Positions 1-64,000 of a stretch of DNA of 64,000 bases are shown here, one piece after another. Location: NCBI RefSeq assembly GCF_963675165.1, contig NC_087389.1, positions 4,090,830-4,154,829 on the forward strand. The letters are read 5' to 3'. The position numbers were made by a program, and so were the translations under genes. How positions within the stretch are numbered: position 1 is the stretch's first letter; the number at the start of each line of letters is the position of its first letter. The DNA is from Halichondria panicea (Eukaryota > Porifera > Demospongiae > Suberitida > Halichondriidae). The notes under the pieces were generated by a model. The model searched no databases and had not been told where the DNA came from. It worked only from the letters and a program-made list of their open reading frames with translations.

Positions 1-2231
1 TTTGATCTAGTATGTTATATATACAATCGGTTTTAGGATGAGGCTACAGCAAATTTAGCAAAGAAATAGTACTGTAGAGTTTAAAGGTTATAGACTTACT
101 ATAATAATGGTACTTCTTCATCTCTATCTATATAGACTTGTATACATGGTACATGCATGCAGATAACGAACATACATTGCTCACGTTGTCATTGGAAGCA
201 CTATATATAGCTGTGATGGTGAGTCCACTATGGGCACATGATAGTCCACTATGTCACTGCACGAGGTTCTACATGAAGGTACACGGAGGTATTAAAGAAG
301 GCCATTATAGTTATCAAGTAAGATTTGACCAACTTGAAGAGAAACGAAGAAACAGAGTAACAGTTCAACCATGTGCATGTGCACTCACCCAGCACGTGGG
401 GGTGACAACATCAAATATAAATTTAAGCACGCAGAGATGAAATTTTTGAACCATTATACCTCGAGGCCTATATAGCCGCACGAGGGATATACAGTAAAGC
501 TGAATGTGCATGCATGTGTATATATAATAATTATGTCTGTCTGTCTCTGTGTGTATTCTAGCCTCGACCCCAGGCCGATCCGTCTCCAATTGAATGCTAG
601 GCGACCTAGCGTTCAATATTGCTCAACGGTTGCAATGCAACAAAAGCTAACAGCATTTTATAGGCTTCTAGCCACATCATCCTGTTGGATTTTGATTCAT
701 GCATGGATTTGCAAACTAAAGCTTCTTTTTCGAGTTATGGCTATAATTTGACTTACAGTGAACGCTGCATGTTCTAGAAAGAAACTAGAATGTTTCGTAG
801 CATCTGTATATAATCATCTCATTCTGTTCGCACAAAATTTCTAAGCGCTAGCTGTTGGTTAGCTACGAGATCATGACAGGAAACTTGTAGATGCTGAAAT
901 TTAGTTCTACGGATATGAAGCTATATCCAAAGCTGTATGACAGGGATTATATGGCATTGGATCTGAATACACACTACACATATGCATGCACATGCACATG
1001 CATATGAACGAACAGACAGACCGACCGACTATACTAACACCCAGTAAAAAGCTTCCGATAGACTTTTTTCACTACTGCGTGTAACAATTAACAACATGCA
1101 AACTACTCAAGTAGATCTAGCTCCATAATTTACTAATGCATAATGTTTAAATGAAAAAATTTACTTACAAGGGTTCCTGAATAGTATATATCATGTAGAT
1201 TGTCACTCTCCAGTTCATGGTGCTCCTCCAGGGATAGACAATGTGTACAAAAATTCTACATGCTATATAGTCTACATGCGCATGTATTCCTTTATCTATG
1301 ATTAAACTATTAAATCTTTTTACAGGCCTGGCTAGTCTATAAATTGCTAATGAAAGTCCGTGAAACATGTTGTTAAGCCTTAGTTATTATGCTCAGACAG
1401 CTATATACAGGTGGGGAAATTTCAGATTACAAATACAGTCTGTCATGTGTCTATATCAGTAGAGTCTATATACTCTATACTGCACGAGACTTCAGCATAT
1501 TCTTTGCCATGAAAAAGTCGTTATGCAAAACTTATCTTTACCAAAAATGGACAGTGATGCCTATTCCCTTGGACACCTATTATGCTAATGAGCATCATTT
1601 ATCAGGGCCTACCAAAAGTACAATGAGTGCGATTGATGAGTATAATTTTATTCAAAATTTCAATGGGGTAATAAAAACTATGAGTTCACAATAATCACAA
1701 GAACAGATATATTGCATTCTAGTGCCAACAATAACAAAAATAAAGTTCAAGTTTACCACTTGGCCTTTGACCTCATAGCCATCTTAGAGGAGGTCTGGTA
1801 GTAACTGGTATCATCCACAAAATTTGACCTCTGCACAGAGTGAGCTTGGGCCCTGTATGATGGGAGGAGTTATAATCACATGCTCGTCGCTATGTATACT
1901 GAATCAGAGGAGGTTGGCCACGCGTCATCAATCATGTGAAGTTATGGCTAGCTTTGCTAAGCTTGTAACACCTGACTAGCTGTGTCCATTGTCTGGTTTG
2001 ACCAAGACTATATAGGGTAGAGTATAGTTCAGCGATACTGTATGTAGCTTGCACTGTACTGGCTGGCAAGAATGTAGTAAACACTGTATGCACTGATAAC
2101 TCGCCAGAATAGAGGGGATCGGGTTGGTTAATGAAAGCTATAATTATGTTCAAAGTAGCCAGAGAGATACATAAATGTTGCCTTCAGTCTCCAATGACCG
2201 TGCAAGATAGAAAATTTACATAGAATCCTTG
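1..2231. other. Non-coding stretch, no gene recognised
   Basis: I see no convincing exon here. Reading frames are short and lack family resemblance. The only structure noted is a dispersed repeat at about 640-880, described separately. The stretch lies downstream of the 3' end of the minus-strand VWFA gene and may hold its 3' UTR. Confidence 0.4.
640..880. repeat. Diverged dispersed repeat, second copy near 28.8-29.0 kb
   Basis: This stretch and 28795-29010 share ordered blocks: TAGGCTTCTAG, then TGGATTTGCAAA followed by TAAAGCTTC, then TCGAGTTATG, then GCTAGCT with TTGGT. The order and spacing are kept but many bases differ, which suggests two old copies of one interspersed element. No termini or target duplications are evident. 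Confidence 0.5.
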
Positions 2232-5200
2232 TCAATTTCTGTGCCAGCTTAGCAAAAAAAGTGGTGCACATGATCGTGTCCAACCTCCTCTGATACTGAA
2301 GTGCATGCACATGAATTCCATGTCAACTATAGAGACATGATTATAAGTGTACATATGCATGCTACACTGTAGACACAATAAACCACTGTGGAATTTCACA
2401 CAGGAATGTATAAACAAACAAACTATAGTAAACTCGTGTATAATTTAGACTCATGCAGGCAACAAAAACCAACGTACTTGCTATGCATGTATAGTTTCCC
2501 ATGGCCGTGGTACTCATCTCTCGAGCGCATCGACTCCAGACTCTGTTTCAAGTCACTGATGAGTGCCTATATATAGTTGAAATTAAAGCTATTAAATTAG
2601 CCAGGTAGCAAAGGCTACTTGAAGCCAGATAAATGCATGCACTAGCTGTGTGTACAGTATGTAGTGCTTACAATCTCTAATAAACGTCATACTTTATTCA
2701 ATTGAACACACACAAAAACACGGCAATTTAAACTTTTTCATCACGTGCTATAAGTGCTAAACGTACTATTATAATAATATTACTCTGTACCTTGCAGAAA
2801 TCTTGTTGAGCAGAAGCAGACTCTTCCAATCGCTTAATAGCGTCCTTCAAAATAGTTCTAGCCTCTTCCAGCTTGCCTGCATACACAGAGAGAAATATAA
2901 TTGCATGAACTAATTAATTATAGCACTGAGCTTTAATAGATAGGCAATGGTTCAACGCTTGAAGACAAGGCACTATACAGTGGCGGATCGAGGGGAGTTT
3001 CAATGAAATCCCTTTTGGTTAATGTCTAAGAGATCTGATCAACAATTAATTTTAGCCAACTAACCGAACTATGTACCCTTTCCTATTTCCTGGATTCGCC
3101 ACTGCATTTAGTTTACGGTATTATTGGATGCACAGCACAAATGGTCCCTATACCTACATTATAATACTAAAACAACTCACCTTGATCAGCAAGTGGTTCG
3201 GCTTTCTTCAGAGCACTAGTTGCAATGATTCTGTTCCTCTGCACATCCACAGATTCCTTTGCTGGGCCCTGAGCACCGTCTGAGAGAGAGAGAGAGAGAG
3301 CGCACAATATGAATATATACTCAGCTTTAGTGAATATTCCCTCACCTTTCCTGTCTATGTTGAGGTCAAAAGTGACAGTGTCAAGGGCTGAAGTGATGAC
3401 ATTGAAGTAGGAGAGAGTAGCCTTTATGACCAGGTCTTGTTGGGGACTGGGCATAGTCGGCAGTTTTAGCTCCATCACAATATCTCTCTCCTCCTCCGAC
3501 TGAAGGTCTCCCATGGCAATGTCACAGGTTTTGTCAGGAGTCGTCCAATTGATGGCTCTGTTAGCGTGTACCTCGGCCACACTGTTGCCTCCCTGTAGCT
3601 CCAGCTTGAGAGAGAGGTTCTGACCCACCACACTCAGTAGACCCCCCAGGCAGTCAGCAAATGACTCAGGAATCTAGGGAAACAGTTGTAAATTTTCTGC
3701 AATAGACATCATACATGTATGAGCGTCGTACAATGACAAAAAGTCACCACCTTTTCGTTAGAGTCAATGTAATAGTAGACTCCGCCCCCCTGGGTGGAGA
3801 CGGCCTCCAGCAGAGTGGCATCGTGGTCAGACCCAAACCCAAACGTGTAGATGGTGCCCTCAAACTGCAGATACGCAAATTAACAGAGCACACACATTAT
3901 TGCCACTTTCATTGAGAACTTTCAGTCTTAAGAACCTTTATAGTTTTTTTTGCGATGGTTTTGTAATTAATTGAACTTTAAACCATAATGTATGTATTGC
4001 GCACGGGCTTACTTTAGGGCCCGATGGCTTCGGTTTTGGCTCAGACTCGTCTACTTCCATGGCTTCTTCTTCATCATTTACATCCAACTTAGGCATGCTC
4101 AGCGGGGCTTGTTGCTGCATTTGTGGAGCTTGTTGCTGCTGAGGGGGTGGACCTGGTTGCTGCAGAGGGGGTGGGGTTGGTTGAGCTGAGGACGATTGAT
4201 TTCCAAACAGCCGTCCAAAGAAACCAGGTCGAGTTTGTCGTACATTTTGCACTCTCTGTTGTTGTTGACGACGAGGAGGATTTGAGACTGGTGAGTATGT
4301 TTCCACAGCTCCCTGTCCCTCCTCCTGGAATTTCTTGATTACATTGAGAATATTGGCCATGCCTGTGATGCCCTCGTTTGCCAAACCATCTGTTAGTAGG
4401 AGCACAGACTGGACTTTAGCCTTCTCATCGTCACCACTCGTCAGAGCTACCTGCTCCATTCCTGTGAATGAGGTGAGTGCACAATTGAAAGCTAAATTTA
4501 GAGTATTACATTATACAAATGAGACAATGCTAATCACAGACTGATAATTCTTGGTTTATGGGATATGTCGTACGAGAAAAGAAGTTATTAGATTAAAAAT
4601 CACACACACAAACTACTTTAACATGTTTTGGCCCACATAACTAGCCTTTTAGTAGTCCTCCGCAGAGGTTGGTGCAGGAGCCCTCTTTGATCGACTCAAC
4701 AAAAGCCTTAGCCCTGTCTTTATTGGGTGTGTCCATCTTCATGAGGGAAAAGTTGAGAGTCACACCAGAGTCATAAGTAACCAGTGACATCCGGTCACAG
4801 TCCTTCACTGTGCATATGCGTGTTGTGGAGAATGTCGGTGACAATTAAGTGTTGTGGTTAAATTTAAGGGGGAGGGGCTGGTACATGTACAAGCTAGCTA
4901 GGTAGTACAAGGTAGCTATTTAATTTATCTGCAGCTAGAGAGGTATAAGCATGCAAAGTAGAATTCCACAATAACCTGATAGGGCTATAAATATGACAAG
5001 CTATCACTACATGACTCCCCAAGCCAGGGCTGTATTCCTCGAAGCCACTTACATTGATCAATGACAAACAACAGTGTTTTCCTGACCAACTTGATCTTCT
5101 CTCCACCCATAGAGCCACTCTTGTCAATGACAGCCACAATGTCCACTGAGGCTCGAGAGGTCGGCTCGTGAAAAGGAGCTTTGAAGGAGGTGACAGCCCA

Positions 5201-5302
5201 ACATGTCTGCTCAGTCAGAGGGTAGCTCACGTACTCTGTAGAGCATTCAAGGGTGATCTGATCAGAGCCAGTCAATACTGCATCTGTTCTTTCTTCAGCC
5301 AT
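2232..5302 (-). CDS. VWFA-domain protein with a Vwaint-like C-terminal region
   Basis: Nine exons on the minus strand give 544 residues: 5302-5053, 4807-4646, 4461-4013, 3864-3751, 3673-3346, 3279-3181, 2876-2791, 2566-2478 and 2289-2232. All junction phases agree. The N-terminal half is a von Willebrand A fold with a complete metal site: DKSGSM near residue 67, the Thr of CTNLCGG, and LLLTDGLAN. A Gln/Pro-rich, then acidic insert of about 100 residues lies between the LLLTDG strand and TIYTFGFGSDHD, inside the fold. The C-terminal half has beta-rich then helical sequence resembling the region that follows VWA in RING/VWA and slime-mould VwaA-type proteins. The protein is probably intracellular because no signal peptide is visible. 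An upstream ATG at 5335 is possible; 5302 was preferred because family-like sequence begins there. The last exon is the least certain. The intron between 4646 and 4461 appears to start with GC rather than GT. Confidence 0.85.
2978..3104. mobile_element. Short hAT-like MITE in an intron of the VWFA gene
   Basis: About 127 bp bounded by inverted ends CAGTGGCGGATCGAGG and (reverse complement) CAGTGGCGAATCCAGG, the common CAGTGGCGGATCCAGG type of hAT-like non-autonomous elements. It lies wholly within the intron between exons 2791-2876 and 3181-3279. I could not see a clear 8-bp target duplication. Confidence 0.6.
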
Positions 5303-5523
5303 AGTCTCAAATTGATTGCTAGCTAGCTTGTACAATCATATAAAAAGCAACTGCGGCTTTTATAGGTACCTAGATCTACCATTACGTGGTTCTAAAAATA
5401 GCTCATGTTGCTAAAAATGTAACTTGACATCACATCATTGAAATGACTAAGCTTTTGACAAATTGAAAATTGTTCTTAGATCACACAAAGCAAATGGGAG
5501 TGATTTGGTAGTCCATGGTCGTA

Positions 5524-7162
5524 CTACTTTTGACTGTGTTTCTTGGACTTCTTTTTCACCTGCACGGGTTAGCAAGTGTCCTTTCAGCTACTTAGAGGTA
5601 CATGTACTAGACATTAAGCTTTCAACTCATACACAGGTGAGGTACGTATTTGTATACACAGGTGAGGTATTTGTATACATTAAGCTTTCAACTCATACAC
5701 AGGTGAGGTATGTATACACGTACACATGTTTTAGAGGGTAATTAATACTCTAGCTGTACGAATACGACAAATTAAACACTAACCTTCTGATTCATGACAT
5801 TGACTGATACCTCTTGCACTGCTGGCTTTCCTGAATTAGTGCAAACAGATAAATTCGTCTACCATAATTATTTCAACAGGTGTCCATACTTATACAATGC
5901 TATGGGAGAATGCCTACACTTAACTTGCACACAGTTGAGAGGTTATAATAGTGACTTAGTGCCAGGGGGAATTTGACAAATACAACAGTAGTCAAAAAAC
6001 AAAAACAAGAGTAGGTACTGTAATATTTGCGAGAGAAAAACCTTGAGCCAAATCGCAGAACATTTGAATAAAGATCTTGTTTTTCTTTCCCACAATTATA
6101 GGTACATTATAAGTAGTGACGTAATACGTATAAAATTATTGTTCGACATTGTACAACGGACAGTGCAAAGATTATTATTGCTTGCTTACTGTGTCCAAAT
6201 GGCTTCCACCTTTGTTTGAGGCCTGAGGGCGTCTGCACCTTGAGTTCACTCTCCTCTCTTGCCGGTGGCAACTCAATAGCCGGTACTTCCACCAGCTGTT
6301 GGAGACTTAGACATTTGCACACAGGGGGACCTGGAGGGGGAGGGGCTAGTGTGGTTAAGGTGTGCAGTCACTGTAAAGTTAAATATAACAGAAGGTTGAA
6401 ACTGAAGTGAAACCTCCTCCAAACAATTCTAGTAAGATTCTCCCAAAATGCAGCAAGGCATCGAAAGTGCTGAAGTCACAAAAAATAACCAAGACTCTGC
6501 TAAGATTCTTTCTCTATAATAAACAGTATTGTTATCACGAATGGACACACTAGATTTTAATCTAAGTTCGCAATAATTGTAGCTCGTTGCACATAAACTT
6601 TAAGTTTATACACATTGACACGGTTTGGCGCAATTAATAATTATGGGAGCGTGAATATTCCTTCTGGGCCACTAACATTTATTCATAGCTCATGTCACAT
6701 GATCGTATTGTAACACACAGAGAAATACACAATGAAGTGGTGTGTGGCTATCTCCCTGCTACTGATTGCCAAGAGTGCGTCACTATCGGCTGAAGTGTGT
6801 CAACTGGACGGACAGTGGTATGACCCTAACTACTCTACAAGGAACGCACAGGTAAAGAAGATTGCTAATAAAAGAGTGTGCGTTCAGAGATTTGTGGGTT
6901 TAATTTGGAGGATAAAAATCTTTCCCTGCTTATAACTATAACTAACATAATTATATACCGTATACTATTCAAAGTTATCTAGTGCATGTGTGTGAGTGTG
7001 GGAGGAGACTACGGGGAGACTGTATCATGTGAGGAGGTATACAAAATGTAGATCACCGTAGTTTGGGCACTGATTAGAGTGGTTTTTTATGTAACTAGCA
7101 AATAGTTAACACATGCATGCACATGGTTACTAGCTATATAGATCAATACACATACAGTTGTT

Positions 7163-7215
<53 letters not shown>

Positions 7216-10200
7216 ATGCATGCAGTTTATCTTCAAGTTTGACAAGGGGCTCCTCTTTTCCGTGACCCCCAACCTACAATGGACGACCGGCAGTGTCATC
7301 TTTGCCCAGCCCTCCATTACAGCCACCCTTGACGACGGGGAGATCATTAAGGGCACACTCAACCAAACATCCTGCTCCTCAATTGCTTGGTCTACTCCGG
7401 TAGCAACTTGGACCAAAATACCAACACTTAAACAGGTGCACGTTGTTTTTATGAATCACCTTGACGTGGGATACGATGGAATACCAAAAACTGGATTTAT
7501 CAATAACGTATTAAACACCTATTTTCAAGAGTATTTTCCCAGAGCAATTCGACTTGGAACTGAAATGAAAGAAAAAGACCCTGATCATGGCTTTATTTAC
7601 ACCACACATCCATGGCTACTCGATATGTATTTAAATTGCCCAACCAACTTCATTCTGAATGACGTCAAACTATATTGCCCTACAAGTGAGGAAATAAAGG
7701 CAATGGAAACAGCTATACACAGTGGACTAGTAACATGGCATGCAGGACCAATGAACATGCAGATGGAGCTCATGAACAAGTACGTTCTTAAGGCTTCAAT
7801 GCAACTAGCCAAGCAACTGGATGAGAAATACGGGCACACTAGCACTGTGTTGAGTCAGCGAGATGTGCCCGGAATGACAGCTGCTGCAATACCGACACTT
7901 GTCAACGATTGTGGGGTTAAAGGAGTCACAGTTGGCGTTAACCCTGGCAGCTCTCCACCAGCCGTTCCAAAGATATTCCAGTGGAAGTCACATGAGGACA
8001 GTACAGAGAGTGTGATAGCCATGTGGCACCCAGGGGGGTACCTACTAATCCAGGCCCATCCCTTTCTAATGCCGGTGGGATATCGATTACTGACAGTACG
8101 CTCGCAGAAGCTGACGGACAAGCACTCGTGTTTGCCTTCCGTACAGACAATAGCGGTCCACCTCTTTCCTTGGATGAGATACACACGGCTTACGATATAC
8201 TAGAGAGGCAATTTGAAGGTGCTAAAATATCTGCTTCAACTTTGGACAATTTTGTAAGCTCTGTAACTAAAGAGTCTCTAGAAACTGTAGTGGGTGAAAT
8301 TGGAGACACTTGGATTCAAGGTATTGCTTCAGACCCACGCAAGATGGCTTTGTATCGCTATGGTGCCAGAGCGTTACAGCTGTGTATGGAAAACAGAGAG
8401 TGCGTGTTGGACTCGGAAACCATAGAGTATTTACGGTTCTTGGTGAAACTACCTGAGCACACATGGGGACTACCTAGCGTCTATGATACTGGAAACTGGA
8501 CTAATAGCAATTTTGAAAAGTATAGAAACGAAACAAATTTTAGAAACGGTGAGGCTTCCTGGTCAGAACAGAGAGTGTACTTCAACACAACCATGGAGCT
8601 AAGTAGTAAGGCACAGAATACGAAGTACCACATGAACCTCGAGTTGCTATTAGGGCAGGAAACTTTACGGCCGTATCCGAAAGTGCTAGATAAGTATGAT
8701 TTGATTGAAATAAACAAAGCGATCAGTCTAACAATTGCTGGAATAAATGGTAGCATCACATTTGGTATAGACGGTAGTATTGCATCTCTAATTGTACAAG
8801 ACAACTCAGGCAAAATCTACACCCTTGCTGACAAAGATCATACAATCGGAACTTTTACTTATCACACGTACAACCAGTCTGACTATGACTTTGTTAATGC
8901 TGGGTACGGTTACTATGGAAATGCCGGGTATAACAAGCCTAATGTAACAGACAGTGCACGTCCAAAGAGTACCATTAATCACATAGCAATGACCGAATTG
9001 TACCAATCCTTAGACAGTCTTGAATTCTGCGCAAAGTTAGTACCCACTGAAGAACTGACAGAATATTATGGTGCACCAGTTATTATTTGGAACTGTGTAG
9101 CTATCTCTCCCCCCAGTGATCCAAATGGGAACGCTTTTCCTCTGAAACTAGTGTTCAAGGTATCAATGCTTGGAAAGACAGCCACTAGGTTACCAGAAGC
9201 AACAATGTATTCATTCACCCCTACACCGCAGGGAACCAAACAATGGAGTCATCAACTATTCAAAGTTGAGGCTTATACTGGTAACAGTAAAGTACCAACT
9301 GGAGGTATAACACTAGATTCTGTTGTGAAAAACGGATCGTTTTACCAGCACGCTGTGGAAGAGTTGTACTTAATTAATGAAGACGATAAATTTGTTTTCA
9401 AGGCTAAATCGATCGAAGTCCCCCTGGTATGTCCAATATTTGATTCCACCACGGGATTTACGACACCCAACCCTCTGCCTATTTTATCGAGGCCTGAGCA
9501 AACTGCTATGCTAAGGGGCTTTGCATTCAATATTCATAACAATGTTTGGAATACAAACTACCCACTATGGTACCCTTTCGACAGCACAGATGAAAACTTT
9601 CGAGCAAACTTTGAGGTACAATGGGATAAGGAATAGCATAAATATTACTGTACACAGGTTAGCACACTGACTTTATTGTTCGGTAGTTATCTACTTACTA
9701 TAGTCATGATAATTATGATACGCAAGCCCTCAAACTTAACTAGCAGAACTCTCCAAACATATAATCAATCAAAAGGTTATATATCGTATGCAATAGGATA
9801 GTCAGTCACACATCTTTGTTCTAAGTATTCTAACATTGTCCCTAAGGCCAGGGCTGTGAATTAAGAAGTGTACTACATACCTCAGCATTGTACTATTGAA
9901 AGCACCCATCCACACAATAATTATATACTATAATACTGAGTAACTTACGCACCAGCCTTTAATCGCCCAGGTTTTTGTGATGGCACTAGCACACACGTCT
10001 ATAAGAAGTAAAAAATATTATCAGTGTTTCCCCTACACAGTAAATAACAAGGAACACTCCCTCCTCTATTTGACTAGCCTTATTTTAGGAATCTGTACGA
10101 GTGCGTGTACAATGTTGAATATGGGGAAAGTGGGCTGTACAGATTCTGCCACTGCATGTGTTTGAGGACATTGAGAAGCTGGGTTTCAAACAATGGCAAG

Positions 10201-12939
10201 AAGTTATATTACATGTACATGTACATCTACTGCCCCCCAGGCCATATAGTTTGGCTACCCTTTTGAACTTTACACGGGGAAACAGCCATTGTATGATTAT
10301 AATCAGAGAACATAGTTAATGTTGTACCTGTGTGTCTCCTCCTTGAGTAATTATTTCATACTTTCTTTTCCTGGATACCTACATACAGTGTGATACGAGC
10401 ATAAAATATAGCAATTTTAAAGCAATGAAAACGTTATGCGATTTTTTATTTAATGCGTTTAACCCTTTCCCGGCTTTAATTAAAACAAAATAATACAGAA
10501 TAAATACATGTTTTTCTTTAAAAATCCATATCTTATGAACCATACATTGAAATCACTCGTAACTATTTCCTACAGGTAGCCCAGACCCCGGGGGTACCAT
10601 GACATCATCATCGTTACCTAGCAACTGACCACCCCCAACTAATTAGCTATTGTTTACAAACATTCACAATTATGTACATAAACAATATTATACAAAGGCA
10701 CAAAGTGACTATAGACACTAAGTAAGTGTTCTCAATGTTCTCACGGTGACATAGTTCGATCAGGATCTGCCGAAACTTCTCTGCGAGGTCGTATCAGCAG
10801 ACGCTCTTTTCCCGGGAAACGTTCTTCACCTACACACACGTTTACAAGTTCAATGGTGGCTCATGATATCCACTGCTGTACTAACTAGCCTAAGCAAACC
10901 TATACTGAAGCTATCCTGAAGCTATCAGAATACAGTATGTTGTACAAATGCTACTCTAGACTTACCAGATCCAGAAACTTGGTCCAGCTCCTTCAGGCTC
11001 CTCAGGCTCTTTATTTTTTAGCTTGAGGTAGCTTCCTACCTAGCTACGATCCCAGTCACTGTCCTCTCACTCTACAAGGCCATAAGCATCGATATTCTCA
11101 CTGTCTAGCAGCTCTAGAACCCCACTGAGGTTGTACTACAAAGATCTTGAAGTCATCATCAAACGGTCACTTTTCTTTCGACCGTACTGCACTAAGCATA
11201 CCTCGAAGCAAGATGTTGAAAATACCATGTGAAAGAGCAGCTCAATGCGCATGTGCTGGTACCTACAGCGTGCGCATAGCTCCAACACAGCCTGCACAGC
11301 AAATTTTTGAAAAATCTCGGTCCGCTGGACGACATATGTCGTCCAAAGCCGGGAAAGGGTTAATATAATTATGTTTTTGATTAAAATGCTGCAATTCAAT
11401 GGGGATTGTCTAGAGGCGTTGAATAAAAGTCAATAATTCATTGTGCGATACAAATTTAAGCGACATGGTATCCGCTTGCATAGTTAGTATCATGCATGTA
11501 TTTCTACATAGCACTAAGGTACTAGACTGGCGGCGACAGCCCCTCGTGTACCGCGAGGGACTGGCAAACTGTCTATCAGTCACTCGTCTCAGCTGCAACG
11601 AGCATTGCAGCCTATCAGATTGCTCAACGTCATATTAGCCCTGTAATTGTAACCGCACTTACACTTCAGGGGATTCAGTGCATTCCATAGTAGCTGAATC
11701 TCATAGCAAAATTTAACCACATTATCTATAACGATATTCATGTTTAGTAGTGTCATACGATCTATTACACTTCCGCTGAGACGAGTGACTGATAGGCAGT
11801 TTGCCAGTCGCTCGCGCTACACGCTCGGGCGGCTGTCACCGCCAGTCTACTAAGGTACCTTGGTGTTGTCACCGGTTTCTATCTTCAAGGTTGACGTCTT
11901 ATTGGGATCAAGACAAACCTGTTTGCCATTCAGTTGATAAATATCCACCTACAGAGATTACAAAATAATTGAAACACCGACTCTGACTTTGTACACAGTA
12001 ATACAATGTATGTTAACAGCAAAGATTGACAATACGAATTTGGTGAACCAGAGTGATACTCGGGTAACTCATATGCCTAAAGCATAGCATTTTGAGTAGC
12101 CAGCAGCTATTTGTACTAATTTTAATACTCCATAAAACAGACCCCATTAGGGAACAGGCTCAGCCTTTTAGTCTTCGTTGGGAGGTTTTGATTGCCATCC
12201 ACATGTATGCTCTATGAGTCAACAGTGAATCTTGAATCTTTGCTAACTGTTTCTCCTCTACATGTAGTACATGCAAGCTTTTAAAGGCTGTAGGGGTGAG
12301 CTACACCTAGTTTTTTACACTGTGCAAATTAACGTACATCGAATTTCAGCAATAATTTTGGCTGATTCAGGACGTGTGGTTGTCTGTTCTGGGAGGTTCT
12401 TTTAAGATTGCTGGTAGGCGTACCGAGTTAGACTATGATAGTAGTTTCTATCCGAACGTGATTTTTGGCCGTTTTATAAGTGGGTGGTTGCTTTTCAGAG
12501 GTGGTCGTTAATGGAGAATTCCTTTTAATCTCTTTGACAGCTAGTGCTACACTGTACTGACATCATGATCACCCGGCTATAACTGACTATATATCGGTCA
12601 AGGGCATACCACACACAGAGTATATATAGCTAGAGCCAGTACTAGAGCTAAATATAACATCAGCTGAATAAACCTTTCCTCGGTTTAGCAGGCATTATTC
12701 CTCCCACAAACCAACAACGCCTACAGAGGTGTTCTTCATCCCCACATGACTGTGCCAGTACTGTGTACATGACATACAAGTACACATACACTGGATGGTA
12801 GCTGCAAGAGCACCAGCTCCCTCCCACTCCACTCCTCCTCCTCCTCCACAGAGAGAGTGCTCCTCACAGCTTCCTTCAGTGGTCCTTGGCCTGCTAATGA
12901 CTTGCGTTTCTTTGCTTTAGGGGTTTCTTGACTAGCCAT
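5524..12939 (-). CDS. RNA polymerase I subunit RPA34/POLR1G-like protein, hosts a nested gene
   Basis: Minus-strand exons: 12939-12790 (ATG, Lys-rich start, then acidic VEEEEEW and ELVLLQLPSS), 11948-11859 (VDIYQLNGKQVCLD), 10378-10328 (RKRKYEIITQGG), 6330-6190 (LVEVPAIELPPA, PSGLKQRWKPFGH), 5830-5784 and 5559-5524 (VKKKSKKHSQK then stop). Phases of the first three and of the last three agree with each other. The order matches POLR1G: an 'EL-L-aP' strand, a short strand ending in a Lys/Arg-Tyr motif, a proline-rich linker, a 'PPGLRPRF-AFGG'-like motif and a lysine-rich tail. One middle exon is not resolved; a candidate starts at 10178. The whole plus-strand DUF5054 gene (6732-9636) would lie in the last long intron. 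POLR1G dimerises with POLR1E on Pol I. The alternative is two separate minus-strand genes, but the complementary halves argue for one. Confidence 0.6.
5600..5715. repeat. Short tandem duplication
   Basis: TTAAGCTTTCAACTCATACA followed by CAGGTGAGGTA occurs twice (about 5614 and 5674), with a further partial unit TTTGTATACACAGGTGAGGT between them. It lies between the last exon of the POLR1G-like gene and the start of the VWFA gene. Confidence 0.7.
6732..9636 (+). CDS. Secreted DUF5054 / GH38-like glycoside hydrolase family protein
   Basis: Three exons, 6732-6851, 7226-8037 and 8097-9636, give 823 residues with consistent phases. The start encodes a clear signal peptide (MKWCVAISLLLIAKSASLSA). 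Residues 20-105 form a small Trp- and Gly-containing beta-rich module. Next comes VVFMNHLDVGYDG, equivalent to the HxDxGW/Y metal and active-site motif at the start of GH38-type catalytic domains, then TTHPWLLDMY, WHAGPMNMQ, a DVPGMT segment, MWHPGG and GDTWIQGIASDP. This order is what I recall for DUF5054 proteins, thought to be alpha-mannosidase-like enzymes. Numerous N-glycosylation sequons fit an extracellular or lysosomal protein. A 59-bp intron (8038-8096) resolves what would otherwise look like a frameshift. The gene lies opposite to, and apparently inside an intron of, the POLR1G-like gene. Substrate is unknown. Confidence 0.85.
7164..7213 (+). repeat. (CA)n microsatellite just upstream of a splice acceptor
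   Basis: About 25 CA units end 12 bases before the 3' splice site at 7225/7226 of the DUF5054 gene, so they occupy the place of a normal polypyrimidine tract. Confidence 0.95.
10459..11363. mobile_element. piggyBac-type non-autonomous element with TTAA duplications
   Basis: The element spans 10463-11359. TTAA sits at 10459-10462 and again at 11360-11363. The ends are perfect 15-bp inverted repeats, CCCTTTCCCGGCTTT. A perfect 18-bp palindrome, GGACGACATATGTCGTCC, lies next to the right end at 11326-11343. The CCC-starting ends plus a TTAA target are diagnostic of the piggyBac superfamily. On the minus strand the interior has coding-like remnants, including LELLDSENIDAYGLVE before a stop (about 11070-11125), reminiscent of the acidic N-terminus of piggyBac transposases. 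Further open segments occur at about 10966-11010 and 10749-10828. It is therefore probably a deleted, inactive derivative. It lies in an intron of the POLR1G-like gene. Confidence 0.85.
11514..11858. mobile_element. Mutator-like MITE with 9-bp duplication, abutting a splice donor
   Basis: The element is 11523-11849 (327 bp). Inverted ends of about 72 bp begin TAGACTGGCGG and end near CACTCGTCTCAGC, with only a few mismatches. The 9-bp direct repeat CTAAGGTAC flanks it at 11514-11522 and 11850-11858. Long inverted ends plus a 9-bp duplication are typical of Mutator-like elements. The right-hand duplication, read on the minus strand, is GTACCTTAG and starts exactly at the GT of the 5' splice site after POLR1G-like exon 11948-11859. 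Confidence 0.85.
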
Positions 12940-13058
12940 ACTGCACTGAGTCCAGCACATATATAAAGCACCACGTGGTTTCAATCGGTAAAGATCAACA
13001 AAGAAACTTAAAAGGTCATCTTTAGTTGCTGCATGCTGTGGACAGGACATGACATGAC
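12940..13058. promoter_or_regulatory. Divergent promoter, POLR1G-like / BHMT-like
   Basis: Only 119 bp separate the two start codons (minus 12939, plus 13059). The interval contains a palindromic E-box, CCACGTGG, at 12971-12978. The same 8-mer occurs in the TIMMDC1/NPRL2 divergent promoter. No clear TATA box was identified. Confidence 0.6.
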
Positions 13059-15075
13059 ATGGAGCAAAGCGTAATGGAGCCTGATGCAAAGAAGAGCAGA
13101 AATGGTAAAATACAAAACAGAATCCGTTTTGCTTTTTATAGATCTGCCGTTATTATAAATCTACTGCATGAAATCTATAATATTTTGCTGGTGCCAGAAA
13201 AACCATCCAAATCTGGTTCTAACCATTGCGTTCTGTCTGGCATGGCAAGGATCTACAGTATAGGTATTTTGCGAAGCGCCTCAAAAATCGCTATAAATTA
13301 ATGCTCGCAAAACATTCTGGTATGCGTGTAGGTCTATGTCCAATTGGTCAATTCAACGTATTCGCTCAAACAATTATGGCAAGACATTTTAACTAGCTAT
13401 GATAATGTTCAGGTGAGTGGTCCTAGGTAGGCTATAGTTATTTAATAGGTTATCGCAATAGTTATATGATCGTTTAGACACTCCAATATGCCTCATTATT
13501 CCGCCTTTTAACATGCATATATGTAGGCTGAGGCTGAGATGGCTGCATTGAGGGGGTTGAGCCCCCCACACCCCTGGGCGTAGTTTCGTGCCTCTAGGAT
13601 CTGACAGATTCATTAATAGGCATTTGTGCTGCTATAATTCCAATGACTTTTGAGCTAAAATTGCATCAGAATCGATCTAAGGCCCTTAAATATCCAATTT
13701 TTCAGGGAGAGCATGCCCTGGACCCCCCTAGTTTGGCGTGCACTGAAGCATACGCTGCGGGGGCTTTGCCCATTTTCATTTTCCCAATTCCCCTCCTGCC
13801 AAAATCCTGGGTGCAGCCCTGGCCGCTTTAGTTAAAGTTTCGATATTCTGCACATAATTCTCTTCTCAGTCAAGTCTCTGGAGGAGAGACTGGCCAATGG
13901 AGAGAACATTCTCTGTGCAGAAGGTTACGTGCTGGCCCTGACCAGAATGGGGTATGTGGCATCAGGGGTATGGGTACCGGAGTTCTTGGTGGACCGTCCC
14001 GAGATACTCAGGAACCTCCACGTACAATTTGCAGACGCTGGCTCGGATGTGATCGAGGCCTACCAGGTCTGTAAACCCAGTCAGAAGCTTAGTGCATGTG
14101 TATAAGTAGTCTACAGTATACTGTGAATGCTTAGATTGTGAATGGCCAATTGCAATCCACTGCATGACCAAAGGCTATCGTTGTTTTGTGTATAGCATCC
14201 AGAAATGTCTCTTTCTCCTATTCCAGTATTTCATTGATCGTAAAAATCTAACCATGGTTGGCAAAGAAGATCGTGTGGAGGAGTACAACCGAGTGGCTTT
14301 GAGAATTGCCCGTGAGGTGGCCCAGGAAAGAGGGCTTCTGTTTGCGGGTGGAGTGGGAAATACCAACATTTTTTCTGATAAGACAATTGCTGACCCAGAA
14401 ACTGAAATCCGTTTGATTCATGAGCAGCAAGTTCGCTGGGCTAAAGAGGAAGGTGTCGATTACGTAATTGCTGAGACAATGAGCAATTATGAAGAAGCAA
14501 GAATTGCTCTTGAAGTCATCAAATCGTTTGACCTCCCTGCTGTCATCACTCTAAGTCCAATGGGGTGCAATAAAGACGGCATTGCTACAACTGTGGATGA
14601 TGTCCCGATAGCCACTGCCTGTCAGCGTTTACTGGAGCTTGGCGCTACTCTTGTAGGCAGCAACTGTTATAGAGGTCCCTCCACAATGATCAACATTATT
14701 GAAGACATTGTCAAAGTTGTACCCCCTGAAAAAGTGTGTGCACTACCTCTTGGATACCGTACGACCAAGGAGCAACCGACATGGTATGATTTAAAAGATC
14801 CTCTTTTCCCTGAGAATTTCCCCTTTACCGACGGTTTGAATCCATTCCTGGTCACCGAGAAAGAAATTGTCATATTCACGAAGCGTTGTATGGAGCTGGG
14901 CGTGAAGTACATGGGAATATGTTGTGGAAATATGGGAAGTCTCACGAGAGCCATGGCAACCACGATGGGGAAGGAGCCGTTTTTGAGCGCCTATCATGAT
15001 ATGGAGAAGCTATCCAAAGTGATGAAACACAAGAATGAACTTAGGAGTAAGAGATTGAAGGAGTATTCTAATTAA
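13059..15075 (+). CDS. Betaine-homocysteine S-methyltransferase-like enzyme
   Basis: Exons 13059-13104, 13870-14066 and 14227-15075 encode 363 residues with phases 1 and 0 at the junctions. The protein is one homocysteine S-methyltransferase domain (Pfam S-methyl_trans). It begins with a Lys-containing leader, then LEERLANGENIL, and the internal motif FAGGVGNT corresponds to VAGGVSQT in BHMT. Zinc ligands are all present: the Cys of GSNCYRGP (equivalent to Cys217 of human BHMT) and the Cys pair of GICCGN (equivalent to Cys299/300). The family transfers a methyl group from betaine or S-methylmethionine to homocysteine in the cytosol. It is shorter than human BHMT (406) at the C-terminus, so the tetramerisation tail is reduced; the methyl donor cannot be read from sequence. 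A nearer ATG at 13074 could also be used. Intron 1 carries an old repeat. Confidence 0.9.
13535..13830. mobile_element. Degenerate hAT-like element remnant in BHMT-like intron 1
   Basis: Segments such as GAGAGCATGCCCTGGACCCC, GGGGGCTTTGCCC and AAAATCCTGGGTGCAGCCCT resemble the interior and one end of common hAT-like MITEs. The other terminus and the target duplication are not recognisable. Confidence 0.4.
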
Positions 15076-15565
15076 TAAGCAGCCTAAGAAACTTTTTTCT
15101 ATGTATAATTTATTTTTATGGGGAGTAACTTCACCATGAGCTTCTTGTTAATTGTGTAGGGCTACATAACATGTTTCCCTAAATAGTTGTATGCATGGCG
15201 ATTAGCTAATTCTAAGCTGTTACAGTCTTAGATTCAGTGACTGTTGTTGCTGTGGATGCCTTTTACGCTCATTGTTCACATTTAGGTGGAACGTTTGAGT
15301 TGATTTCGCATGCCCAATTATAGGAATTTAACTCTATTAAAACTGTTCCAGAGAATTCCTTTTCAATGATTCTCACATTTGAGTGTTCCATGGATGCATA
15401 GTTGACAATATAGTTATGGAATAATAATGGTGTTCTGTATTATTGTGCTCAATATCGAAATGGTATTGTCCTAGCTAGACTAAGTAGACTGGTCTACTCA
15501 GATTGTTTTGACCTTGTTTGCATCATCTTACTGAGAAGATCTTTACCACACATTGCTTGCATGCC
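15076..15565. other. Intergenic spacer BHMT-like to FBXO3
   Basis: This 490-bp gap lies between two plus-strand genes. It should hold the 3' end of the BHMT-like transcript and the FBXO3 promoter. I see no coding sequence or repeat in it. Confidence 0.5.
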
Positions 15566-18500
15566 ATGGCTGAAGCCAGCTCTTTCCTGACCCTCACCTG
15601 GGACCTTCATGACCTCATCTTCTCCTATCTCACTCCTCAGGACCTGTGCAGGTATGAAGGTGCATGGTTGCCCTAATAATTACATCAATATTGAACCAGT
15701 GGTTAATATAAGGGAATGACTCCCTCGCTACAATATCAATGTTTAGTGTATGGCCACTTTTTGCTCAGCATACGCTAATGTTACTAAGATGTATATACAG
15801 CTAATACAACTTGAGCCCGAGGGCAAGAGTTGTATTAGCAGTACATCACGAGGGCATGACATTAGATCTAATAGAGATAACCTTATTGCTGATTCGATTA
15901 CCGTAAAGCGGGTAATTTTCGTGGGGTAAAATATTCGTTATTTTCGTGGGCAGGCTAACCTCCACGAAATGTTATCGTAGGCATGGCTTATCTGAACGTA
16001 GGAATGTCGTTCAGCCACGAGACTAAACGAAATTTTTACTCACGAAAACTACCGTTTCTCGAGTTGAACGAATTTTTTACCCCACGAAACTTACCCGCTA
16101 TACGGTAATAGTATGGCTAAGAGTGCTATTAATCCCTTATTGCACGAGTAGCCATACTATTGATTGTTAATTGTTTGTGATGCAGATTAGGGGGAGTGTG
16201 TCAATATTGGAGGAGCTCAGTCACACAGTGCAATCAGTTGTGGAAGCGTCACTGTAGGAAGGTGTGGTTTCAACACGAGTGAGTCTATTATAATTATTAC
16301 TAGGTACGTATACACACACGCATGATTAGCCTCGCACAGAGTTGTATTAAGTACAATTTTAGGAGAAAGAAGGAGAGTAGACTTGCTAGAGAGTATAGAG
16401 AATGAGATTTGGATATGATTATAAAATAACAAATACATATTGATTAAACTCCTGCATGGGTGTTTATTTCATATCAAAGTCTGTAAAGGGCGTTTATGCT
16501 TATTCGAACAGGCGTTTATTGTTTTGTCTACTCCACACTCTTGCACAGCAGCAGTTATTATGCTCTTTTTGGCTGCTGCCACAGCTCTCAGCTTAAATCT
16601 TAAGTCGTAGGAGTGGTGTTTAGGGCTTGGCAAATTTTATGCTAGCATAATTTTAGGGAGACTTCTAGCAACAAGCATATTAAGGCACTTAATTTGACCT
16701 TCAGACCTGTAAGCACTAGCCACTATATAAGCAGGCATGGAAGAGTATTTTCTCTTTCAGCACAGAGGATTATAATCTATTCACTTTTTCTGTAATACTA
16801 CCTCCTTGGTCCCGGGCCGATTTTTTTTTTGAAGTTGAAAATACTACAACGAGGCTACGTACCTTATGTAGTGCTATCAATACAACTACAAATGAATAAT
16901 GGGTACAACAAACTGGAATAATAGGCTGACTTTTTGAAAAGAATAATAGGCAAAATAAAAAGCGTAATTTGCCAAGGCCTAGTGGTGTTTCTCCCTCTGT
17001 GTTGGTATCTCTCTATCTGCCATCATAAATAATATCTATTATTCTATGCTGCCATGCTTGTAACTGGTTCCACGTGCTAGTTCAGCTCCATCCACAGTGC
17101 CACGCCTCATGCATGGGCGATTATTTAAGATGGGGCGTTTATTGACAAAGACAGAGCTTTTACCATGGGCGTTTAAATACGGTATACATTTTTTGGTTAG
17201 AATCAGTCTCTCAAGAACTCTGCTATCTCTTTCTAAGGCTTTGTTCATACATGTATGAGACTCTTATACGGCTACAGCCTAAGCTAGCTCTTCCAGCTAG
17301 TACGTAACTTTTATTCTCTGCATAATTATGCCAATAGTAGATCAGTTTGGAGGTAAAAAAGATTAACCGAATGTAACCACACCCAATTCCGTGTTCCTGA
17401 AGCGTGACGTACATTCCTGAGCGTGACATACATACATACATATACAGAGATATGATGCAGTATTAGTTGCCTCGCGCTAAGGCGCTCGGCAATTATTAAT
17501 TTTCGCTGTACATTGTACATGTATATATATTGTATATGTTTTTTGATTAAACTTCCCCCTCCCATATCTCCCTTTTTCTCTTCCCCCAGACTGCCCTCTG
17601 ATTGTGACAGTTGGTACCAGTCATGGCTGAGAATGGCGAGGGAGTACGGTCGCTATATAAACTGCTACGCTGATGTAAAGAGGGCGTGGTGTAGGATTGA
17701 GGAGTTTTTGTTAGCTCACAAGATTGTTATAAATGTAGAACTCACTGGTAAGTGTGTACAGAGCTTATCTCTGTTTTTCTTTGTAGTGATGAAGTTCGAA
17801 ACAAGTAAATACATTACATCAACAGTATATAAGAAGAGAAGAGTGTCGAACTACCGATACCTCTACACAAAACATTGTGCACAATTTAATTACTCGCACG
17901 TGATAAGTATTGCTACCTTAACTATGTTAACTGTGACGTTTGTAGGGGTGTGGTAATTGATTAATGACATCTGATTCTAGCTATAGTCGTTCGTGTTCAG
18001 CTGCTCACTACACACTGATAGGCGCACAAAATTCATCTAATAGAGACAATAGTCAGTTGATCCTCTTCACTTGCACTGTTAATAACTGTTAACAAATTCT
18101 GTGCATTGCGTAATGGATGCACAAGCTTGCGCAAACGTCATCAATTGCGAGTTGCTCCACGTGCAATTGACTGGATGTCATGTTACCTTTTTGTGTAGAG
18201 CTATCAGTATAGCTCTTCTCTTCTTATATACTCTTGATTATCAGTATAGCTCTTCTCTTCTTATATACTCTTGATTATACTATAATGGTAGGTTTTCATT
18301 TGTGTACAAACCATGTATATACGTATACCAAGCTCGGAGAACATGCACTGTTGTACATAATTATGATCAGATCCAATTTATACATGAGAGACCAATCTTC
18401 TGACCTCATTTGAGTACGGGCAGTATACGTAGATATCTTAAACAATTGTTTCTAGCTATTTTTCACTGGTTAGTATGTACACAGAGCTTGTCACTCAAGA

Positions 18501-21500
18501 TTGTTACGTGACAACATGACTTCTCTGGTTTGCAGAGAAACGTACTGAGGATGAAATAACAAAGGCAGAGCAGGAGTTGGGGTGAGGAGATGCCTTAAAT
18601 TTCCATTTTCCACCTGTTCCCTTTTATCTGCATTATTATATCAAGCACGTAGAAAGTTTATGTCATGTTTTAATCCTCCCACACCCTCCCTTCCTGCAGA
18701 CTGACGTTCCCTGATGACCTGAGGCTATCCATGCGTTTCCATGACGGCCTCTCCTCTTTCCTGGGTGTGCTGGAGTTCTACTATTTCCAATCCATTCTCA
18801 CGCTGCACTCGCTAAGTGACCTGGTGTGTACTAGCTTGACCCATTAGGCCTTTTCTTTGTGTGTTTAGATATCTTCTGTCAGTCCGATAACAACACTTTG
18901 AGTGCCAACTTGTTTATACCGATAGTCTAAGAGCAGAGGTAAAAAATATTTGTCTGAATGTGTATGGGCGATCATACCACACAGTTGTCCTTATTACCAT
19001 TGTATTTAGGTTGAGTTACATCGGTCTGCGACGGAGGAGTCCTTCTATTGCCCCTCCCACGGGAACACTCAGTATCTGCAGATTGTGTCCGGGTGGCCAA
19101 ACAAGAACACAGCTGCTGGGTTGTTACTAGCCCTCCATGAGTGTAAGGAAACGCCCCCTGGTCATGTGATCTGGATGTCCACTGTCGTAAGTTGGTATGT
19201 GTGATTCAAAGTTATAGAGGATTGAAGCAAAACATGGTTTTATTGATCGTGTATATGGTAGTGTATACATGTAGGAAAGAAATGGAATCTTAAGTGATCT
19301 ATGTTTAAATTTCTCTAATGCACATAATTATTAGTCTAAGAGCTTCTGAAACAATCCTAGGAATACAGTGTGATACTTCTGCACATGTACATGTCAAGTA
19401 GTACATGTACCACACACCATGCATTCAGGGTTGGACGGAGGAGCCGCTCTTCAACGACCAAACAATAAACCACAGTGGAGTGCTCAAAAACTGCTCAGTG
19501 GGACTCATCGGAAAATGTTAGCGTTAATTTAGTGTTTGCTTAGTTGTTAAGTACTCGTTACATAATTACTACAGTACATAGGCCAGGCCTCACTTAGACA
19601 AGGTCATGGTTGTAATGCTCGGGCACACTATAATAGGACTAGACTACAATTATTGTCAAATCTAATTTTGCTATTGGAAGAAGGCCTTCTCAAAGTGTAG
19701 TATAATTACTATCTGTAAGTTTATAGCGAGCATTCTGTTTGGTGAATGAGGAAAATGTTTTTATTTTGGCGATCTTGCTTTGCTTCACATTCATTGATTA
19801 CGTGAGGCATGCACAGCTCCTATAGATCATTGGTAAGTTATCATGTAACTTGGTGATCCTCACCTACATTCACCAAATCACTCAACTTTCCCACTGTACA
19901 GCATAATTATACTTTTGAGTAGAGACATGATGAAGATCATTGAATAAAGCAATTCCATGCAGCCATGCTGTTCAAAGATTGGCTGCTTGACTGTGCACAA
20001 AAGCTGCCCTGCTATCCCATAATGCCTGACAAGAGACAAGCGTTCATCATGAGGTGAGTCATGTAACCCCTGCAAGGTATGGTGTGGGGGGTTTGGTTGC
20101 TGGATAATGAAGCTCGATTTACTAAATTACGTGCCCAATTCAAATGCTGTGGAGTGTCTGTCAGTATGCTGACTGCATATTTGAGACCTTATCTCACTGT
20201 ATATCTTCTATGAAAACTGTTTGTCATTAATTAATTGAGCTGTCATAGGTTTGTTTACGTAGCTCCGAAACAAGGCACAGTTTCTAGATGCACGTATTAT
20301 TGAAGCTTTGTCACTCCCTACGCACACTCCAGGTTCTATCGTGATCCCAGCGAAGTTGCTACCACAGGACACTTTACCATCCGAGTGGGTACCGCCCTGG
20401 ATCCATCCATGGGTACCATGTACCAAACCAATACCTCAGATTCCATTCCCATTCTGCCCCTACCCATTATCCCGTTACTGACCACTGGAGGGAGCTACGC
20501 CTACTGGATAGAGTGAGTGAGAGTGTGTGTAATGTGTGTCAGAAGTGATTAGAGCCAGGAGTGCACTCCTGTTGGAGCGTAGCAGCTATTCCCTATTGAA
20601 ATAGATAGCGTTCACTCTGTGAAATGCTTAGGTTATACCATATTACTAGAATATTTTGCAGGTGAAACCTTTGTGAATGAGCCAAATTAGCAAAAAAATG
20701 ACTCTTTGCTATCTAACTATTGCGTTCTGGCAAGGATCATGTGTATTTTATTCTTGATAAACCCTCACAAAAGTTTGCATAGTGTGATGGTCACAAAGCA
20801 TTCTAGTAATACGGTATGTTGTAGAGAGCAACCAAGTACAATTAGGTGGCAAGTTTTTGAATATGTGAAAGAGGCAGCTGGTTTCACTATGTGTGATCAT
20901 AGATTGAAGAGTTACAACTCTTCTTTTAACGCTTCAATCTATGATGTGATGTGTTGTTTATCGTATGCAGGATCAAGATGCATGACGACGCTCCCAAAGA
21001 CGGTGAGTTGCTACTTATAGTGACATATACATATCTTCTCAATGGTTAAAATAATATTTATAGTCTGATAGCAGCTTCGTCCATTGTCCATTGTGTGCCC
21101 TCAAATATGCTGAGCTATATACTATAAAAGTCTCAACCAATCAACAGGTTCATTTTTAGTATCAATGTACGTAAGCAAGTTTATAGTTTGCCTTGCTTAA
21201 GAATAACATACTATCCTTCTACACACGTTATCGTTGCCATGTTTCATTGCAGAGAGGTGTCAGCTTGTGAGCCGTCGCTGGGTTATCCGCTACGCTAGTG
21301 GGGAGGTGGAGTCTGTGGATGGGCCGGGGGTAATTGGAGAGACCCCTGTGTTTACCCCCGGGCACATACACCAGTATGCCAGCTGTACACGATTCATAAA
21401 TGAGGACTACTGCACCATGGAGGGTCACTACACCATGCGCTACTTGAATAAAGGTTTGTTTATAATACCTACATTGTAACATGTTTAATAGCACAATCCT

Positions 21501-22112
21501 CTCGATGCACGTACGCTCGAGACTGTAATAGCATTTAATAGCACAATCCTCTTGATGCACGTATGCTTAAGACTGTAATAGCAAAAATGCTCCCCACTCT
21601 AAGGCTGTAATAACATTTAATAGCACAATCCTCTCAATTTACACTCTAAGATTATATGCTATTACAGTCTTGAGCGTACGTGCATCGAGAGGATTGTGCT
21701 ATTACAGTCTCGAGCGTACGTGCGTCGAGAGGATTGTGCTATTAAGTGTTATTACAGTTTCGAGCGTACGTGCGTCGAGAGGATTGTGCTATTAAGTGTT
21801 ATTACAGTCTGGAGCGTACGTGCATCGAGAGGATTGTGCTATTAAGTGTTATTACAGTCTGGAGCGTACGTGCATCGAGAGGATTGTGCTATTAAGTGTT
21901 ATTACAGTCTGGAGCGTACGTGCATCGAGAGGATTGTGCTATTAAATGTTATTGCCATGAGGATACATTAACGCTCAGCAGTCACGCACACAACTCATTC
22001 ACAGCTACTCATTCATCACTGACCCACCCACACACATGTATACACAGATGGAATGTTTGACGTTCAAGTACCCCGATTTCACATGCCCAAGCCGGACATC
22101 AAGTGGCTCTAA
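15566..22112 (+). CDS. FBXO3: F-box only protein 3 (F-box plus ApaG domain)
   Basis: Twelve exons with consistent phases give 446 residues (human FBXO3 has 471): 15566-15651, 16186-16278, 17590-17747, 18536-18581, 18700-18823, 19010-19186, 19429-19516, 19963-20053, 20333-20512, 20971-21002, 21253-21453, 22048-22112. The N-terminus is an F-box (LHDLIFSYLTPQDLC, then W-R and LWKRHC). The middle contains SMI1/KNR4 (SUKH)-like sequence (YCPSHGNTQYLQI, then FKDWLLDCAQKLP). The C-terminal ApaG domain is strongly conserved: RRWVIRYASGEVESVDGPGV, VFTPGHIHQYASCT, MEGHYTM and VPRFHMP. FBXO3 is the substrate-recognition subunit of an SCF (SKP1-CUL1) ubiquitin ligase. Introns carry several inverted-repeat elements, including a 50-bp-unit array before the last exon. 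The final GT-AG junctions are all ordinary. Confidence 0.93.
15898..16108. mobile_element. Fold-back MITE, TACCGTA family (copy 1)
   Basis: About 211 bp in FBXO3 intron 1. Left end TTACCGTAAAGCGGGTAA matches the reverse complement of the right end, TTACCGTATAGCGGGTAA, with one mismatch. Inner arms share TTTCGTGGGGTAAA. Related fold-backs are at 23921-24108 and 29369-29596. Confidence 0.7.
17822..18277. repeat. Inverted-repeat element with a 37-bp tandem duplication
   Basis: AGTATATAAGAAGAGAAGAG at 17824-17843 recurs inverted in the units at 18204-18240 and 18241-18277, which are two exact copies of one 37-bp sequence. It lies in FBXO3 intron 3. The ends (CAAGAGTATA) resemble the long fold-back at 37693-38031, suggesting one family. 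Confidence 0.65.
21484..21955. repeat. Array of a 50-bp unit in both orientations
   Basis: The unit contains GAGCGTACGTGCATCGAGAG followed by GATTGTGCTATTA. About two and a half copies run in minus orientation (21484-21660), followed by six in plus orientation (21659-21955). The plus copies are nearly identical and mostly spaced by 50 bp; the plus and minus blocks together could form a large hairpin. It lies in the last intron of FBXO3. Confidence 0.9.
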
Positions 22113-22418
22113 ATGTAGCTCCTCTATACACTGGACACACTCTCTACCTTCTGCAAGTAATTAGTGCTACATGTATAGTTGCACTCCAATGCCACTGTAC
22201 GTATTTTCATGGAGACTAATGCTCTGCTATTTTCATAATCAATTTTGTGTGTACTCATGCCATGTACCTATAAATTCCAGCTTTCTCTTCGAAACAGTTA
22301 AAAATGATAAGGCCATGCATGCAATTTGCTTAATATAATTTAGATTGGTTATTATGGTGGTTGATAATAATTATACGCACGAACAAAAACGATTAAACAC
22401 GTACTTATTCTATACACG
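22113..22418. other. Convergent 3' spacer FBXO3 / TIMMDC1
   Basis: 306 bp between the stop codons of two convergent genes. It probably holds both 3' UTRs. Nothing else is evident. Confidence 0.6.
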
Positions 22419-25400
22419 CTACGTCTTGTCACAGGACTGACTACTATTGTTGTCCAACCTACTACTGTCCCCAGTGCTGCTGCTGTTGCTAGGGTCCAGC
22501 TTGTAGTAGCCCTGTATACCACTGGAGGGCTCATCAGCCATGTCTTGAATGAGAGCAGAGGTGGCACCCAGTTTATGGTCCCTGCATGAAAAGGGACGTC
22601 CAAAGTTTTCTCGGTGAATGAAAGTCAATTTAAATGATGTGCCTATTAACTTTCGTAATAAGAGTTCCTACAGTATAATTATATAGGAGGTAGTTTTTAG
22701 TACAGTACTAAGTTGAGATGTCAGCAAACCAAAGCTATATGGCTACAACCAAGCTCAAAACGCAGTGGGTGCATGTATAATATATAAGGCAGTAAAAGCT
22801 TGTTTGAGCGGCCAGAACTTGAATTAGCTAGTCTAACCAATGATAATTATGATATCTGGCTTCTCAGCATGGCAACAACAATTCAAGCAGGTCAATAAGA
22901 ATCAATAGTACCAAATTTCAAACGATAACCCACACGCACCATTTGTCCCTGTATTTCCTCCGAGCCTCAAGTTTCCTCTGTCTCTGTTTGTCTCTCTCCA
23001 CTCCACTCATCAACATTCGCTCAACCCCTGTCATCGCCATGCCAACCGGAACACTACATTTAATATAGGGAGATGTTTCATCAACATAATCATTTACACA
23101 CAGTACATTGTAATGTATAGTAGTTGCAGAACGTGCGCATGTAATCAAAGAGATGGTTCAGGATCCAAAAAAAGTAGATGAGAAATATTTTTCCGGCCAG
23201 TTACCAGTGCATGGTGGAAATGCACAGATTATCGAAATAAACGCATGAACAGTAAAGCGTACCTTATCAACGTCCCCAGCACAGTACCCCCTATGAAGGG
23301 TTTGAGTCCTCGGGCCACCCTGAACACACCTCCAGTGAGAGCTGAAAGTATGGGTAAGTACGTTAGAGGGGGATCCAAATAAAGCTTTGTCAGTTCTATA
23401 ATATAGTGAAGTTGAAGCTGCTATACAGTACTACATGAGAGGACGAACAAGGATCACATGACATGTACAACCTCCAGCGGAGATGTAGTTGAGAGAGTCT
23501 TGTTTGTCTCTATACTCTGACAGGAGGAGGGTCGTACCACTGCAGGGGTCAAAGGTTGTAGAATAAAGGTTATTAAATAGAGACATATAGACTTACATAA
23601 CATACATTCTTTCATACTACACAATTTATATTTATTGCTATTCCCGCCATAATTATAGTAGTTTTGGACCGTACTTATTGTGACCCTCAATCTTAGGCAA
23701 TTAATTTTCTGGCCTCTAAAAGTAGCGACAACTGCGTTGACAATTGTTTTTTATATGTCGCGTCCTAAACAGAGGTCCACCTAGCCTCGATTCCAGGCGG
23801 CTAGAAGCAATGTAATTTAAGCGGCATGTAAAAGGATAGTAAATAACCTGACCTACATGTACCTCCAATTAGATGCAACCTTCTAAATATGCGACAACAG
23901 GACTTCAACATATAAAGCGAATACAGTATTTTCGTGGGGCAAAATATTCGTGGTTTTCGTGTATGACTACAAATATTTTACCCACGAATGAAGCGACCTT
24001 GCTTACCTTTACCTGCAGTAGTGCAAGCTCCAACCCCAAAAAATATTACCCACAAATGTCTGAATCACGAATATTTTGTCCCTCAAAAATTACTCGCTAT
24101 ATACAGTAACTATGGTAGTGAACTACAAGTCGCAGACAGTATGTCGTGCCAAACATCGGCATGTACATTACAGCATGCACCCTTCTCACCTGAACAGACC
24201 AGCAAAGAGTCCCACCCTCCAGCTCCAGTGAGAGCCTTTGCGCATAAACCCCAACAAAGACGCAGCGTGGAGCTGACGCTATGAGAGGGGAAAAGTTAGT
24301 GTATATACCGTTAACAATCATTGCCTGGATATGTGGCAATGACTATGATTAAGTTTTACTGTAGCATTCAGCGTAGAAAGTTAGCTCTTACTGTATACGT
24401 AAGATTTCAAACTAACTTCAAAGGAGGATGTTTAACCAAAAACCACCTCTAGATTCAAATGCATGCATAAGTATACATTATAATTCTACCACATACTGAT
24501 TATAAACTATACACACTCTAAAGGCCCTCACGTGCACTTCACTGCTAGCTGACACATGTATAAATCTACGATTGTACATTAAGTACCCCTCCTCTTCCAC
24601 CCCTACACACATAATAATTAATACATGCACATGCCACACTAGGCACCTGACTGACCCAGAGGAGGTACGACAGGCGCGGTGCAGCTCAGGCAATTAGCCT
24701 TTGATTGACAATAATTATCCGCCCACGTCGTACGTTTTTGCTGAGAGTAATCAGAGGCTAATTACTTGAGCTGCACCGCGCCTGTCGGACCTCCTCTGTG
24801 ACTGACCTGAGCTTGCATGACAGAAGTGAACTTGGAGGCGTGGTTGTGAGTGATGAACTTGTCTCCAGAGTGACGAGCTCCTATCATCCCACCAAATAGG
24901 AACCCGGCAACAGACGCTATGAATATAGTTAGGGACAACTCCTTCAGCTCAGGGGCTAAGTCATCACCAGGTCTGCACAAGCATGCACGTGGAGACAAAA
25001 CAGTCACAGTAAAGGAGATACGACAAATTTAGGTAATTTATGGCAAGTTTTACAGAGATTATATATAGTTAAAAATCTCATCTGCATGGATGATGTGATA
25101 CATGTAAGACTACATCTGTATACAAATGTCTTAGTTTCTTGCAAAGACGCAGGAAAATTAGTTGCGAAACTCAATCTTAAACTATGAATTTTTACACAAA
25201 ACTCCTTCGCAACATCCCAGTGCAAATGGAGACAAAGTTTTTTTAGAGCAATACATCTGTGTACACTAAATTAACCAACGATTTTCTTGCTACAGGAAAC
25301 AGATCAATTCATACAACTCCCACGCAATCTGTATACTATATACAGAGACTTTAAAGCGTAATCAGGAAACAGTATAATAGTTACTGAATAGAGACACAGA

Positions 25401-28400
25401 AAAAAAGATGAAGTTCCAGCTACTAATGATTTTCTCTCTCCTTGGTCTGGGGTCAGCCTGGAACCAACCCAGCACCTGCTACGTGAGACAATCTATTTGC
25501 TCGAGCGACTCGGAGATCAGAGGGATAAGAGAAACTTTGGTGTCCATACAAGAAACACTGAAGAGCTCTTTGACATCAATTAGTGCTTCACTGCAACAAC
25601 TGGGTAAGAATAAACATTTTCAATAATTAACACATAACCTTTTATTTTTAGCAGCTCAAGACACAACTACTAACCCTCCAACAGAATCAGCTACAACTAC
25701 CGACCCTCCAACAGAACCAGCCACAACAACCGACCCTCCAACAGAACCAGCTACAACTACCGACCCTCCAACAGAACCAGCCACAACAACCGACCCTCCA
25801 ACAGAACCAGCTACAACTACCGACCCTCCAACAGAACCAGCTACAACTACCGACCCTCCAACAGAACCAGCTACAACTACCGACCCTCCAACAGAACCAG
25901 CTACAACTACTGAGATGTATCTCTCAATTGGAACATTTGAATATCCAGCTATCTCTTGCAATGACATCCCTCAAGACAGACCATCTGGAGAATATTGGAT
26001 TGCGACTAACACTACTAGCTTTCCTATTCAGGTCTACTGTGACATGAATCGAACAAGCTGTAGCTGCAACACTGCAGGAGGATGGATGAGGGTAGCCAAC
26101 CTTGACATGACTGACCCCAACCAAAACTGCCCAAATGGATTCATACTGGTGAACAGAACAACACCACCACTGCGTACTTGTGGCAGACCTGGACCAATTG
26201 GATGTGCGTCTACTACCTATCCAACTTATGGAGTGGAGTACTCTCGAGTTTGTGGGAGAGTGATTGGCTATCAAGACAGAATACCCAATGGTTTTATACC
26301 GTATATAAAATATAATTCTCTTCTTGACGATATTTATGTTGATGGTGTGAGTTTAACCCACGGACAGGCACCACGTCAGCACATCTGGACATTTGTTAAT
26401 GCAGTCGATGAATCTCGCGGAGGTAACCATGTGTGTTTCTGCACAAGACCTGATCTCACTTACACTGGAGTTGTACCCCCCTATGTCGGTCAAGACTACT
26501 TCTGTGAAACTGGTAGCCGACAAAAAGCTACTGGTCTCTTCTACGCTGATGATCCACTCTGGGACGGTCAGGGATGTGCAAGTGGCAGTACTTGCTGTGA
26601 GTTCAATAACCCACCGTGGTTCTGCAAGCAACTCCCTCAGCCGACTACAGACGATATTGAGATCAGGCTCTGTGGCGATCAGGACACTGGAAATGAAGAC
26701 TCGCCTCTGGAGCTAGTGGATATCTACATTCGCTGATTTATATATGTATTAACATTAAACGTTAAGCATTAAAAAATAATAGTTGCCTGATTTACTTTAG
26801 TGGTGCATTCACTGACATTTAGATGTAGATAATTTTAGTGTGTGCATGCATGAATATTTAAATACATGTACAGTTTTATTTGTCAATCAGTGATTTTCAA
26901 TTTCATTATTAAGGCGTTACAGCACATAATATTATTTGACATCAGATAGATTTTACAAATGCACTATAGGTACATCAATCAAAAAGTGGCAGAATTTCAA
27001 TGTTTGTTGCATATATATATATATATACTGCATGACTGTGTAAATGAAAGCACCACGTGCTGGCTGATGCCTCGGTCGATGTGCCAAACATTAACTATTG
27101 CTACTAATACACACACGTCATATTGATTGATATCATGATGAACATTAATTTTTGCATGCATGCGTTAACCTCTAGCATGCAGTAACTATAACCATGCTAA
27201 AACTCCTCTTCTCCAGCTTCTAAAGTTGGGCTGGGCACATCCCAGCCTATCAACCTCTAGTGTTCATCATTTGAAACCACATTAGTTGAAAATTTGTCCA
27301 AGTTTGAGTTTCAAGACGATCCTTGGTGAGTTTTTATATGCCTAGAAACAGAATTAAATAATCTTTAGCCTAAAAGAAAGTATAATAGTGTTCCATTAGT
27401 GATTGCAATGAGCCACAATTAATGTTGTTGATTGAAAAACGTGTGTTGCTGCTTTCAAGTATCAACTACGCTAATTGATTATGTGTTTATTTGTACGTAC
27501 CTCTATATATGCAGAGGTGAAGAGAATCTAATTCCACAATTTTTAGTTATAGGCCAAGCATAGGAATAGGTTCATCGTAATGCCTTATTTCTATGACCTG
27601 AATGCACTCTTGTAAGAAGTTACACCTAGCTCAATGTAGTAGGTAAACGTTGAACATGTCGACTGTTTAATGTATGCAGATATGCCTTGAAGACCCAAAT
27701 TCCAACATCACCAGGCAGATGCAAGAAATAAACAACTTCAGAAAGATTATGGGATCCCTATATAAGTTAAAAAGTCATAAAAGAACGTGAGAAGATGAAG
27801 AAAGTTTTTTTCGTAGTTTTTCATACAACGTTCATTCAATTCAGTTTCAAAAATTTCATAAATATCACAACGAGTGCTGCAAGCTGCGCTGTGCTAATGC
27901 CTCTCGCCATTCCTCAAAAGCATTAGAGTGAACTTTACATCAACATTAATGGGTGAATCAAAATTTGCATATGAATTTCACACAAAGAAAGTGAATAACT
28001 GACTTGTGTACATGCATCTATTGTATGTGGTATCATTGTAGTGTTTTGTGGCCTACCAGGACCTCAAGAAAGATGAAAATTGATTCTGCCATGTCTGGAT
28101 TGTCTCACACGTGGGGATGAGTGCGCATGCGCATTAGATCCACAAAAATAAGGGGTGCGTCTATAAGCGGTAGCTACTAAATAACGTAGCTGCTCTTTTT
28201 TGACTCTTGTAGCTAATAAAAAGCTAGCGCTTTAATGCAAGACTAACTCATAAGTTGAATAGAAACTTTGTGCGAACAAATGATGCTACGAAAGATTCTG
28301 AAGAGACTGCAACAGCCTTCAATGTGAGTCAAACTTTCCGTAACTCGAGAAAGTTCCCTGTTCAAGAAAACTCCCTGTTAGGCTTACAATGCTCAGTTAT

Positions 28401-29798
28401 ATAGTACAGCCTCCTTTATTTTAGCTGAGAAAGTAATTTAATTTTGGGCTACTTCCATATAATTTTGGCCTCGCCTCGTCTCATTTGTAAAATAAATATA
28501 CAAAAAAAAGGTCCTCACTTTTTCCTCACCACTGCACGCGCATTATCACTCACAACATTGACGACCATTACCAGGAAATGATCATGCAATTTTCAACTGT
28601 GACGACCATTACCTACCCAGCCTGACCGCTTGCTACGGTATACGGCCTTGAGAATAATTATGCCTCGGTGCGCATGCGCAAGCGAGGTATACGGTAGTGT
28701 GTTTGTGTGTCTGTGTGTGTATGTGTGTCTGTGTGTGTATGTGTGTGTAGACTGTTTGAGCTGCTCGGATCAATGAAGTGCAAGTAAGAGTTTAATTCTA
28801 TAGGCTTCTAGTCATGTTTTCTTGGCTTGGTATTTGTGGATTTGCAAAATAAAGCTTCATTCTCGAGTTATGCCTAGTTTTGCTTACTTGGAATGCCATT
28901 GCAGCCTTTTCAGAAGAGTCCATAGCAAAACTTGTTCACCGAGTGTTGCTACTCTACTTAGTAGTTAGCTCTGCACTAAAACGCTAGCTATTGGTAGCTT
29001 CAAGAGTGAGAAGAGAGCTGCAAGGCTCTGCTGACTTGCAGCCATTAATTTTAGACTTGAACTTTTGGCATCGATCGTTTTTAGCAACAATCATCATCGA
29101 TCATTACCCACTCTTCGAGTTTCCCTGTGATTCTGGATTCTGATGCAGCAAAATTAAAAATGTTCATTATGATAATTATAATCAATGTGTGTATAAAAGC
29201 TAGCTATTAGTAGCTTTATGATGTAGCTTTGGCACCTCTCCGAGGCATCAGCACCCGAGGTGATTTCATTACAATAAGCACACTGTATACAATCAGTTCA
29301 AGTGTGAACATTAAATTGTTATTTTGAGGCAGTGCAGTTGATTATTACCAGGAGTGTACTCCTGGCAGTACCGTATAGTGCGGAATTTTCGAGGGGTTTA
29401 ATTTTCGCGGATTTTGTGGGTTAGCAATCCTACACGAAAATTAAGTCCACAAAATTGTTCTTTAATTATCTGCTATGCAAAGATTTAAAGGCGTGGCTTC
29501 TGGTAAGAGGTCATTCCGCGAACATTGTGCAACGAAATGCTTTTAGAGGCCATTCCACGAAATATAAGTGCCTCGAAAATTTCGCGCTACACAGTATTTC
29601 ATTGTTCAATCAATGAACAATGAACAGACACGGATATTTCAGTGCCCTCTGTGTTGAGTTGGAGAGGAGACACAAGAGAACAGGTCTAGTACATGCATGT
29701 AGTCCATACATTTAGGCTTACAAGAGTGCCTTGATCCTGTCCAATCCTGTCTCATCAGGTGACCCAGGCTGTGTTTCTTTCTTCTTTCCATCAGCCAT
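22419..29798 (-). CDS. TIMMDC1: TIMMDC1-like complex I assembly factor, hosts a nested gene
   Basis: Seven exons, phases all consistent, 251 residues: 29798-29722, 24972-24807, 24278-24190, 23539-23472, 23341-23263, 23053-22940 and 22581-22419. It contains a Tim17/22/23-type membrane region: TGLDRIKAL, SVAGFLFGGMIGARHSGDKF, GLFAGLF, then TGGVFRVARGLKPFIGGTVL as glycine-rich helices with GxxxG spacing. This pattern and order match TIMMDC1 (C3orf1), an inner-membrane chaperone for building the membrane arm of respiratory complex I. A basic/charged segment (ERDKQRQRKLEARRK) follows, as in the human protein, and then a Ser/Asn-rich tail. Human TIMMDC1 is 285 residues. The first exon is separated from the second by about 4.75 kb, which holds the complete plus-strand fibrinogen-like gene. 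Phase (TT|A, Leu) and family sequence across the junction support this first exon. Confidence 0.85.
23921..24108. mobile_element. Fold-back MITE, TACCGTA family (copy 2, diverged)
   Basis: Inner arms TTTTCGTGGGGCAAAATATTC and the inverted ATATTTTGTCCC... flank a short centre; ends are degenerate (ATACAGTATT and TATATACAGTAA). It sits in a TIMMDC1 intron. Confidence 0.55.
24648..24807. mobile_element. Mutator-like MITE with 9-bp duplication overlapping a splice donor (copy 1)
   Basis: The element is 24657-24798 (142 bp), ends CAGAGGAGGT and ACCTCCTCTG, with long inverted arms containing GACAGGCGCGGTGCAGCTCA. TGACTGACC flanks it exactly at 24648-24656 and 24799-24807. On the minus strand the right-hand duplication is G|GTCAGTCA, where the bar is the exon-intron junction after TIMMDC1 exon 24972-24807. 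A close relative is at 61659-61789. Confidence 0.9.
25408..26736 (+). CDS. Secreted fibrinogen-like protein with a TTDPPTEPAT repeat stalk
   Basis: Two exons, 25408-25603 and 25652-26736, encode 426 residues. The first exon gives a signal peptide (MKFQLLMIFSLLGLGSA) and a short helical segment (IRETLVSIQETLKSSLTSI) that could be a coiled coil. The second starts with about eight 10-residue TTDPPTEPAT repeats, a likely O-glycosylated stalk. A Cys-rich globular domain follows, starting FEYPAISCNDIPQDRPSGEY, then VYCDMNRTSCSC, AGGWMRVANLDM, VCGRVIGYQDR, YVDGVSLTHGQAPRQHIWTF. The opening (C-DI, P-SG-YWI, VYCDM, GGW-RVA) follows the fibrinogen C-terminal pattern. The second half, with many extra cysteines, is like fibrinogen-related proteins of sponges and cnidarians rather than vertebrate fibrinogen. 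Likely an extracellular lectin-like or adhesion protein. It lies entirely within the first intron of TIMMDC1, on the opposite strand. Confidence 0.85.
25676..25914 (+). repeat. Coding 30-bp minisatellite, about eight units
   Basis: Units of 30 bp centred on GACCCTCCAACAGAACCAGC are repeated head to tail and stay in frame, encoding TTDPPTEPAT. The first unit is the most diverged. Units are so similar that copy number is likely variable. Confidence 0.95.
26737..29721. other. Remainder of TIMMDC1 intron 1, no exon seen
   Basis: About 3 kb without recognisable coding sequence. It includes the 3' end of the nested fibrinogen-like gene, a short (TA)n at about 27009-27026, a dispersed repeat at 28795-29010, a repeat-like segment with TGCGCATGCGCAAGCGAGGT followed by GT-rich sequence at about 28660-28750, and a fold-back at 29369-29596. 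Confidence 0.5.
29369..29596. mobile_element. Fold-back MITE, TACCGTA family (copy 3)
   Basis: Left end TACCGTATAGTGCGGAATTT and right end (reverse complement) TACTGTGTAGCGCGAAATTT. Inner arms carry TTTCGAGGGG and its complement. Lies in TIMMDC1 intron 1. Confidence 0.65.
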
Positions 29799-30063
29799 GA
29801 TGACTTCTCAATCTCACAGCTAGATCAAATCAGATCAAAGAGGGGCGTGTCCGTGACCTCCATCAACCACGTGGAGTAGTACCAGAGCAGAGCTAGAGGT
29901 ATCTACCAGAGTACTCTGAGATATAGTTGACTGTACGTGTACATGGTAGATCTAGACCAGCTAGACTAGACAGGCCGGTTTAACTTCTTTCTTGTTTGTT
30001 GGATGGGCTCCATTATTCCTCTTTGCTGTTTTCTGTGATCCAAGTGAGTGATCTGTTGCTGGG
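29799..30063. promoter_or_regulatory. Divergent promoter, TIMMDC1 / NPRL2
   Basis: 265 bp between start codons at minus 29798 and plus 30064. It contains the palindromic E-box CCACGTGG at 29867-29874, as in the POLR1G-like/BHMT-like promoter. Such sites bind bHLH-zip factors (USF, MYC/MAX, MITF/TFE families); which one acts here cannot be told. Confidence 0.6.
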
Positions 30064-33000
30064 ATGAACTTCTCAGATGAGGTGAAGTGTGTCTTCTTCA
30101 GCGAGTTTCATCACATTGCTGGACCCAAGATCACTTGTCAGGTAGGTTCTATTAAATACTAAACAACTGACTAGACACAACAAGCGTTAAACATTATACC
30201 TCGCATTTATATACCGGTATAGACATTTTAATTTGAATGTGTATTTACCGTATTAAATTGTTATAGAGCTGTAGATCTATAGACTAATTTACAGTACCAA
30301 CATAATATTGCTCCAACTCAGACTAAACACAATTTTTTTAGGCAGGGTCGGGCGTGTACTAGTTATGCTATATATTATAGAAGCGCCAGCGGTTGCTGTA
30401 ATTAATTTTTTACCAATTAAGTCGCCTTTACTTTTGGCCTAAAACATATTATGTGCATGCATTGATGCATACATGTAATATAACTGTCTACATGCAAAAT
30501 CAAACCGTAGATCCACCTGCGTACTAAGAGATTGTACTAGACACTAGTCTACACTAACTGTAGCGCGTAAGCGCCACCATAATTTAAGCACTAGCTTGGA
30601 TTGAACGATATTTTTGCGGTTCTAAAAGTGTGCCACTAATTATATTACATACTGTATTTGTAACACTGTTAGTTGACTGTTCCTATGAGTGACTCAATAT
30701 CAAATAGTTCATTTTCCACCCACCCAGGTTCCCACTGACTTCCCTCTAAGAGACGCCTTTGATGAAGTCCATGATCTGATAATCACCAAGCCACAGCTTT
30801 ACGACAGACTCATATCAGTGTGAGCTATAATAGCCAGTTAACGTTAGTGCTGTTGTAACACATTGCGCTGTGCGTAATTATGAGCTCAAATTTTTTGAGT
30901 CTTCATTAATTATAGACTGAGTAACTTGAGTAACTTTTATCACTTTCAATTTCATTTTGTTAGCTATTGCTGTTAAGGAAATGTTTTAAATATCCAACTT
31001 GTCTTCTTTCCAGAGATGTTGCCGGGTATCGAGTGGTGGGCTGCCCTAAGTGCATTGATGATAAGAAGTACAAAAGAAATGCATTCATATTCAATTTTGT
31101 GTTCGTTTTTGACTCCTCCACTGACCACACCCCCTATGAGCCGCTCATACAGAAGATTGGAGAAGCCTTCAGAACGTATGAGGTAATAATCATAATTATA
31201 GTGAATTTTTGTGGAGAATGTTCGCTGATTCAGGGTGTGGCTGGGAGGTATTGCATGCCTCAGGCACAAGTGCATCAAACCAAAAATTTGTTGGTACTGG
31301 AGTGACTTTATGCCCCCGCCCCCTTTAATAGCTATGGATACCGGCAGTGATTAAGATCATCAATTGATTAGGTCATGAAGCGATATATTGAATCGTGCAT
31401 AATTACCCGAGGCGCGCGTGGGCGGCCACGGGTATAGTAGTCGTTTGGTTTGTCTGTTTGTTTGTCTGTTTGTAATTTCAGGGCCTGCTCACCTGGCTGC
31501 CACAGCACTGCGTTTATAGCATGGATAGCTGGATAGCCTTCACACGATAAGTTATTAGTTTTAACAATAGTAGATTTCGATGTTAGAGCTTTGTTGTCGA
31601 ATAAAAGCGAGCATAAACTAAAAAGCTTGAACTTGCACGATGGCAGCTAGCTACCTAATTACACGCGGCCTTTATTCTCGAGGTATCCTCCGTATTTACA
31701 GCTGAAGTGGTCCCGTACCAAAAACAGTGGAAAAGGGTCACTACAATAGAAAGCTAGAATTGTGACTTGTTTGTTGCTCTGTTAGCTGACTCCAGGATCC
31801 AAGGAGTCATATCATTCTTCTCTGAGACTCCAGGCATCTTTGCTGTGATCCTAGTCCACTGGGCATGCCTCATTACGACTAAAACTCTGTTCTCACTGCA
31901 TGCCTCTAGTCTGGTTTAGTTTTATTGCTCCTGAGTTGCTGTGCTAGACAGTTCAGTCATACACCACTACATGCATTGCATTATATCACTCTTCTGGTTT
32001 CTTAATCATGTCACCAGCCGGCCGAGGGTTTGCACTTCAGTGCTCTAGTTTATACATAATAAATAGTGGAGTATAGTCACTTGAAAAGTCGTTCAAACAA
32101 GTTGCCTTATATTGCCATTTTTCACTGTCCCACTTTGCACTCTCTGTATAAAGTCTTATATAATGTTGTGCTAACTATTGTCCTGCATGCATGCATGCAC
32201 AGCTGGAAAGCTCCTTCCTGTCTGAGGACACACCACAGAAGGTGGCCAAACTCTCACACATCCTCACCACCATCAGAGACAGACTCAACACATGTGGATT
32301 CTGCACCATCAACATTGGTGAGTCAATAATGTGTTTATGAAACTTATTTCTGCATGCATGACCAATTTCAATATTGTTTACTACATGATTGTTTACTGCA
32401 TGGTTTGGATTCTTAGTGAAGTACATAATTAACGACTGCTCTCATGTTCTGATTTAGCCCATTTGCACTCTTGCAGCTAATGTTTTAGTGCAGAGCTAAC
32501 TACTACTAATTAAAGGCCAATAATTATATTGACTATATACTATACTAATGAAGTCATTTTCATGCTGGTTCTAAACATTCTAGCTTTATACGTTCTAACT
32601 CTATAGACATACATATATACTATAGATCGACTACCCTGTTCAGTTTGTATCGTGTCCGGAGGCATATTCTTTAGTACCGCAGTCGATCTTCATCAATTTT
32701 GATAAATAGCTTGTCTGCATGGCTCGATATCCCCCTGTTCATCTGTAAAATTATGGCAAGCCCAGTTTAAAATCATAATTAGACTTACATTTTTTGGAGA
32801 GAGGTAGACTGTCATCGTTTTTCCATAGATGCAAATACACAATGTACATAATTATTATTATTATTTTTGCATGTGCAGATGCGACCAATGATCTCCATCT
32901 GAAGATTGTGCCCTTGCTTCAAGAGCCACCCACTGTACTCAGCTATCACGTTCCTATCTTCACGTGTACTAGGGAAGACATTACTAACGTATCATGGGAC

Positions 33001-36000
33001 CTAACGATTGAACAGGTGAGGGAGAGTCATATTTTAGAGAGGGCAGCTTAAAGGTAGCAATTCCTTTTCAAATTAATAATCAAACACCTGATTATATTAT
33101 TTATTTTTGTCAAAGCAAGCAATTGCCAATCACAATTCCGGAATATGTTTTTTATCCATGCAGTGACGCTCATGATTTCTTTTGCTTTTCTGTATTCTCC
33201 AGATACTACCATATGTGAATGGGTTCAACCATATCCAAAAGATAGCTATGGAGTCTGACGTTAACATTGACATTGTCATGATATGTGTGCAGCATCTTAT
33301 GTAAGTTATAATGTTCAAAATGTTGCGTGTACATTAAAATAGTTAATTCACCGTAAATGGACTTATAATAATCACTCTGTCGTGTTTTTGTCTTTTGCAG
33401 TGTGTACAAATTTGTCAAGTTAATCAGCATTTTTCAGGTTGGCTCAATTTCTAATACGTGCATGCATGTATATACACACATAGTTTTTGTTCTACTCCGT
33501 AATCGTATTATATGCTGTATTATGCGCTTGAATCATACCTATATACTGACTATCTCTCTTACTGTCTACTTCTTTGCAGTACTCAAATATGTACGTGTGT
33601 CTGCCCAAGGTAAAGACACTACTCACTAATACTAACCTGCAGAGTGAGTGCCTTGACTATGTGGCCATGGAAGGTTAGTACCAACAACTGCTGTATAGTG
33701 CCACATTTTCAAGGTGCATGCATAATACGGTTATTTGAATGTGTCTGTCCTCCTCTGAGGTTAGACACGTGTCATAACCGCAGTGGACCGAGGCTTGTGG
33801 GATGTAATCATTATCAATAAAATTGCCCGACTGCATTGGGATTCCCACGCGTCAGTGCACTCCAGTTTGTTTTATAAAAGCAATGCAAGCTAATAGGGTG
33901 GTATAGGTGGTGCTTCATAGGTTGAATCGGTCTGCATCCTGGGTATCAATATCATTAACCACATCCTGGGTTCATGATATTCATTATTACCCAGGCATGT
34001 ACTGTATTTACAACAATAGTACAATCCTTTAATATCATGCACAATGAGCAATAACTCGCTGCACATGCGCACACTGAATACGATTGTTTTCTTGTACATT
34101 GTATTATAGCTTATGCAACGGCACAATACGTACCCTTAAGTTGATCAATGCGTTCAACACATTATCTGTATCACCATCCACACCCTCACACAGGCTCCAC
34201 CCCCAAAGCATCTGATGTGTTCAGACTGTTTTGTAGTTTGGAGGCGGGGCTCACAGTTCGCGACCTTTGTAACAGAAACGATCTCAGTGCAATGGGAATC
34301 AATGAAAGGTGCATTATTGCACTCAGCGATTTACTTATTGGTATTTACTGCGCATTGTCAGCATTTTTACGTAATGGAGTTATTTATTGAGTCGCCTACC
34401 TCATGATTCGATCATGTACTCATGTACGGTTTGACAAAGTTAACGTATATATATATACATGACTGTAGATATTGCCTGAGCAGGAATAGGATGACTGTGT
34501 TGTACCCCAAGTGATAGACTATAATAAACAATTTTGCATTCATCTGCTTGGCTTCATCAAAGCATACTGTTTAACCACCCCCGGCCCCCCATCTCACTCC
34601 AGGATGCTGGTTCAGTTCGGTCTGATGAGAGATTTGATTCGTCGACTACAGAAGTACCCGGTGCTCGGTCCCACGGTGGACATTGAGGAGGCCCCTCCCC
34701 TTCCAGAGCTACAACCACTCACAGAGTACGTCCACTTGATCCTATACTTTTTGAATATGGGGTGTCCCAGAGCATTGTCATCGGGGTGTAATTGGAAATA
34801 CAATATCTGCATTCACATACATGTAATGTGTGTACGATAAGTGTTTGAATTGGTTATTAATTTTAATGGTGTCTGTGACAGGTTTGCTAATCTGATTGCA
34901 TGCCTGTTTGAGAGTTAACCAGAGTTTCATTAACAGTGTCCTAAGAAGAAAGACATTAATCTATAGACTCAGTGTACATCCCCTCTTTTGTAGGTAATCT
35001 TCCTTTGTCATTGTGTCATGGTGTGTGACTGTCACATTTTCTTGCAGTGCTTCTGTACATTTACAATCAGCTGTTAATGTTCTACTACTTCTCAATAATA
35101 AATTTTTTTGTCGTTCAAAATGTAGACCATTTCCACATTCGATTTGGTGCTGTAATTAGAACAACGTTTCTTTTGTTGGCTTTACCTATGCATGATTTAA
35201 TAAACTTGAGTTGTCAGTTCTTTAACAATTACCCTGGCTATAAGATTTATAATTATAGAACGGGTTTTTGAAAGTCAATTAACATTCTCATGGATTACAT
35301 TTCGATCACGATAATCTGTCTGTGTTAAATCTAGCCACGGAAATAGCCAATTCAGAGGAGGCGGGACGTGTGTCATCAGTCACATGGCAATGGAATGTGT
35401 GGCATATAATGTTTATGTTAGGCTCTTGACCTTTAACCTTTCCTTACATTTCAGTGTAGCTAAGGTGCCTGTGGTAGATCTACTGTTGTGCTCTCTAGCA
35501 AGCTCACATCACCTTCTAGTAATCTCGAATATTGTAAACTGTTATGGAAGACGGTAGGTAACCAACCTGAGTTAACCTCCCTAGACTGCTCTCCGTAGTA
35601 GCTTATATACAGTAAAAACCACTAGGTTTGATGGTGAATTTCAAGCTATTGAGCCGGGATCCCACTGGGATCGCTGGTCCACAAGTTAGTACTATCCTTT
35701 CACTACGTGATAGCTAAATTTTAGAGAAAATTTACCGTGGGATCGCTACTGTTTTGGCTGCTTGAAGATTTTCACTTTTCATGCACAAATCCTTGGATTG
35801 TTAATTATTGAAGCACACGTGATGCGTGTCCTACCTCCTCTGTAGCCAATTTGTGCTGTAAGCTATAGCCTTAACACCGTACGTTCTTGACTGTTGGGGG
35901 CATCCATTTAAAATTTTTGAAGCCCACAAATTAGCTGTAGGGGAAAACTTTTACTCGATCATGCACCCATCCCAACTGACAGATACTTGGATGGTTCCCA

Positions 36001-36208
36001 CTGTTTTGATGAGATCTGCTGTGATTGTGGTACGTCAAACAATCATGTGTATATATATATATACGTACATTCTCTATGTGAGCGCTTTTAGTAGCGTTTT
36101 TTATAATTATAGTGCTCAATTATGTCCATCTGTTGTGTAGGTATTTCCGGACAAGACCTAGAAAACATTTTAGACTCGTCATCAAATGTACTCATTTGCT
36201 GGAAGTGA
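30064..36208 (+). CDS. NPRL2: GATOR1 subunit NPRL2
   Basis: Twelve exons, phases consistent, 390 residues (human 380): 30064-30141, 30728-30819, 31014-31182, 32203-32317, 32879-33015, 33203-33300, 33401-33437, 33580-33673, 34194-34308, 34603-34725, 35983-36029, 36141-36208. The opening FFSEFHHIAGPKITCQVP is the signature of the family's longin domain. Further hallmarks are RNAFIFNFVFVFD, LPYVNGFNHIQKIA, VKLISIFQYSNMYVCLPK, VQFGLMRDLIRRLQKYP, and the C-terminal GSHCFDEICC and LICWK. NPRL2 pairs with NPRL3 and DEPDC5 in GATOR1, the GTPase-activating complex that shuts off Rag GTPases and mTORC1 when amino acids are scarce. Nothing is broken; long introns hold dispersed repeats, for example about 31400-31560 with GAGGCGCGCGTGGGCGGCC. 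Confidence 0.95.
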
Positions 36209-36261
36209 ATTAGGCACAAAATTGTTTGTTTTAATGTTTCAGTGTTTTTGTGCAGTAATTA

Positions 36262-36267
36262 AATAAA
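36262..36267 (+). terminator. Polyadenylation signal AATAAA after NPRL2
   Basis: Canonical hexamer 54 bp after the NPRL2 stop codon, in an A/T-rich context. Confidence 0.6.
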
Positions 36268-37692
36268 ATTAAAAAATTTTAATTATGTTGTAATTGGGCT
36301 CGTAATTAGTGCGTTCATGTTGTTCATAGTTGTTCATAGTTCACTAGACTTTTTAAGTTGTATTTTCACAGGTATTAATTTTTATTTGCAAATGAGAGTA
36401 AAATCACAAACATTTGTATTCGCATATAATGGAAATGCAACTCACAATTACTATGAATAACACTGAACTTAATACCAGCAAAATGAGTCAAATAGCAAAA
36501 AATTTACCTGTAAAATATCTCACCTAATAGTATTTTGAGAGATAATAATAATAATCGTATTAGCGACTGGAAACTGGAGAGTGTAAAGCCCTGTATCACA
36601 TTCGGTTCAGTAATTGGATGTTGTCATTGACAAAGTGCAATTGTCTGTATTGTTTTTGAATAACGGCCGCTGTCGAAAATGTTAATAAAAACTGCAGAGA
36701 ACTTCATCATTCACGATTATTAGATCCCACTTGTGTGTGTTTAGCAGGGAATTATGAGCCATAATCTCATAGTTTCCCAGGGAATTATAAGCTTGAGGGT
36801 ATAAAGTACACGTATAATTTTTGAATGTACAGAAATGATAATAAAGCTGTAGCTGCATGATAATTAGCTATGGCTGTTCAGTTTTTTCACTACCAGTTTC
36901 TATAGCGTTTGCTGGGTTGATGGTAGGGTTCACCAGTATCTTTTCTTGTCCGCCAGTCTACGAGGAACACTAAGAGCCAATGATTTTAACTGTTCTGGGT
37001 CCATTGTCACAAGCATGAAAGCATATCTTCAACTAAGTAGCATTTGTCAACTTCGTCCTCCTGACTTCTGTTTCTAACAGCCATGTTTCAAAATAGGTAG
37101 ACTCCCGGGAACAATATAGTGCACTGTAGCATTGTTGCAAGCTGTTCCTTGCTAGCTAGCGTACAGATCAGAACAGTTTACTGAGAAGCTTGAGCTGGGG
37201 TGGGGCTTGAGTGCAGAGAAAAGAGGAGGCTGGGCTCAATTGTTGCAGAGTGCTTCCTGCACAAGGTGGCATACTTAGTCTATTGATTGTTAATCGTTTG
37301 TGATGCAGTATTTTTAGCTGCAGTTTTAGTAAAAAAATTTAGCCACGGCCGTTATTCGAACGTGCGGTCGTCAAGGCAGTAATTGTAATGACGACGTGCA
37401 ATTACTGATACGCGATTAATCACTGTACGAATCACAGTGAATAATAGGACAACATGCGATTAGGGATATTAATAGCACTCATAACAAGCACTGGCAATAT
37501 AGCATCTGGTTATGAATGTCAACATTTCCGTCATGAATATCGTTATCTTACAATCTGCACTCAGCTACGCCTCATGCAATTAAAGTGATAATAAATCAGA
37601 GGTTGCTCTTGTATTAAGGCCGCCCTCAAATAGTAGCCTCCCTACAGACCATCTTCAGTGGCTGCAGTGGCTTCTATAATAATAATAATTAT

Positions 37693-38031
37693 CAAGAGTA
37701 TAAAAAATGATAGAGAAGAGAGTATCGAACGTAGGCATACTGTACATCAGATGTATGCGGAGAGTAACGTGACTTCCTGTATCTGTCACAAGCTTGGAAT
37801 TTGCACACTGACCAATCCAAGCGTGGGTGATGTAATCTATCAACCCATCCAAGTGTGGGTGATGTAATCTACTTTCTTGATAGATTACACCACCCACACT
37901 TGGATTGGTCAGTGTGCAAATTCCAGCTTGTGACAGATACAGGAAGTCACGTTACTCTCCGCATACATCTGATGTACAGTATGCCTACGTTCGATACTCT
38001 CTCTCTCTATCATATACTCCATATACTCTTG
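37693..38031. mobile_element. Near-perfect long fold-back element
   Basis: 339 bp. Outer ends are CAAGAGTATA in inverted orientation. Arms of roughly 155-165 bp, including ATCGAACGTAGGCATACTGT, are almost identical. A short centre duplicates the innermost 30 bp. TTAT on both sides (37689-37692, 38032-38035) may be the target duplication. Confidence 0.85.
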
Positions 38032-38315
38032 TTATTATGCAAGCGTAATTAATTTGGCGTTTTTTAATTGGCCAATTTTAAGCTCTGAAAATGTTATAGG
38101 ATATTAGCGACTTATTTTCTTAATTAAATGCCACGATTTCAAGGGATTGTATATACAGGTCTCGAATCAATCTGCTGTGCAATATGGTAACCATTCGTAT
38201 AATAGTTAGTATCACGTATTTCTATAGCACTATATATACGGTTTATAAGTTTTTCATAAGTTTTTTGCTGGCAGATATACAGATTTCATGGTGACACTTC
38301 ATAATTATAGAAGTA

Positions 38316-38736
38316 CAGTAGACTCTCGCTAATCTGGCCCTATGATCTATGGCTACCTCAATATACTGGTCATTTCGTTTGGCATGCACTGATTTCTAGC
38401 TAGATGTGTACTGCACAAAACTCACCCTGAAATGCGGCCACTCTGCTATTCCGTATACTGGTCAGTTCTGGCTGCCCCAAACCAGTTAGGCTTTTAATGT
38501 AATTTTTACACGTTTACTGATATGACACTTTGGGTGTAGTTTGTCGGATAAAATTGGTAAATAAACAGCATAATGATTTATTATCCCCAAGACAGAACTG
38601 CAAAATTAGTCATCATTATAATTTATTTGAGGTATAGGGTCACTTTTTAGCCGCGACTATTTTCTGAAATGCAGCCACCTCTCACTATTCTGCACTGTCC
38701 CAAGCGTAACCCGTCACCGGATTAACGAGAGTACTG
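38316..38736. mobile_element. pogo/Tigger-like non-autonomous element (copy A)
   Basis: 421 bp with inverted ends CAGTAGACTCTCGCTAATC and (reverse complement) CAGTACTCTCGTTAATCCGG, flanked by TA on each side. Internal TGGTCATTTCGTTTGGC repeats the style of the ends. This fits Tc1/mariner pogo-type elements. No transposase frame remains. Copy B is at 45875-46301. Confidence 0.8.
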
Positions 38737-40033
38737 TATAAGCTTATTTTACCACACGCAGCCTTGAGTACACATACAGCAAATTTTGCAAAGCAATCAA
38801 CCATCATAAAATTCACAAAATTAAAGGCCCTTGACCACAATCTACTACCGGGCCTAATAAATAAATTTTCATCAGCTTGGGCGTGGGAACGAGGCTAAAT
38901 TGCAACATGCCAGAATTGGCAAGCGAGAAACTATAGTGATAACCTTAACCTTACCTTGATCACTACTCGAGTTGAGAAGTAATTAACTGTAACAGTGACA
39001 CAAACTACGTGATCAAAATTTCGCATTACATAGTAATTAATTAATTGGGCGTGTTATCAGTGCATGACTTTTCTGTGTGCAGTGTCATGTATCAGGTATC
39101 TTGTTAATATGAATACCAACAAGTGGGGAACATTAATTTCATCACACATAATTATGAGTATGCACAGTATACAAAATTTAGTCCCCCGTAAGTACGTAAG
39201 TCCTCTGTAAGTATCATTACAAAGGATGACTCAAATTTCACCTAAGCTAGTTAGTCCATACTGATTGTCAACATTATATATATAGCTATAGCTATTTTGT
39301 TTACGAAGTAGATGTGAAGACATAGTTGCCTTGGCAGTTAGAGAGCTTTCCAGCTGCATGCGTGGCTGCTCTGGCTTCTGTGTCATGCTGCAGTTAGACA
39401 GCTGCATGTAGGATCACATGATATCGTGCAGCTGTCAACATGTTATCTGTTATCTGATTATAGAACAAGTTTTATTGTGTAAATTGTCGATTCGACATTC
39501 CCCTCTCTTTACAGATCTCTCTAGTTAGACCACATGATGGGAATATTGAAAATGCTGTATGTAACTGCGTCATGGTTGAGCCAGTGATACAAGGTTTCCC
39601 ATGTATACTGGCCTTGTCAGTACGCATGTGGCTTCAGAAATACAATGATTAATAGAGTGATCTCTATTAGCTTATACGTGTGGCCATCTGTTGTTTGCCT
39701 TAAGTACTATATAATGGTGTGATGAATTCTAGTAAGTCAATAATTACCATGCAAAATTAATGTCATTAGCTATAGATCTGTATATACTTGTTGAAAGTAA
39801 TCATCAACTTGTTTTCAGTGTTGTTCTTATGTTGCAGACCACACCAAATGATTGCATACTATAATAGTGACATAATAGAATAACAGTGATCAATGTCGAA
39901 GTTATGGTCTGGCTTCCCCTATATATGGAGACAAAGCCACACAAGATAGACTAAATATATGCAAGTTCAGCAGCTTGGTAGTATCTCTAGTACACGTACA
40001 GTTTTCCCTGCTGTTAAATTGTGTATAGTTACA

Positions 40034-43000
40034 ATGGACAGGAGACTGATGTTGTGTGTAGCTTTAGTCCTGCTAGTGCTGAAAGTTGTGGATACACCTG
40101 CACGCAGAACTGGCAGAAGCAGCAATAAATACACCGTCTGTTCTGATCAGTTCCGTCCACTTGAATCTGTGAAAAATGGTACAATGTGTGAGAACTGCGA
40201 TGATGCTGTACCAATCTCACTCTGTAATTGTTCAAATGTTTACACTGGATCTACATGGACTTGTACTTATGAAAACTTCTCTCGGATTATTCAAGAAGGT
40301 CATTGTAAACATACTAATGAATTAACAATACAAAAATCAACTGTTTTATCCCATGAGTTTGTTTTCCCAGTGAATGATAGCTATAAGCCTGAATGCTTAG
40401 GTAGTTTCATAAGCACAAATATGGCAATTTTCCTGCTCGCCATTGTTGGGCTGTTACTTGTTGCATTGTTTATTTTACTAGACGTTAGAATCTCTAATGG
40501 CAGACTAAATGGTCTCATCTTCTACGCTGCTACCATTCATTTGAATCAGGATGCGTTTTTCCCGCATGAAAAAAGAGGTTTGCTCTCTTTATTCTTGTCT
40601 TGGTTGAATCTAGATCTAGGTTTTAGTGTTTGTGCATTTGATGGAATGAGCTCTACAAACAAGCTATGGCTGCAATTTGTATTCCCTTTGTATATTATGC
40701 TGGTGGTGGTAGTTGTTTCATTTGCGTTTCAGTACTCGATTGTAATATTCAACTGGCAACTATCTGTGGCAGTTCTTCCCAATAGTGTCACTCTTTTTCT
40801 CCTTGCATACTTGAAAGTTCTTCGAGTATCCGTATTTGTCATTTCCTTCATCTTTGCACCAGGATCAGAAAAACTAGTACGGATCCATGACATCAATGTG
40901 GACTACTTTGCATTTGAGCACCGTATGATATTATTTGCCTCAGTATTTTTCTTATTAGTTATTGCGATTCCTTACACTTTCATTTTGATAACCTCTAGAT
41001 TTCTGTTTAAATTAGGTTTGTTTGATGAATCTAAATCAGGATTGATTTTAAATCTGATTCTTGATATGTACACTGGAAGGCTAAAGCCAAGCACGCAGTT
41101 TTGGTTTGGAATTATTTTACTTTTCTATTCTTTTCAGATTGCCATTTATGATTTCACTGGAGGTGATGTAATCCTTAATCTTGTTGTCGCCATACTACAG
41201 GCTTGTGTGCTTCTATTAATTAGCCTTCTATTGAATGGTGCGTATTTAAAAAATCTGACGAACAAAATGGAACAACTCTTTTTTCTAAACCTGATCGCAG
41301 TATCTGCACTAGCACTACTAATGCAGCATAAACAAAGTACTGTCTATGAATATTGCACATACATACTCATGTTTTATTCTGTGACCATCCTTTCTGTCAC
41401 TATTGCTGAGCGTTGGGTGACAAATTACTTTCCAAATTTTGTGCTGTCTCCAAATGAAGAACCTATTGCCCCTACAGAAGAGACTACCGACAATATTAAC
41501 AATCCCTCCATGCAGACAACTTGGCCAGATAGTATGCCAGATGAGACCTATGATAGCAAAATTGAACCTAGATCAGACTTTCGTGAACCCTTATTGGATG
41601 ACACTGTACTTACGACAAATTCCACCGTCTCCATTAATCATATTAACAATGTTCCTCGCAATAAAACTGTGACATCTTCCGAATTGGTTTTCAAAAGAGG
41701 AAAACTTTGTGGAGAAGCTGATCTCATTCTTAATCAAGATTTTATCCATCAGAGAACAGAGGAAGATGAATATGGTGTTAACACTTTATGTATTCAATAT
41801 AGCAGTACTACCCCACAAACTTACTCGAGGTCACCTAGTTCCTCAAACCAACCAGTGAACAGTGATGTGGACTCGACTGTACCGAAGATAATGCCAACCA
41901 TTGAAGGTGATCAGAGGTCAGTAATGAACACAGATAATGTAGAACGTAAGTCTAAGGAACCAATGTCACCGGACTCCTCTGTCCAGCCCTACTGCGCTGG
42001 CAAGGACGAAGCAACAAAGACCAAGCTGCGCATGCATTCCCGGTTGTCTTTTCCATACCATTCGTTACGCAAGTATCGAAAAAGATCTTATCAAAGGCTA
42101 TCCTACGGAAGTAATGGCAGGAAAAAATCTGTTAATCTCAATCCAGGTAAGTAATTGGCTCACTTAATTAATGGTATTGTATTCGTTTCTATATAGGGTC
42201 ACTGGTTTTGGCTAGTTGTATTCCATCATCTTTGCTGACGTCTACTGTGATGGAAGTGACCAACACTGGAAAGAAATTCTCTTACCAAGGCATCTTAGTC
42301 GATATTCCATCAGGTGCCATTAGTAAGGGCCTAAAAATTCAAATCGAAGTCGGAATTCTAGCACACGGCCCTTTTAACTATCCTAAACTCATGACCCGTG
42401 TTTCACCAGTTTTATGGTTTTGCTGCAGACAGTTTGTTTGTTTCAATAAAAGCGTGAAAATTGTTCTTCCCCACTGCCTTAAGAAAGTCACAACTGTTGG
42501 CAATAAGAGTCTGGGCTTGAGCTTTATGAAAGCAAATTATTTCTATGATCATGATTTAGCTGGTTCGTCGTCATTCAATTTCAGACCGCTCGACTATACA
42601 GAAAGCATACTAGATTTATCTGAGATGAAAGGAAGTTTGCAAACCACAGATCAAGGTTGTTTCTTTTGTTTAACGGCTAACCAATCGTCACCATTGCTCG
42701 TGAAGAAAACCGAATACTGCCTGACTAGAGTTTGCCCTAAGCAGTTGACTTCGAATTCTAAAGTATACTTTTGTGTGTCATACTTTCTAAAGTCCTGCTT
42801 GGAGGTTTGTAGTGCATGTGTGCGTGTGTGAGGTTTTGTGTGTGTGTGTAGCTATGGGTAAAACGCATAATATTTGTCTTGCTTGTGCTATAATTATAAT
42901 ATACCAAGAGCTCATATACACGATGTTTTCCAAATTTCAGGACATTGAAAAGCAGTTCCCTTCAAGAGACTTTGAGCGATTGCCAACTCCTTTTCAATTT

Positions 43001-44139
43001 GTTAACGAGCCTTCTGTTGACCCAAACGTCACGATACAAGTATCTTCAACCGAAAACTGTTTTGCAACTGTTGAGACCACAAGCGAGGTATTATATACAG
43101 TACATGTGCTTGTTTTTGTTGAATGATAACTTATAAGGCATTGTTTCTCCTTAATTGGAGGTTCCATTCTCAAGTATGTCCTCTCAAACTTAGTCTTAAA
43201 AACAGGCCCCTCTCCGAGACAAAAAGTCCATGCACTTTGCTAGTACAAAAACAAATCAAAATCTTTTCCTTTTCAGATAACAGCTCAGGAAGCTCATTTT
43301 TCCAACGATGATGACCCCTCACATCAGCTGAAAAAGGAATGCGGAGCATACCCGCCACGTTTCCAGCTGAGAGTTTGCGAATTACATCCTAAAGATGTAG
43401 GTGCTCCTGGACCAGCAACAGCCTGCGTATCTTTCCGAGGGATTGTGCCGCCTATTGATTCTACCTTGGTGTTACCACATAATACACAACAATGTGGGTG
43501 ACTGTGCACCTGAATATATATATATGGCTAGTTGATATTTACTTCTTTTGCAGGCCCTGTTTCTGTTAAAGCTCATGAAAGTATAAATTTTGCCTCAGGT
43601 AATACATTGCATCCACATGCAACCATAATTATGTATCTTTCACATACAACCATCAAAATTGTGTCATGCACGTAGGTACGAAGTATCGTGACTGGTTGGA
43701 AAGAAGCTCGGAGTATGTACCATCATCTATTCCAAGAAATTCTTACTATTACCAGCTATTGCAAGAGATACAAGAGTCAGAAGACCTGAAAGGTGAATTA
43801 TTTATTTTGTTTTTTCAAGCTGATTATATAACTGTAGGGCTTCACCACGATCCGTACTGGATGGATTTGGAAATGGTTATGCCTAAAGTTGCCACAAAAT
43901 GGAGAGAGATTGGGACACTTTTAATCAATGAAAACGCCCTGGCAATAATCGACGAAGACTATCGTCATGAGTCGTGTACGGAAAAGATAAGAAAAGTTCT
44001 GAAAGAATGGAGAGTTTGTGGCGATTTGCCTTATCACTGGTCATCTCTCATCAGAGTTCTTCAAACAGACATTGTTAGCGAGACTAATTTAGCACTTCAA
44101 CTGTCAAAAGTATATTGTATTGAACTTCCCTACCAGTAA
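40034..44139 (+). CDS. Multi-pass membrane protein with cytoplasmic ZU5 and Death domains
   Basis: Six exons (40034-42146, 42197-42804, 42941-43087, 43277-43493, 43554-43598, 43676-44139) give 1197 residues, phases consistent. Start at 40034 is chosen for its ACAATGG context and the signal peptide that follows (MDRRLMLCVALVLLVLKVVD). Residues 30-125 are a small Cys-rich ectodomain. About eight hydrophobic segments follow from residue 127. Around them lie NGLIFYAATIHLN, SWLNLDLGFSVCAFDGM, LWLQFVFPLYI and LLAYLKVLR, a module I recognise from large sponge and cnidarian membrane proteins of unknown function. After a Ser/Thr-rich linker, residues from about 720 form a ZU5 domain (GILVDIPSGAISKG, RVSPVLWFC). 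A UPA-like stretch may follow. The C-terminus (WREIGTLL... EKIRKVLKEW) is a Death domain. The ZU5-Death arrangement is that of UNC5, PIDD and ankyrins, so a signalling or apoptotic receptor is likely. Confidence 0.8.
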
Positions 44140-44238
44140 CACCTTTAATTTTAATTTTTATATATTGAAAACCATTAGTTTTGTTGTGAGTACTGTAGCA
44201 TCTTACATATACCGCGGCTTCCAGCTGAATCCAATCAT

Positions 44239-45300
44239 GTGTGGGTGTAGCCTTGATCCCAGGCCGAGTTTTCGCTTTTATAACGGTTAGGCAAACAACT
44301 AGGCAGTTGTCTGCGCATGCGTCAGTCATTTGTCAGATTCTGACAAATGGATATTCTCGTTCACTTTTGTGACATCTATATTCATGTACTAGAAGTCAGT
44401 TCCCGTTTTATCATTATTGGAATGGTTCCTAGCTGAAGCTTCTCTCTTCTCTGAAGCTTAGAAAACATTATTCTGAAGACTAAACAACAAGGGAAGAGGT
44501 ATAAAGCTTTGTTAAGGTCAGATATTTTGGTGTGGGCCCTATGCTATCAAGTTTTGTTCATGTTTGGTATTAAAGATCTAGGTAGACTATAGTATCATCA
44601 TTAATATGGTGGATCAAGTAAAGAGTGTGAGCTAGAGAACTTGGTGCTGCCATCATCAGCTCGTCGACAATGACACTATAACCTGTTTAATACGAGAAAT
44701 TTAATATGTATAGATCTACACATATTTTGAATGTCTACTTCTCTGTACAGGAGCAATGGCTACTATCCAGCTATCCCAACATTGTTCCTCTTGGCTAACT
44801 AACGGACGAGACTGGACAGTTTGAGGTAAGGGTTTAACCGTGTTTGGTTTCTTTAATATTGTCCTATACTTACAGGACTGGAGTATGACCTGCTCGTTCG
44901 AGCGTTGCTGGGTAGCTCAGAGGCATCAAGAGAATCTACGTTTTCTCAAGCAAAGTTTAACTGAGTTACGAGTTGGGGCCTAGAATCAGAGAAGTCCAGC
45001 AGCCTGCTAAATCATTGAAACGTCACATCTTGAAGTTGCCCTGGGTCACTGTAATCGTGCTGCAGCATAACTGGTAACTCCCCAGGCCCTTGTGAAGCAG
45101 CTCCCTATGTGCATCTTTTGTGTACTCCCTCTGTGCATTTTCTGTGTACAAATTTCGATTATTGATTTATTAAATATTTTTGCCGACCACAAATACGATG
45201 AAAATTTGACGCATGCGCAGACAACTAGTACCAGGCCTAGTTGTTCGCCAAACCTTTATAAAAGCGAAAACTCGGCCTGGGATAGAGGCTAGTGTGGGTG
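44239..45300. mobile_element. Mutator-like element with exon-like cargo
   Basis: Element 44248-45291 (1044 bp). The 9-bp repeat GTGTGGGTG is exact at 44239-44247 and 45292-45300. Inverted ends start TAGCCTTGATCCCAGGCCGA / TAGCCTCTATCCCAGGCCGA and continue through GTTTTCGCTTTTATAA into the CAACTAGGC region. No transposase was seen. Inside, around 44750-44890, splice-like sites (CAG|GAGCAATGG, GAG|GTAAGG, TTACAG|GACTGG) bracket short open stretches, as in elements that capture host gene fragments. Solo pieces of the same end occur near 554, 23777, 57825 and 61814. Confidence 0.8.
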
Positions 45301-45874
45301 TTGATTCATTAGAGGTGGAGCTCGTTTAAAGTTGCTACCCGAAACAGGAACTAGCACCTTTTGCAGGAGAAGGTAATAACAAAGAGATACAGTACACTGA
45401 GACTTGAAGACCTGCGCTGCAGCAAATCCACACAAGGTTCACATAATATATTATTGCTTTCAGGATTCAGGATTAGATTGAGCTTGATGAGGCACTATAT
45501 ATATACAGTAAAGACATAACATAATTAACATTACCACATTAATTTTTACTCTCTTCAGGAGTGTTGTCAAGGGGAAGAAATTATTTGAGAGGTGAGCCGC
45601 CATTATGCACGGTTTGTTATCGATGTTGCAATTGGTTAAGCCGTTTTGCATAGGAAAGTATAATGTAAATTTTAGCACCATCCTTTTATAGGGATGATTG
45701 TACTACTTGCACTGAGTGTTGTGTGGTGCTATGTGATACTGCTCCATTGCATGCTCTATATATGCCATGTGATTAATACAGTGTCATTCGTGTTCATAGG
45801 GCGATTAATAATATTATGGGATACACTGCTTCTTGAGTTAACAATGGCATTGCAATAGTACTAGCATAAGTATA

Positions 45875-46301
45875 CAGTAGACTCTCGCTATTCCGGCTCT
45901 CTGAAGTATGGCCACCTCGATATACCGGCCATTTGGCTTGGCACAGAATGCTAGCTATATGTTTACTGCACAAACTCACCCTGAAGTACGGCCACTCACT
46001 ATTCCGTTTACCGGCCAGTGCTGGCTGTCCCAAACAAGGTTTCAATGTAATTTTATACGTATATTACGGCCGGATATGACGTTTTGGGTGTGGTTTAGCA
46101 AATAAAATTGGATTACACTTAAATAGAGAACAGAATGATTCATTATCCTACATTATCCTCGAGACAAGAACCGCAAAAGTAGTCATTAGATTCAAGGTAA
46201 GGTCGTTTTTAAGCCGCGGCTATTTCCTGAGCTGCAGCCACCTCGCTATTCCAGCCAAGCTGCATGGTCCCAAGGGTGACCGGATTAACGAGAGTCTACT
46301 G
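45875..46301. mobile_element. pogo/Tigger-like non-autonomous element (copy B)
   Basis: 427 bp with ends CAGTAGACTCTCGCTATTCC and (reverse complement) CAGTAGACTCTCGTTAATCC, flanked by TA on both sides. Alignable along its length with 38316-38736, including the CACAAACTCACCCTGAA and TAAAATTGG blocks. Confidence 0.85.
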
Positions 46302-46573
46302 TATACTATATTTTGCGGCTGAATAACTTTGCAACTGAGCCAAATCAGCAGAAAATTTGACCGTTTTTGCAGATCTAACTATATATATTGCGTCTTAGGC
46401 ATTGTGTGTCATTCCAGTATACCAGTTAGGTTTGTGCGATTTGCAAAGTGATCAACACTCACAAAATTTGCATGATGCTCGCTAGTAATTATTATATGGT
46501 ATAATTATAGCACTGTCCTATTATATAAGCTCAAGTACTGTTAGGTATACAGGCACATGTATATAGCTTATAT

Positions 46574-47112
46574 AAACTGGATTATTAGCGCTTACTTGAT
46601 TATAAGCGTATCTTTAATTTAAGCGCATGCTCAACTGCAGGCTTTTATACTCGAATTGAAGCGCTTTTCCATTTATGCGAAGGTTATTAGTGTAATTTTA
46701 GAATTGATTCAGCTTGTACAGTGCATGATAGCTATATATAGCTGGTGATATCCATCTGTAAGGACTCTCTGGGCATGCTGTTACCTTGTCTGATCATGCT
46801 GAGAGAATGTGAGACATGGATGAGGTTCTTTTATTCCAAGTTCCTGGTCAATATGATAAAATAAATATGAATTTAAATGATTATTTGATGTAAATGAACT
46901 GTAAAATGAACTGTAACATAATAGATCCAGTTAGGGTTGCCTGCTTGCCTTGCTTGCTCACTTTCTAGCCAGCTTGTGAGTCAGCCCTCATCACGGAGAC
47001 ATCTGGTTGCTGGGTGGGGCTCAAAATGACTGCATTATAGGCGCATTCTCGAATATAAGCGTATAAAGCTCTGCTATTGACCCTAAAAGCGCATGCGCTA
47101 ATAATCCAGTTT
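46574..47112. mobile_element. Inverted-repeat element in the KY1 5' flank
   Basis: AAACTGGATTATTAGCGC at 46574-46591 is exactly inverted at 47095-47112. Further GCGCATGC and TATAAGCG words inside run in both orientations. It ends 90 bp upstream of the KY1 start codon. No target duplication recognised. Confidence 0.6.
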
Positions 47113-47201
47113 CTACGATAGTTAACAGCATAGATGTAATATTTAACACATGGCTTTAATGTGGGAGAAACTTATTAAAGCCTCTCATTTCTCTTTACAG
47201 A

Positions 47202-50200
47202 ATGGGCACGTGCTCATCAAAAAATAGCACTGATGTTGTGCATGCCGTTGTCTCAGTTCAGGCAAGAAAATCATTTTCCAATAAATCTGTGAAAAAAGCC
47301 GATTCATCCTCAATCGCATTCCCCACACCCCCACCTACCCAACAAGTTCCTGATCATCTTGTGGAAAAATCGGACTCATCCTCGAGGACACCCCCGCCTA
47401 CCCAAAAAGTTCTTGATCATCTTGTGGAAAAATCAGACTCATCCTCGAGGGCATCCCCCACACCCCCGCCTATCCAACAATTTCCTGATCATCCTGTAAA
47501 AAAATCAGTCTCATTCTTGAGCGCATCCCCCACACCCCCTACCCAAAAAGTTCCTGATCAACATGTGGAAAAACTTGATTTGTCTGCAAACGCATCTCCC
47601 ACAACTTTACCTACCCCCTACAACCAGATTCTCAAAGCCAATGAAGACTCTAGTTTGAAAAGAGCGCTGTCTCTACCTGTAGTTAGCAGCCGCCAGCTTG
47701 TTTGCTCAGACAATAAAAAGCCGGCTGAACACGTTTTCTCTAAGGAGGACAGTGACATTACACATTCGTATGATGGCAAACTCAGTCCCTTGGTAGTTGA
47801 TCCCGACCCTATAGAAAACAATCCAAATCATTCGGAGGAAGCTTGTCAGGAGCTAGTATCCGCGCTTGTATCTATTGACGAAGAAGCGAGAGAAAAAGTA
47901 CAAACAATTCTTACGAATTGGGAAGAGTCGGAAATCATGTCGACCATCAACGATCATGCTCAAAGTGCCTCAAACCAAACAATTGATGGTGACCTTTCCA
48001 AGTTAGCGTTGTACTTAACAGATGATCTCGGCTATTCAGATCTCGCGAAAGCGTTCGCCATTTACATTTGGATATGCACCAACATTTCAATAAACAAGAG
48101 TATTCGTACGAAGTATGAGACGAAGTACACCGATCATGAATCGTATATCGAAGCCCAACATGTTTTGAAATACGAAAGTTCAAACTATGTCGGGTATTCA
48201 ATTCTCTTTGTTGAATTGGCCAAATTGGCTGGGATTAGAGCCAAGGTGATCAGAGGGGAGATATCTCATGTACCCACTCCAGCGCTACCAGCCGATGAAG
48301 CGAGGAAGTCTACAGCTATTGCTCATACTTGGAATGCGGTGAGTGAAAAGCATATGTGAAGTAGTAGTAGTAATGAATGATACTGTATAATTATACACAC
48401 GTGTAGCCATGCAATGCAAAGAATTGTATTGTTGTTGTTGTTGGATTATCTCCCTTCGTGCATAATTACATTTCTACATATGCACTAAGTGATGTAGGAC
48501 CTTATACATGTACTATGTAAGTAATGTACTAAAAAGTCTGCACAATACTTGCAAACTTCACAGATTACCTAATGGTAAAAACTTTCCGCGTTGGTAGGAG
48601 CATAATTATTTATTAATCCCCTGCAAGTCGAAAACAGTTTATACAAATTGTTTGCCGATTACATAACCTCCACATCTGAGGCAAGGCCTTATATAGTTCT
48701 GCTTGATAACGGTATTTTCACAACATAATCTTCTAAAGATCCATTCTTCACATTTGCATGGATGGGCTCCATGCATGTGGTATGACTTATATGCCAATGT
48801 GCTAAATCTTCTTTGGTTTTGCTCGCTTCTATTCAATGAACAAAATCTGCCACAATAAACAAAACTTGTTATGTAGTTATTGCACTATCGATTCTGTAAA
48901 CTCACCACTTAGGCATCCAGGTGAGCAGACTTATGTAGAATCACACAGACAAACAGACACACTGACCGGCTACTATAACCAGCAGCGCAATTACAGTTTG
49001 CAGTTGCCACGGTTGCATGCATGACTATACTCGAAAAATACAACTGTCGCGGATGGTCTGATATATGGTTTTACTCTTTGTGCAGGTAAAATTGGATGAA
49101 GTCTGGTTCCCTGTCGACTGTACCTTCGGAGCAAACTATTTTGACAAATCGATGGAGGCCAGGTACAACTACATTCGTCACTTTTTTGCCGCCACCCCCT
49201 CCACTTTCATCCTCACCCATTGGCCAAATAAGAAGAAGTGGCAGCTGCTTGAAACTCCTGTCGAACGAGAAGCGCTCGACCCGCTAGTTATTCTCCCCTC
49301 GTGTGCAGCTGGTAGAGGAATACGTCCTCTAACTTGGAGACGATCAATCATAGTAAGCGACGAAAATCAGCACTCAACTGTCGTCAAATTAACAGCCCAT
49401 CCGTCACTGAGAATAGGAGTCAAGCTGCAATACATGAATATGAAAACCTTTAACTATGAGGAGGTCACGAGCAAAAACCTCATCTGTGTTCAGCGGGACG
49501 AAGACGCAGTGTGCATCCGTGCAGCACTTCCTTTTAAGGGGTCATACTCACTACTTCTCACAGTAAATAGGGAAAAAAGGAGAGGATCTCGAGTTCCACA
49601 AGTGTTTCTTTCTTACAACATATGTGTAACTCATATGAGCAAACCATTACAGCAAATCGGCTACCCCAAGGTTTACCAAATGGCTGCATCAGCATACAAT
49701 TTCCAACTACTTTTCTGGAACCAGTCCTCTCATGATTATATTTGTGAGAGTGATTCAGAGCAGCTGAATTTGGCATTCAAGGCAAAGAGAAAAATGACTT
49801 GTTTGCACTTTCTTGTCCCTGGGAAAACTCAACAAACCAGGCCAAAGGATCACAGCGTTGTGTACTACTACAATACCATGGTTGTTACAGAAACAGATGG
49901 TGCTGGCAGTGACCAGGGCCTGCACATGCTCAAAGTGATATTCCCTGCGGAAGGGTGGTGGACCATCTGCTTGAATGGAACGAAAGGCAACCCAAACTTT
50001 CAATCACTAGCCCCCTATGTTACACTGCTGAGCTATCAGGTGTACGCTCATCGAGGAGACTCAACCTCCACCTTCCCCTACATCATTTCACCACAGGTGT
50101 CTGTCTGCTACTTCGATCCGATATCAAGTGTCTCTGAGTCTATTGATATTCCGTTCACAACCACAAAGCCATTGGAATTCCAAGCGTACCTTATGGAAAA

Positions 50201-51623
50201 TATTCCAAATGCTCCTGAGTTGGAGTCCTATGTTCAGATCAAACAAGCTGAGCTCTCCTCAAACCAGTACAGACTCACAGCCATGTTCCCGAAACCTGGC
50301 CAATGGCATGTTCATGTGTTTGCTTGTCCAGAGGAAGATGACGAAGATAACGAGACCGTCCGTGGTTTGTTTTCTCTTCTTGTGAATGTTGAAACGCCTA
50401 TGCAAGGTGCTGTGTCAGTGGCTCTCAGTTTAACAATTGCAGAAAAGATTCAACTCTACTTTCCAAACAAAGGTTACATCAGTTTCCCTGATATCGGCAA
50501 GCCATTGACAATTGACTTTGAATGTGATAAAAACACATCTTTCCAGCATCGAGTGTTTCCAGAAGATCAAGACGAAAAAACTTCAAAAGAGTACAATGGC
50601 CTGTCGCTCTTTACGCACTGTACGTACCTCACTCCACTCAACCGACCAGGTCTTCCCTCAAGCTTTCGTCCGATTCTACTGTCACGACGATCAATAACCC
50701 AACCAGTACTGCCTACTCACCTGTGTGAAATCATCTCTTATCAATTGCATGCCTCCTTTCCTTGGCCCGGAAAATGGACTGTGAAGGTCTTTGCTCAAGC
50801 TCCTGGAAGTTCTGATTACTCACTAGCATTTCACGTTACTATGAAAGTAACCAAGCCCTCGAGAGGAATTTGTTATCCCTTTATCTATGAGGAATTTATT
50901 CAGCTTGGCATTCGCATACCAATAGAATCTATCTGCTACAATCCAATCTGTAGTGAATCAACACAATTTGAGCTCCCTTTCATTGCCCCAGATGATCTCC
51001 AATATACCTGGAATATTGAAGTTGCCGGTAGTGATAGCTGCTATAAGAAACAAGGCTTTGTCTATATATCCGGGAACGCCCTTGCCGGACCTCCAAACAA
51101 CCACTTTCAACTGTCGTTTTCAACCCCTGGCATCTGGAGAGCAGTACTCTTTGCCAAAAAATCTACTCCAGAAGACAGCATACCTGAGGAAGACAGCTAC
51201 AAACCTGTGCTTGAGATTTCCCTTTTGGTCAACACTGTCGACAAAGATGTAGCTTTTCCTGAGATTTACCCAGCCTTCAAAAAATATGGCCTAAGCATTG
51301 CAAAAATGAATATTCCTTTTCTCTCTCGTGTGCAAAATAGTGTACAAAACACTTCTACTACAGTGATAGTTTCGCTGTTCAGTTTGGGTCCGGGTAATGT
51401 GCAATTTTATTGTCGCGTCAAGTGTGCTGAGAAGACCGAAGAAGAAAATCGGTTGTTGTTGCTGCGTAGTCAGATGTTGGAGGACACATATTCTGGGCTT
51501 AATGAAATTCGTGTCGATATATCTGAACCTGGAACATACAAGATACAGCTCGGGGCAAAGTGGAGGGATTGCAAGGAATATAAGTATGAACCTGTGCTCA
51601 CTCATATCGTTAGCAGTATCTGA
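47202..51623 (+). CDS. KY-type transglutaminase-like protein 1, catalytic Cys missing
   Basis: Two exons, 47202-48338 and 49086-51623, encode 1224 residues. MGTCSSKN is a good N-myristoylation plus palmitoylation signal, so membrane anchoring is likely. Residues 34-150 contain about five imperfect repeats of roughly 26 residues with the pattern EKSDSSS, Pro-rich, QQVPDH. The transglutaminase-like core follows: YVGYSILFVELAKLAG, HTWNAV (His375), VWFPVDCTFG (Asp390). The position of the nucleophile is Tyr329 in SSNYVGYS, where the paralog at 62.5 kb has Cys. The remaining 800 residues carry about five beta-sandwich-like repeats ending in motifs such as GQWHVHVFA, GKWTVKVFA and GIWRAVLFA, as in kyphoscoliosis peptidase family proteins. 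It probably has a structural rather than enzymatic role. Confidence 0.85.
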
Positions 51624-52339
51624 GGAACTACACTTTTTTTTTTAGATAGCGACGTATAGGATAGTGTATTGTATTGATTTTCTCTACCAGTAGTACCCTC
51701 GTTCATTTGCATTGTAATTTTAGACTACTTTTGATCATTAACCAATGCGTGGGTGTTGATTTATTTGGAGGTGGAGCTCGTTGCTGCCAGAGAACGGGAA
51801 CCTAATTTGCGGATGGGGGACTGGCCATCACTTGTGGATTGATTTGGGTAGATCGAATTTAAGAACAAAAAATGCAACTGTTGCATGTGTTGCACCTGTT
51901 GCAGCCAAGGAAGGGCGGCTGATTTATACTATGGGCGTGGTTTCCAGTCTAGCAACACTGCACTAGCTGTACTGTGCAGCAGGCAAATCCAACCCGTATG
52001 CAAAGGCGCTATATATAGCAGCTCGGAGTTTAATACTAACCTAGATTCCTTGCTCTAGACTAGTTAATAATAGAAAGTCAATCTGGCTAGCTATCCCACT
52101 AAAATGTGAATCGGATCCTGTGCTCTATGTCAGTATCAGTATCAGAGTTCTCTGCCGGTAATAATGTTTACCATGCAGATAAAGAGTGACTGAACGACGG
52201 TGACAACGGATTATAATAATTATAATGCCACAAATCAAACATAATTATTATGCATGTAATTATGACCATAACTGGGTAAATAGATAATAATAGTATACCG
52301 TACAGATAGTTTTGGCATTATTCGAAAGTTTGGCATTAT
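51624..52339. other. Spacer between KY1 and the PHD/P-loop gene (convergent 3' ends)
   Basis: Contains a segment (about 51745-51785) matching sequence beyond the Mutator-like element at 45.3 kb. I searched for terminal inverted repeats that could bound the downstream two-gene module and saw none here. Confidence 0.4.
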
Positions 52340-55300
52340 TCAGTTAATCACGGATAACTTTCCAGCTGGTGGATGACAGCTTGGACATATCCAAACTTGG
52401 CTCTCGAAAGGCAGCTCCTTCAAACCTACACAGGTGTAGTGATACCATCGCCAGCATGAGTCAGCCTCACACCCGACCCACATGCGTTTTCCCTTCTTCG
52501 TAAATTTCCCTCCACATTGCTGGCAGTGTTTCTCGTCTTCTGTATATATACAGTAGCACAAAATATTAATGGGCATGGTGACGTGTGCATGAATAAAATG
52601 TTGCTGTTGAGAAAACAAATTACTGTGTGCATGCATGTGTGCATGATTTTTACTTTCACGCTTGAAAGCAGAGGTACGTTTGCAAAAGCCATTTTTTAGA
52701 TGCTGCTGTCTTGACCAAACCACATGATGGGTGGAGTTGGCTGAAAAAACGCTCTATGAAAAAACGCTCTATGAAAAATGCACCTCTCTACAAAATGCAT
52801 CTCTCTACAAAATTCACCTCTCTAAAAAACGCATCTCTCTACAAAATTCACCTCTCTAAAAAACGCACCTCTGTACAAAACGTCTCTCTGAAAAATGTAC
52901 CTCTCCAAAAATTGCACCACCTATTTTTTAAAACGCACCTCTAATAAAAAGCAGCACCAAAACGCACTAATGCACAGTGGCGTAGCCAGGATTTTGGGAA
53001 GGGCAGGGCTCAAATCAGTTGAGCAGGGCATCACTTTTGCTCAGCAGTCAGCATGCGAATTAGATGGCCCTGCCCACATTTCCATTCAATGACATCCGGC
53101 ATTCTAGTAACTATACGCATGCAGTACAGTGCAGAATACATGGACAGATCACAGCTGAGTAGGAGTTGATAAAGCACAAAGGGGGGGGGGGCTCTAGCCC
53201 CTCAGCCCCCCCTCTGCCTACGCCACTGATGCATGCTGGTGTATAATCATGCATGCATCCTCACATAATTTATATGGACTATGCCGGAAAAGTTACCTGG
53301 TATTTTCTTGAGTTTGATGACCGAGTCAACCACTTCAATAGCTGTGATCTGTTGTTCTGCATGCATAATTTATAATAATGCATTCAAGTTCAACATTGAC
53401 ATACTATAATTATTATAGTCCGGTCACCCTATAATGTACATAATGTATGCATGTATGTACATGTATTATTATAATAATTATAGGGACAAGTACAGTGTCG
53501 CATGCAGTTTGGCCGCAATAGCAAGGTGGCTGCTTTAACAGCCTGCCACATGCCAATTAATTCGTGCCTAGCGAAACAAAAGGTATAATTATATAGAGAG
53601 GTGACCGTAATTCAAAGAGCTGAGAGTCTATACCGAATAGCGCAAAACACATTCTACAAAACGTCCACAAAATGGAACCTCCATTAAAAAATTATTGCTG
53701 TTATTTTGCACAATCGTGAAAACCTATAATTTATATAGATGCATGCATGTATAATTATAGCTGGTCCCGGCCGACCTATCTCACTTACCAGGGGAGACTT
53801 TTTGCTGCAATTCAAGCATTGGGGGATCCTGATGTGCCCCTTGAGTAATGGATGAAATGGAGGTCTTTTTATCTGCATCATGACGACTGCCCTCAAAATG
53901 TTTTTGTAGCTTTCTCGGTTTAATCTTGTGGCAGATTGGAGAAAATGATTGCTTGAGAGCAGCCACAGAATGTTTGTTAATTGGAGTGCTAGTAAAAACT
54001 CCTCTTGGTGTTGGCAGAGCTCTCTCTTTTCTCTTCTTTTGAGGATTAAGTAGTGAGGAATGCTCAATAACGTCGGACCGTGTAGTAAACTCAACTTCAT
54101 CATTGTCCGATGTAATTGGTGTAATCTGTTGAGAGGTGTGTAATTCTGCCTCAGAACTTGAAGGTGATCCATTCAAAGAAAGTGAGAGGTGTGGTCTCGT
54201 GCATCGCTTCTTCTTGGGAGACCTACACAACTTGGCAGGAGAATACAATTTTTTCTTCAATGTAACTGCAGCTGTTTGCCTCACATTCCTGCTCTGGTGA
54301 GCCTCATGTGCAGGAGTTTGTTGAGAGGAGGATGCAGGAATTTGTTGAGAGGAGGATGCAGGAGTTTGTTTCAGTTCAGAGGAGGCTATATTATATATAT
54401 AAATGATGACTGCCATAAATTAATTATTTTGAACATACGGCTTTTAGGGGCGGGGGGGATATTGCCTCATTAATTGAATAAAGAGTTATAGCATTTTCCT
54501 ACATAACCCAATAATTAATTTACCTTTCTCTAGTTTTGCTACTGTGTCGTTGCTGAGAGACGATTTTTGTATCACAAAACTCCGCACGTACACGTTGTTG
54601 GGTGACTGTCTTCCTTTTATTCCCGTCTGCACGTAGGGAAGGTTCACTCCAGGTTTGAGGAATAGCTGTGGAACACTTGGTTTGATACTGCCCCTGAACA
54701 AATTCGTAAGAGCACTCTTAAATGAGGATGACAGGGACTTTCCCATAGATTCATTGTGCTTCCTCAACTGCCCAATGTTGATTGCAAACTGATGAGAGCT
54801 TATATTTCGTACGAAAGTCAACACCTGCATGCATGCAATGCATATACATATAAATTGCATATAATAATTAGTATAAAACTGTTTACAGTATACTCTTGCA
54901 TGTTATATATAGTTGTTGTTAACTCACAGTGCTGGAAGGCTGCTGTGCAACTGATGAACACAGAACACGCTGGATGTCTTCTTTTGTTAAGTCTACTTGG
55001 GCCTCCATAGGTTCCAGCTGATACTTGGTAATGATTGGAACCATTGTGTTTTCGAAGTACTTCCATATCATTTCTTCAGCCTCAGGTTTCAGGACGTTTG
55101 CAACAGACAGTATCTGCATGTATTATTATTATTATAGCAAACCAACTATATACACTGTGTATTGTGGGGGTCTATATATATATACATGAATTATAAGCTT
55201 ATATAATTATATACGCATTTTCACCTTGAAAGTTGCTCCAAGCAACCAAGAGTAAGAAACGAGAAGGCGATGACAGGTGTTATCTGGCATTAGATGCTCA

Positions 55301-57046
55301 ACACGGGTAACAATGTGTTTGAAAAAGTTGTCTGCCTCTGGTGATTTGAAGAATTTCCCCATAGATATTACAACACCTACAGCTTTCCCAGCTTCCTTTG
55401 CCATGATTCGTTTCAACTTTCTGTCAGCATCAACATGTCTTGCTGCTTCAATATGTCCACTTTCCTCAAAAGGAACGAGAACAGCCCTAGTGATGTATCT
55501 ATATAATTATAATTAAGACCTCGTATTATTATAGCCGAAATGTTTGAGGCACTTAAATGTCCTTTACCTATATATATATATATGAAAACTGGGAAAATCA
55601 TAATACCTTGGATCCATGCTTGATAAAGCTTGCAGGCAGGTAGTATTCATTGATGTGAGAAACGTAGTTTTCGGGGCATCAAAAGAAGTAGTAGTGGCTC
55701 TGGTACCTCTATCAAAATGAAAGAGCAGCTTCTCCGATACTTCAGATGGATGAGACGGGTCATCAATAATCATGCCCAATGATGTGAGACTGCCAAACTT
55801 GATAGCTTTAACATCTGTGATAGATTTCACCTTGCTGACAGTATCCATTCCAACCAGGGATAAAGCTGCTTCAGCACTCCGTGTTTTGCCTAGCGAGACG
55901 TTCCCAACAGCAATAGCAGCTGGCACTTGAATTCCAATATCCTGCAGGAGAGAATAGTGGACTGCAAGGACTTCTGCTCCGATCATGAGAGTGGCTGCTG
56001 GAATGTTATGTTGGTACACATTCTCCAAAGCTTCCAACAATGAATGGAATTGTGATGGATCAAGAGATGCCGGGACAGTCGATGCCTCTTTTGAGGTAGG
56101 AAGACTATGTTTATGTAGTACACTGTCTGAAACGTAGTCCCCGAGCCAAATGAAGGGACTAGTTTTTGGATCTACTAGATCCCCATCGGCATTCATGTGC
56201 ACTTGACCGTTGAACACCCAAAGTTCAGAATGTGGTTGCAGACCTACAATCGTTGCCACTTGCTTCGTGTAATGGTGTGGATCTTCAGACTCCGACTTGA
56301 GGCAATAGAAATCCTCCAGCTTTTTCATGAGGTAAGCCTCGAGCTGTATATATAATTATGAGCTAATATTAATTATATAGATTGATAGCTTAATCAATAG
56401 CTACCATATATATAGATAAAATCCCTCTAAAAAATCCTGCCAAATCATCAGCAAGACGTTACAATCTTATAACCTTTGTGGTAAGGATCGTGATGTATAC
56501 ATAACGCAATCTCATAATGTTATCGCAAAATCGCAAAAATTATCATGCATGCTTATATTTTAATATCGGGATTTGCATGCATGTGTGTAATATATAGTTA
56601 TACTTACATTGTACATCAAGACACCTAAATATATATCTTTACCTGTGTGTTTGATGCATGAGTGGTGATTGAAGGATTGTGCACAGAAAATCTTAGTGAG
56701 TCAATGAGAGATCGTCTGCCACCTTTGGTCCAATCATTGGGAAAATATCCTTCTCTATAATAATTATTATAGTGTAATGATGAATATGCTCTATCTATAA
56801 ATGTGGATGGTGACATCTATTATCAGTAACAACGTACCCGAGAGTAGTTCCATCACTGAAGGTGACTGTGCATATATATCCAGACAACGGTCCATCCTCA
56901 TTCTGCACTTCATACGAAAGGTCAATCTTGAAGTTACTCAATGCCTTGAACGATGAGTCCTTGTACACACCAAATCTGTTATTTTTTTCAAAGATATCAA
57001 TGAAATAGTCAACAGTTTGACTTTCACTGTCTGATTCAGAATCCAT
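52340..57046 (-). CDS. P-loop NTPase-like protein with C-terminal PHD finger
   Basis: Nine exons, phases consistent, 891 residues: 57046-56838, 56754-56643, 56343-55607, 55498-55225, 55113-54928, 54824-54524, 54385-53789, 53356-53297, 52539-52340. The N-terminus is acidic (MDSESDSESQ). Residues 108-310 include LMKKLEDFYCLKSE, SPFIWLGDYV and a Walker A loop, AVGNVSLGKT (Lys260, Thr261), followed by a Walker B-like LGMIIDDPS and then RYITRAVLVPF. This resembles a family of uncharacterised animal proteins with GPSGTGKTTA and GVDDPQSK motifs. The middle is Ser/Lys-rich with CRSPKKKRC and several basic, probably nuclear-localising clusters. The last 66 residues are a PHD finger: CQQC, GCEADSC, WYHYTC, WICPSC. 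It is divergent from, and shares a 304-bp promoter with, the KDZ-like gene, which suggests joint function in the nucleus. Confidence 0.75.
52745..52960. repeat. Short-unit minisatellite
   Basis: About ten degenerate units of about 19-20 bp based on CACCTCTCTACAAAA / CACCTCTCTAAAAAACGCA. It lies in the last intron of the PHD/P-loop gene, next to a hAT-like MITE. Confidence 0.85.
52975..53228. mobile_element. hAT-like MITE in the last intron of the PHD/P-loop gene
   Basis: 254 bp bounded by CAGTGGCGTAGCCAGG and (reverse complement) CAGTGGCGTAGGCAGA. A G-run (53181-53190) followed by CTCTAGCCCCTCAGCCCCCC is typical of this class. Flanks share only ATGCA, so the target duplication is unclear. 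Confidence 0.7.
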
Positions 57047-57350
57047 GGTGGGCCCTATATATCAAGAACTTGATGAAAATTAACTTGGCTTGCTAAACAG
57101 AGTAGACTTGCAGAGGGATTGGCTCGGATTTACAATGTCCTAATAGGTCTAAGTAAGTCTCTATATATATGCCTGCCACATGTTATGGAGGAGCTGCTAC
57201 AGTGATCTCTATAGTGATTTCTAGCTGCCATGTGCACAAAGTGTAATAAACTTTCTGCACTGCACCCTGTCGACCTTGACTGTACTGTATGTAGAGTGAT
57301 GATCCACTAGTCTGTGCATGTATAGATACACTATACATATTGATTCTGAA
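57047..57350. promoter_or_regulatory. Divergent promoter between the P-loop/PHD and KDZ-like genes
   Basis: 304 bp between start codons on opposite strands. No TATA box or E-box was singled out. The shared short interval implies co-expression. Confidence 0.55.
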
Positions 57351-60198
57351 ATGGCTGCCAGTAAGCGTCCCAGGTATGACCCAAGTGTTGCAGAAGCCAC
57401 TGCTAAAGCGAAGGTGTCCCAGGCAAAACAAATGGAGAGTCTTACCACTGAGATTGTTCCAGCTATTGTCACTGCTGCCAAACAGTTACTCGGTAAAGGA
57501 AGTAAAGTGTCCACCGAAACGTTTCGGTTGGCACCTAAAGTTGCACAGATACTTCTTGTTGCTGACATCGGACTCCAGAAGTGCATGCAACTGATGTATG
57601 TTACGAAGAAGGTGCCTGTGAATGTGCCTAACAGGACTAAGGTTGTGTGTTCACTGATGGATCCTAACTACTGCATCCATGAAGACAGATGCAGAGTGTA
57701 CATAGACATCATTGAAACTTGTGTGGATGCACCTGTGTTTGACAACACACATACTAGTGACAGCACTCTGAACCACATTCCCAGGTATGTTATAGGGATT
57801 GCGTGCATGCATGTTTATAATTAGCCCGTTCCCAGGCCGAGTTTTCATATCAAATTGGCATCGCACTACTATATAATTATGGCAATGAGTTGTTTCCACC
57901 GGTACAACTTTAATTTGCCGGTTTTAAATTTCCAAAATAATTATATTTAGTTATAATTATTGTATACTCATGTATGCATGCTGACCCAAATCCAAATATG
58001 TATGTGCAGGTTTCTCACTCCTCCCGTTAATAGCTGCATTAATGACAGCTGTCGTATAAGTGGGCATGCAGACTCACTCATAAGTCATCACGACTCAACA
58101 GTTGTCACCGTATATTCTCTATCTGGTCCTGAAATTGGTGTCAAGCATGCACTAAAATGTCGAAATTGCAACTACATATATCACTATTCAGCGTATGGTC
58201 GGAAAACAAGTATCGGTGAAAAGTTGTACAATCAACCTAGAGATTTGGTTGAGGTTTCGGATGTGATCTATTGCGAGAGGGAATTGTACGAACTTTTCTG
58301 CAGCTTGAGGTATATAAGTTATATAATTTATGTGTATATTATAAGAATAACCACACACAGCTTACATTGCTGGGTATCTTTTTCGGGATTCAGCGAATCA
58401 TACACAGAATTCTCAATGAAATCGTGTAAGCAACAAATGTATATGCAAGCTTGGATGAAAAACAGAAAAGGTATATTTATACTATACTTTATAGTCTTGT
58501 CTGCTGCATGTATGATCTGCTGCCTGCTGTGTATTTTTATTACAAAATGCATATTATGATGTTTTCATATACTGCATGTTCATTGAATTTATATATAGGT
58601 TCACCTCATGAATTGACACGCAAAGCAGTGTCACAAATGTTCTACAATGGAGAGCTTGAGGATGAAGCAAGAAATGGGCACCTCCGTCCTGATGAAATGA
58701 TAGTCCACTTGAACAGTGACAAGCTGGAATACATGCAATACATTGTCGAAAAGCAATGCAGCAGTATGTACCAGCATGTCCCTAGAAAAGGGTGCATTGA
58801 ACGAGGTATGCATGCATAAGAAAATGTTGTTCAATTGACCAGTTGCATAATTATAACAGGTTGTGGCAAGTGTTGGTCCATTGATGGCAACTGGAAACTT
58901 TGTTTCCCTCACTGCATGTTTCCTGTCTTGTGTAAAGTTCCTAGTATGCCACTGCTGAACTTTCCAAGTGTATGCGTTAAGCAGCCCAGAGCAAACAGTG
59001 CTTTCTGCATTGAACATCACTCGAAAGCGGAATCGCTCAGCTATCCAACAGATGTGAGAGGCTTCCTTGGTTACTGTGGAGCGAAGAAATCAGCTGGTAT
59101 ATATATAGATTGAAGTCCTATATTATATATATATGCACGTGCTCTATTTATTATGCCCGGCATGCATGCAACTTGTATGTATTTATAGACTGTGCAGTGA
59201 TTCTTCCCAATGAAAATCCGGTACTCACTGATGTCATGGATTCAGTGTCTGTTCAGCAAGAAAATGAGCACATACAGGAAACCATGGAAGTCATCTCTGC
59301 CGCTTGCACAGAGGAATCTGACAGTCTATTGAAATCTCAAGGTTTGTTATGTGCATGCATTGATATGCATGTATATATAATACTCTTATTAACTCCATAT
59401 TTGCAGGAGTACAAGACTTTGCTCGAGAGTTCCCTTCTGTTGCTGTAAGCATCTCTAGTTGTGAAGAAGACAAGAGTGTGATTCAGTGCAGAAAAGATCT
59501 AGGGGAGCGAAAAAAGATTCAGCTGTGGAGTAGAGGACATGTATTTCTTGTGCGCCCCTGCGGACATATTGAGTTTTGGAGAACAATCTATCGGTAAGTT
59601 CATGCTGCATTGCATAATTATATAATTATACGCATGCTGTTGTGCTTGATGTTATAAATGCATGCAGGTCTGAATCACCCTCTCAAGTATTCTTGATTGT
59701 GATTGTCTGGCTCTATCAGACTCTGAAGGACGTACCTCCAGACAAATGGGGAGAGATTATACTTGCTTATGACAATATGTGCCAGCTTGATAGTCTCCGT
59801 GCAGCAAAACAACCCCTTGCACTGCCAAAACCATATGACCTAATGTGGCAGAAAATCACCAAGGTATATATAATATATATAATTATCATGACATAATTAC
59901 ATACATGCATGCATGCATGCAGGTTATTGATGATTTGCACATTAAAAATCATGTACGAACAGACTGTCAGACAACTTACCATCCTTCCAAGGTTCGAGAA
60001 TTGAACCCTCTACTTAACCTCATGACAGCAGAGCAAACATTTGCTTGGATTTCCAGATACAAGCGTATTCTGTGTAGCATGAACAAACTTCATCATCAGT
60101 TTTTCTTACACAGAATTGTATACAGGAGAAACAGATATACTGAGTGGTGCATTGACACTGGTAGAAAGGTTCTTCTCCCTGTGAACGTTTCTAAGTAG
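57351..60198 (+). CDS. KDZ-type (CxC-cluster) transposase-like protein
   Basis: Nine exons, phases consistent, 699 residues: 57351-57784, 58010-58309, 58361-58470, 58599-58805, 58860-59096, 59189-59341, 59407-59593, 59668-59863, 59923-60198. An N-terminal helical part is followed by a Cys-rich section (SCINDSC, CRNCNYIYHYSAYGR, CERELYELFC) like the CxC cysteine clusters found with Kyakuja-Dileera-Zisupton transposases. Next are GCGKCWSIDGNWKLCFPHC, AYDNMCQLD and TAEQTFAWISRYKRI. These match the DGN-, YD-xxC- and E-containing motifs of the KDZ RNase H fold. Predicted catalytic triad: Asp359, Asp578, Glu645. A second Cys/His group lies around residues 375-425, and LHIKNH...DC is also typical. 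All three acidic residues are present and no frame is broken. It could be an active transposase or a domesticated one. Confidence 0.75.
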
Positions 60199-60711
60199 AT
60201 ATAATAATTATTGCACACGGTAATTAATGCCGGATATAATAATAAATGCAAGCAGTGATAATTATTATTGATGATGTTGACACCACAGTAAAAAATGCGT
60301 GCATGCATGACTGAAAGGATGCATGCATGCATGCATGGTATAGCTATATATATACATATCTAATTATGTGTATGACTATAATTATATAAATGAGATATAA
60401 TTATATAAATGAGATATAATTATATAGCATGCATGCATGCATGTATATTAAATAGCTATAATTATATATAATTATAATTATAGTCTCCACATGCATGCAG
60501 TCAGTATTATAGTTCAGAGGGTCCTCCACAGCTTCTATATACATGTACGTATATATATGCCGTCATGCATGCATGTTCTCTCGCAGCACAACCAACTCTC
60601 TGCAGTGCATGCATGCATGGGAAAGAAATTATTAACATAACTTGTAATTCAGTATAATGCAACATAATTATTATAATTATGCAACAGAACGTATACATAC
60701 AGTGCAACATG

Positions 60712-61632
60712 CAGATGCAACAGATGCAACGGTGCAACAGATGCAACAGGTGCAATTAACGGTGCAACAGGTGCAACGGTGCAACAGATGCAACGGTGCT
60801 ACAGATGCAACCGTGGAACAGATGCAACAGATGCAACAGATGCAACGGTGCAACAGATGCAACAGATGCAACAGATGCAACGATGCAACAGATGCAACGG
60901 TGCAACAGATGCAACGGTGCAACAGATACAGCAGGTGCAACGGTGCAACAGATGCAACAGATGCAACGGTGCAACAGGTGCAACGGTGCAACAGGTGCAA
61001 CGGTGCAACAGATGCAACGGTGCTACAGATGCAACCGTGGAACAGATGCAACAGATGCAACAGATGCAACGGTGCAACAGATGCAACAGATGCAACAGAT
61101 GCAACGATGCAACAGATGCAACGGTGCAACAGATGCAACGGTGCAACAGATGCAACGGTGAAACAGATGCAACGGTGCAACAGATGCAGCGGTGCAACAG
61201 ATGCAACAGATGCAACGGTGCAACAGGTGCAACGGTGCAACAGATGCAACGGTGCTACAGATGCAACCGTGGAACAGATGCAACAGATGCAATGGTGCAA
61301 CAGATGCAACAGATGCAACAGATGCAACGATGCAACGATGCAACAGATGCAACGGTGCAACAGATACAGCAGGTGCAACGGTGCAACAGATGCAACAGAT
61401 GCAACAGATGCAACGGTGCAACAGATACAGCAGGTGCAACGGTGCAACAGATGCAACAGATGCAACGGTGCAACGGTGCAACAGATGCAACGGTGCAACA
61501 GATGCAACGGTGAAACAGATGCAACGGTGCAACAGATGCAGCGGTGCAACAGATGCAACAGATGCAACGGTGCAACAGATGCAACAGATGCAACGATGCA
61601 ACAGATCTCACGTGCAACAGATGCAACGGTGC
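60712..61632. repeat. Minisatellite of GATGCAAC/GGTGCAAC units
   Basis: About 920 bp built from 9-bp (AGATGCAAC) and 8-bp (GGTGCAAC) subunits. A marker variant, GTGCTACAGATGCAACCGTG, recurs at about 60796, 61020 and 61252, giving a higher-order period of about 224-232 bp. The mixture of 8- and 9-bp units leaves several frames open on both strands; these are not genes. Confidence 0.95.
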
Positions 61633-61649
61633 ATGCAATGCAAGTGATC

Positions 61650-61798
61650 ATGCGTGGACAGAGGAGGCGCGGTGCAGCTCAGGCAATTAGTAAACAATAA
61701 TAATATTATCCGCCCACGTCGTATGTTTTTGCTGAGAGTAATCAAAGGCTAATTACTTGAGCTGCACCGCGCTTGTCGGACCTCCTCTGATGCGTGGG
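61650..61798. mobile_element. Mutator-like MITE (copy 2)
   Basis: Element 61659-61789, about 131 bp, same family as 24657-24798: CAGAGGAGG end, GCGCGGTGCAGCTCAGGCAA, central ATTATCCGCCCACGTCGTA, and the inverted right arm. Flanking 9-mers ATGCGTGGA and ATGCGTGGG match at 8 of 9 positions. Confidence 0.85.
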
Positions 61799-62538
61799 CT
61801 TAGGCTAAGTCTTAGCCTCGATTCCCGAACGGCTATACGCTCTAAGTAATCGAGGCTACTTAAGTACCTCGATTACCAGGCCGCACTAGCTAGTGGGATG
61901 GATAGCCTCGAATCCTTGATTATACAGCCACAGTAATGGCGATCCCATGCAACGTGCTACTGTTGCATTTATGTGCGTACATAATTCGTGTGCCCATATC
62001 ACGCCATATCTACTGGCCATGCCAGTGAAGGAATTCTAGTGTAGCATTTAATACACTTGCACAATTCATTTCTTATTCTCTGAGGTGCACTGAAGTCTGC
62101 TATCTGAAGTCTGCTATCTGCTATCTGCTATCGATACGTGACAACGCTTTCAAAGCTCGCAGGATTCATATAGCCCTAGGTGAGTGCATACCAATGATAT
62201 CTATGCATTGGTGCAATGTCGGACTGAAAGTATAGCTAGTTAGAGAGTGTCACTGTGTTTATGAGCTGTACCAGCTCTAAATCTAGCTATATAGATGATG
62301 GTGATGTGATATAGATATATATGTGATATCTAGCATGCATTGTTTATAATAAGTTTATCTATAAAATAATTATTAATTAAGGCTTAGCTTTGTTTCATTT
62401 TGCTTTGATTTTGTTAGCTCTCTGGTAACTATGGATAAGGTGTATAATTGATCCAACCAAGACTGCATGGGCACGGATTTTTTGATTTGATGTGCACAGC
62501 ATGTGAAAACCTCTGTATAATAATATCTTTCCTGCAGA

Positions 62539-64000
62539 ATGGGTACGTGTGTATCAACAGAGAATGTTGTGCACCCCTCTACTGAAAATGAAATCATCTC
62601 GAATATAGAAGCACCTGTGCTAGAAGAAGACTCGTTCTCATCTCGCCCACCTTCCCAGGTCTCTCGCATTTTTTGCACTCAGAATCGAGAATCCCTACTT
62701 CCGGCAGTAGATCACCTCGTTGTGGTCGATATAGAGAACCTCGATGAAGATCGACTTGATATTACGGAAGTACCTGTGATAGAACTAGACTCATCCTTTT
62801 GTCACCCACCTTCCCAGCACTCTCAGCAGCTTAGAGAACCTATAATTCCATCAGAAGATCACCTCGATACCGGACCTATACAAGATGATGTGAATCATTT
62901 AGAAGCAACTTGCCAGGAGACTGCACCCATGCTTGTATCTATCCACAAAGAAGAGAGAGATGAAATACAAGCAATTCTTTTGGAGTGGGAAAGTGAGGGA
63001 CGACTTCGATCCATCATAAACTATACTCGACATGCCCTGTCAAGAGAAATTCTTGAGAGCCTCACCACATTAGCTAATTACCTAACGGAGAGCACTGCAA
63101 GTTATCTAGAAGATCTTGCAGATAAGAGTCCACACTACTCAGTACTTGCAAAAGCTTTTGCCATTTATGCTTGGATATGCTACGAAAGCATGCCTTTTGA
63201 CACTGAGCTTTGGGAACAGTACCTTTATGAAAAAAAACTGTTCACCGTATCCGAATATTTTGAGGGGATGACAGCCAAAGATGCTTTTACTGCAAAAAAA
63301 GCCGTCTGTGTCGGGTATTCTGTTCTCTTTGCTGAATTGGCCACATTGGCTGGGATTAGAGCCGAGGTGATCACAGGGGAGATATCTCATGTTCCCAATC
63401 CAGCGCTATCTGCCGATGAAGCGAGAACCTCTACAGCTGTTTCTCATACTTGGAATGTGGTGAGTGAGAAACTACAATTAGTGTTAAAATATACAACTCT
63501 GGTAAAACTATTCAACATGTAATGTAAAATCTGTAGTCTAGAGTAGTCTAGGGGTGGGACAGCTTACTTAGAGAACAAATAGTTGGAGAGATGTCAGAGA
63601 TTTGACCTAAGTTTACTACTGATAGAGAATGAGTGTATGTGAACCAGCATCATTGTGATCCTAAAAGCATTGGTACATAATTATGGTATATCAATTGCTG
63701 CATCACTCAGTACAATTGTACATGTACATGCAGGTACAGTCAACAAGGCTGGTGACACCCCATGCATGCACTACTAGCTAAATTATCAGTTGTCTGAATT
63801 TAATTATTAATTGATGTGTTGTTCATTTAATAGGTATGCATGCATATATTATATCCTCTGCATGATCTGCATGGTTAAAATGTACTATGGTTGTTTGTTA
63901 AGATGCAATTTTTCTTTGTGCAGTTCGATGTGGAAGGCGTCTGGGTCCCCGTCGACTGTACCTTTGGAGCAAACTATCGTGACAAATCGATGAAGTTCCA
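62539..64000 (+). CDS. KY-type transglutaminase-like protein 2, 3' end outside window
   Basis: Exon 1 is 62539-63459 (307 residues) and exon 2 starts at 63924 and runs off the window. The start MGTCVSTEN is again a myristoylation/palmitoylation signal. The N-terminal linker is shorter and lacks the repeats of KY1. The catalytic set is complete: Cys257 in KAVCVGYSVLFAEL, His303 in SHTWNV and Asp318 in VPVDCTFGANY. Intron position and phase match KY1, and stretches such as GEISHVPNPALSADEAR are nearly the same in both, so the two genes arose by tandem duplication. The module at 52-60 kb and the minisatellite now separate them. Confidence 0.85.

Follow-up and report, generated by a model that had tools for sequence, protein, structure and literature searches.

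Two genes stand head to head in the genome of Halichondria panicea, one for a KDZ-type transposase (gene B) and one for a predicted P-loop protein with a PHD finger (gene A), and we asked whether they belong to one mobile element and what the second gene might contribute to it. The window analyzed here is a 64,000-nt stretch of contig NC_087389.1 (GCF_963675165.1, forward strand, positions 4,090,830-4,154,829), and all coordinates below are positions within it.

Gene structure, element boundaries and copies

Gene A (52340..57046, minus strand) is assembled from nine exons (57046-56838, 56754-56643, 56343-55607, 55498-55225, 55113-54928, 54824-54524, 54385-53789, 53356-53297 and 52539-52340) into an open spliced frame of 891 aa, and gene B (57351..60198, plus strand) from nine exons (57351-57784, 58010-58309, 58394-58470, 58599-58805, 58860-59096, 59189-59341, 59407-59593, 59668-59863 and 59923-60198) into one of 688 aa. 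All 16 of the 16 introns are GT-AG with fitting phases, and neither frame contains an internal stop. The 304 bp between the start codons (57047..57350) presumably hold a bidirectional promoter. Coordinates, phases and splice sites confirmed the preliminary description, made from the sequence alone, of intact multi-exon genes facing away from each other over 304 bp.

That description had reported neither terminal inverted repeats nor a target duplication, and both proved to be present. Comparison among copies located the transposon ends approximately 0.5 kb beyond the left limit and 1.8 kb beyond the right limit of the span it had assigned to the pair, delimiting a complete element of 10,184 bp (51829..62012; 5'-CACTTGTGG...CATATCTA-3') with both genes inside, each intact. 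The element is bounded by an exactly matching 8-bp target-site duplication (TSD), CTGGCCAT, at 51821..51828 and 62013..62020, and both of its ends recur in six shortened, internally deleted copies. The inverted ends are imperfect: the left end, with a subterminal ATGCAAC motif (51835..51894, plus strand), aligned locally to the right end (61948..62006, minus strand) with a score of 45, whereas none of 1000 single-base shuffles scored above 32, and 13/20 terminal bases pair, which 24/20000 shuffles equaled. A minisatellite, TGCAACAGATGCAACGG (60716..61633, plus strand), precedes the right end and has a short inverted copy at 51873-51903. A separate inverted-repeat search within 51600-60700 yielded 242 pairs, the 25 longest of which were AT-rich or GCATGC repeats and were rejected.

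The insertion lies between KY paralogs, as originally proposed. The left flank carries a KY-type gene with Transglut_core in one frame and Ig-like_KY in the next, the right flank a KY-type gene with Transglut_core, and the two are 46% identical over 203 aa. A search for a paralogous empty site of this insertion returned only the two flanks themselves.

The last 134 nt of the right end are 100% identical in 7 copies. Exact 8-bp TSDs accompany 5/6 copies read at both ends, one copy having none, and the insertion of one shortened copy is evident from an empty site in L065 and the corresponding filled site on C9. Two further long copies, cA and cB, are decayed; in both, and in one partial copy, A and B still stand head to head. 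Comparing gene A with cA (exons 1-6, 605 codons, one stop dropped), we found 3 codons changed synonymously and 11 changed otherwise, giving a dN/dS of ~0.8 that does not show constraint and, measured against a dead copy, is uninformative.

Could A and B nonetheless be domesticated host genes or chance neighbors? Both are long and multi-exon, only the window copy is intact among the three long copies examined, and cA and cB have flanking sequence in common and are therefore segmental duplicates, all of which would suit such a reading. It is contradicted by the TSDs, the shared ends, the deleted derivatives and the empty site, as well as by the recurrent pairing described below, and we consider it highly improbable. 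Because of the target duplications, the shared ends, the empty site and the two decayed sister copies, we regard the locus as a mobile element, and domestication, left open in the preliminary description, as unlikely. The pair represents a DNA transposon of the KDZ superfamily (51829-62012) whose two genes are transcribed divergently, and it is probably autonomous.

The KDZ transposase

Gene B matched CxC5 (PF18718; 42.1 bits, cut-off 26.9), a cysteine cluster preceding the catalytic region, and, in a scan restricted to its C-terminal 206 aa, KDZ (PF18758; 34.3 bits, cut-off 26.6). The KDZ profile was absent from the match list of the full-length protein, and an exon-blind genome search with it produced 53 matches elsewhere and none in the window. 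CxC5 alone is no proof of a KDZ transposase, because the portion of PMC7641404 cited here describes oyster mushroom CxC5/CxC6 frames without association to KDZ transposons. Judged by the fragment match above the cut-off together with CxC5, gene B is a KDZ transposase, as it was first called. Its putative catalytic residues are D348 (58883-58885), D567 (59771-59773) and E634 (60031-60033; together 58883..60033, plus strand). All three are present in the relative L064; D567 and E634 are also present in L048-L050, where the pattern used detected no counterpart of D348.

The KDZ domain and the CxC cysteine cluster place the element beside the other members of the superfamily (Zisupton, Dileera, Kyakuja), from which it differs by the added P-loop-like/PHD partner gene. 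Its terminal inverted repeats, imperfect in the window element, are a further likeness to Zisupton. The 8-bp TSD is of the length that PMC12730594, in the part cited, gives for Zisupton and a Dileera element; two Kyakuja families described there differ in having a 7-bp TSD, CA..TG ends and no TIR.

The P-loop ATPase-like partner

Next, we considered what gene A might encode. Reading by eye, we identified a Walker A motif (GNVSLGKT, residues 254-261; 55882..55905, minus strand) that is conserved in A-like cores, a Walker B motif (IIDD) and a sensor 1-like motif (TSMN). Residues G147, G152, K153, D194 and N233 of the core exon are invariant in an alignment of five A-like cores, and these include the two glycines and the lysine of Walker A; distant relatives of A are 24-31% identical. 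A PHD finger (PF00628; residues 831-880, 52376..52525, minus strand) scored 26.7 bits as a fragment and 21.9 bits in the full protein, relative to a cut-off of 24. With P-loop-like motifs conserved and the PHD finger above the cut-off as a fragment, the original account of A as a P-loop/PHD partner holds, and the motifs suggest that A is probably an ATPase with a putative P-loop fold. Intron 8 contains a nested insertion (52974..53224; ends CAGTGGCGTAG...CTACGCCACTG, read by eye) that is missing from the six shortened copies, cA and cB.

Pfam returned no family match for the window's own ATPase exon and none for three L064 pieces of A, an NCBIfam scan gave nothing useful, and PDB sequence searches yielded nothing significant; a PDB profile search gave a single match (E 1.5), to a protein other than IstB/TnsC. 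No relative of residues 1-606 was found in a plasmid collection, and none of exon 3 was confirmed in viral contigs. Structure models of the core exon reached a pLDDT of 38 with five sequences and 33 with one, too poor for use. Foldseek on the pLDDT-38 model, itself too poor to serve as evidence, found no match at E <= 0.001; many AAA+ machine titles appeared in its best 50 rows, from the same poor model.

As the main alternative, A could be a helicase or replication factor of the DUF927 type that would unwind element DNA, transposition being replicative or replication-repaired, with no part in target choice. For the L069 core exon, Pfam gave DUF927 as its sole signal (21.4 bits); for those of L065 and L068 it ranked second (16.6 bits) and fourth (13.4 bits), and all three scores are below the cut-off of 22.6. 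The domain is named, in the part of PMC7581432 cited, in the MCM-like helicase Cch, said there to be kin to the SaPIBov1 Rep helicase. These DUF927 ATPases (SCCmec Cch, SaPIBov1 Rep) resemble A in the P-loop region and show weak profile similarity to the three relatives; they differ in that every relative scores below the cut-off and the window exon has no match. Moreover, the matches extend over just 26-64 residues surrounding the Walker A motif, a genome search with PF06048 (DUF927) gave 0 matches, no helicase domain was listed for A besides these weak signals of relatives, and the TSDs and deleted copies are equally compatible with cut-and-paste transposition. We therefore regard a helicase of this type as rather unlikely.

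Recurrent pairing with two transposase superfamilies

To quantify how often A-like genes accompany transposases in this genome, we compiled by hand a co-location table of the best-scoring candidates, comprising at least 29 A-like loci, at least 23 KDZ-B loci and at least 31 MULE matches. The A-like loci include C8:4620805, which holds residues 505-807 only; six shortened copies and a C5 fragment, without the ATPase core, were excluded, as were, on the B side, six short 598-644 fragments that are parts of shortened copies. A KDZ or MULE transposase lay within 8 kb at 20/29 A-like loci (lower-bound counts), head to head in 20/20, and no more than 0.7% of the genome is that close to a transposase. 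A further pair with a decayed MULE partner, also head to head (read by eye), raises the total to 21/29, these 21 being non-independent copies from about six sequence lineages; at the other 8/29 no transposase was found within 8 kb. The pairing of A with transposases is beyond chance. The preliminary description had suggested asking whether homologs of the two genes neighbor each other, as they do here, and had allowed for mere adjacency, which gives way to one unit, with A and B inside a single element and the pairing recurrent.

No A-like gene was found within 8 kb of 12/23 KDZ-B loci and 22/31 MULE loci, implying that the partner is dispensable for some relatives or was lost there. The KDZ family-2 copies L048-L050 yielded no A match (8.5-9 kb per copy), and the related L064 yielded one.

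Since KDZ and MULE transposases are both paired with A-like genes, a single ATPase-like family is shared by two superfamilies of transposases. In one MULE element, an inverted repeat of ~137 columns and a 9-bp TSD enclose both the A-like gene and the MULE gene, and minisatellites are present in such elements. There the PHD-like finger, below the Pfam cut-off, resides on the transposase instead of on A, which would fit one joint complex. These three traits, the PHD-like end, the 9-bp TSD and the minisatellites, are also given for Rehavkus (PMC6446971, in the part cited), for which one ORF is listed, in contrast to the ATPase-like gene inside the TIRs here; MULE-Co (Filozoa) is listed there with two ORFs, the second unknown.

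The recurrence also bears on the possibility that A has no direct role in transposition and is instead an accessory gene, working via chromatin to oppose silencing or facilitate expression. Such a function has been proposed for the TET/JBP genes on board fungal KDZ elements (PMC12730594, in the part cited), which likewise combine a transposase with a second gene tied to chromatin or DNA marks, that gene being a dioxygenase rather than ATPase-like, and the PHD finger of A would agree with it. Yet A occupies the identical head-to-head place with two transposase superfamilies, and what its relatives have in common is the P-loop core; when L064 and L065 were read by eye, no PHD finger was noticed in their A-like frames. 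We consider an accessory role of this kind improbable.

Several bacterial transposons, CRISPR-guided ones included, characteristically have a separate regulatory ATPase on which their target choice is based; Tn7 (TnsB/TnsC), for example, encodes a DDE transposase and, as a separate gene of the same element, an ATPase. We know of no description of a eukaryotic cut-and-paste transposon with a separate ATPase, and none with its own ATPase was among the literature matches listed. IS21 (IstA/IstB) likewise pairs a transposase gene with an ATPase gene (PMC11208146, in the part cited). The window element resembles both in pairing a DDE transposase with a separate, predicted ATPase-like gene, and differs in its transposase family, its divergent genes and its PHD finger; the likeness is one of gene content. 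Because relatives of A are found elsewhere in the genome facing a very different transposase in the head-to-head arrangement, A may serve as a dedicated helper comparable to those that certain bacterial transposons carry.

We think it likely that B acts as the transposase of this element and A as its dedicated ATPase-like partner. As a DDE enzyme, B would bind, cut and join the ends, putatively through D348, D567 and E634, leaving the 8-bp target duplication. A would assemble on DNA in an ATP-dependent manner and aid transposase assembly or target choice, as IstB and TnsC do, and its PHD finger may tether the complex to chromatin. The broader proposal, for which we see the case as evenly balanced, is that A typifies a eukaryotic family of dedicated transposition ATPases, counterparts of IstB/TnsC, exchanged between the unrelated DDE transposases KDZ and MULE, with a PHD finger on either partner steering integration via chromatin marks.

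Together, these data describe a complete eukaryotic jumping gene that carries a second gene, probably for an ATP-using partner with a predicted chromatin-reading finger. With its defined ends and TSD, both genes intact and shortened copies occurring naturally, this 10-kb element makes a role of the ATPase in choosing the landing site, and the relevance of the PHD finger, testable in cells.

The gene pair and the element that carries it

Gene A, encoding an 891-aa P-loop ATPase-like/PHD protein in nine exons, occupies 57046 to 52340 on the minus strand, and gene B, encoding a 688-aa KDZ transposase in nine exons, occupies 57351 to 60198 on the plus strand; both spliced frames are open. Splicing of the proposed exons bore out the head-to-head arrangement over 304 bp and the intact multi-exon frames of the preliminary description, with GT-AG borders at 16/16 introns and consistent phases. 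The pair does lie between KY paralogs: a Transglut_core frame, with Ig-like_KY in the next frame, stands on the left and a Transglut_core frame on the right, and the two flanks share 46% identity over 203 aa.

At least 87 matches to protein B were found in the 131-Mb genome. In two long copies of the element on contig C1, cA and cB, the genes A and B are likewise arranged head to head, and these copies are 90–97% like the window, depending on the segment. Both are decayed: B is broken in each, and the A gene of cA contains a premature stop and a stretch out of frame, that of cB a frameshift. Over the sequence examined, cA and cB have neither end of the window element, and a piece like the right end was found downstream of cB. 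Following up short B fragments revealed further copies that have lost a large internal segment; they fuse the 3' part of A to B's last exon, and both of their ends are common with the window. The left end is present at nine places, including the window and six of these shortened copies, and the right end is 100% identical across 134 nt in seven copies.

Exact 8-bp target duplications were identified in five of the six copies read at both ends (a seventh was read at its left end only): CTGGCCAT in the window, and GATGGATT, TGTATTCT, TGTGTAGA and TGGAAGAA in the other four. The copy at C1:8.9 Mb has no exact 8-bp duplication. The shortened copy on contig C9 sits inside a MULE element, and its uninterrupted relative at L065, a locus on contig C2, provides the empty site with a single TGTGTAGA. 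Based on the shared ends, the target duplications and this empty site, the pair is part of a mobile element spanning 51829–62012; a search for an empty site of the window copy itself found none. The interrupted sequence at C9:2863443-2871253 is the MULE transposase gene of an L065-type element. Separately, intron 8 of gene A contains a nested insertion (52974-53224) with inverted ends CAGTGGCGTAG.

Contrary to the preliminary description, which had reported neither terminal inverted repeats nor a target duplication, the element in the window has imperfect inverted ends (13/20 terminal bases; local score 45 versus at most 32 in single-base shuffles) in addition to its 8-bp duplication. A TGCAAC minisatellite lies on the right side, with a short inverted copy on the left. 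Passages of PMC12730594 describe 8-bp duplications for Zisupton and for one Dileera element, and 7-bp duplications for two Kyakuja families; for Zisupton-like elements of Pristionchus, a passage of PMC9297572 describes inverted ends without a detectable target duplication.

Family assignment of proteins B and A

Full-length B matched CxC5 in Pfam (42.1 bits, cut-off 26.9), with KDZ absent from the matches listed. CxC5 alone is insufficient to fix the family of B, because CxC5/CxC6 frames of an oyster mushroom are multi-copy and, in an excerpt of PMC7641404, not associated with KDZ transposons. The KDZ-type assignment was upheld by the C-terminal 206-aa fragment, which exceeded the KDZ cut-off when scanned alone (34.3 versus 26.6 bits); an exon-by-exon genome search with PF18758 gave 53 matches, none of them in the window. 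Aligned with a KDZ-positive frame elsewhere in the genome (L012, 32.6 bits), the same fragment is 24% identical across 191 columns. The proposed catalytic residues, D348, D567 and E634, are all present in a relative at L064; D567 and E634 are present in L048-L050, where D348 was not found with the pattern used. L048-L050 represent a second KDZ family, whose left end, CATTTGCTGTATCATTTGCGG, is sharply defined in the three copies compared; these copies gave no match to A.

Inspection of A by eye revealed a Walker A motif (GNVSLGKT), a Walker B motif (IIDD) and a sensor-1-like TSMN; an alignment with four relatives shows no variation at two glycines and the lysine of Walker A, at the first aspartate of Walker B or at the asparagine. 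AlphaFold models of the core exon were poor (pLDDT 33 and 38), and many of the 50 Foldseek matches listed bore AAA+ machine titles, none significant. Because Pfam, the models and Foldseek gave no significant support, the designation of A as a putative P-loop ATPase rests on the conserved motifs. Scanned as a fragment, the C-terminal PHD finger reached 26.7 bits against a cut-off of 24; within the full protein it scored 21.9. The proposed P-loop/PHD partner stands as regards its motifs and PHD fragment; no Pfam family matched the core exon in the window. The main rival reading is that A acts as a helicase, in the manner of the DUF927 proteins discussed in part of PMC7581432. DUF927 appeared in the core exons of relatives at L069 (21.4 bits), L065 (16.6) and L068 (13.4), none of which reached the cut-off of 22.6; no Pfam match was obtained for the A pieces at L064, and a genome-wide PF06048 search returned none.

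Recurrent pairing with KDZ and MULE transposases

Protein A has at least 66 matches, comprising close copies and distant relatives at 24–31%, and a search with one relative yields more. When A-like loci were compared with KDZ-B matches and MULE matches (PF10551), the refuting condition set in the preliminary description, that homologs never adjoin, was contradicted within this genome: a transposase lay within 8 kb at 20 of 29 A-like loci, head to head in 20/20, with such neighbourhoods making up at most 0.7% of the genome. A search with the L065 MULE protein added a 21st pair, with a decayed MULE; the 21 pairs group into roughly six sequence lineages and so do not count as separate events. An A-like neighbour was present at 11 of 23 KDZ-B loci and at 9 of 31 MULE matches. 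No KDZ or MULE was found within 8 kb of the A-like cores at C1:5241746-5242558, C17:4111807, C10:4195595, C15:1500937, C1:4680515, C10:4075268 and C17:4100335, which may reflect a third transposase kind or remnants. Two kinds of KDZ-ATPase pair adjoin at both C1:16748087-16761366 and C1:17155335-17169095; these places are probably duplicated segments, and possibly a graveyard of such elements.

At L064, the KDZ and the A that stand face to face are both diverged. At L065, an A-like exon stands opposite an 808-aa open frame matching MULE (44.2 bits, cut-off 27.6), within an element of 8,961 bp. This element has inverted repeats that align over about 137 columns, nearly perfectly for the first hundred, and is flanked by a target duplication of 9 bp, GTGTTTTAG, recognized by eye. 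Its MULE ends in a PHD-like finger scoring below the cut-off (19.4 bits). Five copies of the L065 ATPase exon are 100% identical at the protein level, so this type of element probably moved recently. The locus (C2:973549-982509) combines long inverted minisatellite arrays, an ATPase-like gene and a MULE with a PHD-like end. Passages of PMC6446971 list Rehavkus as PHD-bearing and MULE-like, with a minisatellite, 9-bp target duplications and one ORF, and the second ORF of MULE-Co as unknown.

IS21 uses a dedicated AAA+ ATPase, according to part of PMC11208146. Among the papers listed by our literature searches, which covered mainly openly available articles and not Repbase, none describes a eukaryotic transposon with such an ATPase; this is weak evidence of absence. 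Another rival reading is that A serves silencing escape, a role that a section of PMC12730594 suggests for TET/JBP in transposons of fungi. The mobility of the element, its ends, target duplication and gene content, and the recurrence of the pairing are direct observations. In the favoured ATPase reading, B would cut and join DNA, A would form an ATP-dependent, DNA-bound assembly aiding complex assembly or target choice, and the PHD finger would link the complex to chromatin. With A-like genes paired with both MULE and KDZ transposases, the ATPase-like family is therefore a component of two transposon types that are unrelated to each other.
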